NCBI GenBank assembly: GCA_005240145.1
Contig: SBAS01000088.1
Span: 68,925-112,716 of the forward strand
Direction of reading: 5' to 3'
Source: Nitrosomonadales bacterium
GTDB lineage: Bacteria; Pseudomonadota; Gammaproteobacteria; Burkholderiales; SG8-39
Length of the DNA stretch: 43,792 nucleotides
Each line of letters starts with the position of its first letter. Positions within the stretch are counted from its first letter, which is position 1. The notes beneath the pieces were generated by a model, which was not told where the DNA came from, did no database searches, and saw only the letters and a list, made by a program, of their open reading frames with translations. The position numbers and the translations under genes were made by a program. Shown here in pieces: positions 1 through 43,792 of this stretch.

Positions 1-1
1 C

Positions 2-403
2 CTGAAGCGCGTCGATGCGATCACCTTCCACAGCCATCTCGAATCGCTGGTGGCGCGCGCCGCCGGCGTGGTGGCGATGGGCGGCTACAACACCTTCTGC
101 GAAGTGCTCTCGATGGACAAGCGCTCGCTGATCGTGCCGCGCACCGAACCGCGCATGGAGCAGTACATCCGCATCTCGCGCGCGGCGAAGCTGGGCCTGA
201 TATCCATGCTCGCCGCCGACGGCCGCTACGATCCGGCGGTGATGGCGGCGGCCCTGCGCCGCCTGCCGAGCCAGAACCGGCCCTCCGAGATCGTGGTGCC
301 AGGGCTGCTCGAAGGCCTCGACAACGTCAGCCGCCTGGTGGCGCCGTGGGTCGATGCGGTGGCCGAGCTCGAGGCGCCCGAAGCGCTGCCGCGCAGCGCC
401 TGA
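2..403 (+). CDS. Glycosyltransferase, C-terminal part (5' end outside window)
   Basis: Only the last 133 residues are present; the reading frame is already open at the window edge. The visible part has a GGYNTFCEVL segment followed by a Pro-Arg-Thr-Glu-Pro-Arg stretch and EQ. This layout is the nucleotide-sugar-binding C-terminal lobe of MurG-like (GT-B fold, family 28 C-terminal) transferases; the gene at 2785 has an equivalent AGYNTLMETI segment. It probably transfers a sugar in the cytoplasm during surface glycan synthesis. It is first in a co-directional run of glycan genes and ends 5 bases before the next start. Donor and acceptor cannot be told from the sequence. Confidence 0.7.
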   Translation: MKRVDAITFHSHLESLVARAAGVVAMGGYNTFCEVLSMDKRSLIVPRTEPRMEQYIRISRAAKLGLISMLAADGRYDPAVMAAALRRLPSQNRPSEIVVPGLLEGLDNVSRLVAPWVDAVAELEAPEALPRSA

Positions 404-408
404 CCTGA

Positions 409-1626
409 TTGGGCCGCGTTGCCTTTGTCCTGAAGGGCTATCCGCGGCTCTCCGAGACCTTCATCGCGCAGGAAATCGCCGCGCTGGAGCGCCGCGGCCT
501 GCAGATCCTGATCGTCTCGCTGCGCCATCCCACCGATGCGCGCCGCCATCCGGTGCACGAGGAAATCCGCGCAGCTCTGCTCTATCTGCCGGAGTATCTT
601 TACCAGGAACCGCTACGCGTTTTTCGTTCCTGGTGGGCACAGCGCAAGAAATCAAACTACCTCGCGGCCCGCAGCCTCTGGCTGCGGGACTTCCTGCGCG
701 ATCCAACGCCCAACCGCATCCGCCGTTTCGGCCAGGCGCTGGTGCTTGCCAGCGAGTTGCCGCGCGACGTGACGCGCCTGCATGCCCATTTCCTGCATAC
801 CCCGGCTTCGGTCACGCGCTACGCGGCGCTGCTCAGCGGGCTCGGCTGGACCGGCTCGGCGCATGCCAAGGACATCTGGACCACGCCGGAGTGGGAGAAA
901 CGCGAAAAGCTCGCGTCCTGCGAATGGCTCGTCACCTGCACGGCGGCGAACCACGCGCACCTCGCAGCGCTTGCTCCTGCGGACCGGGTGGAGCTGGTCT
1001 ATCACGGCCTGGATTTGTCCCGCTTTTCCTCCCTCGAGAAGAGCGGGGCAAAGCGAAACGGCAGCGACCCCGCGGACCCGGTCGTCATCCTCTCGGTCGC
1101 TCGCCTGGTGGAGAAGAAAGGCACCGACATCCTGCTCGAAGCGCTGGCGCGACTGCCAGCGCATCTGCATTGGCGGCTGGTGCACGCCGGCGGCGGACCG
1201 CTCAAGGACAGGCTCGAGCGGCATGCCCGCTCGCTCGGCATCGGCGCGCGTATCCAGTGGCGCGGCGCGTGCACGCAGACCGAACTGCTGGCCGCATACC
1301 GCGCCGCGGACCTGTTTGCGCTCGCCTCGCGCGTGGCGCGCGATGGCGACCGCGACGGCCTGCCCAACGTGCTCGCCGAAGCGCAAAGCCAGGGCCTCGC
1401 CTGCGTTGCGACCAGGGTTTCCGGGATTCCCGAACTGCTGGAGGACGGCCACACCGGGCTGCTGGTCGCGCCCGAGTCGCCCGGCGAGATTGCGCTTGCG
1501 CTCGCCGAGCTGATCGCCGATCCCGCGCGGCGCGGCACGCTCGGGGAAGCGGGGCGCCAGCGCGTGGCGAAGCACTTCGGCCTGGATGCGAACATTGCGC
1601 GCCTCGCGCACAAATTCGGCCTCTAG
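409..1626 (+). CDS. Glycosyltransferase family 4 protein
   Basis: The 405-residue protein opens with VAFVLKGYPRLSETFIAQEI, the typical N-terminus of GT-B glycosyltransferases often annotated as colanic-acid WcaL-like. The C-terminal half has VARLVEKKGTDILLEAL and then the E-x7-E type donor site (EAQSQG...GIPELLEDG), so both Rossmann lobes are present. It should transfer a sugar from a nucleotide donor to a lipid-linked or polysaccharide acceptor at the inner membrane. The start is TTG at 409, six bases after the previous stop; no better in-frame start gives the conserved N-terminus. It sits in the same run as three other transferases. Family is confident, specific linkage is not. Confidence 0.85.
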   Translation: MGRVAFVLKGYPRLSETFIAQEIAALERRGLQILIVSLRHPTDARRHPVHEEIRAALLYLPEYLYQEPLRVFRSWWAQRKKSNYLAARSLWLRDFLRDPTPNRIRRFGQALVLASELPRDVTRLHAHFLHTPASVTRYAALLSGLGWTGSAHAKDIWTTPEWEKREKLASCEWLVTCTAANHAHLAALAPADRVELVYHGLDLSRFSSLEKSGAKRNGSDPADPVVILSVARLVEKKGTDILLEALARLPAHLHWRLVHAGGGPLKDRLERHARSLGIGARIQWRGACTQTELLAAYRAADLFALASRVARDGDRDGLPNVLAEAQSQGLACVATRVSGIPELLEDGHTGLLVAPESPGEIALALAELIADPARRGTLGEAGRQRVAKHFGLDANIARLAHKFGL

Positions 1627-1636
1627 AATTCTCCCC

Positions 1637-2788
1637 ATGCGCATCGCTTTCTACGCGCCCCTGAAGTCACCGACGCATGGCACGCCCTCCGGCGACCGGC
1701 GCATCGCGGGTTTGCTGATGGACGCGCTCGGGCGCGCCGGACACCGCGTCGAACTCGCCGCCACCTTCCGCAGCTACGACGCCGGCGGCGACGCGCGGCG
1801 CCAGAGCGCGTTGCGCGAGCAGGGCATGGCGCTCGGCCGCCGGCTTGCCGAGCAGTGGGGCAAAGCTGCGCCCGCAGCGCGGCCCGACCTTTGGTTCACC
1901 TATCACGCGTATTACAAGGCGCCAGACTGGCTGGGACCCGGGGCGAGCGCGGCGCTGGGAATTCCCTACGTCGTCGCCGAAGCCTCGCATGCCGCGAAGC
2001 GCGCCGGCGGCGCCTGGGACGTCGGCCACCGCGGCACGATGGAGGCAATTCGCGCCGCCGATCTGCTCCTGTGCCCGACGCGCGACGACCAGGATGGCTT
2101 GCGCGAGCTGGCCGCCTCGCCCGCGCGCATCGTCTCATTGCCGCCGTTCCTCGATGCGGTGCCTTTTCGCGCTGCTGCGGCGCGCCGTGAGGCATGCCGC
2201 GAGGAGCTCGCGCGGGCACACGGGCTGGAGAGCTCGCAGCCCTGGCTTGCGGTTGCGGCGATGATGCGTCCAGGCGACAAGCTCGCCTCTTTTGCCGCGC
2301 TCGCACGCACGCTGGGACAGGTGCGGGATCTGCCCTGGCGGCTGCTGGTGGCGGGCGATGGCCGCGCGCGCGCCGAAGTCGAAGCGGCGCTCGGCGCCGC
2401 GATACCGGGCCGCGTAACGTTTCTGGGGGCGCTGCCGCTCGACCAGGTCGCGGCGCTCTACGCCGCGGCCGATCTTTGCGTCTGGCCCGCGGTGAACGAG
2501 GCCTATGGCATGGCGATGCTGGAAGCGCAGGCCGCCGGAGTGCCGGTGATTTCCTGCGCCACGCGTGGCGTGCCCGACGTGGTGGAGCACGGCCGCGGCG
2601 GTCTGCTCGCGCCCGCCGGCGACGAGCGCGCGCTCGCCGGTCTGGTGCGCGAGCTGCTCGTTGACGAAGCCAAACGCAGGCAGATGAGCGCCGCGGCGCT
2701 AGCCTTTACCGCCGGCGAGCGCAGCATTGATACGGCCGCGGCGCGGCTTGGGGGCCTGCTGGCCAGATTCAGCACGACGAGCGCTTGA
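1637..2788 (+). CDS. Glycosyltransferase family 4 protein
   Basis: A 383-residue GT-B protein. It begins MRIAFYAPLKSPTHGTPSGD, typical of GT4 enzymes, and its C-terminal lobe holds AADLCVWPAVNEAYGMAMLE, then QAAGVPVIS and GVPDVVEHG, the donor-binding loop. An open frame continues upstream to 1586, but only the ATG at 1637 gives the expected N-terminus. A TAGAAT hexamer at 1624-1629 lies seven bases before this ATG, so an internal promoter giving a nearly leaderless message is possible, although no good -35 is seen. The gene overlaps the next one by four bases. The sugar specificity is unknown. Confidence 0.84.
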   Translation: MRIAFYAPLKSPTHGTPSGDRRIAGLLMDALGRAGHRVELAATFRSYDAGGDARRQSALREQGMALGRRLAEQWGKAAPAARPDLWFTYHAYYKAPDWLGPGASAALGIPYVVAEASHAAKRAGGAWDVGHRGTMEAIRAADLLLCPTRDDQDGLRELAASPARIVSLPPFLDAVPFRAAAARREACREELARAHGLESSQPWLAVAAMMRPGDKLASFAALARTLGQVRDLPWRLLVAGDGRARAEVEAALGAAIPGRVTFLGALPLDQVAALYAAADLCVWPAVNEAYGMAMLEAQAAGVPVISCATRGVPDVVEHGRGGLLAPAGDERALAGLVRELLVDEAKRRQMSAAALAFTAGERSIDTAAARLGGLLARFSTTSA

Positions 2789-3957
2789 GCAAGCAACGCG
2801 CATTCTTCTACGTCCAGCACCTGCTCGGGATCGGCCACCTGAAGCGCGCGGTGACGCTTGCGCGCGCAATGGCCGCCACGGGGCTCGAGGTCACGCTGGC
2901 AAGCGGCGGCGCGCCGGTCGCGGGACTCGCGCCGGAAGGCGATTCGCGCGGCGTGCGCGTGGTACAACTGCCGCCGGCGAGCGCCCAGGACCTCAGTTTC
3001 AAAAGGCTCGTGGACGGCGAGGGCCGGCCCATCGACGAACAGTGGCAGGGCTTGCGCCGGGCCGCGTTGCTCGCGGCCTGGCGCGCCGCCGATGCGCAAG
3101 TGCTGGTGCTCGAGCTGTTTCCGTTCGGCCGCCGGCAGATGCGCTTCGAGCTGTTGCCGCTGCTCGAGGCCGCCAGCGTTGCAGCGCGTCGCCCTGCGAT
3201 CGCCTGCTCGGTGCGCGACATCCTTGGCGCGCAGAAAAGCGCTGCGCGCGAGGAGGAGACGATCGCATGGGTGGAGCGCTACTTCGATCGCGTGTACGTG
3301 CACGGCGATCCTGGCGTCATTGCTTTCGAACGGACTTTTCCCGGCGCGAGCCGCATTGCGAAGCGGATCGAGTACACGGGATACGTCGTCGAGGCCGCGC
3401 CAGTCGCAGCGGGCGATGCCGGCAAGGGTGAAGTCATCGTCTCCGCAGGAGGCGGGGCCGTGGGCGCGGCGCTGCTGGCGGCGGCGTTGCGGGCCAAACC
3501 GCTCACGGCCCTGCGCGCGCGGCGTTGGCGCGTACTTGCCGGCAACAACCTTCCCGATGCGGATTTTCGCGCTCTGGCAGGCCTGGCGGCTGAGGCAGGC
3601 GGCATCGAATTGGAACGTTCGCGGCCGGATTTCACCACGCTGCTCGGCAACTGCGAGCTCTCCATCAGCCAGGCGGGTTACAACACGCTGATGGAAACCA
3701 TCCGTGCTGGTGCGCGCGCCGTGGTGGTGCCCTTCGCCGGCGGGCACGAAACGGAACAAAGCCTGCGTGCGCGCTGCTTCGCCGAGCGCGGCCTGCTGGA
3801 ACTGGTGGAAGAAAGGGCGCTCGCGCCGCACACGCTCGCAGCCGCGATCGAACGAGCGATGCACAAGCCGCCGGCGCCGCCGCGCAGCATCAATCTCGAT
3901 GGCGCGCAGCACGCCGCGGAATCGATCGCACAACTGGCCCGGGGCGTAGCGGCGTGA
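2785..3957 (+). CDS. Predicted glycosyltransferase, COG4671/MurG-like
   Basis: A 390-residue protein starting at TTG 2785 inside the previous stop codon (TTGA overlap), which suggests translational coupling. The N-terminus FFYVQHLLGIGHLKRAVTLA has the Gly-His element found in MurG-like and COG4671 predicted transferases. The C-terminal lobe has ISQAGYNTLMETIRAGARAV followed by PFAGGHETEQ, the nucleotide-sugar site. It lacks membrane segments, so it should act in the cytoplasm or on the inner face of the inner membrane. It is related in layout to the truncated gene at the window start. The exact glycan made is unknown. Confidence 0.78.
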   Translation: MSKQRAFFYVQHLLGIGHLKRAVTLARAMAATGLEVTLASGGAPVAGLAPEGDSRGVRVVQLPPASAQDLSFKRLVDGEGRPIDEQWQGLRRAALLAAWRAADAQVLVLELFPFGRRQMRFELLPLLEAASVAARRPAIACSVRDILGAQKSAAREEETIAWVERYFDRVYVHGDPGVIAFERTFPGASRIAKRIEYTGYVVEAAPVAAGDAGKGEVIVSAGGGAVGAALLAAALRAKPLTALRARRWRVLAGNNLPDADFRALAGLAAEAGGIELERSRPDFTTLLGNCELSISQAGYNTLMETIRAGARAVVVPFAGGHETEQSLRARCFAERGLLELVEERALAPHTLAAAIERAMHKPPAPPRSINLDGAQHAAESIAQLARGVAA

Positions 3958-4715
3958 ATACGGCGTGGCAGGGATTCCTCGATGAGCTCGCACGCTGGCA
4001 CGACGCCGGGCGCGCGAGCGAATTCTGGTGGCGCGACGATGACGCCGCGCGGCCCGCTCGCGCGCTCGAGCGGCTCCTGGCGCTGTCGCAAGCGTCCGCC
4101 ACGCCGTTGGCGCTGGCGGTAGTTCCGCTGCTGGCCGAGAAGGCGATCTTCGAAAACGCGGGTCCCCTGGTATCGGTCCTGCAGCACGGCACCGATCATG
4201 TCAACCGCGCGGGGCCGCAGGAGAAGAAGACCGAGTTCAGTCCGGCCGAGGCGCCGGCCGCGGCGCTGGCACGGCTGGCCGCGGCGCGCCGGCAGCTCGA
4301 GGCGCTGGCCGGCAAGCGTTTTCTTGCGGTACTCGCCCCGCCCTGGAATCGCATGCCGCGAACGCTTGCGCCGCATCTCGCAGCGGCCGGCTACCGTGGC
4401 CTGAGCCAGTTTGGCGTGCGCACCGATGCCCAAGCCGCTCCCGGGCTGCGGCAAGTCAACACGCATGCGGACATCATCGCCTGGCGCGCGGGCCGCGGCT
4501 TTGCGGGCGAAAGCGAAGTCCTGGCCGCGGCGGTGCGCCACCTGGGGGCCAAACGCGCGGCACAGGCCGATGCGCACGAGGCCACCGGCTGGCTTACGCA
4601 CCATGCGATGCACGACGAGGCGGCCTGGGCGTTTCTCGAACGCTTGTTCGAAACGACGCGTCAGCAGCCCGGCGTGATCTGGCGGCGTGCTGAGGAACTA
4701 TTTCACGCCCCGTGA
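3954..4715 (+). CDS. Polysaccharide deacetylase-like protein
   Basis: A 253-residue protein that starts at GTG 3954, overlapping the preceding TGA by three bases. It has FWWRDDDA near residue 23, matching the Asp-Asp motif of divergent NodB-fold deacetylase-like proteins, then LQHGTDHVN, which fits the metal-binding His motif, and APPWNRMP, which fits the later motif around the substrate site. A late THHAMHD segment may supply the last His. By family knowledge such proteins remove N-acetyl groups from glycans. No signal peptide is visible, so it may act on cytoplasmic intermediates of the glycan made by its neighbours. The motifs are divergent, so the activity is an inference. Confidence 0.68.
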   Translation: MNTAWQGFLDELARWHDAGRASEFWWRDDDAARPARALERLLALSQASATPLALAVVPLLAEKAIFENAGPLVSVLQHGTDHVNRAGPQEKKTEFSPAEAPAAALARLAAARRQLEALAGKRFLAVLAPPWNRMPRTLAPHLAAAGYRGLSQFGVRTDAQAAPGLRQVNTHADIIAWRAGRGFAGESEVLAAAVRHLGAKRAAQADAHEATGWLTHHAMHDEAAWAFLERLFETTRQQPGVIWRRAEELFHAP

Positions 4716-5218
4716 GCCATTCCTATCGCTATTCGTGGCGGGCCCTGCTGCCTGATTATGCGGGCGGTGCGATCGGGTTCGCGCTCCCGCTCGGCGCGCT
4801 CGCTTGCGCGCATCCTGCCGCGCCCGTGGCGTGGGTTCTGGCTGCGGCGGCCGCATTATTCCTCGTATACTTTGCCCGTACGGTCTGCCGGCAATTGACC
4901 CACATAGAGTTGGACGAAACCGGAATCCGCGTCAGGGGACCCGCGTTGGGACCGCGCAGCGCCGCACTCCGGTGGGACGACCTGTGTTCGCTGCGGCTCG
5001 ACTACTACTCGACCCGCAGGGACCCGGAGGCAAGGACGGTGGAGGGAGGATGGATGCAGTTGAGGCTGCGCGGCGCAGGGCGCACGATCCGCATCGATTC
5101 GGAGCTCGAGGGCTTCCTCGAGCTGGTGCGCGCCGCATCCACCGAGGCGCGGCGCCGCGGCGCCGAGCTCGATTGGGCGACGCGCGCCAATCTTGGCGTG
5201 CTCGGCATGGCTGAATGA
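4712..5218 (+). CDS. Small membrane protein of unknown function
   Basis: A 168-residue protein with GTG start at 4712, overlapping the preceding stop. Residues about 17-55 form two hydrophobic segments (AGGAIGFALPLGALA, then VLAAAAALFLVYFA). The rest is a soluble domain with alternating beta strands (HIELDETGIRVRG, DLCSLRLDYY) of the kind seen in bacterial PH-like domains. I do not recognise a family. The stop overlaps the start of the ABC ATPase gene by four bases, so it is translated with both the glycan genes and the importer. Confidence 0.6.
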   Translation: MSHSYRYSWRALLPDYAGGAIGFALPLGALACAHPAAPVAWVLAAAAALFLVYFARTVCRQLTHIELDETGIRVRGPALGPRSAALRWDDLCSLRLDYYSTRRDPEARTVEGGWMQLRLRGAGRTIRIDSELEGFLELVRAASTEARRRGAELDWATRANLGVLGMAE

Positions 5219-7116
5219 GCGACGTTCTGCAGATCAGGGACCTGCGCGTCTACCTCGAGGTCGACGCGGGCACCGTCAAGGCCGTCGATGGCGTGTCGTT
5301 CCGCATTCCCGAAGGCGGCACCGTCGCCCTGGTGGGCGAGTCCGGCTCGGGCAAATCGATGGTGGCGCAGGCGATCATGAGCATCCTGCCGCGCGTTGCG
5401 CGCATCGAGAGCGGCGAGATCCTGTTCCTTGACCCGAAGAAGCCCGGCAGCGTGGTGGATATTTCGCGCCTCGACCCCGAGTCCGCCCAGGTGCGCGAAA
5501 TCCGCGGCGGCCGTATTTCGATCATCTTCCAGGAACCGATGACTGCGTTGTCGCCGCTGCACACGGTAGGCAACCAGATCGGGGAAGCGCTGATGCTGCA
5601 CCGCTCGAGCCTGGGCGCGGGCGAGCGCCGCGCCGCGGTGCTCGAGATGCTGCGCCTGGTCGGTTTTGCCGATCCGGTCAAGGCGGGGCACACCTATCCG
5701 TTCGAACTCTCCGGCGGCCTGCGCCAGCGCGCGATGATCGCCATGGCGCTGGTGTGCCGCCCGGCCCTGCTGGTCGCGGACGAGCCCACCACCGCGCTCG
5801 ACGTCACGATCCAGGCGCAGATCCTGCAACTGGTGCAGAGCCTGCAGTCCGAACTGAAAATGGCGATGCTGCTGATCACGCACGACCTGGGCATCGTCGC
5901 CAACATGGCCGAAGAGGTTGTCGTGATGTATCACGGCAAGGTCGTGGAGTCGGGGACGCTGCAGGATATTTTCCGCGACCCGCGCCATCCGTACCTGAAG
6001 GCGCTGATGCGCGCCGTGCCGCGCTTCAACATGGCGCCGGGCGAGCGCCTGACGCCGATTCGCGAGGTGAGCGCCGCCACCGACCACCTGATCTCCGGCC
6101 GCGGCCGGCCGCAAGGCGAGAACTTGAGCGGCGATGCGCTGCTGACGGTGCGCAACCTCACCAAGCGCTTCGAGACGCGCAAGACCTCGTTCTTCGGCCG
6201 CAAGCTCGCGGGCGAAGTGCGCGCGGTGGACGACGTGAGCTTCCACGTCGCCTCGGGCGAATGCCTGGGACTGGTGGGCGAGTCGGGCTGCGGCAAGACC
6301 ACCACCGCCAAGATGATCCTGCGCTCGGCCACTCCGGACAGCGGTGAAATCATCTTCAACGATCGCGGCACCGCGCGCAACGTGCTCGCGCTGAAGGGAG
6401 CGGACCTGTTCGCCTACCGGCGCAAGGTGCAGTTCGTGTTCCAGGACCCCTTCAGCTCGCTCAACCCGCGCATGACGGTGCAGGACATCGTCGCCGAGCC
6501 ACTCGTGATCCACGGCGTCGGCGATGCCGAGGAGCGCTTCGCGCGGGTCAAGGAACTCATGACGCTGGTCGCCCTGGACGTGCGCTACCTGCGGCGCTAT
6601 CCGCACAGTTTCTCGGGCGGCCAGCGCCAGAGGATCGGCATTGCCCGTGCGCTGGCGCTCGGTCCCGAACTGCTCATTTGCGACGAGCCGGTCTCGGCGC
6701 TCGACGTATCGGTCCAGGCGCAGGTGCTCAACCTCCTGCTGGACCTGAAGGCCGCGCTCAACCTGACTTACATCTTCATCTCCCACAACCTGGCGGTGGT
6801 GCATTACCTCGCCGACCGGATCGCGGTGATGTGCGCCGGCCGCATCGTCGAGCTCGCGCCCTCCAGCGAGCTGTTCCGCAATCCGGTGCACCCCTACACC
6901 AAGGCGCTGCTCGCCGCGGTGCCGGACCCGGATCTGGACCGCAAGCTCGATTTTGCCGCGCTCATGGAGGGCAAGGCCTCCGACCCGCGCGCCTGGCCCG
7001 CGCCGTTCCGCCTCGATGGGCAGGCAAGCAGTAGCGATGCGATCATGCTGGATATCGGCGACAAACACCTGGTGCGCGCGCATGCGGGCGCCGACATGTC
7101 GGAGCTCAGATCATGA
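5215..7116 (+). CDS. Peptide-type ABC transporter, fused double ATPase subunit
   Basis: A 633-residue protein with two complete nucleotide-binding domains in tandem. Domain 1 has Walker A GESGSGKS at residues 41-48, signature LSGGLRQR and Walker [13 protein letters not shown]. Domain 2 has Walker A GESGCGKT from residue 355, signature FSGGQRQR and Walker [13 protein letters not shown]. Each domain ends with the HPYLKAL or HPYTKAL element typical of oligopeptide/dipeptide/nickel importers, and the fusion matches the YejF class. It powers uptake through the two permeases encoded at 9016 and 10056. The first signature has Leu where Gln is usual (GGLRQR). The start overlaps the previous stop (ATGA). 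Confidence 0.92.
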
Positions 7117-9008
7117 TGCGCTGGCTGGTATTTCTGGTTTTCCCCACGGCGTTGGCCGGCGCCGCGGCGCAGGCCGCGGCGCAGGGAAAGTTCATCGAGC
7201 CGCCCGTGCTCGCCGAGCAGATCAAGGCCGGCAAGCTGCCGCCGGCGGCGAAGCGCCTGCCCGAGACGCCGCTGGTGTTCAAGCCGGCGGCGGGGCAGGA
7301 GGCGGGCAAGCACGGCGGCGACCTGAGCATGCTGATCGGGCGCAGCCGCGACGTGCGCATGCTCGTGGTGTACGGCTATGCGCGCCTCGTCGGCTACGAC
7401 GCGAATTTCAGTATCGTTCCCGACATCCTCGAGAGCATCGACGCCAAGGGCGAGCGGGTGTTCACGATGAAGTTGCGCAAGGGGCACCGCTGGTCCGACG
7501 GCCAGCCGTTCACCAGCGACGACTTCCGCTATTTCTGGGACGACGTTGCCAACAACAAGGAACTCAGCCCGACGGGACCGCCCACCGACCTGCTGGTGAA
7601 CGGCGAGCCGCCCAAAGTCGAAATCCTCGACAAGCAGACCGTGCGCTACAGCTGGTCGAAACCGAATCCGGATTTCCTGCCGCGCATGGCGGGCGCCTCG
7701 CCGCTGTTCATTTTCCGGCCGGCGCACTACCTGAAGAAATTCCACCGCAAGTACAACCCGAACGCGGGAGGGGCGCAGGCGGGCGCGGCCGTGAAGCGCG
7801 GCTGGGCCGCCGTGCACAACCGCGAAGACAACATGTACCAGTTCGACAACCCGGCGTTGCCGACGCTGCAGCCCTGGATGAACACCACCAAGCCGCCGGC
7901 GGACCGGTTCGTGGCGGTGCGCAATCCGTACTTCCACCGCGTCGATGCGGAGGGCCGCCAGCTGCCCTACATCGATCGCGTGGTGATGGCGGTGGCCGAG
8001 AGCAAGCTGATCCCGGCCAAGACCGGCGCCGGCGAATCCGACCTGCAGGCGCGCGACATCCAGTTCAACAACTACACCTTCCTGAAAAAAGGCGAGAAGA
8101 CCAACAACTACCGCACGCTGCTGTGGAAAACTGCGCGCGGCGCGCATTTCGCGCTTTATCCGAACCTCAACGTGAACGATCCCGTCTGGAAGGCGCTGTT
8201 CCGCGACGTGCGCTTCCGCCGTGCGCTGTCGCTCGCCATCGATCGCTCGCAGGTGAACCAGGTGCTGTATTTCGGCCTCGCCACCGAGGGCAACAATACG
8301 GTGGTGGCCGAGAGTTCGCTCTACAGGAAGGAGTACCAGTCGCTCTGGGCGAAATACGACAAGAAGGCGGCCGCGAAGCTGCTCGACGATATCGGCCTCG
8401 CGCGCGGCGCGGACGGCGCGCGCAAGCTGCCCGATGGCCGGCCGCTGGAAATCATCGTCGAGACGGCTGGCGAGAGCACCGAGCAGACCGACGTGCTGGA
8501 GATGATCCGCGAAAACTGGCGCGAGATCGGCATCAAGCTCTTCGCGAAGCCCACGCAGCGCGAGGTGCTGCGCAACCGCGTCTTCTCGGGCGAGGCGCTG
8601 ATCTCGGTCTGGAGCGGAATCGAGAACGGCCTTGCCAATCCGGACATCAGTCCCGAGGAACTCGCGCCCATCAGCCAGCAGCAGCTGCAGTGGCCGAAGT
8701 TCGGCCAGCATTTCGAAACCGGCGGCAAGGCAGGCGAGGCGCCCGATATCGCCGAGGCGGTCGAGCTGATGAAGCTGAACAGCCGGTGGCGCGAGGCGCC
8801 GACGCGCGAGGAGCGCGCGAAGATCTGGCACCGCATGCTGCAGATCCATGCCGAACAGCAGTTCGCGATCGGCGTGATCGCCGGCGTGGCGCAGCCGATC
8901 GTGGTGCGCAATTCGCTCAGGAACGTGCCCGAGAAGGGGATCTACAACTGGGATCCGGGCGCGCTCTTCGGCATCTACCGGCCCGATACCTTCTGGTTCA
9001 GCAAGTAA
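7113..9008 (+). CDS. ABC transporter periplasmic substrate-binding protein, family 5
   Basis: A 631-residue protein with a signal peptide (hydrophobic LVFLVFPTALAG followed by an AAAQAAAQ cleavage region). The mature part follows the SBP family 5 pattern: a GGDLSMLIGRSRD N-terminus, LRKGHRWSDGQPFTSDD, then DVRFRRALSLAIDRSQVN, which is the family hallmark. It should capture a peptide or peptide-like ligand in the periplasm for the importer encoded around it; the length and fused ATPase fit the YejA group. It overlaps the ATPase gene by four bases and lies seven bases before the first permease. The actual ligand is not predictable. Confidence 0.9.
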   Translation: MMRWLVFLVFPTALAGAAAQAAAQGKFIEPPVLAEQIKAGKLPPAAKRLPETPLVFKPAAGQEAGKHGGDLSMLIGRSRDVRMLVVYGYARLVGYDANFSIVPDILESIDAKGERVFTMKLRKGHRWSDGQPFTSDDFRYFWDDVANNKELSPTGPPTDLLVNGEPPKVEILDKQTVRYSWSKPNPDFLPRMAGASPLFIFRPAHYLKKFHRKYNPNAGGAQAGAAVKRGWAAVHNREDNMYQFDNPALPTLQPWMNTTKPPADRFVAVRNPYFHRVDAEGRQLPYIDRVVMAVAESKLIPAKTGAGESDLQARDIQFNNYTFLKKGEKTNNYRTLLWKTARGAHFALYPNLNVNDPVWKALFRDVRFRRALSLAIDRSQVNQVLYFGLATEGNNTVVAESSLYRKEYQSLWAKYDKKAAAKLLDDIGLARGADGARKLPDGRPLEIIVETAGESTEQTDVLEMIRENWREIGIKLFAKPTQREVLRNRVFSGEALISVWSGIENGLANPDISPEELAPISQQQLQWPKFGQHFETGGKAGEAPDIAEAVELMKLNSRWREAPTREERAKIWHRMLQIHAEQQFAIGVIAGVAQPIVVRNSLRNVPEKGIYNWDPGALFGIYRPDTFWFSK

Positions 9009-9015
9009 TCCCCGC

Positions 9016-10059
9016 ATGCTGACGTACACGATCCGGCGGCTGCTGATCATGATTCCGACGCTGCTCGTGATCAGCCTGGTCACCTTCAGCATCATCAAGC
9101 TGCCGCCGGGAGACTTCCTCTCCAACCAGATTGCGGAACTGCGCAGCCAGGGCGACAAGGCGGCGCTGGAGCGCGCCGAGTTCATGCGCGCCCAGTTCGG
9201 CCTCGACAAGCCCTTCATGGAGCAGTACGCGGTGTGGGTCGGGATCTGGCCCGCGGCACGCGGTACTTCCGGCGAGCGGGGCTACTCGGGCCTGCTGCAG
9301 GGCGACTGGGGCTGGTCGTTCGAGCACGACCTGCCGGTCTCGGAGGTGATCGGCGATCGCATGCTGCTGTCGTTCATCCTCAACCTGACCGTGGTGATGT
9401 TCACCTGGGCGATCGCGTTCCCGATCGGCGCCTATGCCGCGACCCACCAGTACAGTTGGGGCGACTACGGCCTGACGCTGCTCGGCTACGTCGGCCTCGC
9501 AACGCCGAACTTCCTCTTCGCGCTGGTGCTGATGTATTTCGCCAACGTCCAGTTCGGGCTCGCGATCGGCGGCATCATGGATCCGGAGTACCTCGACAAG
9601 GCCTGGAGCTGGGCCAAGTTCGGCTCAGTGTTGAACCACCTCTGGATTCCCGTCATCGTCATCGGCACCTCGGGCACCGCGGCGATGATCCGGCGGCTGC
9701 GCGCCAACCTGCTGGATGAATTGCAGAAGCAGTACGTGGTCACCGCGCGCGCCAAGGGCATGCCGCCTTTCCGCCTGCTGGTGAAGTACCCGCTGCGCAT
9801 GTCGCTCAACCCGTTCATCGCCGACATCGGCAACCTGCTGCCTTCCGTCATATCGGGTTCGGCGATCGTCGCCGTCGTGCTCTCGCTGCAGACCTCGGGC
9901 CCGATGCTGCTCGAGGCGCTGCGCAGCCAGGACCAGTACCTCGCCGGTTCCTTCCTCATGTTCCTCGCGCTGCTGACGGTGATCGGCATGTTCGTTTCCG
10001 ACCTGCTGCTGGCGATGCTCGACCCGCGCATCCGCCTCACCGGAGGCGTGGCGAAATGA
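9016..10059 (+). CDS. Peptide-type ABC transporter permease, DppB/YejB-like
   Basis: A 347-residue inner-membrane permease. The N-terminus MLTYTIRRLLIMIPTLLVIS is the standard first helix of DppB/OppB-type subunits. The cytoplasmic loop VVTARAKGMPPFRLLVKYPL is the EAA-type loop that contacts the ATPase. About six transmembrane helices are visible. It forms the channel with the permease encoded next, whose start overlaps this stop (ATGA). The stretch GQWARG-like seen in many DppB proteins is replaced here by a longer periplasmic loop around residues 75-100. Confidence 0.9.
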   Translation: MLTYTIRRLLIMIPTLLVISLVTFSIIKLPPGDFLSNQIAELRSQGDKAALERAEFMRAQFGLDKPFMEQYAVWVGIWPAARGTSGERGYSGLLQGDWGWSFEHDLPVSEVIGDRMLLSFILNLTVVMFTWAIAFPIGAYAATHQYSWGDYGLTLLGYVGLATPNFLFALVLMYFANVQFGLAIGGIMDPEYLDKAWSWAKFGSVLNHLWIPVIVIGTSGTAAMIRRLRANLLDELQKQYVVTARAKGMPPFRLLVKYPLRMSLNPFIADIGNLLPSVISGSAIVAVVLSLQTSGPMLLEALRSQDQYLAGSFLMFLALLTVIGMFVSDLLLAMLDPRIRLTGGVAK

Positions 10060-11222
10060 GCACAACACCGGAGACGCGCCTCGCGCATTACGTCGCCACC
10101 GAGCCCTTCGAGCCGCTCGCGACCGAGACGCTGACGCCCGAGCAGGAACGCTTCTACCGCGCCTCGCAGTGGAAGATCATGTGGTGGAAATTCCGGCGCC
10201 ACAAGGTGGCGCTGATTTCGGCCTGGGTGCTGGCGTTCTTCTATGCCTCGATCCTGGTGAGCGAGGTGCTGTCGCCCTACAACCTGCATTCGCGCGACAC
10301 GCGCCATATCTACGCGCCGCCGCAGGAATTGCACCTGTTCCACGAAGGAAAGTTCGTCGGTCCCTTCGTCTACGGCTTCAGCATGGAGCTGAATACCCAG
10401 ACCATGCGCCGCGAGTTCCGGCCCGATGCGGGCAAGGTGCAGGCGCTGCGCTTCTTCTGCCGCGGCGACAGCTATGAGTTCTGGGACTTGTTCGAGGCGC
10501 AATTCCACCTCGTCTGTCCCGCCGAAGACGGCACCTTCTTCCTCTTCGGCACCGACCGGCTCGGCCGCGACGTGCTCTCGCGCATCATCCACGGCACGCG
10601 CATTTCGCTCACTGTGGGCCTGCTCGGCATCGCCGTGAGTTTCATCATCGGCATCACGCTGGGCGGAATCTCCGGCTATTACGGCGGCTGGATCGACACC
10701 GCCATCCAGCGCTTCATCGAGATGGTGCGATCGTTTCCGGAGCTGCCGCTGTGGATGGCGCTCTCGGCCGCGCTGCCCATCAACTGGAGTCCAGTGCTGG
10801 TCTATTTCGGCATCACCATCATCCTGGGCCTGCTCGACTGGCCGGGCCTGGCGCGCGCGGTGCGCTCGAAGCTGCTTGCGCTACGCGAGGAGGAGTTCGC
10901 CAGCGCCGCGGTGCTGATGGGCGCGACGCCGCAACGCGTGATCGCGCGCCACCTGCTGCCGAGTTTCGCCAGCCACCTCATCGCCTCGCTCACCCTCTCG
11001 GTGCCGAGCATGATCCTCGGCGAAACCGCACTGTCCTTCCTCGGCCTCGGCCTGCGCCCGCCGGTGACGAGCTGGGGCGTGCTGCTGAATGAAGCGCAGA
11101 ACATCAACGTGGTCGCGCTCTACCCCTGGCTGATGCTGCCCGTGGTGCCCGTATTCACCGTGGTGCTGGCCTTCAACTTCTTCGGCGACGGCCTGCGCGA
11201 CGCCGCGGATCCGTACAAGTAG
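10056..11222 (+). CDS. Peptide-type ABC transporter permease, DppC/YejE-like
   Basis: A 388-residue permease with a cytoplasmic N-terminus of about 35 residues, a first helix after WWKFRRHK, a long periplasmic segment (about residues 65-165), then about five helices. The EAA loop reads EEFASAAVLMGATPQRVIAR, and GTDRLGRDVLSRIIHGTRIS before helix 2 is a DppC-family hallmark. The long periplasmic insert and order after the YejB-like subunit fit YejE. It pairs with the 9016 gene product. The last base of its stop is the first base of the next start. Confidence 0.9.
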   Translation: MSTTPETRLAHYVATEPFEPLATETLTPEQERFYRASQWKIMWWKFRRHKVALISAWVLAFFYASILVSEVLSPYNLHSRDTRHIYAPPQELHLFHEGKFVGPFVYGFSMELNTQTMRREFRPDAGKVQALRFFCRGDSYEFWDLFEAQFHLVCPAEDGTFFLFGTDRLGRDVLSRIIHGTRISLTVGLLGIAVSFIIGITLGGISGYYGGWIDTAIQRFIEMVRSFPELPLWMALSAALPINWSPVLVYFGITIILGLLDWPGLARAVRSKLLALREEEFASAAVLMGATPQRVIARHLLPSFASHLIASLTLSVPSMILGETALSFLGLGLRPPVTSWGVLLNEAQNINVVALYPWLMLPVVPVFTVVLAFNFFGDGLRDAADPYK

Positions 11223-12265
11223 TGCCGGGCGGCCGGAACAATTTCGACTTCCTTCGGCTGCTTGCCGCCGGACTGGTCCTGGTAAGCCATCTATACCCCC
11301 TTACCGGCGTGAAGGACGATCGCCTTCTGACCTATGTGAATTCGCTGGGCCTGGGCATGGTGGGCATCTCGATCTTCTTCGTCATCAGCGGTTATCTCGT
11401 AATGCAGAGCTGGACCCGGGATCCGGACCCGTTGCGCTATGCGGCACGACGCGCATTGCGCATCTATCCGGCGCTGGTCGTTGTCGTCCTCATGACGATG
11501 TTCGTTCTCGGTCCGCTGGTCACCAGCCTGCCGCTCCTGCAATACTTTCAGCAGCCCCGTTTTGTCGGCTATCTCAACGTCCTGCTGCTTTTCCCGATGC
11601 CTTACGTGCTGCCGGGCGTGTTTGCCAGCAATCCTCTCCCGGGCGCGGTAAACGGTTCTCTCTGGACGCTGCCTTATGAAGTGACGATGTATCTATTGCT
11701 TGCCCTGGTTGCACTGACGCGGCTGAAGGAGAGCGCCGTGTTCTGGGTTGGCATCACGGCGCTTCTCGTATTCGCAGCGACGACCTATCGCGGCTCCGCA
11801 ACCCAGGGACCGACGATCTTGTTCATCGGCGCGATGGAGTTCTGCTACCTGGGAGCATTCTTTTTCTACGGCGTCGCAGTGGCAAAGCTGCAAGAAAGAA
11901 TGGGTTCGCCCCGGCTGTCATGGGCGGCGGTGTTTCTCGCGCTATTGATGCTCACCTGGCAGACGGAATGGTCGGATCTTCTGCGTCATCTGCTGCTTGG
12001 ATACGTCGTCATCGCTGTCGGTGTCCGGAGCACGCCATGGCTGTCCGCCGCCAGTCGGCACGGCGACTTTTCCTACGGCATCTATATCTACGCGTTTCCG
12101 GTCCAGCAGACCCTTGTTCACTTCGGCATCGGGTCGGGAAGTGTTCTGCTGAACCTGATGTACCTGGTCATCATTACCCTCGTCTTCGCCGTGTTGTCAT
12201 GGATCTTTGTGGAAAGGCGGGCATTGCTCTTGAAACCATCAAAGCCTGGTGCGGCGGAGCTTTAG
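11222..12265 (+). CDS. Acyltransferase family 3 (OafA-like) membrane protein
   Basis: A 347-residue polytopic protein. The first helix NNFDFLRLLAAGLVLVSHLY carries the conserved Arg and His of acyltransferase-3 proteins, and about ten hydrophobic helices follow. Members move acetyl or other acyl groups onto extracytoplasmic glycans. The start is GTG, sharing its first base with the preceding stop. It is the last gene of the co-directional run and would fit O-acylation of the glycan made by the genes at 2-4715. Its base composition seems less GC-rich than its neighbours (for example around 11660-11900), so it may have been acquired separately. Confidence 0.87.
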   Translation: MPGGRNNFDFLRLLAAGLVLVSHLYPLTGVKDDRLLTYVNSLGLGMVGISIFFVISGYLVMQSWTRDPDPLRYAARRALRIYPALVVVVLMTMFVLGPLVTSLPLLQYFQQPRFVGYLNVLLLFPMPYVLPGVFASNPLPGAVNGSLWTLPYEVTMYLLLALVALTRLKESAVFWVGITALLVFAATTYRGSATQGPTILFIGAMEFCYLGAFFFYGVAVAKLQERMGSPRLSWAAVFLALLMLTWQTEWSDLLRHLLLGYVVIAVGVRSTPWLSAASRHGDFSYGIYIYAFPVQQTLVHFGIGSGSVLLNLMYLVIITLVFAVLSWIFVERRALLLKPSKPGAAEL

Positions 12266-12298
12266 GGTTTTTTCGCAACTTCACCCGCCGCCAGCGGC

Positions 12299-13147
12299 TC
12301 AGGGCGTCAGAACCAGGCCCTCGCGTGCCAGGACCGCGCCCGGCATTGCTGCTTCGACCTCCCTCGCGATGCCGTCGAGCCGCTCATCGTCGTGGTCCGG
12401 GTCGTGGTGGAACACCACCAGCTTCTTCGCGCCGGCGGACTTGCACAGGCGCACGGCTTCCTGCCAGGTCGAGTGTCCCCAGCCGACGTAGGATTTCGCG
12501 TACTCCTCGTCGGTGTACGTGCAGTCGTAGATCACGATGTCGGCGCCGGCGATGAGCGCGAGCACGCCGCGGTCAGGAATGCCGGGCAGATGCTCGGTAT
12601 CGGTGACATAGCAGATCGACTTGCCAGCGAACTCGATGCGGTAGCCGGTCGCGCCGTCGGGGTGGTTGAGCGCCGCCGTGCGCACGACGATCCCCGCCGC
12701 AGGCGCGAGCGTCTCGCCGCCGCTGAAGTCGCGGTATTCCATGTTCGCCTTGAATACTTCGGGCGGCACCGGAAACAGCGGCGCCGCCATGAACTCGCGC
12801 AGCACGCGCTGCAGCGTCATGCCCGCGCCCAGGTGCCCGGCCCAGAGCCGGAAGGCGTTCTGCGGCTGGAAGAACGGCTTGAAGAAGGGCAGGCCGCAGA
12901 CATGGTCAAAATGCGTGTGCGTGAAGAAGATGTCGGCCTCGACCGGGGCTTCGGCCACCAGCCGGTTGCCGAGGTAGCGCATGCCGGTGCCGGCGTCGAG
13001 CAGGATGAGCCGCGTGCCGCAGCGCACCTCGATCGATGAGGTGTTGCCGCCATAGCGCGCGGTCGCGGCGCCCGGCGTGGCGATGCTGCCGCGCACGCCC
13101 CAGAACCGAACCAGGAAATCGCCCCCTGCAGTTTTCCCCGCGCTCAC
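12299..13147 (-). CDS. MBL-fold hydrolase, cyclic-phosphodiesterase-like
   Basis: The protein has VRFWGVRGSIATPG near the N-terminus, a YGGNTSSIEVRCG segment and the metal site FTHTHFDHVCGLPFF, followed by later His/Asp ligands around VTDTEHLPG and VFHHDPDHDD. This is the metallo-beta-lactamase fold of the PhnP/cyclic-phosphate phosphodiesterase type. The GTG at 13147 is chosen because it leaves about 50 bases for divergent promoters; the frame stays open through an ATG at 13198 and one at 13222, which would run into the divergent gene's start. It faces away from an ABC-like gene followed by a cyclic-nucleotide-binding gene, so a role in nucleotide signalling is tempting but unproven. Confidence 0.82.
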   Translation of the reverse strand: MSAGKTAGGDFLVRFWGVRGSIATPGAATARYGGNTSSIEVRCGTRLILLDAGTGMRYLGNRLVAEAPVEADIFFTHTHFDHVCGLPFFKPFFQPQNAFRLWAGHLGAGMTLQRVLREFMAAPLFPVPPEVFKANMEYRDFSGGETLAPAAGIVVRTAALNHPDGATGYRIEFAGKSICYVTDTEHLPGIPDRGVLALIAGADIVIYDCTYTDEEYAKSYVGWGHSTWQEAVRLCKSAGAKKLVVFHHDPDHDDERLDGIAREVEAAMPGAVLAREGLVLTP

Positions 13148-13196
13148 GGCCGATACTTTGGCACGAACCCGCGCCGCTTGCACTATGATCCTTGCC

Positions 13197-15917
13197 ATGG
13201 AACGGTCCCTGTTCGCGTTCATCTTCCGCTACAGCAAGCGCGAACAACTGCTGATCGTGCCGCTGGTCGTCGCCTCGATGCTGATCTATTTCTCGATGCT
13301 CGACCTGCCCAAGGCGATCATCAACGAGGCGATCCAGGGCAAGCGCTTCCCGGTGCCGGAGGCCACGGTGGCGTTCATGAAACTGCACTTCAGCCTGCCC
13401 GGTTTCCTCGGCGGCGGCCAGGTGCAGCTGTTCGACGGTTTCGCGCTCCACCAGCTGCCCTACCTGTTTGCGCTGACCTTCGCGTTCCTCACTCTGATCG
13501 TGGTCAACGGCGGCCTGAAGTTCCAGATCAACACCATGAAGGGCTGGCTCGGCGAGCGCATGCTGCGGCGCCTGCGCTACGCCCTCTTTGACCGCATCCT
13601 GCGCTTCCCGCTCGCCCGCTTCCGGCGCGTCAAGTCGGCCGAACTGTCCACCATGATCAAGGACGAGGTCGAGCCGCTGGGCGGTTTCGTCGGCGAATCG
13701 ATGATCACGCCGCTGTTCCTCGCCGGCGAGGCGCTCACGGCGATGTTCTTCATCCTCTACCAGCATGTCTATCTGGGGCTGATCGCGATCGGCGTAGTGG
13801 GCGCGCAGGCGCTCATCATCCCGAAGCTGCGCCGGCGGCTGCTCGTGCTCGCCAAGGCGCGCCAGCTCGGCGCGCGCCAGCTCTCCGGAAGGATCGCCGA
13901 GGTCGCCGACGGCGTGATCGAAGTGCACGCCCACGACACCTCGAACTACGAGCGCGCCGAGATCTCCTCGCGCCTGGGCACGATCTTCCGCATCCGCTTC
14001 GAGTTCTACCAGCGCAAGTTCATGATCAAGTTCCTCAACAATTTCCTCTCCCAGGTGGGCCCGTTCCTGTTCTACCTGGTGGGCGGCTACCTGGTGATCG
14101 CAGGCAGCCTGGACATCGGCACGCTGGTGGCCGTGATCGCGGCCTACAAGGACCTGCCCAGCCCGATCAAGGAACTCATCGACTGGGACCAGCAGCGCCT
14201 CGACGTGCAGATCAAGTACACGCAGGTGGTCGAGCAGTTCACGGACGAGGACATGATGCCGGCCGAATTGCAGGCGCCGGTTCCCGCGCCGCAACTGCCC
14301 AGCGCGGGCAAGCTGCGCGTGTCCAACCTGACGCTGGCGGGCGAGGCGGGATCGAAGCTGATCGATGGCGTCTCCTTCGAAGTCGGTCTCGACCAGCACG
14401 TCGCGATCCTCGGTTCCCACGCTGCGGGCGTCGCCGAACTGACGCAGATGCTCGCGCGCCTGGTGGTGCCTAGCAGCGGCCAGATCGACGTCGGCGGTAC
14501 CGACATGATCAAGGCGCCCGAGGCGGTCACGGGCCGCGCCATGGCCTACGTCGGCCCTGCGGCCTACCTCTTTCCGACCAGCGTGCGCGACAACCTGCTC
14601 TACGGACTCAAACACCATCCGCTGAGCGAGCGGACCTACGAAGGCAAGGCGCTGAAGGAATTCGATTTCCAGATGAGCGAGGCAAAGCGCACCGACAGCA
14701 CATTGCTTGATTTCCACGCCGACTGGACCGACTACCAGGCCGCGGGCGCGTCCAGTCCGCAGGAAATCGAAACACGCATCGTCGAAGTCCTCAAGACCGT
14801 CGAACTGGAGGAAACCATATTCGAACTCGGCTTGCGCAGCGCGGTCGACGCGGCAGACCATCCCGGCCTGGCCGAAAGCGTGCTGCGCGCGCGCGAGTCG
14901 ATCCGCGCGCGGCTTGCGGCGCCCGGCATGCAGGGGCTGGTCGAGCAGTTCGACGCCGGGCGCTATAACCGCAACGCGACGCTGGCGGAGAACCTGCTCT
15001 TTGGCACGCCCATCGGCAAGAAGATCTTCGACATCGAGAACCTGGCGGGCAACGAGTACGTGCGCCGCGTGCTGCGCGAGACGGGTCTCGCCGACGATCT
15101 GCTCAAGACCGGGCACAAGCTGGCCGAGACGATGGTCGAACTCTTCAGCGGCCTGGCGCCGGGACACGAGTTCTTCGAGCGCTTCAGCTTCATCAAGCAG
15201 GACGACCTGCCGGAGGTGAAGGCGGTGCTCGGCCGCGTGGCCGACGCCGGCCCGGAAAAGATCGAGGCGGTCGACCGCGACCTGCTCATGGCGCTGCCAT
15301 TCAAGCTGATTTCCGCCCGCCACCGCCTCGGCCTCATCGACGAGGCTTTCGAAGCGCGCATCCTGCGTGCGCGGCGCCACTTCGCCGAACAGCTGCCGGC
15401 GGACATGCGGGGCGGAATCGAATTCTTCGACGCGGCGCGCTACAACGGCGCGGCGACGCTGCAGGACAACATCCTGTTCGGCAAGGTCGCCACCGGCCAG
15501 GCGCAGGCCGGCAACCGTATCGCCGCCATGCTGCATGAGGTGCTCGAGGAGCTGAAACTGCGGCCGCAGGTGGCCTCGATCGGACTGGGCTACCAGGTCG
15601 GGGTCGGCGGCGCGCGGCTTTCCTCCGCCGACCGGCAGAAGGTCGCGATCGCGCGCGCGCTGCTCAAGCGCCCGGTGGTGCTGATCCTCGACCAGGCGGC
15701 GGCGGTCCTCGACGGGGCTGCGCAGAACCGCATCGTGACGAGCATCCTCGAGTCGCGCACAGGAAGCAGCGTCTTCTGGGCCTTGCAGCGCAACGACCTC
15801 GCCGAGCGCTTCGGCCATACGCTGGTGATGGAGCGGGGGCGCCTCGCCGAGCAGGGCCTGTTCGCCGACCTGAAGAGCAGCGGCGGCGCGCTGCACAAGA
15901 TGTTGAACGCCGGATAA
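13197..15917 (+). CDS. Large ABC exporter-like protein with degenerate ATPase domain
   Basis: A protein of about 906 residues. Residues 1-340 form a six-helix ABC-exporter-type membrane domain. The nucleotide-binding domain starts near residue 375. Its Walker A position (from residue 406) reads GSHAAGVAE instead of GxxGxGKS/T. The signature is LSSADRQK at 808, Walker B is VVLILDQ with Gln833 in place of the catalytic Glu, and the H-loop reads FWALQRND with Gln for His. Between the first Q-loop-like segment and the signature lie about 300 extra residues holding a duplicated block. The protein may therefore bind but not hydrolyse ATP. ATG 13197 is chosen over 13185. A cyclic-nucleotide sensor gene follows 11 bases after the stop. 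Confidence 0.85.
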   Translation: MERSLFAFIFRYSKREQLLIVPLVVASMLIYFSMLDLPKAIINEAIQGKRFPVPEATVAFMKLHFSLPGFLGGGQVQLFDGFALHQLPYLFALTFAFLTLIVVNGGLKFQINTMKGWLGERMLRRLRYALFDRILRFPLARFRRVKSAELSTMIKDEVEPLGGFVGESMITPLFLAGEALTAMFFILYQHVYLGLIAIGVVGAQALIIPKLRRRLLVLAKARQLGARQLSGRIAEVADGVIEVHAHDTSNYERAEISSRLGTIFRIRFEFYQRKFMIKFLNNFLSQVGPFLFYLVGGYLVIAGSLDIGTLVAVIAAYKDLPSPIKELIDWDQQRLDVQIKYTQVVEQFTDEDMMPAELQAPVPAPQLPSAGKLRVSNLTLAGEAGSKLIDGVSFEVGLDQHVAILGSHAAGVAELTQMLARLVVPSSGQIDVGGTDMIKAPEAVTGRAMAYVGPAAYLFPTSVRDNLLYGLKHHPLSERTYEGKALKEFDFQMSEAKRTDSTLLDFHADWTDYQAAGASSPQEIETRIVEVLKTVELEETIFELGLRSAVDAADHPGLAESVLRARESIRARLAAPGMQGLVEQFDAGRYNRNATLAENLLFGTPIGKKIFDIENLAGNEYVRRVLRETGLADDLLKTGHKLAETMVELFSGLAPGHEFFERFSFIKQDDLPEVKAVLGRVADAGPEKIEAVDRDLLMALPFKLISARHRLGLIDEAFEARILRARRHFAEQLPADMRGGIEFFDAARYNGAATLQDNILFGKVATGQAQAGNRIAAMLHEVLEELKLRPQVASIGLGYQVGVGGARLSSADRQKVAIARALLKRPVVLILDQAAAVLDGAAQNRIVTSILESRTGSSVFWALQRNDLAERFGHTLVMERGRLAEQGLFADLKSSGGALHKMLNAG
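14880..15482 (+). repeat. Internal duplication within the ABC-like gene
   Basis: Two blocks of about 42 residues, 14880-15005 (residues 562-603) and 15360-15482 (722-762), share the pattern [VI]LRAR, then FDA-x-RYN, then ATL-x2-N-[IL]-LFG. They also match at DNA level (cgacgcc versus cgacgcg, then gcgctataac versus gcgctacaac). A third, weaker copy of the last part (SVRDNLLYG, residue 465) is at the normal place in the ATPase domain. The segment after the Q-loop seems to have been copied within one gene. Confidence 0.75.
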
Positions 15918-15928
15918 GGAGAAAAACC

Positions 15929-16384
15929 ATGAGCCTGGAGCAGGAATTCGAATTGATCCGGCGCGTGCCGATTTTCAGCACCACGGACCCGGCAATGCAG
16001 AAGCTGCTCGCCTTCAGCAGCGACCGCCTGACCTACGATGAGGGCCAGATCATGTTCAGCGCCGGCGACCCCCCCGACAGCGCTTATATCGTCATGGAAG
16101 GCGAAGTCGACATCACCGTGCCGACGCCGAAGGGCGCGCTGCTCGTGAATACGCTGACGCGCAACGACGTGATCGGCGAAATCGGCATCTTCGGCGATGT
16201 GCCGCGCACGGCGACCGCCGTCGCGCGCACGCGCGTGGAGGCGCTGCGCATCTCGCGCGACGTGTTCGTCAACGTAATTCGCAGCAACCCCGACGCCGCA
16301 ATCGCGCTGGTGAAAATCCTCGCCGACCGGCTGGCCAAGACCACCGCGCAACTGCGCCGCATGGCCGCCGAGGGCGGCAGGTAG
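15929..16384 (+). CDS. Stand-alone cyclic-nucleotide-binding domain protein
   Basis: A 151-residue protein made almost entirely of one CRP-type cyclic-nucleotide-binding fold. The phosphate-binding cassette is VIGEIGIFGDVPRTATAV, with Gly83-Glu84 for the ribose and Arg93-Thr94 for the cyclic phosphate, all intact. A C-terminal helix (residues 110-150) follows, and there is no helix-turn-helix, so it is not a DNA-binding CRP regulator. A GGAGAA ribosome-binding site precedes the ATG. It lies 11 bases downstream of the ABC-like gene and is probably co-transcribed, so it may sense cAMP or cGMP for that membrane protein. Confidence 0.88.
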   Translation: MSLEQEFELIRRVPIFSTTDPAMQKLLAFSSDRLTYDEGQIMFSAGDPPDSAYIVMEGEVDITVPTPKGALLVNTLTRNDVIGEIGIFGDVPRTATAVARTRVEALRISRDVFVNVIRSNPDAAIALVKILADRLAKTTAQLRRMAAEGGR

Positions 16385-16452
16385 AAAAACAGGGACAGAC
16401 CACGTTTTCCCTGCCGCTGTTGTCCAAAAAACGTGGCCTGTCCCTGTTTTTC
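16384..16452. terminator. Long bidirectional hairpin between convergent genes, REP-like
   Basis: Left arm 16384-16408 and right arm 16428-16452 are complementary at 24 of 25 positions, with a 19-base loop. Both ends carry A/T runs (aaaaac... and ...gttttt), so each strand reads as a rho-independent terminator. It fills the gap between the stop of the cyclic-nucleotide protein (+) and that of apaG (-) exactly. The core GGGACAGACCACG resembles repeated hairpins I associate with betaproteobacterial genomes, which would make it a REP-type element; that part is recollection, not shown here. Confidence 0.8.
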
Positions 16453-16453
16453 G

Positions 16454-16837
16454 CTAGTGCAGCACTCGCGGCACCGAGAGCGTGAACTCCGGAATCGGCG
16501 CTTCGAAGCGGGTGCCGTCCTCGGCGACCATCTGGTAGCTGCCGCGCATGGTGCCCACCGGGGTCGCGATCGCGGTGCCGCTGGAGTACTCGTGGCCCTC
16601 GCCGGGGCGCAGCACGGGCTGTGCGCCGACCACGCCCAGGCCGCGCACTTCCTGCACCAGGCCCTGAGAGTCGGTGATGATCCAGTGCCGGCTGATCAGC
16701 TGCGCCGTCGAATTGCCGGTATTGCGGATATGGATGGTGTAGGCGAACACATAGCGCCCGGCCTTCTCGTCCGATTGCTCGGGCAGGTACTGCACCGACG
16801 GCGTCACCGATACCTCGTAGCGCTTTTCCTGGCCCAT
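16454..16837 (-). CDS. apaG: ApaG protein
   Basis: A 127-residue single-domain protein of ApaG length. It starts MGQEKRYEVSVTPSVQYLPE, continues with YTIHIRNTGNSTAQLISRHW and has the family signature GVVGAQPVLRPGEGHEYSSG, a fibronectin-III-like fold. ApaG is linked to cobalt/magnesium tolerance and to dinucleoside tetraphosphate metabolism in enterobacteria, but its molecular role is unclear. The frame extends upstream to 17008 over rpe, so the ATG at 16837 was chosen from family length. It is divergent from rpe, a pairing often seen in betaproteobacteria. Confidence 0.95.
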   Translation of the reverse strand: MGQEKRYEVSVTPSVQYLPEQSDEKAGRYVFAYTIHIRNTGNSTAQLISRHWIITDSQGLVQEVRGLGVVGAQPVLRPGEGHEYSSGTAIATPVGTMRGSYQMVAEDGTRFEAPIPEFTLSVPRVLH

Positions 16838-16858
16838 GCGCGCATTGTAGGACGCGCC

Positions 16859-16888
16859 TTGGGCTGCCGTAAGGTCAGGGGATAGAAT
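16859..16888 (+). promoter_or_regulatory. Candidate sigma-70 promoter for rpe
   Basis: TTGGGC at 16859-16864 and TAGAAT at 16883-16888 are 18 bases apart. The -10 ends ten bases before the rpe ATG, so the transcript would have only a few untranslated bases. No clear ribosome-binding site is present, which fits. Confidence 0.5.
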
Positions 16889-16898
16889 CGGTGCCGCC

Positions 16899-17561
16899 AT
16901 GCAGCTGCGTATCGCCCCCTCGATCCTTTCCGCGGACTTCGCGCGCCTCGGCGAAGAAGTGGCCGCCGTAGAGTCGGCGGGGGCCGACCTGCTGCATTTC
17001 GACGTCATGGATAACCACTACGTGCCCAACCTCAGCATCGGGCCGCTGGTGTGCGCGTCGCTGCGGCCGCGCACGAAAATGCCGATCGACGTCCACCTGA
17101 TGGTGAAGCCGGTGGACCGGATCATTCCGGAGTTCGCCAAGGCGGGCGCCAACATCATCAGCTTCCATCCCGAAGCCTCCGATCACGTCGACCGCACGAT
17201 TGCGCTGATCCGCGAAGCGGGCTGCAAGGCGGGGCTGGTGTTCAACCCGGCGACGCCGCTTTCCCATCTCGACCACACGCTGGACAAGCTCGACCTGGTG
17301 CTGATGATGTCGGTGAATCCGGGCTTCGGCGGCCAGCAGTTCATCGCCTCGGTACTGCCCAAGATCGCCGCGGTGCGCAAAAGGATCCGGGCCTCGGGAC
17401 GCGACGTCTGGCTCGAAGTCGACGGCGGCGTGAAGGTGGACAACATCGCGCAGGTGGCGAAGGCGGGGGCCGATACCTTCGTCGCTGGCTCGGCGATTTT
17501 CGGCTCGAAGGATTACGCCGCGACGATCCGCGACATGCGCGCGCGCCTTGCAGCGGTTTAG
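16899..17561 (+). CDS. rpe: Ribulose-phosphate 3-epimerase
   Basis: A 220-residue TIM-barrel enzyme that interconverts ribulose 5-phosphate and xylulose 5-phosphate in the cytoplasm (pentose phosphate pathway and, where present, Calvin cycle). It starts [20 protein letters not shown] and has [13 protein letters not shown] with the catalytic Asp, VDVHLM-type [21 protein letters not shown] and [10 protein letters not shown], all family hallmarks. Its product also leads to PRPP, which trpD uses, and the trp operon follows 20 bases later behind its own leader. No oddities. Confidence 0.97.
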
Positions 17562-17563
17562 CG

Positions 17564-17572
17564 TGGTATAGT
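17564..17572 (+). promoter_or_regulatory. Extended -10 promoter of the trp leader
   Basis: TGG followed by TATAGT (17567-17572) makes an extended -10 element immediately after the rpe stop. No convincing -35 is seen at the usual distance, which extended -10 promoters tolerate. Transcription would start near 17579, only about three bases before the leader-peptide GTG, so the leader would be almost leaderless. Confidence 0.5.
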
Positions 17573-17581
17573 TTCCAGGTC

Positions 17582-17647
17582 GTGAAACAACTCTCCGCAT
17601 CGTCTGCAGTCCTCTCCTGGCGCCGCTGGCGCTCCTGGCGCAGCTAA
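17582..17647 (+). CDS. trpL: Tryptophan operon leader peptide
   Basis: A 21-residue ORF with GTG start and TAA stop, located 77 bases before trpE. Residues 11-21 read LSWRRWRSWRS, with Trp codons at 17618, 17627 and 17636. Three Trp in the last nine residues, directly before the trp operon, is the classic arrangement for ribosome-mediated attenuation: the ribosome stalls at these codons when charged tRNA-Trp is scarce. No ribosome-binding site precedes the GTG, in keeping with a start near the transcript 5' end. The abundant Arg codons might make it respond to arginine as well. Confidence 0.72.
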   Translation: MKQLSASSAVLSWRRWRSWRS

Positions 17648-17650
17648 ATC

Positions 17651-17679
17651 GCGTCGTGCCGCGGGACGCTTCGTCCCGC
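17651..17679 (+). terminator. Attenuator hairpin of the trp leader with alternative pairing
   Basis: A perfect 8-bp stem, GCGGGACG (17661-17668) with CGTCCCGC (17672-17679), closes on a CTT loop just after the leader-peptide stop. GCGTC at 17651-17655 can instead pair with GACGC at 17665-17669, which would break this stem, so two exclusive folds exist. There is no U-tract afterwards (ACCCCCG), so the mechanism may be Rho-dependent or translational, not simple intrinsic termination. Confidence 0.5.
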
Positions 17680-17724
17680 ACCCCCGCAGTACCCTGGTAA
17701 TTGGTTGGATTGTTGGAGTTTTTC

Positions 17725-19272
17725 ATGACTGAGCTCGAATTTCAGAGCCTCGCCAAGCAGGACTACACCCGCGTCCCGGTGGTGGCAGAGGCGCGCGCCG
17801 ATCTGTACACGCCGCTCGCGGTGTACCTGAAGCTCGCGGGCGGTCCCGGCGGTGGCAACAGCGGCGGCCCTTTCACCTACCTGCTCGAGTCGGTGGTCGG
17901 CGGCGAGCGCTTCGGCCGCTATTCCTTCATCGGACTCGCCTGTGCGGAGCGCATCGAAGTGAGAGGCGGTGTCGTGCGACGTCTGCTGCGCGAGGCGCGC
18001 GGGAAAGACGTCTGTATCGAAACAATCGGCGCTGACGATGCGCCTGCCGACCCCTTCGAGTACCTGCGCGCGTACCTCGCGCGCCACAAGGTGGCGCCGG
18101 TGCCGGCGGCCCTGCGCTTCGGCGGCGGACTGGTCGGCTATTTCGGCTATGAGTGCGTCAGGCACGTCGAGCCCACGGCGCTGCGCGCCGTCAATGCAAC
18201 GCTCAAGGGCGGCAAGCCCGATGCGCTGGAAACCCCGGACCTGCTGCTGCTCGTGTCGGATGAACTTGCCGTCATGGACAATGTCCTGGGCAAGCTCTAC
18301 CTCGTGGTCTACGCCGACCCGCGCGAGCCCGGCGCCTGGCGCGCGGCGCGCGAGCGGCTCGAACGCCTGCACTCGCGACTCGCGGCGCCCCTGCCCGAGC
18401 CGGCGACGCTTTCGCAGGGGAACGAGGCCGCGCCGGCGCCGGTCGCCCTGGAATGTTCGTTCACCGAGCCGGATTTCCTCGCCGCGGTGAAGCGCTCGAA
18501 GGAATACATCTTCGCGGGCGATTGCATGCAGGTGCAGATTTCGCAGCGCACCTCGCGGGCCTTCGCGGCGCCGCCGCTCGAGCTCTATCGCGCGCTGCGC
18601 GGCGTCAACCCGTCGCCCTACATGTACTACTTCGATTTCGGCGATCACCACGTGGTTGGCGCCTCGCCCGAGATCATGGTGCGCCTCTCCGGCGAGGCGG
18701 TCACGCTGCGCCCGATCGCCGGCACGCGGCCGCGCGGGGCAACTCCGGAGGAAGACGCGCAGAGCGCCGAGGAACTGCTCGCCGACCCGAAGGAGCGCGC
18801 CGAACACGTCATGCTGATCGACCTGGGCAGGAACGACGTCGGGCGCGTGGCGCAGACGGGAACGGTGCGGGTCACCGAGAAGATGGCGATCGAGCGCTAT
18901 TCGCACGTCATGCACATCGTCTCCAACGTCGAGGGCCGGGTGGCGCCGGGACTGGACGCGATCGACGTGTTCAAGGCGAGTTTTCCCGCCGGCACCGTGA
19001 CCGGCGCGCCCAAGGTGCGCGCGATGCAGATCATCGACGAGCTGGAGCCGGTGAAGCGCGGCATCTACAGCGGCGCGGTGGGCTACCTCGGCTTCAACGG
19101 CGACATGGACGTGGCGATCGCGATCCGCACTGCGATCCTCAAGGACGGCAGGCTGCACGTGCAGGCCGCCGCCGGCATCGTGGCCGATTCCGATCCGCAG
19201 GCGGAATGGCGCGAAACCCAGCACAAGACGAGGGCGATCCTTCGGGCCGCGGAGGTCGCATGCTCCTCATGA
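17725..19272 (+). CDS. trpE: Anthranilate synthase component I
   Basis: A 515-residue enzyme that makes anthranilate from chorismate with ammonia from TrpG, the first step to tryptophan. The N-terminal [18 protein letters not shown] is the tryptophan feedback-inhibition site. The C-terminal chorismate-binding domain has [30 protein letters not shown] and [20 protein letters not shown]. The ATG at 17725 follows a GGAG site at 17715; the frame also extends a few codons upstream. It overlaps trpG by 13 bases. Expression is probably set by the leader at 17564-17679. Confidence 0.97.
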
Positions 19273-19823
19273 TTGACAACTACGATTCGTTCACCTTCAA
19301 CCTGGTGCAGTACCTGGGCGAGCTGGGCGAAGGCGTCAGGGTGTTTCGCAACGACGGCATATCGCTGGCCGAGGTGGAGCGGCTGAAACCCGCGCGCATC
19401 GTCATCTCGCCCGGCCCCTGCACGCCCAGCGAAGCGGGGGTCTCGCTCGAGGTGATCGCCCGGTTTGCCGGCGAAGTGCCGATACTGGGGGTTTGCCTCG
19501 GCCATCAGGCGATCGGCCAGGCATTCGGGGGTAAAGTGGTGCGCGCGCAACGCGTCATGCACGGCAAGCTGTCGAGCGTGCGGCATGACGGCAAAGGCGT
19601 GTTCGCGGGCATCCCGGATGGATTTGCCGCGACGCGCTACCACTCGCTGGCGGTCGAACGCGCTTCGCTGCCCGCCTGCCTGGAAGTCACCGCGGAGTCG
19701 GAGGAAGGGGAGATCATGGGGCTGCGCCATCGCACGCTGCCGGTGGAAGGGGTGCAGTTCCATCCCGAGGCGATGCTGACCGAACACGGGCATGCCATGC
19801 TGAAAAATTTTCTCGAATGTTAG
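19260..19823 (+). CDS. trpG: Anthranilate synthase component II, glutamine amidotransferase
   Basis: A 187-residue class I glutamine amidotransferase that supplies ammonia to TrpE. It starts [20 protein letters not shown], has the oxyanion segment [13 protein letters not shown], the nucleophile Cys in [16 protein letters not shown], and the His-Glu pair in [10 protein letters not shown]. It begins inside the end of trpE (13-base overlap) and lies 23 bases before trpD. In some bacteria this subunit also serves 4-aminobenzoate synthesis; linkage to trpE and trpD favours the tryptophan role. Confidence 0.96.
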
Positions 19824-19846
19824 AACGACAGGAAGGGGAGACGGCC

Positions 19847-20884
19847 ATGAAAATCGGCATCGCAGAAGCGATCCAGCGTACGGTGGAGCACCGCGAGATT
19901 TTCCACGATGAGATGCTGCACGTGATGCGCCAGATCATGCGCGGCGAGCTCACGCCGGCGCAGATCGCCGGCTTCATCATCGGCCTGCGGGTGAAGAAGG
20001 AAACTGTGGGCGAAATAGCCGCCGCAGCGCAGGTGATGCGCGAATTCGCCACCGCGGTGCCGCTAAAGGACCACCGCCATGTGGTCGACGTCGTCGGCAC
20101 CGGCGGCGACGGGGCGCACACCTTCAACATCTCTACTGCGGCCACCTTCGTCGCTGCCGCCGCCGGGGCCAGGGTGGCGAAGCACGGCAATCGCTCGGTG
20201 TCCTCGCGCAGCGGCAGCGCCGACGTGCTCGAGGCGCTCGGGGCGAAGCTCGATCTCGCACCCGAGAGCATCGCGCGCTCGGTCGAGACGCTGGGCGTGG
20301 GCTTCATGTTCGCGCCCAGCCACCATCCGGCGATGAAGCACGCTGCCGTGGTGCGCAAGGAGCTGGGCGTGCGCACCATATTCAACATCCTCGGCCCGCT
20401 CACCAATCCGGCCGGCGCGCAGAACCAGCTCATGGGCGTGTTCCACGTCGACCTGGTCGGCATCCAGACGCGCGTGCTGCAGCGCCTGGGCGCGCGGCAC
20501 GTGATGGTGGTGCATGGACGCGACGGCCTGGACGAGATCTCGATCTCGGGCGAAACCCTGGTCGGCGAACTGGTCAACGGCGAAATCCGCGAATACGAAC
20601 TGCACCCTTCCCGGTTCGGCCTCGAGGTCTACGACCGGCGCGCGATCCAGGTCAATTCCGTCGAGGAGTCGCGGCAGATGGTGCTCGCGGTGCTGGAGAA
20701 CCAGCCCGGTCCGGCTCTCAACATCGTGCTGCTGAACGCCGGCGCCGCGCTTTACGTCGCCGGCGTCGCCAAGACGCTCGAGACGGGCATCGAGCGCGCG
20801 CGCAAGGCGATCGCCAAGGGCGAGGCGCGCCAGAAACTCGATGACTTTGTCGCTTTCACGAAAAAGCACGCCAAGGCAAGCTGA
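19847..20884 (+). CDS. trpD: Anthranilate phosphoribosyltransferase
   Basis: A 345-residue enzyme that joins anthranilate to PRPP, the second step of the pathway. It has the helical N-terminal part, the PRPP-binding [35 protein letters not shown], and the anthranilate-contact region [20 protein letters not shown] followed by [14 protein letters not shown]. The ATG at 19847 has a strong GGAAGGGGAG site; the frame opens ten codons earlier without one. It lies seven bases before trpC. Confidence 0.97.
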
Positions 20885-20891
20885 GCGGCGA

Positions 20892-21680
20892 ATGGCGGAC
20901 ATTCTCGAGCGCATCCTCGCGCGCAAGCGCGAGGAACTGGAGGCGGCTCGCGCCGCGCTGCCGCTGGCCGAAATGCAGCGCCGCGCCGCGGCTGCGCCGC
21001 CGCCGCGCGATTTCGCCGCCGCGATCGCGAAGAAAATCGCCTCCGGCCTCCCCGCCGTCATTGCCGAAATCAAGCGGGCGAGTCCCTCGCGCGGCCTGTT
21101 GCGCGCGGATTTCGACCCGGCGGCCATCGCGCGCAGCTATGAGGCCGGCGGCGCGGCCTGCCTTTCAGTGCTGACCGACCGGGATTTCTTTCGCGGCGAC
21201 CCCGCTCACCTGGCGCAGGCGCGCGCCGCCTGCGGCCTCCCGGTGCTGCGCAAGGACTTCCTTACCGAGCCCTACCAGGTGTTCGAATCGCGTGCCTACG
21301 GGGCGGATTGCATTTTGCTGATCGCGGCGGCAGTAGCCTGCCAGGACATGCAAGGATTGGAAGCCAGTGCTCGCTCACTTGGCATGGCGGTGCTGGTCGA
21401 AGTGCACGATGAACGAGAGCTCGAGGCCGCGCTCGCCCTCGACACCCCGCTGCTGGGCATCAACAACCGTGACCTGCGCAGCTTCGAGACCCGGCTCGAG
21501 ACCACGCTCGATCTGATGTCCAAGGTGCCCGATGGGCGGATCGTCGTCACCGAGAGCGGTATCCGTGCCCCCGAGGACGTGCGCAGGATGCGCGCAGGGG
21601 GCGTACACGCGTTCCTCGTAGGCGAAGCGTTCATGCGCGCCCCGGATCCCGGGAGCGAACTGGCGAGCGTTTTTGCCTGA
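20892..21680 (+). CDS. trpC: Indole-3-glycerol phosphate synthase
   Basis: A 262-residue TIM-barrel enzyme that closes the indole ring from CdRP. It starts [20 protein letters not shown] and has [15 protein letters not shown] with the catalytic Lys, [38 protein letters not shown] and [12 protein letters not shown]. It is the last gene of trpEGDC; trpF, trpB and trpA are not in the window, a split typical of many proteobacteria. The stop is followed by 49 bases before the convergent antitoxin-like gene. Confidence 0.97.
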
Positions 21681-21729
21681 ACGCGAATTCCGCCGAGCTC
21701 GTCGCGCCTTACGCGCCGCCCTGCGCTAA

Positions 21730-21954
21730 TTATCGTTTCCAACCCTCGATCGCCTGCGCCGCGGCTTCGACGAAACTCTCGACGCCAGTTTCTGGGCCGC
21801 GCGCGACAGACAGCGACTGGCGCCGGCATTCGGCGGCGAACTTTGGCGAGCGCGTATCGGGCACCCAGAGCTGGAGCGGCCGGAATCCCTGCGCGCGCAT
21901 CCTTGCGCGGTAGCGGCTGGCGGATTCCCGGGCCGTATGACGTCTGGATTGCAT
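21730..21954 (-). CDS. MazE-like antitoxin (DUF3018) without a MazF partner
   Basis: A 74-residue protein with ESASRYRARMRAQGFRPLQL then WVPDTRSPKFAAECRRQS, the hallmark of the DUF3018/MazE-like antitoxin family. Such genes normally precede mazF. Here only 49 bases separate its stop from trpC, so no toxin can follow. It lies 11 bases downstream of vapC on the same strand and is probably the third gene of that operon. The ATG at 21954 is chosen from the conserved N-terminus and a GGAG in front (minus strand). Confidence 0.8.
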   Translation of the reverse strand: MQSRRHTARESASRYRARMRAQGFRPLQLWVPDTRSPKFAAECRRQSLSVARGPETGVESFVEAAAQAIEGWKR

Positions 21955-21965
21955 TGAGATCTCCT

Positions 21966-22385
21966 TCAGGGCGCTTGTTGCGCGAGCGGATGGAGCCGCA
22001 GTTCCGGAACGGCGCTGGAGATCGCGTCGAAGTCCCGATCGTTCTGCAGAAGGTAAAGTTCGTGCTCGATAGCGATGCGCGCGATCAGGCAATCGTTGCT
22101 GCTGCGCGGCGACTTTCCGGCGCGCCGGCAGACCTGGTAGAGCTTCGCCGCGGCGACGTACGTCTGCACCGGATCCGAGGGGACATAACACCGAAGATCG
22201 GCGAAGTAGCGGCGCCATTGGTCGAAGCGCTCCTCGGAATCGGCGCCTTGGAGAATCTCCTGGAGGATGATGGGGGCGGTGCCGACGATTTCCTCGCCCG
22301 CGAGCAGTTCGGCGAGCGTCCTGACGTGAGGCGCCTCCGAGCCGCGCAGGAAATCCACCCAGACCGACGTGTCCACCAGATACAT
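21966..22385 (-). CDS. vapC: PIN-domain ribonuclease toxin, VapC family
   Basis: A 139-residue PIN-domain protein, expected to cleave RNA (often initiator tRNA) with Mg2+ when freed from its antitoxin. The four acidic residues of the active site are present: Asp5 in YLVDTSVWVDFL, Glu43 in IILQEIL, Asp98 in SSNDCLIARIA and Asp116 in LLQNDRDF. It looks intact and active. Its start overlaps the vapB stop by one base, so the pair is co-translated. Confidence 0.92.
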   Translation of the reverse strand: MYLVDTSVWVDFLRGSEAPHVRTLAELLAGEEIVGTAPIILQEILQGADSEERFDQWRRYFADLRCYVPSDPVQTYVAAAKLYQVCRRAGKSPRSSNDCLIARIAIEHELYLLQNDRDFDAISSAVPELRLHPLAQQAP

Positions 22386-22585
22386 CAGGTCCCGGAGCGC
22401 GCCCGTTTGTAGTCGTAGTCCTCGCGCATGCCGCCGCGGCCGCGCAACTCCAGCAAGCGCTTCTGCCTGCCGCTTTGCACGAAGCGGGCGAGCGCTATTT
22501 GGACCGCTTCACGCTTAGTCCGCACTCGCGCCAGCTTCATCGCCTCCCGCAGCAACGTGTCATCGAGCACAATATTGGTGCGCAT
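22385..22585 (-). CDS. vapB: VapB-type antitoxin
   Basis: A 66-residue protein starting MRTNIVLDDTLLREAMKLA and continuing RTKREAVQIALARFV, the ribbon-helix-helix (VapB/DUF2191-like) DNA-binding part. The C-terminal RGRGGMREDYDYKR is the tail that usually wraps around VapC. It neutralises the toxin and should repress its own promoter. An AGGAGG ribosome-binding site lies just ahead and overlaps a palindrome that could be its operator. Confidence 0.9.
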   Translation of the reverse strand: MRTNIVLDDTLLREAMKLARVRTKREAVQIALARFVQSGRQKRLLELRGRGGMREDYDYKRARSGT

Positions 22586-22587
22586 GG

Positions 22588-22607
22588 ATACACCTCCTGA
22601 TGTGTAT
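22588..22607. promoter_or_regulatory. Candidate VapB operator overlapping the vapB ribosome-binding site
   Basis: ATACAC (22588-22593) and GTGTAT (22602-22607) form a perfect inverted repeat with an 8-base spacer. The spacer contains the AGGAGG of vapB on the minus strand. Palindromes at this position are typical of toxin-antitoxin autoregulation by ribbon-helix-helix antitoxins. Confidence 0.5.
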
Positions 22608-22803
22608 GGTTATGATTCTAGGGAGCGTACGCCGATCGGACAAGCGCCAGCGTCACTCTCCGTGTCTATGGCCACCCTGCTGGCCGACTCCATAGGGGAG
22701 CGAGGGCATCGAACCGGGCGAAAGCCTCTCGCGGACGGCTACCGGCGGGCTCAGTTGCCAAAATTCACATTAACATGTTGTTTTTATTAACATATCTAAC
22801 AGA

Positions 22804-22821
22804 TGTTGTGCCCCCACAACA
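22804..22821. promoter_or_regulatory. Inverted repeat in the porin upstream region
   Basis: TGTTGTG (22804-22810) and CACAACA (22815-22821) pair perfectly over seven bases with a CCCC loop. It is followed by AAAAGGG, not a T-run, so on the + strand it is a structure or operator, not a terminator. Confidence 0.45.
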
Positions 22822-22830
22822 AAAGGGCCT

Positions 22831-22857
22831 CGAAAGCGTGAAATTCAGCCGCTTTCG
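22831..22857. promoter_or_regulatory. Second inverted repeat in the porin upstream region
   Basis: CGAAAGCG (22831-22838) and CGCTTTCG (22850-22857) are a perfect 8-base inverted repeat with an 11-base spacer. It lies about 110 bases before the porin start. It could be a regulator site or an mRNA leader hairpin. Confidence 0.45.
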
Positions 22858-22967
22858 TTGCTGGCGCCAGAGGGGCTGCGGCACAATCCTTCCCAGCTAC
22901 TCTCTCTACATGGGGGAGGTGGTGGAAAAGCACCATCGAGCGTTTACTAACTAACTGGAGAATCAGG

Positions 22968-24047
22968 ATGCAAAAGAAAATTCTTACAGCAGCAGTTGCG
23001 GCGGCGCTGGTCGCGCCCGCTGCAGTCATGGCGCAGTCGACGGTGGTGCTGTACGGCCTGGTCGACGGCGGCTATCAGAACGTCAGCAAGTACCTCGCCC
23101 CCGGCACGAGCGACGGCAGCAAGTCGGGCATCGTCAACAGCCAATCCAGAAGTTCGCGTCTGGGCGCGCGGGCGACGGAAGATCTCGGTGGCGGCCTGTC
23201 GGCGCGTGCTGTGATCGAATTCACGATCACACCCGACACTGGCGCGGCGACTGATACAGCCCGCCAGACCTTCGTCAGCCTGAACAGCAAGAGCTGGGGC
23301 GAACTGTCCCTTGGCCGGCAGCTGACCCACGCGTTCGGTAACGCGAACATTGGCGAAGGCCAATCCGGCACCAATCCCTTCACGTCGTACTACGGTATGC
23401 AAGACCAGCAGACCCGTTCGAGCAACTACCTGAAATACTCCAGCCCGCTGGTCGGCGGCGGCTTCACCTTCGGTGCCGGTTGGGCGCCGGGCGAGAACCT
23501 GGTTCAGGCCACCAAAAAAAGCGGCAATTTCCTTGACATGCATGTCCGTTGGGAACGGGGCCCGTTCGGCATCGGCCTCGCGCAGTCCCGTTTGAAGACC
23601 CAGACCGCGGCCACGGACTTCACCGAGACAGACACCAGCCTGGCGGGGTACTACAAGTTCTCGATGCTGCGCATCTATGGCACAACCTCGGCAAGCAAGC
23701 AGAGCGGCACGGGTGCGGCTGAGGACCGCCGCCTGAACGGTCTCAAGCTCGAATTTCCCGTTAGCGCCAAGGGCTACGTTGCCGTTTCGGTGGCCAAGAG
23801 TAAGAATAAGTTGGTCGCGAGTGCCGACTCGAGCCTGGTCGGTGTTGGCTACTTCCACGATCTGACCCCGCGTACCCAGTTCTACGCGGCGTATGGTCGC
23901 GTCAAGAACGACGCCGCGGGTTCCATGAGCCTGGGCGGTGCCTTTGTCAATTTGGCGGCGGGCGGCACGACCTCAGGTGGCGGTGGCTTTGTTGCTGCCG
24001 GTGCGGATCCGCGCGGCTTCCAGGTCGGCATGGGCCACTCGTTCTAA
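22968..24047 (+). CDS. Outer-membrane porin, general Gram-negative type
   Basis: A 359-residue porin. The signal peptide MQKKILTAAVAAALVAPAAV ends in MAQ, with cleavage probably after Ala. The mature protein starts STVVLYGLVDGGYQNVSKY, as in betaproteobacterial trimeric porins, and has RSSRLGARATEDLGGGLSAR, SWGELSLGRQ, a SSNYLKYSSP strand, and ends VGMGHSF with the terminal Phe needed for assembly. It forms a 16-strand channel for small solutes. It has a strong ribosome-binding site, a long upstream control region and a textbook terminator, so it is probably a single-gene, highly expressed unit. Confidence 0.95.
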   Translation: MQKKILTAAVAAALVAPAAVMAQSTVVLYGLVDGGYQNVSKYLAPGTSDGSKSGIVNSQSRSSRLGARATEDLGGGLSARAVIEFTITPDTGAATDTARQTFVSLNSKSWGELSLGRQLTHAFGNANIGEGQSGTNPFTSYYGMQDQQTRSSNYLKYSSPLVGGGFTFGAGWAPGENLVQATKKSGNFLDMHVRWERGPFGIGLAQSRLKTQTAATDFTETDTSLAGYYKFSMLRIYGTTSASKQSGTGAAEDRRLNGLKLEFPVSAKGYVAVSVAKSKNKLVASADSSLVGVGYFHDLTPRTQFYAAYGRVKNDAAGSMSLGGAFVNLAAGGTTSGGGGFVAAGADPRGFQVGMGHSF

Positions 24048-24070
24048 GAAACAGCTCTACAGTTGTAGAT

Positions 24071-24099
24071 ACGGGCGCCTTCGGGCGCCCGTTTTTTTT
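24071..24099 (+). terminator. Rho-independent terminator of the porin gene
   Basis: A perfect 9-bp stem ACGGGCGCC / GGCGCCCGT with a stable TTCG tetraloop is followed by eight T residues. It begins 23 bases after the porin stop. A related hairpin occurs at 25040. Confidence 0.93.
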
Positions 24100-24180
24100 G
24101 CCCGTTTCGATTTTCGTTCATGGCGTCACAGTGTTTCAATGGGAGGCGCCGACGCCGGGGCCTGCTATCCTTGACAGGCT

Positions 24181-24597
24181 ATGGACGACTCGGAACTCGA
24201 ACGGCGGATCACGCGCGCACTAGCGCCGAGAGGCGAGGTGCTGGAGGCTTATCTGTTCGGATCGCGGGCCTCGGGAAGGGCGCAGGCCCATAGCGACACC
24301 GACATAGCGGTTTTCGTGCAAGCGGGCGCCTTGCGCCGGCAAGATTACGGCTACGCCGCCCAGTTGACGGCGCACCTGATGTCGGCCCTTGGCTCGAACG
24401 AGATTGATGTGGTGATTCTTAACCGGGCGCCGCCCCTTCTGTACCACCGCGTTCTGCGCGACGGCCGGCGTATCCTCGCGCGTGACCTGCGTGCCGCCAC
24501 AACCCGAGAGGGCTACGCGCTGTCCCGCTATTGCGACTTCGTGCCGCAGCTCGCCAAGATCGAAGCCGCGCGCCGCGACGTTGCGGCCGGTGTCTGA
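24181..24597 (+). CDS. mntA: Nucleotidyltransferase antitoxin, MntA-like
   Basis: A 138-residue minimal nucleotidyltransferase. The active site is FGSRASGRAQAHSDTDIAVF, with Gly27-Ser28 and the metal-binding Asp39 and Asp41. By homology to the characterised HepT-MntA system of Shewanella oneidensis it would add AMP units to a Tyr of its HEPN partner and so silence it. It overlaps hepT by one base (TGATG). It follows the porin terminator by about 80 bases and likely has its own promoter. Confidence 0.88.
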   Translation: MDDSELERRITRALAPRGEVLEAYLFGSRASGRAQAHSDTDIAVFVQAGALRRQDYGYAAQLTAHLMSALGSNEIDVVILNRAPPLLYHRVLRDGRRILARDLRAATTREGYALSRYCDFVPQLAKIEAARRDVAAGV

Positions 24598-25028
24598 TGA
24601 CGTTCGGGCAGCCGGACCCGGAGGTTGTGCGCCGGCATTTGGCAGCCTTGCGCGAGGCGCTCACGAACCTGCGCCGCCACGCGGGGCGCAGTGCGCCGGA
24701 GCTGCGCGCGAACGCGGATCTGCGCTGGGCAGTCGAGCGCGGCTTGCAACTTTGTATCCAGAACGCGCTCGACATCGCAACCCACTTGGCGGCGGGATCC
24801 GGACTGGATGCGCCCGACTACGCCACGGCCATTGACCGGCTTGCCGAGCTCTCGGTGCTCCCCGCGGAGTTCGCGGCCCGTCTGCGGCCGATCGCCGGCT
24901 TTCGCAATGTTCTGGTGCATGGCTATCTGCAGGTGGACTTGATCGTCGTCGAAGAGGTCCTCAAACACAAGCTGGACGAACTCGAGGATTTTGCCCGCCG
25001 GATCGAAGCCTACCTGGCGCGCGCCTAG
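24597..25028 (+). CDS. hepT: HEPN ribonuclease toxin, HepT-like (DUF86)
   Basis: A 143-residue all-helical HEPN protein. The catalytic motif RNVLVHGY is a perfect R-x4-H-x-Y (Arg103, His108, Tyr110), the form in which the Tyr is the AMPylation target of MntA. It should be a ribonuclease toxin that acts when unmodified. The ATG at 24597 shares its A with the mntA stop; an open frame extends upstream only as overlap. Both members look intact. Confidence 0.88.
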   Translation: MTFGQPDPEVVRRHLAALREALTNLRRHAGRSAPELRANADLRWAVERGLQLCIQNALDIATHLAAGSGLDAPDYATAIDRLAELSVLPAEFAARLRPIAGFRNVLVHGYLQVDLIVVEEVLKHKLDELEDFARRIEAYLARA

Positions 25029-25039
25029 AAACGTCGCCG

Positions 25040-25064
25040 CGGGCGTATTCGGGTGCCCGTTTTC
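25040..25064 (+). terminator. Probable terminator after hepT, similar to the porin terminator
   Basis: CGGGCG pairs with TGCCCG (one G-T pair) around a TATTCGGG loop, followed by TTTTCTT. The sequence closely tracks the porin terminator (CGGGCGCCTTCGGGCGCCCG there, CGGGCGTATTCGGGTGCCCG here), with a similar TTGCC after the T-run in both. Confidence 0.7.
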
Positions 25065-25105
25065 TTGCCTCGGTATAATTATCGTGACGGTGTTACAATA
25101 ATGTT

Positions 25106-25609
25106 GTGGAACTGAATGCTAAGAAAAGACGCGGCCGGCCGCCGACCGGGCGCGCGCTGACGGCCGCCGAACGGGCGCGCAGATACCGCGCGGGGCTGCG
25201 GGCGCGTGGGCTGCGGCAGAAGTCGGTGATGCGGCGCGATCCCTTGCTCGAGGCAGTGCGTTTCGCGCCCGATAGCCTCCTCACGCCGGGCGAACAGGAT
25301 GTGTTGCGGCGTTTCTGCGCTGGCTTCCGCAGGCTGCCCCGCATGCCGCGGCGAGTGGCGGTTTTTGGCAGCCGCGCCAGGGGAGGCTCGCATGCGCACT
25401 CCGACCTCGATGTCGCGGTCATGATGGATGTGCCCCGCGATCCTGCGTTCGAGCCGGTGCTATCGGCGATCGCCCTCAGCGCCCAGCAGCCCTACTGGCT
25501 CGACGGCTACGGCATTTCGCTGCGGCCGGTTGCGCTCTATCGTGGCGAGCCCGAGGCGTTTCTAAATGCGATACGCAACGATCTGGAGGTCGTATGGACA
25601 AGGCCGTGA
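25106..25609 (+). CDS. Nucleotidyltransferase with MazE-like N-terminal extension
   Basis: A 167-residue protein. Residues 86-105 hold the minimal nucleotidyltransferase site VFGSRARGGSHAHSDLDVAV (Asp100, Asp102). Before it is an extension of about 80 residues that opens with a basic RGRPPTGR stretch, followed by AAERARRYRAGLRARGLRQ. This resembles the RYRARMRAQGFRP segment of the MazE-like protein at 21730, suggesting a DNA-binding antitoxin head. GTG 25106 is the only start preserving this region. TATAAT at 25074-25079 may be its -10. The HEPN gene that follows overlaps it by 16 bases, so it is the likely antitoxin of that pair. Confidence 0.8.
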   Translation: MELNAKKRRGRPPTGRALTAAERARRYRAGLRARGLRQKSVMRRDPLLEAVRFAPDSLLTPGEQDVLRRFCAGFRRLPRMPRRVAVFGSRARGGSHAHSDLDVAVMMDVPRDPAFEPVLSAIALSAQQPYWLDGYGISLRPVALYRGEPEAFLNAIRNDLEVVWTRP

Positions 25610-26064
25610 TCGCGCAAACCGTGGCCGACGAGGTCAGGGCGGCGAAAGATTGCATGGCCGCCGCGATGAACAATCTCACGGGCGGCTACGGCAAGGCCTA
25701 TGGCCGGTGCGTGAGCGACCTCTACTACGCCTGCTACCACCTGGCGAGCGCGCTACTCGCGTCGAAGGGGATCGCGGCCAACAGCCACGAGGCTGTGCAG
25801 AAGCTGCTCGCGTTGCACTTCGTGAAGCCCGCCGCGCTGCCCCAGGACACCGTCGGAAAGTTGAACGATCTCATGGACAAGCGCCACGTCGCGGATTACA
25901 AACCCCATATCCTGATTGGCAGCGAAGATGTCGAAAGATTCCGGCCCTGGATAGCGGGATTCGTGCGCGCGGTGCTCAGGCTGCTGGGCAAATCCGCCCC
26001 TGCTGAGGAAGCCGCAACACTGCAGCGGGCCGTGGACGATTTCGCGAAGATCAGTTTGGAGTGA
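25594..26064 (+). CDS. HEPN-domain protein, likely toxin of the second MNT/HEPN pair
   Basis: A 156-residue helical protein of the general HEPN family (different from DUF86). It has DLYYACYHLASALLASKG in the middle, SHEAVQKLLALHFVK, and the conserved RHVADY element (Arg97 to Tyr102) late in the domain. It lacks the R-x4-H motif of HepT, so cleavage chemistry, if any, is different, and modification of Tyr102 by the partner is only a guess. It overlaps the preceding nucleotidyltransferase gene and is surely co-translated with it. Confidence 0.8.
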   Translation: MDKAVIAQTVADEVRAAKDCMAAAMNNLTGGYGKAYGRCVSDLYYACYHLASALLASKGIAANSHEAVQKLLALHFVKPAALPQDTVGKLNDLMDKRHVADYKPHILIGSEDVERFRPWIAGFVRAVLRLLGKSAPAEEAATLQRAVDDFAKISLE

Positions 26065-26160
26065 GCTCCGGGCAGTTCTGAAATCAGCATGCCCGCGCAC
26101 GAGTTTCCGCTATCGAAACTTGAGTCTCGATCTCCAGCGCGCCGGGGGTAGAATCGCCCC

Positions 26161-26379
26161 ATGCTCGATTGGACTACCTGCCTGGCGGTTGAATGCAACC
26201 CCGAGAAAGTCAGTGGTGCGTGGGTATTTCGCGGTACGCGCGTTCCGGTAAGCGCGCTGTTCGAGAACCTTGAAAGCGGCGCAACACTAGACCAGTTCCT
26301 GGCCTGGTTCCCGGGTGTCGCCCGCACCCAGGCAGAAGCGGTCCTGGAGCATGCCGCTCGCAGCCTGCAGGCTGCCTGA
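26161..26379 (+). CDS. DUF433 antitoxin-like protein
   Basis: A 72-residue DUF433 protein: the conserved VSGAWVFRGTRVPVSALFEN and LESGATLDQFLAWFPGV segments form a small winged helix-turn-helix. DUF433 proteins usually pair with a PIN-like DUF5615 toxin encoded directly downstream; here only a 24-codon scrap follows. TAGAAT at 26149-26154 sits six bases before the ATG and there is no ribosome-binding site, so the message may be leaderless. Confidence 0.85.
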   Translation: MLDWTTCLAVECNPEKVSGAWVFRGTRVPVSALFENLESGATLDQFLAWFPGVARTQAEAVLEHAARSLQAA

Positions 26380-26402
26380 TCCAGCGGCCGCGTCTCGAGC
26401 GC

Positions 26403-26477
26403 ATGACGGGCGAAATTGCGGCTGCCGTGAACTCGATTCAAGCCGGACAGTACATCGAACTGCAGCTCATTCGCTGA
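26403..26477 (+). pseudogene. Possible remnant of the DUF433 partner toxin
   Basis: A 24-codon ORF starts 23 bases after the DUF433 stop: EIAAAVNSIQAGQYIELQLI is the bulk of it. The ending, a helix followed by AGQYIEL, resembles the C-terminal end of some DUF5615 PIN-like proteins, with the catalytic body absent. The match is short and from memory, so it may also be chance coding sequence. Confidence 0.25.
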
Positions 26478-26508
26478 TCAGGTCAAGGAAGCTCCGCAGC
26501 TCTCTTGC

Positions 26509-27435
26509 CTAGCGCGCCCGGGCGCGAGTCTCCACGACCAGTGTTTCGGCCGCGACTTCCAGCGCGCCGAACTGGGATGCGAACTCGAGGCCGTTGGCCT
26601 GCTCGATCATGCGCCCCATGTCGGAGGAGATGAGCCAGGCGTCGCCGCGCGGATTGCATTCGATCACCTGCAGCTGGCCAGTGTCTGCGTCGCGCACGAT
26701 GTCGGTCCCCAGCAGGGGCTGGTCAGGGAAAGCGGCGTGCGCCTTCTCGGCAAGGGCAATTACCTCGGGGTCGCGCGCGAGCGTGTAGCTCGAATCCTGC
26801 TTGTTGGAAACCACCGTGATGCCGCCCTTTGCCTTGAAGTCCCAGCGAGAATTGAGCGGCACATAGCGGTGCGAGGCTTCGCAATGCCAGCACAATAGCG
26901 CCCGGCCGAAGAGCGTCACGACACGGAAGTTCGAAGGCCACTTGCCGGTGTAGACGAAGCGCTGCGCGAGCAAGGGTGCGCGGCGGGCGGGGTGGCCCTC
27001 TGCGAAGCTCTCCGGTGGCCGGTAGCGCACGCGGCCCGCGCGCTTGATATGGATCTCCGCCCCTTTGCGCCCGAGCGCCGGCTTCACCACTACGTACGGC
27101 CCCCATTGCTGCGGATCGAGGACGGTATCGGGCGCAATTTCGATCCAGTCCGGGACCGGCACGCCCAGTTTCCCGAGCCTGCGGTACTGCTCGTCCTTGG
27201 GAAATTCGTGCCCCTGGCACAGCGTCCCGGACGGAGGCGCAAACCGCTTGATCGGCATGGGCGAAACCGTCAGGGCCGGCGCCGAGGCGTCGAACCGCGG
27301 ATCGGACCAGTTCGCTTGTTTGGTGTCGACGATGAAGACGCGGATATCCGCGGCGCGCTCGCCAATTCTCCGCGTAATGGTCTCGAAGTCGACGCGGTCC
27401 TGCTTCGCCTTCTGGTGCACGAGTATCAGGTTCAA
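26509..27435 (-). CDS. ATP-grasp family protein
   Basis: A protein of about 308 residues with the ATP-grasp layout: an N-terminal domain (LILVHQKAKQDRVDFETI), the nucleotide-binding GPYVVVKPALGRKGAEIHI, and the Mg-binding VIECNPRGDAWLISSDMG near the end. Such enzymes form an acid-amine or acid-thiol bond through an acyl phosphate; the substrates here are unknown. The frame stays open far upstream across coq7 on the opposite strand, so the true start is uncertain. TTG 27435 is chosen because it lies just outside coq7 and gives a family-like N-terminus. Confidence 0.75.
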   Translation of the reverse strand: MNLILVHQKAKQDRVDFETITRRIGERAADIRVFIVDTKQANWSDPRFDASAPALTVSPMPIKRFAPPSGTLCQGHEFPKDEQYRRLGKLGVPVPDWIEIAPDTVLDPQQWGPYVVVKPALGRKGAEIHIKRAGRVRYRPPESFAEGHPARRAPLLAQRFVYTGKWPSNFRVVTLFGRALLCWHCEASHRYVPLNSRWDFKAKGGITVVSNKQDSSYTLARDPEVIALAEKAHAAFPDQPLLGTDIVRDADTGQLQVIECNPRGDAWLISSDMGRMIEQANGLEFASQFGALEVAAETLVVETRARAR

Positions 27436-27471
27436 TTCGCGATAGACTAACCCAAGCCTGCAGGTTCCCCC

Positions 27472-28098
27472 ATGCCCCGAATCGATTCCCTGATCTCTGA
27501 ATTCGACCGCGCCCTGCGCACGCTGGCCGGGGTGCATCGCGCGCAGCGTGCCTCGCCCGCGGCGCAGGTGGCCGAAGCTGCGCTCGATGCCGAGGGGCGC
27601 GCGCAGGCCGCTGCGCTCATGCGTGTCAATCACGTGGGCGAGGTATGCGCCCAAGCGCTCTACCGGGGCCAGGCGCTGACGGCGCGCGACCCGGGTACCC
27701 GCCGCGCCCTGGCCCACGCGGCGCTGGAAGAACAGGACCATCTGGTCTGGAGTGCGCAGCGCATCAGCGAGCTCGGCGGACGCCAGAGCCTGCTTAATCC
27801 GCTGTGGTATGGCGGCGCTTTTGCGCTCGGGGCGGTGGCGGGCGCGCTGGGGGACCGCTGGAACCTCGCCTTCGTCGCCGAAACCGAGCGCCAGGTCGAG
27901 GCGCATCTCGAAGGCCATCTCGCAAGGCTGGGGGTTGCGGACGCGAGGACACGCGCGGTCGTCGAGGCGATGCGCGATGATGAGGCCCGGCACCGCCAAA
28001 GCGCACTAGCACTAGGGGCAGCCGAACTGCCCGAACCCGTGAAGCTCGGCATGCGCGCCATGGCGAAAGTGATGACGACGCTCGCCTATCGCGTCTGA
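27472..28098 (+). CDS. coq7: Demethoxyubiquinone hydroxylase
   Basis: A 208-residue di-iron monooxygenase that performs the last ring hydroxylation of ubiquinone synthesis at the inner membrane. The ligands are in place: Glu57 in RVNHVGEV, the EEQDH segment at 86-90, Glu139 in [11 protein letters not shown], and Glu171/His174 in DDEARH. The family is found in betaproteobacteria instead of UbiF. It is divergent from the ATP-grasp gene and convergent with the OsmC gene, with only one base between stops. Confidence 0.95.
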
Positions 28099-28099
28099 T

Positions 28100-28516
28100 T
28101 CACTCGTCGATGACTTCGAAGTCCTTGGTGATCTCGGCGGTTTTGCCGAGGATCGCGGTCGCCGAACAGTATTTTTCATGCGTCAGGCGCACCGCCTGTT
28201 CGACGAGGTTGCGCTTGAGGTTCCTGCCTCGCACCACGAAGTGATAGTGGATCCTGGTAAAGACCTTCGGATCCGTGGCCGCGCGCTCGGCCTGCAGGGA
28301 AACTTCGCAGCCGGTGATGTCCTGGCCGTTCTTTTTCAGGATCACCACGACGTCGTACGCGGTGCACCCGCCCGCTCCGGCGAGCACGACCTCCATCGGG
28401 CGCGGCGCGAGGTTGCGGCCGCCGCCTTCGGGGGCGCCGTCCATCGTTACCAGGTGGCCGCTCCCGGTCTCCACCACGAAGGTCATGCCCTCGCCCCAGC
28501 GCACTGTGCAGTCCAT
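28100..28516 (-). CDS. OsmC family protein
   Basis: A 138-residue OsmC-fold protein. It starts MDCTVRWGEGMTFVVETGSG, has the PRPMEVVLAGAGGCTAYDVV helix carrying the catalytic Cys, and ends with KYCSATAILGKTAEI carrying the second Cys. OsmC/Ohr proteins reduce organic hydroperoxides; the YhfA-like subgroup to which this seems closest has less clear activity. It is divergent from rplM, a conserved neighbourhood in betaproteobacteria. Confidence 0.92.
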   Translation of the reverse strand: MDCTVRWGEGMTFVVETGSGHLVTMDGAPEGGGRNLAPRPMEVVLAGAGGCTAYDVVVILKKNGQDITGCEVSLQAERAATDPKVFTRIHYHFVVRGRNLKRNLVEQAVRLTHEKYCSATAILGKTAEITKDFEVIDE

Positions 28517-28550
28517 TCCACCCCCACTTTAAAGCCCTGATTTTAATGTC

Positions 28551-28580
28551 TTTACAGGGGGCTCGATTCTTTGATACCAT
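28551..28580 (+). promoter_or_regulatory. Sigma-70 promoter of rplM-rpsI
   Basis: TTTACA (28551-28556) and TACCAT (28575-28580) are 18 bases apart, with a TG two bases before the -10 as in extended -10 promoters. It leaves a leader of about 25 bases before the rplM ATG. Confidence 0.6.
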
Positions 28581-28612
28581 TCTCAGCTTTTCTCTGACAG
28601 CCAAGCCAAGGA

Positions 28613-29041
28613 ATGAAGACTTTTAGCGCCAAAGCCGAGGATGTCGTTCACGGCTGGTACGTCGTGGACGCCCAGAACAAGGTGCTCGGACGCCTCGCGT
28701 CCCGCATCGCCATGCGCCTGCGCGGCAAGCACCGGCCGGAGTACACGCCGCATGTGGATACCGGCGATTTCATCGTCGTGCTGAATGCCGCCAAGATCCG
28801 CGTCACGGGCCGCAAGGCGCTGGGGAAGACGTACTACCGGCATACGAACTACCCGGGCGGGATCAAGGAAACCAATTTCGCCAAGCTGCACGCGCGCTTT
28901 CCCGATCGCGCCTTGAAGCGTGCGGTGAAGGGCATGCTGCCCAAAGGTCCGCTCGGCTACGCGATGCTGAGGAAACTCAAAATTTACGCCGACGGCAAGC
29001 ACCCGCACAGCGCGCAGCAGCCCAAGGCACTGGAGATCTGA
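28613..29041 (+). CDS. rplM: 50S ribosomal protein L13
   Basis: A 142-residue ribosomal protein. It starts [20 protein letters not shown] and has [40 protein letters not shown] and [20 protein letters not shown], the L13 signature. It binds 23S rRNA early in large-subunit assembly. An AAGGA site precedes the ATG. rpsI follows after one base, the standard bacterial pairing. Confidence 0.99.
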
Positions 29042-29042
29042 C

Positions 29043-29435
29043 ATGGTTGGCGACTATTACTACGGCACGGGGCGGCGCAAGAGTTCGGTCGCGCGCGTGT
29101 TCGTGAAACCCGGCAAGGGCCTGTTCGTGGTCAACGGCAAGCCGGTCGATGTTTTCTTCGCGCGCGAGACCGGGCGCATGATCGTGCGCCAGCCCCTCGA
29201 GCTGACCAAGAACCTCTCTACTTTCGACATCAACGTGAACGTGCATGGCGGCGGCGAGAACGGCCAGGCCGGCGCGGTGCGCCATGGCCTGGCGCGCGCA
29301 CTGATCGAGTTTGACGCGGCGCTCAAGCCGGTGTTCCGCGCCGCGCGGCTCGTGACGCGCGACGCGCGCGAAGTCGAGCGCAAGAAAGTCGGCTTGCACA
29401 AGGCGCGGCGGCGCAAGCAGTATTCGAAGCGCTGA
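29043..29435 (+). CDS. rpsI: 30S ribosomal protein S9
   Basis: A 130-residue ribosomal protein with [20 protein letters not shown] at the start, [20 protein letters not shown] in the middle and the basic tail ending in QYSKR, whose last Arg reaches the P-site tRNA. Second gene of the rplM operon; a terminator follows 43 bases later. Confidence 0.99.
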
Positions 29436-29478
29436 CACCGGAACCCGGCCCTAGAGGCGGGAAACGCAGAATGCACAG

Positions 29479-29499
29479 GCCGCCTCCGGGCGGCTTTTT
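29479..29499 (+). terminator. Rho-independent terminator of rplM-rpsI
   Basis: GCCGCC and GGCGGC pair around a TCCG loop, followed by five T residues. It ends 16 bases before the start of the next gene, so that gene needs read-through or its own promoter. Confidence 0.85.
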
Positions 29500-29515
29500 G
29501 TTTCAGGCAGACGAG

Positions 29516-30271
29516 ATGGCGAATCGCCTCTGGAAGCTGCGTCAAAGATTCGGCATCGCCGCACCGAAGGTGCTCGTGCGCACGCACGTGCCCTGGTACC
29601 TGCGCTGGTTCGGCATCGCCGTGATGCTCGCGGTTTCGGCGACACTCGCGGCCTGGATGTACGACGCCGGCCGGCGCTTCGCCGGATTCGATCGCAGCGA
29701 AGTCGAACAGGAACTCTCGGCTGCACGCAGCGAGCTTGCCAAGCTGCGCAGCGAGCTCGCAAGCCTGCGCGCGATCGCCAACGCCGCCGACAGCAAGGTT
29801 TCGATCGAGCGCACCGCGCAGCAGAAGGTGTCGCAGCAAGCGCGCAGCCTGGAGCAGGACAATGCCCGCTTGCGCGAGGAACTCGCCATCTTCGAGAGCA
29901 TGCTTTCCTCCGACACCGCCGGCGCGGCACCGCTTTCCGTGCTGCGCTTCAAGGTAGAACCCGACACGCTGCCAGGGGAATACCGCTATCGGGTGCTGCT
30001 GCTCGCGTCGGGGCCGCGCCGCGGGCGTGAGTTCGTCGGCCGGCTCGAGCTGGTGGTCAATCTGACGGAGGCGGGCGGCAGTGCTATGATCAAGGTACCG
30101 GGGCAAGGTGAGCCGGACGCGGCGCCCTTCCGTTTGGGATTCAAGCACTTCCAGCGGATTGACGGTACTTTCCGGGTCAGCCCCAAGGCCAAGGTCGCCA
30201 GCGTGCAGGTACGCGTTTACGAGGCGGGTTCGGTGGAACCGAAGGTGACGCAAAGCGTGACGCTGGACTGA
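29516..30271 (+). CDS. Membrane-anchored coiled-coil protein (DUF6776-like)
   Basis: A 251-residue protein. After about 30 basic residues there is one membrane helix (LRWFGIAVMLAVSATLAAWM), then a coiled coil (about residues 60-130, with SAARSELAKLRSELASLRAI), then a beta-rich periplasmic domain (RYRVLLLASGPRRGREFVGR). The gene sits before bactofilin and erpA, where betaproteobacteria usually carry a DUF6776 protein. Function unknown; an envelope scaffold role together with bactofilin is a guess. ATG 29516 is used; an upstream ATG at 29471 lies inside the terminator. Confidence 0.75.
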   Translation: MANRLWKLRQRFGIAAPKVLVRTHVPWYLRWFGIAVMLAVSATLAAWMYDAGRRFAGFDRSEVEQELSAARSELAKLRSELASLRAIANAADSKVSIERTAQQKVSQQARSLEQDNARLREELAIFESMLSSDTAGAAPLSVLRFKVEPDTLPGEYRYRVLLLASGPRRGREFVGRLELVVNLTEAGGSAMIKVPGQGEPDAAPFRLGFKHFQRIDGTFRVSPKAKVASVQVRVYEAGSVEPKVTQSVTLD

Positions 30272-30284
30272 AGGGGAGACGAGC

Positions 30285-30677
30285 ATGTTCCGCAGAGAGA
30301 GCAAGCCGCAGAATCGCATCGACAGCCTGATCGGCGCCACGACGCGCATCGAGGGCAATGTTTTTTTCAGCGGTGGCCTGCGCGTCGACGGCATGGTGCG
30401 CGGCAACGTCGCGGCGCTGCCGGACCAGCCCGGGACGCTGGTGGTCTCGGAGCAGGCGCGCGTAGACGGCGAAGTCCAGGCCGCGCACGTGGTGGTCAAC
30501 GGCACGATCAACGGGCCGGTGGACGCGCGCGAGACGCTCGAACTTCAGGCCAGTTCGCGTGTCAAAGGGGACATCCACTACAAGAGCATCGAGATCCAGC
30601 AGGGCGCGGTGATCGAAGGGCGGCTGGTACACCATTCCGCCGAGGTCAAGGGCGTAGAGTTGAAAATCGCGAAGTAG
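30285..30677 (+). CDS. Bactofilin, polymer-forming cytoskeletal protein
   Basis: A 130-residue bactofilin. Unstructured ends flank a right-handed beta-helix built from short repeats ([20 protein letters not shown], then [41 protein letters not shown]). Such proteins polymerise without nucleotide and often recruit peptidoglycan enzymes to set local cell shape. An M23 peptidase gene lies 1.5 kb downstream on the other strand, a recurring association for bactofilins. It begins 13 bases after the preceding gene with a GGGGAG site. Confidence 0.93.
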
Positions 30678-30694
30678 TGCAACAGGAGCATGAC

Positions 30695-31060
30695 ATGAAT
30701 GCAGTGACCGACAACGCAGTCACCGAACTGCCCGCGCCGCTGATTTTCTCCGACAGTGCGGCCGGGAAAGTGAAGCAGTTGATCGCCGAGGAAGGCAACC
30801 CCGAGCTGAAGCTGCGCGTCTTCGTCACCGGCGGCGGTTGCTCCGGCTTCCAGTACGGCTTCACGTTCGACGAAGTGCAGAACGAGGACGACTCCGTGAT
30901 GGAGAAAGACGGCGTCAAGCTGCTCATCGACCCGATGAGCTACCAGTACCTGACGGGCGCCGAGATCGACTACACCGAGGGCCTCGAGGGCGCGCAGTTC
31001 GTGATCAAGAACCCGAACGCGACCTCCACCTGCGGCTGCGGCTCCTCGTTCTCCGCTTAG
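30695..31060 (+). CDS. erpA: Iron-sulfur cluster insertion protein ErpA
   Basis: A 121-residue A-type carrier that hands Fe-S clusters to target enzymes such as those of isoprenoid synthesis. The three cluster-binding Cys are present: Cys49 in [12 protein letters not shown], and Cys113 and Cys115 in STCGCGSSF. The ATG at 30695 follows an AGGAG site; an earlier in-frame start at 30677 would lie in front of that site. It is convergent with anmK, 19 bases between stops. Confidence 0.96.
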
Positions 31061-31079
31061 CAAGGAACACGCTCGCGTG

Positions 31080-32174
31080 TCAGGCGGGGTAGATTGCTCC
31101 CAGCACTCGCGCGGCTCTCGCGCCTGTGACTGAAGGAAGATTTCCCGACTGACCGTCCAGCGTCCGCTTCGCCAGCCAGGCGAACGCGGCCGCCTCCACC
31201 AGCTGCGGATCGATGCCGTGGCGATCGCTTGTTTCCAGCGCCGCGGGCGGGCTCAATTCGGCCAGCCGGCGCAGCAGCGCGTCGTTCTTCGCGCCGCCGC
31301 CGCAGACAATCAGGCGCCGCGCGCCGGTGCAGTGCCGGGCGAATGCATCCGCGAGGCTGCGCGCGGTGAGTTCGAGGAGCGTCGCCTGCACCGCCTGCGG
31401 CTCCTCGCCGCCGCCCAGCCGTGCGCTCAACCAGGCTTCGTTGAACAGGTCTCGGCCGGTGCTCTTGGGCGGCGCGGCCGCGAAATAGGGTTCCTGCAGC
31501 AATCGCTCGAGCAGCGCCGGGATGACCTGTCCCGCGGCTGCCCAGTTGCCCCCCTCATCGTGGGCGGCACCAAGGTGCCTTGAAGCCCACAGATCGAGCA
31601 GGCAGTTCCCCGGGCCGCTGTCGAAACCGGTGACCGCGCCGCCGCTGGGCAGGAAACTCAGGTTCGCGATGCCGCCCAGATTCACCGCGGCGCGGTCTTC
31701 CGTGCTGTGTGCGAATACCGCGGCATGGAAGGCGGGGGCCAGGGGGGCGCCCTGGCCCCCGGCGGCGACATCCCGGCTGCGGAAATCGGCCACCACGCAG
31801 ATGCCCGTGAGTTCCGCCAGCAGGGCCGCGTTGCCGATCTGCGCAGTGTAGCCGCGCTCGGGCCGATGGCGCACGGTCTGGCCGTGGCAGCCAATGGCGC
31901 GGATTTCGGCGGCCGGCGTTTTCGTCGCGGCGAGAACCGCGGCGACCGCGGCCGCATAGGTGTGCGCGAGCGCGTTGCCGGCGAGCGCGGCGCGCTCGAT
32001 TTCATTCTCCGCCGGCGAATTGAGAGCGAGCAGCTCGCGCCGCAACGCGGAGTCGAAGGCAAGGTGCGCCTCGCCCAGCAGCCGCGGCCTGGCGCCGGCG
32101 AAATCCGCCAGCACCGCGTCGACCCCGTCGAGGCTGGTGCCCGACATCAGGCCGACGAAGAAACCCCGGCTCAC
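31080..32174 (-). CDS. anmK: Anhydro-N-acetylmuramic acid kinase
   Basis: A 364-residue sugar kinase that phosphorylates and opens 1,6-anhydro-MurNAc released during cell-wall recycling. It starts SRGFFVGLMSGTSLDGVDAV, with the ATP-binding Gly-Thr-Ser loop, and has CHGQTVRHRP, NLGGIANLSFLP, TGFDSGPGNCLLD and the C-terminal VCGGGAKNDALLRRL. The GTG start overlaps the stop of the M23 peptidase gene (GTGA), so the two are coupled: one cuts the wall, the other recycles a product. Frame extension upstream over that gene is not used. Confidence 0.95.
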   Translation of the reverse strand: MSRGFFVGLMSGTSLDGVDAVLADFAGARPRLLGEAHLAFDSALRRELLALNSPAENEIERAALAGNALAHTYAAAVAAVLAATKTPAAEIRAIGCHGQTVRHRPERGYTAQIGNAALLAELTGICVVADFRSRDVAAGGQGAPLAPAFHAAVFAHSTEDRAAVNLGGIANLSFLPSGGAVTGFDSGPGNCLLDLWASRHLGAAHDEGGNWAAAGQVIPALLERLLQEPYFAAAPPKSTGRDLFNEAWLSARLGGGEEPQAVQATLLELTARSLADAFARHCTGARRLIVCGGGAKNDALLRRLAELSPPAALETSDRHGIDPQLVEAAAFAWLAKRTLDGQSGNLPSVTGARAARVLGAIYPA

Positions 32175-33457
32175 TCTAGCGCTGCCACCTGGCGGTTTGC
32201 GAGCAGGTCGAGCTGCGCCGTCAGCGCTTGCGCATGGGCGCGGAAAGCCGGCATGTCCTGGCGCGCCACCGGCGTGCCGGCAGGCAGGGGCACGGAGAGC
32301 GGATTGCGCGCAGCGCCCGCAACGCGGAACTCGTAATGCAGATGCGCTCCGGTGGCCCAGCCGGTCTGTCCCACAAAGCCCAGGGTGTCGCCTTGCGCAA
32401 CCCGCGCCTGGCTGCGGATGCCGCGGCCGAAGGCTTTCAGGTGCGCATACCAGGTCGAATGGCGGCTGTCGTGGCGCACGATCACCAGGTTGCCGTAGCC
32501 GCCCTGCCGGCCGGCGAATTCGACGATGCCGTCGCCGACCGCGCGCACGCGTGTGCCCGAGGGGGCCGCGTAGTCGACGCCCTGGTGCGCGCGCCATGCC
32601 TTGTGCAGCGGGTGCATGCGCATGCCGAATCCGGAGCTGACGCGCGAAAGTTCCAGCGGCGAGCGCAGCAGCGCCTTGCGCATGTTCTTGCCATCCGCAG
32701 CGTAATAGTTGCCGGCGTAGCCGAGCGCGCGATGCGTGCGGCCCTGGTTGGTGAACTCGGCGGCGAGGACACGCCCCGCACGCAACGGTCGGCCGTCGAC
32801 CGAGTGCATTTCATAGAGCACCGAGAAGCGGTCGCCCTGGCGCAATTCGCGGTGGAAATCGATGTCGCTGGCGAATACGTCGGCGAGCTGGATCGCGACC
32901 GCGTCAGGAACGCCCGCCGCCTCGGCCGCTGCAAACAGCGACGAGCGCACCAGCGCCGATTTCAATTCGGTGCGCGTCACGATCTGCGTGCGCTGCTCGC
33001 TCGCGACAAGCCGCCCCCCTACGCGTTCGATCCTGACGGTCGTGTCGCGCCCGCCGAGAAAGCTCAGCCAGAGGAGCTCTCCTTCGTGTTCCGCCCCGGC
33101 GCGCACTTCCGCCGCGACGATCGTACCCGGACGCAGCAGCCGCAACTCGCGCAGTCGCAGAAGCTGCCGCAGGTCGGTTTCGCCGATGGCAAGCCGGGCC
33201 AGCAACCGTTGGAACGTATCGCCGCGCTGCATGCGGTCTTCGCGCACGTAGCTGAGCGGCGAGGGCAGTACGGCCTCTTCGACGCGGATCGTCACGGGTT
33301 CGAGTACCGCCGCCTTCGCCAGCAGCAGCTCGGCGTTATTCGCCGGCACGATGGTGGCGACAGCGGCGACCGCGCTCGAGAGCGCGAACGTCACCAGCAG
33401 CGCGGCGCGCCGAAGCGCGCCCCCTGATGTCTTCCTCCCCGGCACGTCCATCCCCAT
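32171..33457 (-). CDS. M23 family peptidoglycan endopeptidase
   Basis: A protein of about 428 residues with a basic N-terminus and one signal/anchor helix (ALLVTFALSSAVAAVATIV). The middle part resembles OapA/LysM-like regions of MepM-type enzymes. The LytM/M23 domain has GFGMRMHPLHKAWRAHQGVD (zinc His and Asp near residues 291-295) and WATGAHLHYEFRV (His-x-His near 370), so it should cut peptide cross-links in the periplasm. It overlaps anmK and is divergent from tyrS, a common betaproteobacterial order. The start could also be the third codon. Confidence 0.92.
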   Translation of the reverse strand: MGMDVPGRKTSGGALRRAALLVTFALSSAVAAVATIVPANNAELLLAKAAVLEPVTIRVEEAVLPSPLSYVREDRMQRGDTFQRLLARLAIGETDLRQLLRLRELRLLRPGTIVAAEVRAGAEHEGELLWLSFLGGRDTTVRIERVGGRLVASEQRTQIVTRTELKSALVRSSLFAAAEAAGVPDAVAIQLADVFASDIDFHRELRQGDRFSVLYEMHSVDGRPLRAGRVLAAEFTNQGRTHRALGYAGNYYAADGKNMRKALLRSPLELSRVSSGFGMRMHPLHKAWRAHQGVDYAAPSGTRVRAVGDGIVEFAGRQGGYGNLVIVRHDSRHSTWYAHLKAFGRGIRSQARVAQGDTLGFVGQTGWATGAHLHYEFRVAGAARNPLSVPLPAGTPVARQDMPAFRAHAQALTAQLDLLANRQVAALE

Positions 33458-33507
33458 GGATCGGCTAGAATCCCTTGTTATTCAAATACCTGGAAAGTTT
33501 AGCACGT

Positions 33508-34698
33508 ATGGCGGATGTTTCTGAGGCACTTGCCCTCATCAAGCGCGGCTGCGACGAGCTGATCGTCGAGGAGGAACTGGTCCGCAAACTCAAGACCGGG
33601 CGAGCGCTTCGCATCAAGCTCGGCCTCGATCCGACCGCGCCCGATCTGCACCTCGGCCACACGGTGGTGATCAACAAGCTGCGGCACTTCCAGGACCTCG
33701 GCCACGAGATCCAGTTCCTGATCGGGGATTTCACCGGCATGATCGGCGATCCGACCGGCAAGAACCAGACGCGCCCGCCGCTGTCGCGCGAGCAGATCCT
33801 CGCCAACGCGCAAACCTATCGCGCGCAGATGGCGAAGATTCTCGAGGCCGGGAAAACCAGGGTCATGTTCAACTCGGAGTGGTCCGACAAGCTCGGCGCC
33901 GAGGGCATGATCCGGCTCGCCTCGCGCTATACGCTCGCGCGCCTGCTCGAGCGGGACGATTTCAGCAACCGGTTCAGGGACAAGCAGCCGATCGCGGTGC
34001 ACGAACTGCTCTATCCGCTCATGCAGGGCTACGACTCGGTGGCGATGAAGGCTGATGTCGAGCTGGGCGGCACCGACCAGAAATTCAACCTGCTGGTGGG
34101 GCGCGAGCTGCAGAAGGATTTCGGCCAGGAACAGCAGTGCATCCTGACCATGCCGCTGCTCGAGGGCACCGACGGGGTGGAGAAAATGTCCAAGTCGCTC
34201 GGCAACTACATCGGCATCGCCGAGCCGGCGCAGGAGATCTTCGGCAAACTGATGCGCATTTCGGACGAGCTCATGTGGCGTTACATGGATCTGCTTTCAT
34301 TTCAGGACATGAAGGAAATTGCTGCAAAAAAGAAAGCCACCGCGGACGGAGCGAATCCACGGGATGTGAAATTCGCCTTCGCCAAGGAAATTGTCGAGCG
34401 CTTCCACGGCAAGAGTGCGGCAGGGATCGCCGCCGAGGATTTCAACGCCAGGTTCAGGGATCGCGCCCTCCCGAGCGAAATACCGGAGCAGAGCCTTAAG
34501 GGACCGATGGTCTCGACCCAAGTCTTGAAGCAAGCAGGGTTGGTAGGCAGCTCGTCGGAAGCGGACCGTCTCATCGCGCAAGGCGGCGTGAAGGTTAACG
34601 GTGAGCGTTTGTCGGATCGAAAGATGGTATTCGCAACGGGGGAAACCTACCTCGTGCAGGTTGGAAAGCTGAAGATCGCACGGATCAAGTTCACGTGA
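33508..34698 (+). CDS. tyrS: Tyrosyl-tRNA synthetase
   Basis: A 396-residue class I synthetase that charges tRNA-Tyr. The ATP site is HLGH at residues 48-51 ([15 protein letters not shown]) and the KMSKS loop is at 226-230. The tyrosine pocket [20 protein letters not shown] and a C-terminal S4 RNA-binding domain ([11 protein letters not shown]) are present. This is the TyrZ-like form. TAGAAT at 33466 and GGAAAG at 33491 may serve as -10 and ribosome-binding site. Its stop overlaps the next gene (GTGA). Confidence 0.97.
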
Positions 34699-35489
34699 CC
34701 ATGCCGCAATACGAGGTCTATGCGATCAAGTACGCGCACCACGAAAGGCGTGCTGCCGGGAATTTCATCGGCGGAGACCCGCACGACGGTCCGATGCCGC
34801 TCGATTACTTCATCTGGTTGATACGGGGAACGGGGGAAAATGCGGGCCGGGAAATCGTCGTCGATACCGGATTCTCGGCGGCCATGGCGGCCAAGCGGCA
34901 GCGGGACCATATCCGCTGCCCGACGCAAGGCTTGCAGCTCCTGAACGTAGATTCAAGGAACATAAAGGACGTGGTGGTCACGCACCTGCACTACGACCAC
35001 GTTGGCAATTTCGACCTGTTTCCCGCGGCGACGTTTCACCTGCAGGATCTCGAAATGAGCTATGCGACCGGCCGCCACATGGCGCAACCGGTCTTCAGCG
35101 GCGCCTACGAGGTCGAAGACGTGGTCGGCATGGTGCGCCGCGCCTATGCGGGCCGGGTGCGTTTTCACGCCGGCGACGGCGAGGTCGCGCCCGGCGTCTC
35201 GCTGCACCTCATCGGCGGGCACACCATGGGCCTCCAGGTGGTGCGGGTCGCGACACGCCGCGGCTGGATCGTGCTGGCCTCGGATGCCTCGCATTTCTAC
35301 GCCAACATGGAGCAGGTGCGGCCTTTCCCGATCGTCTACAGCGTGGCCGCCATGGTCGAGGGCTATGAGCGGATGCGCGTGCTGGCCGATTCGCCCGGGC
35401 ACATCGTTCCGGGGCACGATCCGCTGGTGCTGGAGCGCTATGCCGCGCCCCTGCCAGCGCTGCAGGGCATTGTCGCCCGGCTGGACTAG
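34695..35489 (+). CDS. MBL-fold hydrolase, N-acyl-homoserine-lactonase-like
   Basis: A 264-residue metallo-beta-lactamase-fold protein. The metal site is [17 protein letters not shown]; later ligands are in [24 protein letters not shown] and IVPGHDPLV. The N-terminal IVVDTGF and this ligand spacing match the AHL-lactonase-like branch, which opens lactone rings, but many members have other substrates. GTG 34695 overlaps the tyrS stop; ATG 34701 is an alternative. Confidence 0.85.
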
Positions 35490-35520
35490 AAAGCCGGGCG
35501 CAGGTGCGTCGCGCAGTCAT

Positions 35521-35549
35521 TTGACACCCGCGATTCTGGCACCTACTAT
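35521..35549 (+). promoter_or_regulatory. Sigma-70 promoter of the TRAP transporter operon
   Basis: A perfect TTGACA (35521-35526) and TACTAT (35544-35549) are exactly 17 bases apart, followed by a GAGGAGG ribosome-binding site before the ATG at 35576. This is the best-looking promoter in the window. Confidence 0.78.
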
Positions 35550-35575
35550 TGGACCCCCTGAGGAGGAAAAACCCG

Positions 35576-36730
35576 ATGCGTACCCATTTGAAAACCGCTC
35601 TTGCGATTGCCGCCGCGGCGTGCGCCGTTTCGGCGTTCGCGCAGCAGCCCGCAGCGCCCGCAGCCGGACCGAAGAGCTTCAAGTTCCAATCCACCTGGCC
35701 GGCCAGCCTGACGCTGCAGGACAACTTCAGGTTCTTCGTCGAGCGCGTCGACAAGCTCACTGCCGGACAGGTCAAGATCGAAGCCCTCGCCGCCGGCCAG
35801 ATCGTGCCGCCGTTCGAGATCCTGGACGCCACGCACAAGAAAGTGATCGACGGCGGCCATGGCATTTCCTACTACTGGGTGGGCAAGAACAAGGCGGCGA
35901 CGCTGTTCTCCAACACGCCGGCGGGAATCGCCGGCATGGACCACATGGACTGGATGGGCTGGATCTACGAAGGCGGCGGCCTCGACATGTGGTGGGATTT
36001 CTATCAGAAGGAACTGAAACTCAACGTCATCGCGTTTCCGATCCTGCCTTCCAGCCCGCAGGCGCTGGGTTGGTTCAAGCGGCCGATCAAGAACCTGGCC
36101 GATTTCAAGGGCATGAAGTGCCGCCAGACCGGCATCGTGGCCGAGGTCTACCAGCGTATGGGGATGCAGACCGTGAACATGCCCGGCGGCGAGATCGTGC
36201 CCTCGGCGCAGCGCGGCGTGATCGACTGCGCCGAATGGGTCGGCGGCATCGAGGACCTGCGCCTCGGCCTGCCGCAGGTGTGGAAGTATCACTACACGCC
36301 CGGGATGCACGAGTCGGCCTCGATCGGCGAGCTGATCATCAATAGCGACGTCTGGAAGAGCTTGAGCGCGCAGCAGCAGGAAGCGGTGCGCTCGGCGACC
36401 GTCGAAACCTTCGTTCGCTGGACCGTAAAGTGGCAGAAGCAGAACGCCGACGCGATCGAGGAGATGAAGACCAAGCACGGCACCCAGCTGCTGCGCACGC
36501 CGCCGGAGATCCTCACCGCGTTCTTCAAGGCCTGGGACGAGATCGCCAAGGAAGAATCCGCCAAGAACCCGTTCTTCAAGAAGGTGCTGGATTCGCAGCG
36601 CGAATGGGCCTCCAAGGTGGTGCCGGCCAAGCGCTTCATGTTCCCGCCGTATTCGTTCGCGGCCAACTACTACTGGCCGGAGGAAGCGCGCAAAGCGCCC
36701 GCGAAGAAGGCGGACACGAAAGAGAAATAG
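35576..36730 (+). CDS. TRAP transporter substrate-binding protein, DctP family
   Basis: A 384-residue periplasmic binding protein. The signal peptide LKTALAIAAAACAVSAFA is cut before QQ. The mature part starts FKFQSTWPASLTLQDNFRFF and has GMKCRQTGIVAEVYQRMGMQ, with the Arg that usually binds a ligand carboxylate, and GVIDCAEWVGGIEDLRLGLP. It resembles the larger TRAP receptors for alpha-keto acids or other organic acids, so the ligand is probably an organic acid. It works with the two membrane subunits that follow, after a strong hairpin. Confidence 0.92.
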   Translation: MRTHLKTALAIAAAACAVSAFAQQPAAPAAGPKSFKFQSTWPASLTLQDNFRFFVERVDKLTAGQVKIEALAAGQIVPPFEILDATHKKVIDGGHGISYYWVGKNKAATLFSNTPAGIAGMDHMDWMGWIYEGGGLDMWWDFYQKELKLNVIAFPILPSSPQALGWFKRPIKNLADFKGMKCRQTGIVAEVYQRMGMQTVNMPGGEIVPSAQRGVIDCAEWVGGIEDLRLGLPQVWKYHYTPGMHESASIGELIINSDVWKSLSAQQQEAVRSATVETFVRWTVKWQKQNADAIEEMKTKHGTQLLRTPPEILTAFFKAWDEIAKEESAKNPFFKKVLDSQREWASKVVPAKRFMFPPYSFAANYYWPEEARKAPAKKADTKEK

Positions 36731-36742
36731 CGGCGCGGCGTC

Positions 36743-36772
36743 AAAAAGGGGGCGGAGACGCCCTCTTTTTTT
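36743..36772 (+). terminator. Terminator-like hairpin between TRAP binding protein and permeases
   Basis: AAAAAG and GGGCG pair with CGCCC and CTTTTT around a GAGA tetraloop (one unpaired base each side), and the T-run continues to 36772. Placed between dctP- and dctQ-like genes, it should cut much transcription after the binding protein, giving more of it than of the permeases. Confidence 0.75.
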
Positions 36773-36796
36773 GCACATTGGAAACGGGTTTTCTTG

Positions 36797-37348
36797 ATGG
36801 CTGAAGCGGTTGCGGGGCATATTCGGCTGGTCCGGATCATCGACAGGTTCACCGACAGCACCGGTACCTGGGTGGCGTGGTTGAACGTGCCGCTGGTGCT
36901 GGCGGTGACCTACGAGGTGCTCGCGCGCTACCTCTTCAACGTGCCGACCATCTGGTCGTTCGACGTCACCTACATGCTATACGGTACGATTTTCATGCTT
37001 GGCTCCGCATACGCACTGCACAAGGGTGCGCATATCCGGACCGACTTCTTCTTCGAGCGCTGGTCCATCCGCACCAGGGGCGCGATCGATTCGGTCGCCT
37101 ATCTTGTGTTCTTCTTCCCCGCCATCTTCATTTTCCTGGTCGTGAGCGGCGCCGAAGGCTGGTACGCCTTCGAGATCGGCGAGACCTCCGAGCAGACGCC
37201 ATGGCGGCCGATCCTGTGGCCCTTCAAATGGGTGGTGCCGCTCACCTGCCTGCTGCTGCTGATCCAGGGCGTCTCCGAGACCATCAAGAGCGTCTACGCC
37301 GCGCGCACCGGCATCGAGCTCGAGCACAAAGAAAAGATCGAGATCTAG
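36797..37348 (+). CDS. TRAP transporter small permease, DctQ family
   Basis: A 183-residue protein with four membrane helices: TWVAWLNVPLVLAVTYEVLA, MLYGTIFMLGSAYALH, SVAYLVFFFPAIFIFLVVSG and VVPLTCLLLLIQGVSE. The segment KGAHIRTDFFFERWSIRTRG after helix 2 is typical of DctQ. ATG 36797 is used; a TTG codon directly before it is in frame. It pairs with the large subunit encoded 15 bases later. Confidence 0.92.
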   Translation: MAEAVAGHIRLVRIIDRFTDSTGTWVAWLNVPLVLAVTYEVLARYLFNVPTIWSFDVTYMLYGTIFMLGSAYALHKGAHIRTDFFFERWSIRTRGAIDSVAYLVFFFPAIFIFLVVSGAEGWYAFEIGETSEQTPWRPILWPFKWVVPLTCLLLLIQGVSETIKSVYAARTGIELEHKEKIEI

Positions 37349-37363
37349 CGCGATGAGCCCAAG

Positions 37364-38863
37364 ATGAGCGGCCTCGGACTACTCGGCATGGTGATGTTGC
37401 TGGTGATGATCGGCGCGATTTTCATCGGCTTCCCGATTTCCTTCACGCTGCTGTTCCTCGCGCTCGCCTTCGGCTATTTCGGCCTCGGCAAGGTGGTGTT
37501 CGACCTCGCCTATTTCCAGACCATCGGCATGATGAAAGAGGAGCTGCTCGCCGCGGTGCCGCTGTTCATTTTCATGGGCTTCCTCACCGAGCAGGCCGGG
37601 TTGATGGAACGCCTGTTCACCGCGTTTCGCATGCTGCTCGCGCCGATTCGCGGGGCCCTGTTCGCGGTGGTCATCCTCACCGCAACCGTGTTCGCGATGG
37701 CGACCGGCATCGTCGGCGCGGCGGTGACGGTGCTTGGCATCATGGCGAGTCCGATCATGAACAAGACCGGCTATGACGCGAAGCTCGCCGCGGGCTGCAT
37801 TACCGCCGGCGGCACGCTCGGCATCCTGATCCCGCCTTCGGTGATGCTGATTGTCATGGGCCCGGTGATCGGGGTGTCGGTCGCCGAACTCTATTCGGCG
37901 GCATTCGGCCCCGGTTTCCTGCTCGCGGGCATCTACCTCGTCTACCTGATGGTGCGCTCGTACCTCAACCCGAAGCTCGGCCCGCCGGTGCCGAAGGAAG
38001 ACCGGGTTGGTTCGGTCTACCAGATCGTCAGGGAAGTGGTGGTGGGTGTGCTGCCATTGCTGCTGCTGATCGGCGCGGTACTTGGCTCGATGCTGGCCGG
38101 AGCCGCCACGCCGACCGAGGCGAGCGCGATCGGCGCATTCGGCGCCGCGCTGCTCGCCATGGCCTACGGCAGGCTGAGCTACGCCGGTCTCAAGCGCGCG
38201 GTGCTCAGTACCACGGCCACCTCGAGCATGGTATTGCTCCTCGCCGTGACGTCGAACATTTTCGGCGCGGTGTTCTCGCGCCTGGGTACCGCGAGCTGGA
38301 TCACCGAAACGATGCTGGCGCTGCCGTTCTCGCCGGTCGTGATGCTGCTGCTGGTGTTGGGCCTTATATTCCTGCTCGGCTGGCCCTTCGAATGGCCGGC
38401 GATCATCCTCGTCTTCCTGCCGATCTTCTATCCCGTAATCGATGCGCTCAGGCCCGCGCTTGGCCAGTCCCTTGGCATCGCGCCCGACATGGTGATGGTC
38501 TGGTTCGGCGCGGTAGTCGCAGTCACGCTGCAGACGGCGTACCTGTCGCCGCCGGTGGCGATGTCCGCTTATTACCTGCGGCAGGTGGTGAAGGAATGGT
38601 CGCTCGGCACGATCTACAAGGGCATGTTCCAGTTCATGCTCCTTCAGTGCATCGCCATCGCGCTGATCATCGTGTTCCCGAAAATTGTCACCACGTTTCC
38701 CGAGGAGCTGCGCGAGGAAATGGCCGCGGTCAAGGTCGAGCAGGTGGACGACAGCATGAACCGCCTCGAAGAAGACCCGAACAAGACGATGCAGGAGCGG
38801 GCCGAGGAAGAGGAGAAGGACGCCGATGCGCTGGAAAAGGACGATCTGAAAGCAAGAAAGTAG
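37364..38863 (+). CDS. TRAP transporter large permease, DctM family
   Basis: A 499-residue polytopic permease that drives sodium- or proton-coupled uptake. It has GIVGAAVTVLGIMASPIMNK, AGGTLGILIPPSVMLIVMGP and AAGAATPTEASAIGA-like motif AGAATPTEASAIGAFGA, all DctM hallmarks, and about 12 helices. The last 55 residues form a soluble, highly charged tail (RAEEEEKDADALEKDDLKAR) not usual for the family. The next gene starts four bases after the stop. Confidence 0.93.
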   Translation: MSGLGLLGMVMLLVMIGAIFIGFPISFTLLFLALAFGYFGLGKVVFDLAYFQTIGMMKEELLAAVPLFIFMGFLTEQAGLMERLFTAFRMLLAPIRGALFAVVILTATVFAMATGIVGAAVTVLGIMASPIMNKTGYDAKLAAGCITAGGTLGILIPPSVMLIVMGPVIGVSVAELYSAAFGPGFLLAGIYLVYLMVRSYLNPKLGPPVPKEDRVGSVYQIVREVVVGVLPLLLLIGAVLGSMLAGAATPTEASAIGAFGAALLAMAYGRLSYAGLKRAVLSTTATSSMVLLLAVTSNIFGAVFSRLGTASWITETMLALPFSPVVMLLLVLGLIFLLGWPFEWPAIILVFLPIFYPVIDALRPALGQSLGIAPDMVMVWFGAVVAVTLQTAYLSPPVAMSAYYLRQVVKEWSLGTIYKGMFQFMLLQCIAIALIIVFPKIVTTFPEELREEMAAVKVEQVDDSMNRLEEDPNKTMQERAEEEEKDADALEKDDLKARK

Positions 38864-38867
38864 CGGC

Positions 38868-40001
38868 TTGCCGGCGTTCGATTTCGACCAGGCGGTGGCG
38901 CGGCGCGGCAGCTGGAGCGTGCGCTGGGAGCGCTATCCGGCCGACGTAATACCGCTCTGGGTTGCGGATACCGACTTTCTCGCCCCGCCCCCCGTGCTCG
39001 CAGCCATGCAGCGGCGCCTTGCGCACGGCATTTTCGGCTACAACGCGCCACCCGCCGAGTTGCGCGATACCGTGGTCGAGCGCATGCAGCGACTCTACGG
39101 CTGGCGCATCGAACCCGACTGGGTCGCCTTCGTCTCAGGGGTCGTGCCGGGGCTGCACCTGGCCGCGCGCCACCTCATGGGCGCGGACCAGCACGCGCTC
39201 CTGCCCACCCCGGTCTATCACCATCTCACCCGTTCCCTGGTGCATGCGAAGCGCGCATATACCGAAGTCCCGCTCGTGCTGGCCCGGGGCCGGTGGATCT
39301 GGGATGAGGAATTTCTCGCCTCGGCCGCGCGGCCCAACTCGCGCCTGCTGCACCTGTGCAATCCGCAGAATCCCGGCGGCACGATCTTCACGCGCGAGGA
39401 GTTGCAGCGACTCGCCATGTTTGCGCAGCAGCACGACCTCATCATCTGCTCGGACGAGATCCACGCCGATATCCTGCTCGACGAAGGCAAGCCGCACGTG
39501 CCGATCGCGAGCGTCTCGCGCGAGGCTTCGCGCCGCAGCGTGACGCTGATTTCGCCCAACAAGGCCTTCGGTTTCCCGGGCGCGGGCTGCGCCTTCGCCA
39601 TCATCGAGGATGCCGCGCTGCGCCAGGCATTCTGTATCGATCATCATGCGACCGTCCATGACCCCTCGGTGTTCGGCTATGAGGCGTCGCTCGCCGCGTA
39701 CCGCGAGTGCGGCGACTGGCTGCAGGCGCAGCTGGCGTACCTGCGCGCCAACCGGGACCTGGTGCAGCGCGAAGTCGCGGCCATGCCGGGGCTGAAAATG
39801 GCGCACGTCGAAGCCACCTACCTTGCCTGGATCGATGCCAGCGGCCTCGGTATATCGGATCCCTACAAATACTTCCTCGATCGCGGCGTGGCGCTGTCAC
39901 CCGGCGCGCAGTTCGGTGCGCCTGGATTCGTGCGTTTGAATTTCGGCACGCAGCGAGCCCTGCTGGAAAAGGCCCTGCAGCGGATGAAAAAGGGCGCCTA
40001 G
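38868..40001 (+). CDS. PLP-dependent aminotransferase class I/II, PatB/MalY-type C-S lyase
   Basis: A 377-residue PLP enzyme. The N-terminus PAFDFDQAVARRGSWSVRWE, with PLWVADTDFLAPPPVLAAM, is typical of the PatB/MalY branch, whose members cleave the C-S bond of cystathionine and Cys conjugates. The PLP Lys is Lys232 in LISPNKAFGFPGAG; CNPQNPGGTIFTREEL and SDEIHADILLDEGKPHVPIA are also present. The start is TTG 38868, four bases after the TRAP permease, so it is probably co-transcribed with the transporter. Its stop shares CTAG with the convergent gene's stop. Confidence 0.9.
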   Translation: MPAFDFDQAVARRGSWSVRWERYPADVIPLWVADTDFLAPPPVLAAMQRRLAHGIFGYNAPPAELRDTVVERMQRLYGWRIEPDWVAFVSGVVPGLHLAARHLMGADQHALLPTPVYHHLTRSLVHAKRAYTEVPLVLARGRWIWDEEFLASAARPNSRLLHLCNPQNPGGTIFTREELQRLAMFAQQHDLIICSDEIHADILLDEGKPHVPIASVSREASRRSVTLISPNKAFGFPGAGCAFAIIEDAALRQAFCIDHHATVHDPSVFGYEASLAAYRECGDWLQAQLAYLRANRDLVQREVAAMPGLKMAHVEATYLAWIDASGLGISDPYKYFLDRGVALSPGAQFGAPGFVRLNFGTQRALLEKALQRMKKGA

Positions 40002-40831
40002 CTCCGCATCCAGGCGGAGCCCCAGAGGTTGAGCGTGCGTTGCTCGTGCGGCCAGGTGCGGTAGGCCGCCTCCTGCGGCATGAGCTCGAGTTCAGCCGAG
40101 AACTCGACCTTGTGCCCCTCCGGGTCCTCGATCATGAAGAACAGGTTGTTGCCCGGACCATGGCGGCCCGGTCCCCACCACAGCGGGATGCGCAGGCTCG
40201 CCATGCGGTCACCCCAGTCGCGGATGTCGTTCCAGCTGCTGGTTTCGTAGCAGTGGTGGTCCGGGCGCGATTCGGGCGCGCGGAAGGTGGCGAAGCTGTG
40301 GTGCTCGGGATCCGTGCGCAGGAACACGGCGGCGATCTCGTCGTTCTCCAGCACGCGGTCGGATTCGCGCGCGCCCAGGGTGTCGCGGTAGAACGAGAGC
40401 ATCTGCGGCACGCGCACGCTGGCGCACACAAAGTGCTGCAGCCGCGCTGTCATTGTTTTTGCGCTTGCAGAATCGGCAGCGGGAAGGCCAAAAACAATGC
40501 GCCTGCCATCGGGATCGGTCAGCGCAAATGCGCCGTCGCCGAAAAGCGGCGAGGGCGAGGGTTCGCGCGGCACGCCCAGAGTCTCGAGCGCGGCGGCGTA
40601 GCTGGAGAGCCGCGCCGCGTCGGGCATCGCGAGGGCGAAGTAAGGCACTGCCCCTTTCGCGCCGTGCCCCACGATCAGGTGCCGGCCGCGCCCCTGCACC
40701 AGCCACTGCGCGCCCGGCAGAGCCTCGACGCGGTCGCCGAGCATTTCTCCATAGAAGCGCGCGAGCCGTTCGGGCTCCGTGCTGTCGCGCCGCAGGTGGT
40801 GCAGTCTCGCGGGCCACAGCGCAGCGCTCAT
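39998..40831 (-). CDS. VOC family protein, extradiol-dioxygenase-like
   Basis: A 277-residue protein with two vicinal-oxygen-chelate modules: ARLHHLRRDSTEPERLARFY starts the first and RLQHFVCASVRVPQMLSFYR the second. The second module keeps a possible metal triad: His in LQHF, His in PDHHCYETSSW and Glu in GHKVEFSAELEL. This is the pattern of catechol 2,3-dioxygenase-like extradiol enzymes, though substrate and activity are uncertain. ATG 40831 overlaps the stop of the ChaC-like gene (ATGA); the frame continues upstream over it but is not used. Confidence 0.85.
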   Translation of the reverse strand: MSAALWPARLHHLRRDSTEPERLARFYGEMLGDRVEALPGAQWLVQGRGRHLIVGHGAKGAVPYFALAMPDAARLSSYAAALETLGVPREPSPSPLFGDGAFALTDPDGRRIVFGLPAADSASAKTMTARLQHFVCASVRVPQMLSFYRDTLGARESDRVLENDEIAAVFLRTDPEHHSFATFRAPESRPDHHCYETSSWNDIRDWGDRMASLRIPLWWGPGRHGPGNNLFFMIEDPEGHKVEFSAELELMPQEAAYRTWPHEQRTLNLWGSAWMRS

Positions 40832-41403
40832 CTGTCCTGCCCGCGAGAAGCCAGGCCCGCCGCCGCATCCAGGATGCGCGCCAGGTGCGCGTCGTTCACG
40901 CCCAGCGCCAGCATGTGCTCCAGCGTGTTGCGGATGTAGTCCACGCAGCGCCCGCGCTCGCCGATGCCCTGCGCCACCAGGCGCGCGCGGCCATGCAGAT
41001 CGAGCTCGCGCACGAACTGGCGGTGCGTGGCGTCGGCGACGAACGCGAGCGCGCGGATGCGTTGCCCGGGCCCCACGGCTACCTGCAACATGGTCGGGAC
41101 GTAGACCTTGTTCAGCATCTCGCGCTTCCACAACGCGCCCAGGACAGCGCGCACGCGCGCGCGCGGCACGCGAAACGCGATGCCCCAGCAGGAACCGCCG
41201 CGGCACAGGCCCATCACCAGCCCGGGTTTCTCGGGCGTGCCGCGGTAGCGGCTCGACAGAATGCACATTGCCCTGTGATAGCCCCGCACCAGCCCGGTCC
41301 TGCGCTCGGCGGGACGAAAACCCGGCGCCCACATGAGCGAGCCGTAGCCGAAGATCCAGAGATCGCCGCGCGGCGCCCGTGCAAGAAAATGTGCGAGCTC
41401 CAT
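40828..41403 (-). CDS. Gamma-glutamylcyclotransferase, ChaC-like
   Basis: A protein of about 191 residues. LWIFGYGSLMWAPGFRPAER is the diagnostic GYGSLMW loop of the ChaC family, which splits glutathione into 5-oxoproline and Cys-Gly; RGGSCWGIAFRVP follows as in the family. The catalytic Glu probably lies in WKREMLNKVYVP. ATG 41403 is chosen; a GTG at 41409 is two codons upstream. It is divergent from the sulfite-oxidase gene, with only about 24 bases between starts, and overlaps the VOC gene. Confidence 0.9.
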   Translation of the reverse strand: MELAHFLARAPRGDLWIFGYGSLMWAPGFRPAERRTGLVRGYHRAMCILSSRYRGTPEKPGLVMGLCRGGSCWGIAFRVPRARVRAVLGALWKREMLNKVYVPTMLQVAVGPGQRIRALAFVADATHRQFVRELDLHGRARLVAQGIGERGRCVDYIRNTLEHMLALGVNDAHLARILDAAAGLASRGQDR

Positions 41404-41427
41404 CCGCACGGATTATAGAATGCGCTG

Positions 41428-42498
41428 ATGACCGGGAAGCGCAGGCCGCCGATCGTCGGCCGCTATACGCAAGAGGAGCTCGCGCTCGCCTCGCGCAACA
41501 GCGGCATGCCGCTTGAAGCGTTGCGCTATGACGTCACCCCCGCCGGGCTGCACTATCTCCTGATCCATTTCGACATTCCGGCCGCGGATGCCGGCCCCTG
41601 GCGTGTGCGGATCGATGGCCTGGTATCCAGGGCCTGTACCTACAGCGTCGCCGAGCTCCAACGCCTGCCCGCGCGCACGCTGCGGGTCACCATGGAATGC
41701 GCCGGCAACGGCCGCGGCCAGACATCGCCGCGCTATCCGTCCATGCCATGGCTGGAAGAGGGCGTGTCAACCGCGGAATGGACCGGCGTTCCACTTTCCG
41801 TCCTGTTCGCGGAAATTCAACTCAGGCAATCGGCGCAGGAGATCGTGTTCCACGGCGCCGACCGCGGCATCGACCGGGGAATCGAACACTCGTTCTCGCG
41901 CAGCCTCAGCCCTGTGGAGGCAATGCGGGACGGCGTGCTGGTGGCGTACGCGATGAACGGCCAGCCGCTCCTGCCGCAGCACGGCGCGCCGTTGCGGCTG
42001 GTAGTGCCCGACTGGTACGGCATGGCGAGCGTGAAATGGCTCGAGCGCATCGAGGTGATCGATCATGCATTCGAGGGCGTGCAGCAGACCAGCAGCTACC
42101 ATTTTCGCGATGCGCCGGGCGAGAAGGGGGTGCCGTGCACGCGTATGCGCGTGAATAGCCTCATGGCGCCGCCGGGCATACCCGACTACTACGGCCGCAG
42201 GCGCAACCTGGACGCCGGGCCGGTCGAAATTCTCGGCCGCGCCTGGTCGGGCGATGCGCCCATCCGGCGCGTCGAGTTCGCGGTGGATGGAGCCTGGCAG
42301 GACGCGGTGCTCGATGACCCCGTGGGCGATCACGCGTGGCGGCGATGGACGGTGCGCTGGAGCGCGACTCCTGGAACCCACGAGCTGCGCTGCCGGGCCA
42401 CAGATGAAACAGGCGCCGCGCAGCCGCTCGATCCGCCCTGGGATGTGACAGGATTCGGCAACAATGCGGCACAACGCGTGGAGGTTCTGGTCCGATGA
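41428..42498 (+). CDS. Sulfite oxidase family molybdoenzyme
   Basis: A 356-residue protein of the sulfite-oxidase family. RVTMECAGNGRGQTSPRYPS carries the molybdenum-ligating Cys91, and GIEHSFSRSLSPVEA and LVVPDWYGMASVKWLERIEV line the cofactor and substrate site. A C-terminal dimerisation domain follows (VEFAVDGAWQDAVL). No signal peptide or Tat motif is visible, so it may be cytoplasmic, unlike periplasmic SorA or MsrP-type enzymes. TATAGAAT lies about six bases before the ATG, so the transcript may be leaderless. It overlaps the next gene by four bases. Confidence 0.9.
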   Translation: MTGKRRPPIVGRYTQEELALASRNSGMPLEALRYDVTPAGLHYLLIHFDIPAADAGPWRVRIDGLVSRACTYSVAELQRLPARTLRVTMECAGNGRGQTSPRYPSMPWLEEGVSTAEWTGVPLSVLFAEIQLRQSAQEIVFHGADRGIDRGIEHSFSRSLSPVEAMRDGVLVAYAMNGQPLLPQHGAPLRLVVPDWYGMASVKWLERIEVIDHAFEGVQQTSSYHFRDAPGEKGVPCTRMRVNSLMAPPGIPDYYGRRRNLDAGPVEILGRAWSGDAPIRRVEFAVDGAWQDAVLDDPVGDHAWRRWTVRWSATPGTHELRCRATDETGAAQPLDPPWDVTGFGNNAAQRVEVLVR

Positions 42499-43034
42499 AG
42501 CGAAATAGCGGCGACGCCTGGCCTGAAGCGATCTTCAAGACGCTCAAGGATGCAGGTGTGCGGCAGGTGGGCTACGTAGCCGACGCGGGCCACAAGCGGC
42601 TCATCGAGCTGTGCCTCGCCGACAAAGAGATGCGCGCCGTGGTGCTGAGCACCGAGGAGGAGGGCATAGGCCTGACCGCCGGCGCGTGGCTGGGCGGCAT
42701 GCGCAGCGCGCTGCTGATGCAATCGAGCGGTGTGGGCAACTGCATCAATGCGTTGGGCACCACGCGGGAGTGTCGCTTCCCGCTGCTGATGCTGATCACC
42801 ATGCGCGGCCAGAAAGGCGAATTCAATCCCTGGCAGGTGCCGATGGGACAGGCGACGCCCACGGTGCTCGAGGCGATGGGGGTGGTGGTGCATGAGGCGA
42901 ACAGCGCGGAGGAGATTGCACCTTCGGTTGATGCCGCCGCGCGCCTCGCTTTCGGCAGCTACCAGGCGGTGGCGGTGCTGATCTCACAGGCCGTGATCGG
43001 CATCAAGAGTTTTCAGGAACAGGCGGCCCGATGA
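42495..43034 (+). CDS. ThDP-dependent decarboxylase, alpha (PYR) subunit
   Basis: A 179-residue protein with the pyrimidine-binding half of a ThDP enzyme: the catalytic Glu lies in VLSTEEEGIGLTAGAWLGGM (around residues 54-56), followed by LLMQSSGVGNCINALGTTRE. Size and split subunits fit ComD of sulfopyruvate decarboxylase, or the matching half of phosphonopyruvate decarboxylase. It starts inside the stop of the sulfite-oxidase gene and overlaps the beta-subunit gene by four bases, so all three are co-translated. Substrate is inferred, not shown. Confidence 0.83.
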   Translation: MKRNSGDAWPEAIFKTLKDAGVRQVGYVADAGHKRLIELCLADKEMRAVVLSTEEEGIGLTAGAWLGGMRSALLMQSSGVGNCINALGTTRECRFPLLMLITMRGQKGEFNPWQVPMGQATPTVLEAMGVVVHEANSAEEIAPSVDAAARLAFGSYQAVAVLISQAVIGIKSFQEQAAR

Positions 43035-43621
43035 AAGCCGCGCTGCATCGCCGGGAAGTGGTGGAATTTCTTCTGCGAGACAGGAAGGACCTGCTGGTGG
43101 TGGCAGGGCTGGGCTCCACGGCATGGGACGTCACAGCGGCGGGCGATTCGCCGCTCAATTTCCCGCTCTGGGGGGCGATGGGCAACGCGGCGATGTTCGG
43201 CCTCGGCCTCGCGCTCGCGCAGCCGAAGCGCCGAGTGCTGGTGCTCACCGGCGATGGCGAGATGTTGATGGGAATGGGCTCGCTCGCCACCATCGGCGTG
43301 CAGAAGCCGCGCAACCTGGCGGTGGTGGTGATCGACAACGAGCGCTACGGCGAAACCGGGATGCAGGCTACGCACACCGCCAGCGGCGTCGACCTCGCGA
43401 AAGTGGCCCAGGCTTGCGGCCTCCGTGTCGCCAGGCAGGTCCGCTCACTCGCGCAACTGTCGGCGCTGCGCAAGGCGATCCACTCCACGCGGGGCCCCGT
43501 CTTCGCGCAGGTGAAGGTCCGCGCGGAGAAGCTTCCGCTGGTGCTGCCGCCGCGCGACGGGGGCCTGCTTAAGTCGCGGTTTCGAAAGGCATTACTGGGA
43601 GAGGGCGCCGATCTTGCATAG
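43031..43621 (+). CDS. ThDP-dependent decarboxylase, beta (PP) subunit
   Basis: A 196-residue protein with the diphosphate-binding half. GDGEMLMGMGSLATIG (Gly74-Asp75-Gly76) and the following VVVIDNERYGETG make the GDG-x26-NE motif that binds Mg2+ and ThDP. LWGAMGNAAMFGLGLALAQP is also typical. With the preceding subunit it forms a complete decarboxylase, closest in layout to ComDE sulfopyruvate decarboxylase. A 106-base gap follows before the next gene. Confidence 0.85.
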   Translation: MKAALHRREVVEFLLRDRKDLLVVAGLGSTAWDVTAAGDSPLNFPLWGAMGNAAMFGLGLALAQPKRRVLVLTGDGEMLMGMGSLATIGVQKPRNLAVVVIDNERYGETGMQATHTASGVDLAKVAQACGLRVARQVRSLAQLSALRKAIHSTRGPVFAQVKVRAEKLPLVLPPRDGGLLKSRFRKALLGEGADLA

Positions 43622-43683
43622 CCTGGGAATTGCGTTGGCGTGATCCCTGCGGTCAACCCCCTGACCTGCGGCGCGTTATTCGC

Positions 43684-43705
43684 CTCGGTTCAGTCTCGAA
43701 CCGAG
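43684..43705. promoter_or_regulatory. Inverted repeat upstream of the last gene
   Basis: CTCGGTTC and GAACCGAG pair perfectly over eight bases with an AGTCTC loop, 22 bases before an ATG. No T-run follows, so it looks like an operator or leader hairpin, not a terminator. Confidence 0.4.
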
Positions 43706-43727
43706 TCCAAATACCAGGAGAAACAGC

Positions 43728-43792
43728 ATGCTCAATAAGTATCTGATCGTTGCGCTGGTGGCCTCGGCGTTTGCGGTGTCGGTCCAGGCGCA
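43728..43792 (+). CDS. Exported protein, N-terminal part (3' end outside window)
   Basis: The first 21 codons give LNKYLIVALVASAFAVSVQA after the Met, a standard Sec signal peptide with likely cleavage after the final Ala. A CAGGAG ribosome-binding site lies nine bases upstream. The mature protein lies outside the window, so the function is unknown. Confidence 0.7.
   Translation, partial: MLNKYLIVALVASAFAVSVQA

Follow-up and report, generated by a model that had tools for sequence, protein, structure and literature searches.

Does a stand-alone cyclic-nucleotide-binding (CNB) protein control the ABC exporter-like membrane protein that is encoded directly before it, and does a neighbouring MBL-fold hydrolase belong to the same system? 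The question is raised by a locus in a stretch of 43,792 nucleotides from a Nitrosomonadales bacterium, which is called the window here at its full length. The original prediction was that the CNB protein gates or senses for the membrane protein and that the hydrolase may remove the signal. The locus has the following core:

12299..13222, minus strand: MBL-fold hydrolase, PDE/RNase Z-like (Pfam, NCBIfam, metal-site alignment); start codon uncertain
13197..15917, plus strand: ABC exporter-like membrane protein with a degenerate ATP site, 906 aa, starting with ATG at 13197
13470..14138, plus strand: transmembrane-domain match PF00664 (ABC residues 92-314)
15929..16384, plus strand: stand-alone CNB protein, 151 aa (Pfam)

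The three genes lie where they had been predicted, as open reading frames and Pfam domains confirm a divergent MBL gene, the ABC gene and a CNB gene that starts 11 bases after the ABC stop. In the Pfam comparison, the ABC frame scores 56 bits with PF00664 and 52.8 bits with PF00005 (both above cut-off), the CNB frame 76.8 bits with PF00027 (cut-off 27.5) and the MBL frame 90.7 bits with PF12706 (cut-off 27). The first ATG of the divergently read MBL gene overlaps the ABC start by 26 bases, and the true MBL start is thus uncertain. The ABC gene is present as a single copy in its own genome, where the next match reaches 57 bits compared to 1980 bits. About 2 kb before the window (G000 C104:66448-66807) there is another ORF with a CNB match, in an open frame of 390 aa.

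To describe the neighbourhood of the ABC gene, we examined 104 loci, which comprise the best 80 of 339 stretches from named genome contigs and 24 stretches from 21 genomes of a phylum sample. These are 21 of the 26 genomes in that sample, besides the window's own, that bear the ABC-CNB module; G394, G410, G456, G551 and G630 were left out. Matches to the module occur in at least 2 of 200 genomes of the order, at least 32 of 98 genomes of the family and at least 27 of 398 genomes of the Pseudomonadota sample, all of them lower bounds as scoring was restricted to the top candidates of an initial pass. Furthermore, 262 plasmid records have matches, among them 144 from Rhizobium and 80 from Sinorhizobium. 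Homologues are found in the laboratory strains Sinorhizobium meliloti 1021 (pSymB 841723-844432) and Rhizobium etli CIAT 652, and in Ruegeria. Where the listed plasmid records are annotated, the ABC protein is named 'ABC transporter', and a fused copy in Ruegeria sp. B32 is annotated as a cyclic nucleotide-binding domain-containing protein. One contig titled Anaerolineae (L064) closely resembles a contig titled Alphaproteobacteria (L061) and is probably misbinned.

We observed that the CNB gene follows the ABC gene within 0.7 kb in 92 of the 104 loci and is fused to it in the same frame in nine. The two are thus adjacent or fused in 101 loci, and in the other three the contigs stop inside the ABC gene, 0-2 bases past the ABC match. 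Fusions are present in L065, L080, L179 and L181-L186, and also in Ruegeria sp. TM1040. On a tree of 101 loci, with the three incomplete loci left out, parsimony requires two changes between the fused and the separate state. In L077, a methyltransferase gene lies between ABC and CNB. The fusion at L065:8001-11552 carries about 140 additional C-terminal residues that look GGDEF-like by eye. Some genomes have two copies of the module, both fused in G372 (L179, L183) and G402 (L182, L184) and both separate in G322 (L178, L180).

If the two genes were chance neighbours with unrelated functions, neither the fusions nor the adjacency in 101 of 104 loci would be expected; this explanation is refuted by both, and we consider it extremely improbable. 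For the MBL gene, a chance neighbourhood may still apply in any single genome. The predicted working link between the CNB protein and the membrane protein, which may be one of gating, is, in turn, strongly supported, and the sequence comparison gives good support for a coupling of the two. We infer that the CNB protein docks on the ABC protein, as other explanations can hardly account for fusion and strict adjacency. The AlphaFold model of the L080 fusion lends no support to docking, because its CNB part is poor (block means below 60 pLDDT).

Whether the CNB protein can respond to a cyclic nucleotide depends on its phosphate-binding cassette:

16175..16213, plus strand: CNB phosphate-binding cassette, residues 83-95 (alignment)

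In the window protein this cassette is intact (GEIGIFGDVPRTA) and includes Glu84 and Arg93, so that a PF00027 score and the cassette Glu and Arg, by which we recognize a CNB protein, are found together. Pfam detects no further domain above its cut-off in the 151 aa, and a C-terminal DNA-binding domain of the CRP/FNR type is absent at the Pfam cut-off. An intact cassette without a DNA-binding domain had been predicted, and both parts are confirmed. Among 77 cassette sequences (the window and 76 relatives), Arg and Ala are present in 77, Thr in 74, Glu in 73 and Asp in the place of Glu in 4. The 24 phylum-sample stretches, which are distant or fused, have Arg in 23, Glu in 18 and Asp in 5, Ala in 17 and Thr in 13. 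Tyr replaces the cassette Arg in L175, Val replaces the Glu in L176, and L179 and L181-L184, all of them fused, deviate at the Thr-Ala positions; cyclic-nucleotide binding is therefore doubtful in these loci.

Because the cassette is retained in the window group and in most relatives, a cyclic nucleotide is the putative ligand. The cyclic-nucleotide link of the original prediction is thus supported by the cassette, and some loci add to this support by having a class III cyclase nearby. The ligand could be other than cAMP or cGMP, or there could be none. In the latter direction points an explanation in which the CNB fold serves purely as a docking subunit, the cyclic nucleotide is no signal and the MBL and cyclase genes reflect general clustering. 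Such a structural adaptor would fit with the altered cassettes of some distant or fused copies and with MBL and cyclase genes near a minority of loci, and a ligand is unreadable from sequence. However, a pure adaptor would not need the conserved Arg or the conserved Glu/Asp (each in 77/77 and 23/24 sequences), and loci linked to a cyclase occur on several branches. We therefore think that a purely structural role is improbable.

The ABC protein was predicted to be exporter-like, and its fold was modelled with AlphaFold from an alignment of 61 rows (pLDDT 83.9, pTM 0.78). Foldseek and VIA-align put the model among the type IV exporters. The ComA NBD aligns over its full length (239 of 239 residues; Z 28.8, rmsd 1.7 A). 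As this alignment spans model residues 365-904, the NBD is complete and has roughly 265 residues in addition. According to the model, the window ABC protein is a type IV (MsbA-like) exporter in fold, with a complete NBD plus an insertion. The exporter-like character thus stands, with two additions that concern the NBD: a degenerate ATP site and a large insertion that bears a repeat. The relevant features are, in the order of the gene:

14412..14435, plus strand: degenerate Walker A, residues 406-413, GSHAAGVA, without Lys and without Ser/Thr at the canonical places
14541..14609, plus strand: Q-loop segment, copy 1, residues 449-471, ...SVRDNLLYGL, without the Q-loop Gln
14622..15422, plus strand: NBD insertion, about residues 476-742 (structural alignment)
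14949..15005, plus strand: segment copy 2, residues 585-603, ...NATLAENLLFG (profile comparison)
15426..15482, plus strand: segment copy 3, residues 744-762, ...AATLQDNILFG (profile comparison)
15609..15638, plus strand: degenerate signature motif, residues 805-814, GARLSSADRQ, with LSSAD for LSGGQ (motif alignment)
15681..15695, plus strand: Walker B, residues 829-833, LILDQ, with the catalytic Glu changed to Gln833

Furthermore, the Q-loop position of the window protein is Pro and the H-loop position is Gln864. We compared these motifs across 108 sequences, which include the window and six loci of the family sample that overlap others in species. The Walker A Lys is retained in 42 of the 108 and is followed by Ser/Thr in five; the Walker B Asp is found in 48/108, the catalytic Glu in 47/107, the Q-loop Gln in 13/108 and the H-loop His in 28/108. 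Lys, Asp and Glu are combined only in L039, L185 and L186, and the latter two, which are fusions, retain Lys, Ser, Asp and Glu. ATP binding may thus persist in a part of the family, as 42 sequences keep the Lys and L185/L186 have near-complete motifs.

These data bear on the explanation that the protein is an ATP-driven glycan or lipid exporter (MsbA/PglK-like) in which the CNB protein acts as an allosteric brake or accelerator and the motif changes slow the cycle. The exporter fold, the glycosyltransferase neighbours described below and the partly retained motifs in relatives are consistent with it, and MsbA is the best NCBIfam match of the window protein. Yet this match reaches 157.8 bits, far from the cut-off of 602 bits of the MsbA equivalog (TIGR02203). 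The window protein has the fold of an ATP-hydrolysing exporter but lacks the Walker A Lys and Ser/Thr, the catalytic Glu, the Q-loop Gln, LSGGQ and the H-loop His, and few relatives combine Lys with Ser/Thr. An ATP-driven exporter is thus an unlikely but serious alternative. It is likely, judging from the motifs, that the ABC protein of the window group is no longer run by ATP; for relatives with Lys and Glu, the loss of ATP drive is uncertain.

The insertion alone matches neither a PDB sequence nor a Pfam family at E values up to 10, a sequence comparison that carries no information on its fold. Within the protein, a profile comparison revealed segment 555-725 to be a repeat of segment 720-835 (E 1.2e-14, 35 percent identity, 78 columns), and the Q-loop segment 435-500 has a weaker similarity to the repeated segments. 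When comparing the three copies with hhalign, copies 2 and 3 are strongly similar (E 1.2e-14, probability 98 percent). The similarity of copies 1 and 3 is moderate (E 5.5e-5, 66 percent; short form E 2.1e-6, 89 percent) and that of copies 1 and 2 is weak (E 0.0012, 19 percent; short form E 7.1e-5, 63 percent, 18 columns). The profiles thus give firm grounds for a duplicated helical segment of the NBD, and its triplication is likely. Asn599 inside the insertion and Asn758 and Gly762 just past it are invariant in all 108 sequences; many residues of the transmembrane domain are likewise invariant in the 61-row alignment.

To see if the hydrolase is a constant part of the system, we compared the occurrence of MBL and class III cyclase genes near the ABC gene. 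Within 2.5 kb, an MBL gene is present in 19 of the 104 loci, a class III cyclase in 21 and both in nine. When counting is limited to the 79 loci that extend 1.8 kb or more to either side, 14 have the MBL gene and 19 the cyclase. The 30 closest loci (L009-L038) include 12 with MBL, which corresponds to 12 of 27 testable loci as L010, L012 and L032 have less than 50 bases upstream. The density per 10 kb is higher near the ABC gene than far from it, both for MBL (0.403 compared to 0.012) and for cyclases (0.467 compared to 0.050), where the far values may be undercounted as the two nearest matches per locus were kept, and the loci are related. Parsimony on the tree of 101 loci yields five changes for MBL and nine for the cyclase, which is fewer than in any of 200 shuffles. 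This suggests that MBL and cyclase genes have for the most part been passed on as neighbours within clades, and this on several branches. In the window group the MBL gene is read divergently; it lies downstream and in the same direction in L079, L166, L167, L170, L172, L174 and L177. The co-directional order ABC, CNB, MBL, cyclase is found in L079, L172 and L177. A class III cyclase also lies within 2.5 kb of the ABC gene in L175 and L176, the two loci with an altered cassette Arg or Glu.

Of the prediction that the three genes stay together, the ABC-CNB part holds (101/104), whereas the MBL gene is near in some clades only (19/104). One fixed unit of three genes is therefore rejected with regard to MBL, both in all loci and in those with sufficient flanks (14/79). 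MBL and cyclase are optional members of the module, and MBL is accessory.

The predicted removal of the signal by the hydrolase has a similarly mixed outcome. His102, His104, Asp106, His107, His187, Asp208 and His272 are retained in 21 of 21 aligned MBL proteins; they comprise HxHxDH and the further metal ligands of an MBL-fold phosphodiesterase (PF12706). This metal site and the three four-gene rows are in favour of the prediction. On the other hand, MBL is found in 19 of 104 loci, and the window protein stays below the NCBIfam cut-offs for PhnP (TIGR03307, 33.7 of 272.25 bits) and for the cyclic nucleotide-degrading phosphodiesterase (NF041851, 46.3 of 400 bits). Hydrolysis of the signal by MBL is thus plausible. 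As to the source of a signal, class III cyclases are present in 30 of 30 module-bearing genomes tested compared to at least 259 of 396 genomes of the phylum sample, a comparison that is uncorrected for kinship and in which the sample contains module-bearing genomes too. None of the at least 11 cyclase matches in the window genome is on the window contig C104.

What the module might act on can be approached from its surroundings:

409..11222, plus strand: GT4, GT4, GT28-like, a protein without Pfam match, a small ORF and an oligopeptide-type importer (context)
16384..16452, no strand: 25-nt inverted repeat after the CNB gene, possible terminator or dispersed palindrome

The upstream cluster is co-directional with the ABC gene, and its importer consists of fused ATPases, a substrate-binding protein (SBP) and two permeases. 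The protein without Pfam match looks deacetylase-like by eye, and an acyltransferase (PF01757) gene at 11222-12265 ends the cluster. Where 7 kb or more is available upstream, 20 of 21 close relatives have importer genes in their stretch, and 31 of 32 more distant loci have genes for glycosyltransferases or an importer; these counts refer to L009-L088, use approximate ORF clusters and include a cluster anywhere in the fetched stretch. In Rhizobium etli and R. leguminosarum the order is importer, glycosyltransferases, ABC, CNB. S. meliloti has a similar region, in which a methyltransferase gene precedes ABC and a cyclase is about 12 kb upstream (incomplete annotation). For the names redA/redB beside the R. 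etli homologue, we found nothing relevant in the open-access literature. In 41 of 104 loci, the ABC gene has a gene for a PF12692-type methyltransferase no more than 2.5 kb away; it is downstream of CNB in L018, L041, L058 and others, and may be a further member of the module. The gene content of the surroundings suggests that a cell-surface glycan or peptide is moved or sensed.

The bidirectional terminator that was predicted to close the unit is real as a 25-nt inverted repeat, with arms at 16384-16408 and 16428-16452 that are 96% complementary and separated by 19 nt. A scan permitting loops of 3-8 only detected no consensus terminator there. A 19-base piece of the arm occurs at four places in the genome (this one included) compared to none for the backwards control, so the repeat may be a dispersed palindrome, which is as likely as a terminator.

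The combination of cyclase, CNB receptor, membrane effector and an MBL off switch also resembles Pycsar-like defence. The CNB protein scores 39 bits and a neighbouring cyclase 53 bits with the PADLOC Pycsar models, and the MBL fold is common to enzymes that degrade cyclic nucleotides (PMC9117128). However, the Pycsar effector models match the CNB domain only, a cyclase is absent near most loci, and glycosyltransferases and importers form the context. We thus regard a defence function as very unlikely.

We conclude that the locus is probably a cyclic-nucleotide-responsive membrane module, in which an ATPase-poor ABC protein would be switched by the CNB protein. Based on the sequence comparisons, we assign this reading a probability of roughly 0.56. 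Class III cyclases would make cAMP or cGMP, and the CNB subunit would bind to the ABC protein, whose motifs for ATP hydrolysis are lost or weakened. A nucleotide on the CNB protein would then alter its contact with the NBD, and the altered contact would switch the membrane part, either between conducting or transporting states or between a partner-bound and a free form. Where present, MBL would lower the signal by hydrolysing the cyclic nucleotide. Ligand binding, the physical contact of ABC and CNB, the direction of control, the MBL substrate and the transported molecule are predicted elements of this scheme. A narrower version is that of a cyclic-nucleotide-gated ABC protein that has lost ATP hydrolysis, where cAMP or cGMP on a CNB subunit or fused CNB domain, placed on the duplicated (probably triplicated) NBD segment, would drive or gate the membrane part, and cyclase and MBL would complete a local glycan or peptide circuit. 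We put this version forward tentatively, as a possibility at well below even odds.

ABC exporters are defined by ATP. If the module works as proposed, an eroded ATP site, a conserved segment and a CNB partner would together constitute a new way to power or gate the ABC fold. Furthermore, Alpha- and Betaproteobacteria would gain a concrete membrane target for cAMP or cGMP.

Lastly, we compared the module to known systems. Its parts come from known families. In the open-access literature that we searched, there was no description of the ABC-CNB module or of a degenerate exporter that combines an NBD insertion bearing a repeat with a constant CNB partner. The MsbA2 operon of S. meliloti has an ABC exporter beside glycosyltransferases, as is the case here. 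In the portions of the two sources available, this operon (SMb21188-SMb21191) consists of four genes with an acyltransferase first, and a CNB protein is unmentioned (PMC3687685, PMC12239276). We rejected msbA2 as the homologue because a fragment of SMb21188 lies near 938 kb of pSymB and the homologue at 841723; as the homologue sits elsewhere on pSymB, the symbiosis phenotype of msbA2 is not transferred to it. SMb20813 is a possible name of the pSymB homologue (841723-844432). One paper gives SMb20813 as the counterpart of E. coli msbA in S. meliloti.

The class II (MBL-fold) cyclic nucleotide phosphodiesterases, such as YhfI and Apyc1, have the HxHxDH site and the fold family in common with the window MBL protein (PMC9117128); compared to them, the window protein is below the curated cut-offs and its substrate is a predicted one. 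Pycsar systems and the cyclase-bearing loci share a cyclase and a CNB receptor. They differ in that the effector here would be an ABC exporter homologue in a glycan and importer context, with a window contig that has no cyclase.

In NHLP-type systems, a CNB protein is associated with a bacteriocin-type transporter. The families of this export type (TIGR03896, TIGR03796/97) likewise name a CNB protein with such a transporter; in comparison, the window CNB protein scores 29.7 of 161.05 bits (TIGR03896) and the ABC protein 132.1 of 853.3 bits, and Pfam detects no peptidase domain in the window ABC protein. CFTR and SUR are ABC proteins that turned into a channel or a channel regulator, and SUR chains are among the top structural matches of the window ABC model. 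However, both keep ATP control, and cAMP acts on CFTR via a kinase and not via a bound CNB subunit. With the type IV exporters MsbA, TM287/288 and Sav1866, the window ABC protein has the transmembrane domain and the NBD fold in common, whereas it differs from them by its degraded ATP motifs, an insertion of about 265 residues with a repeat, and a CNB partner.
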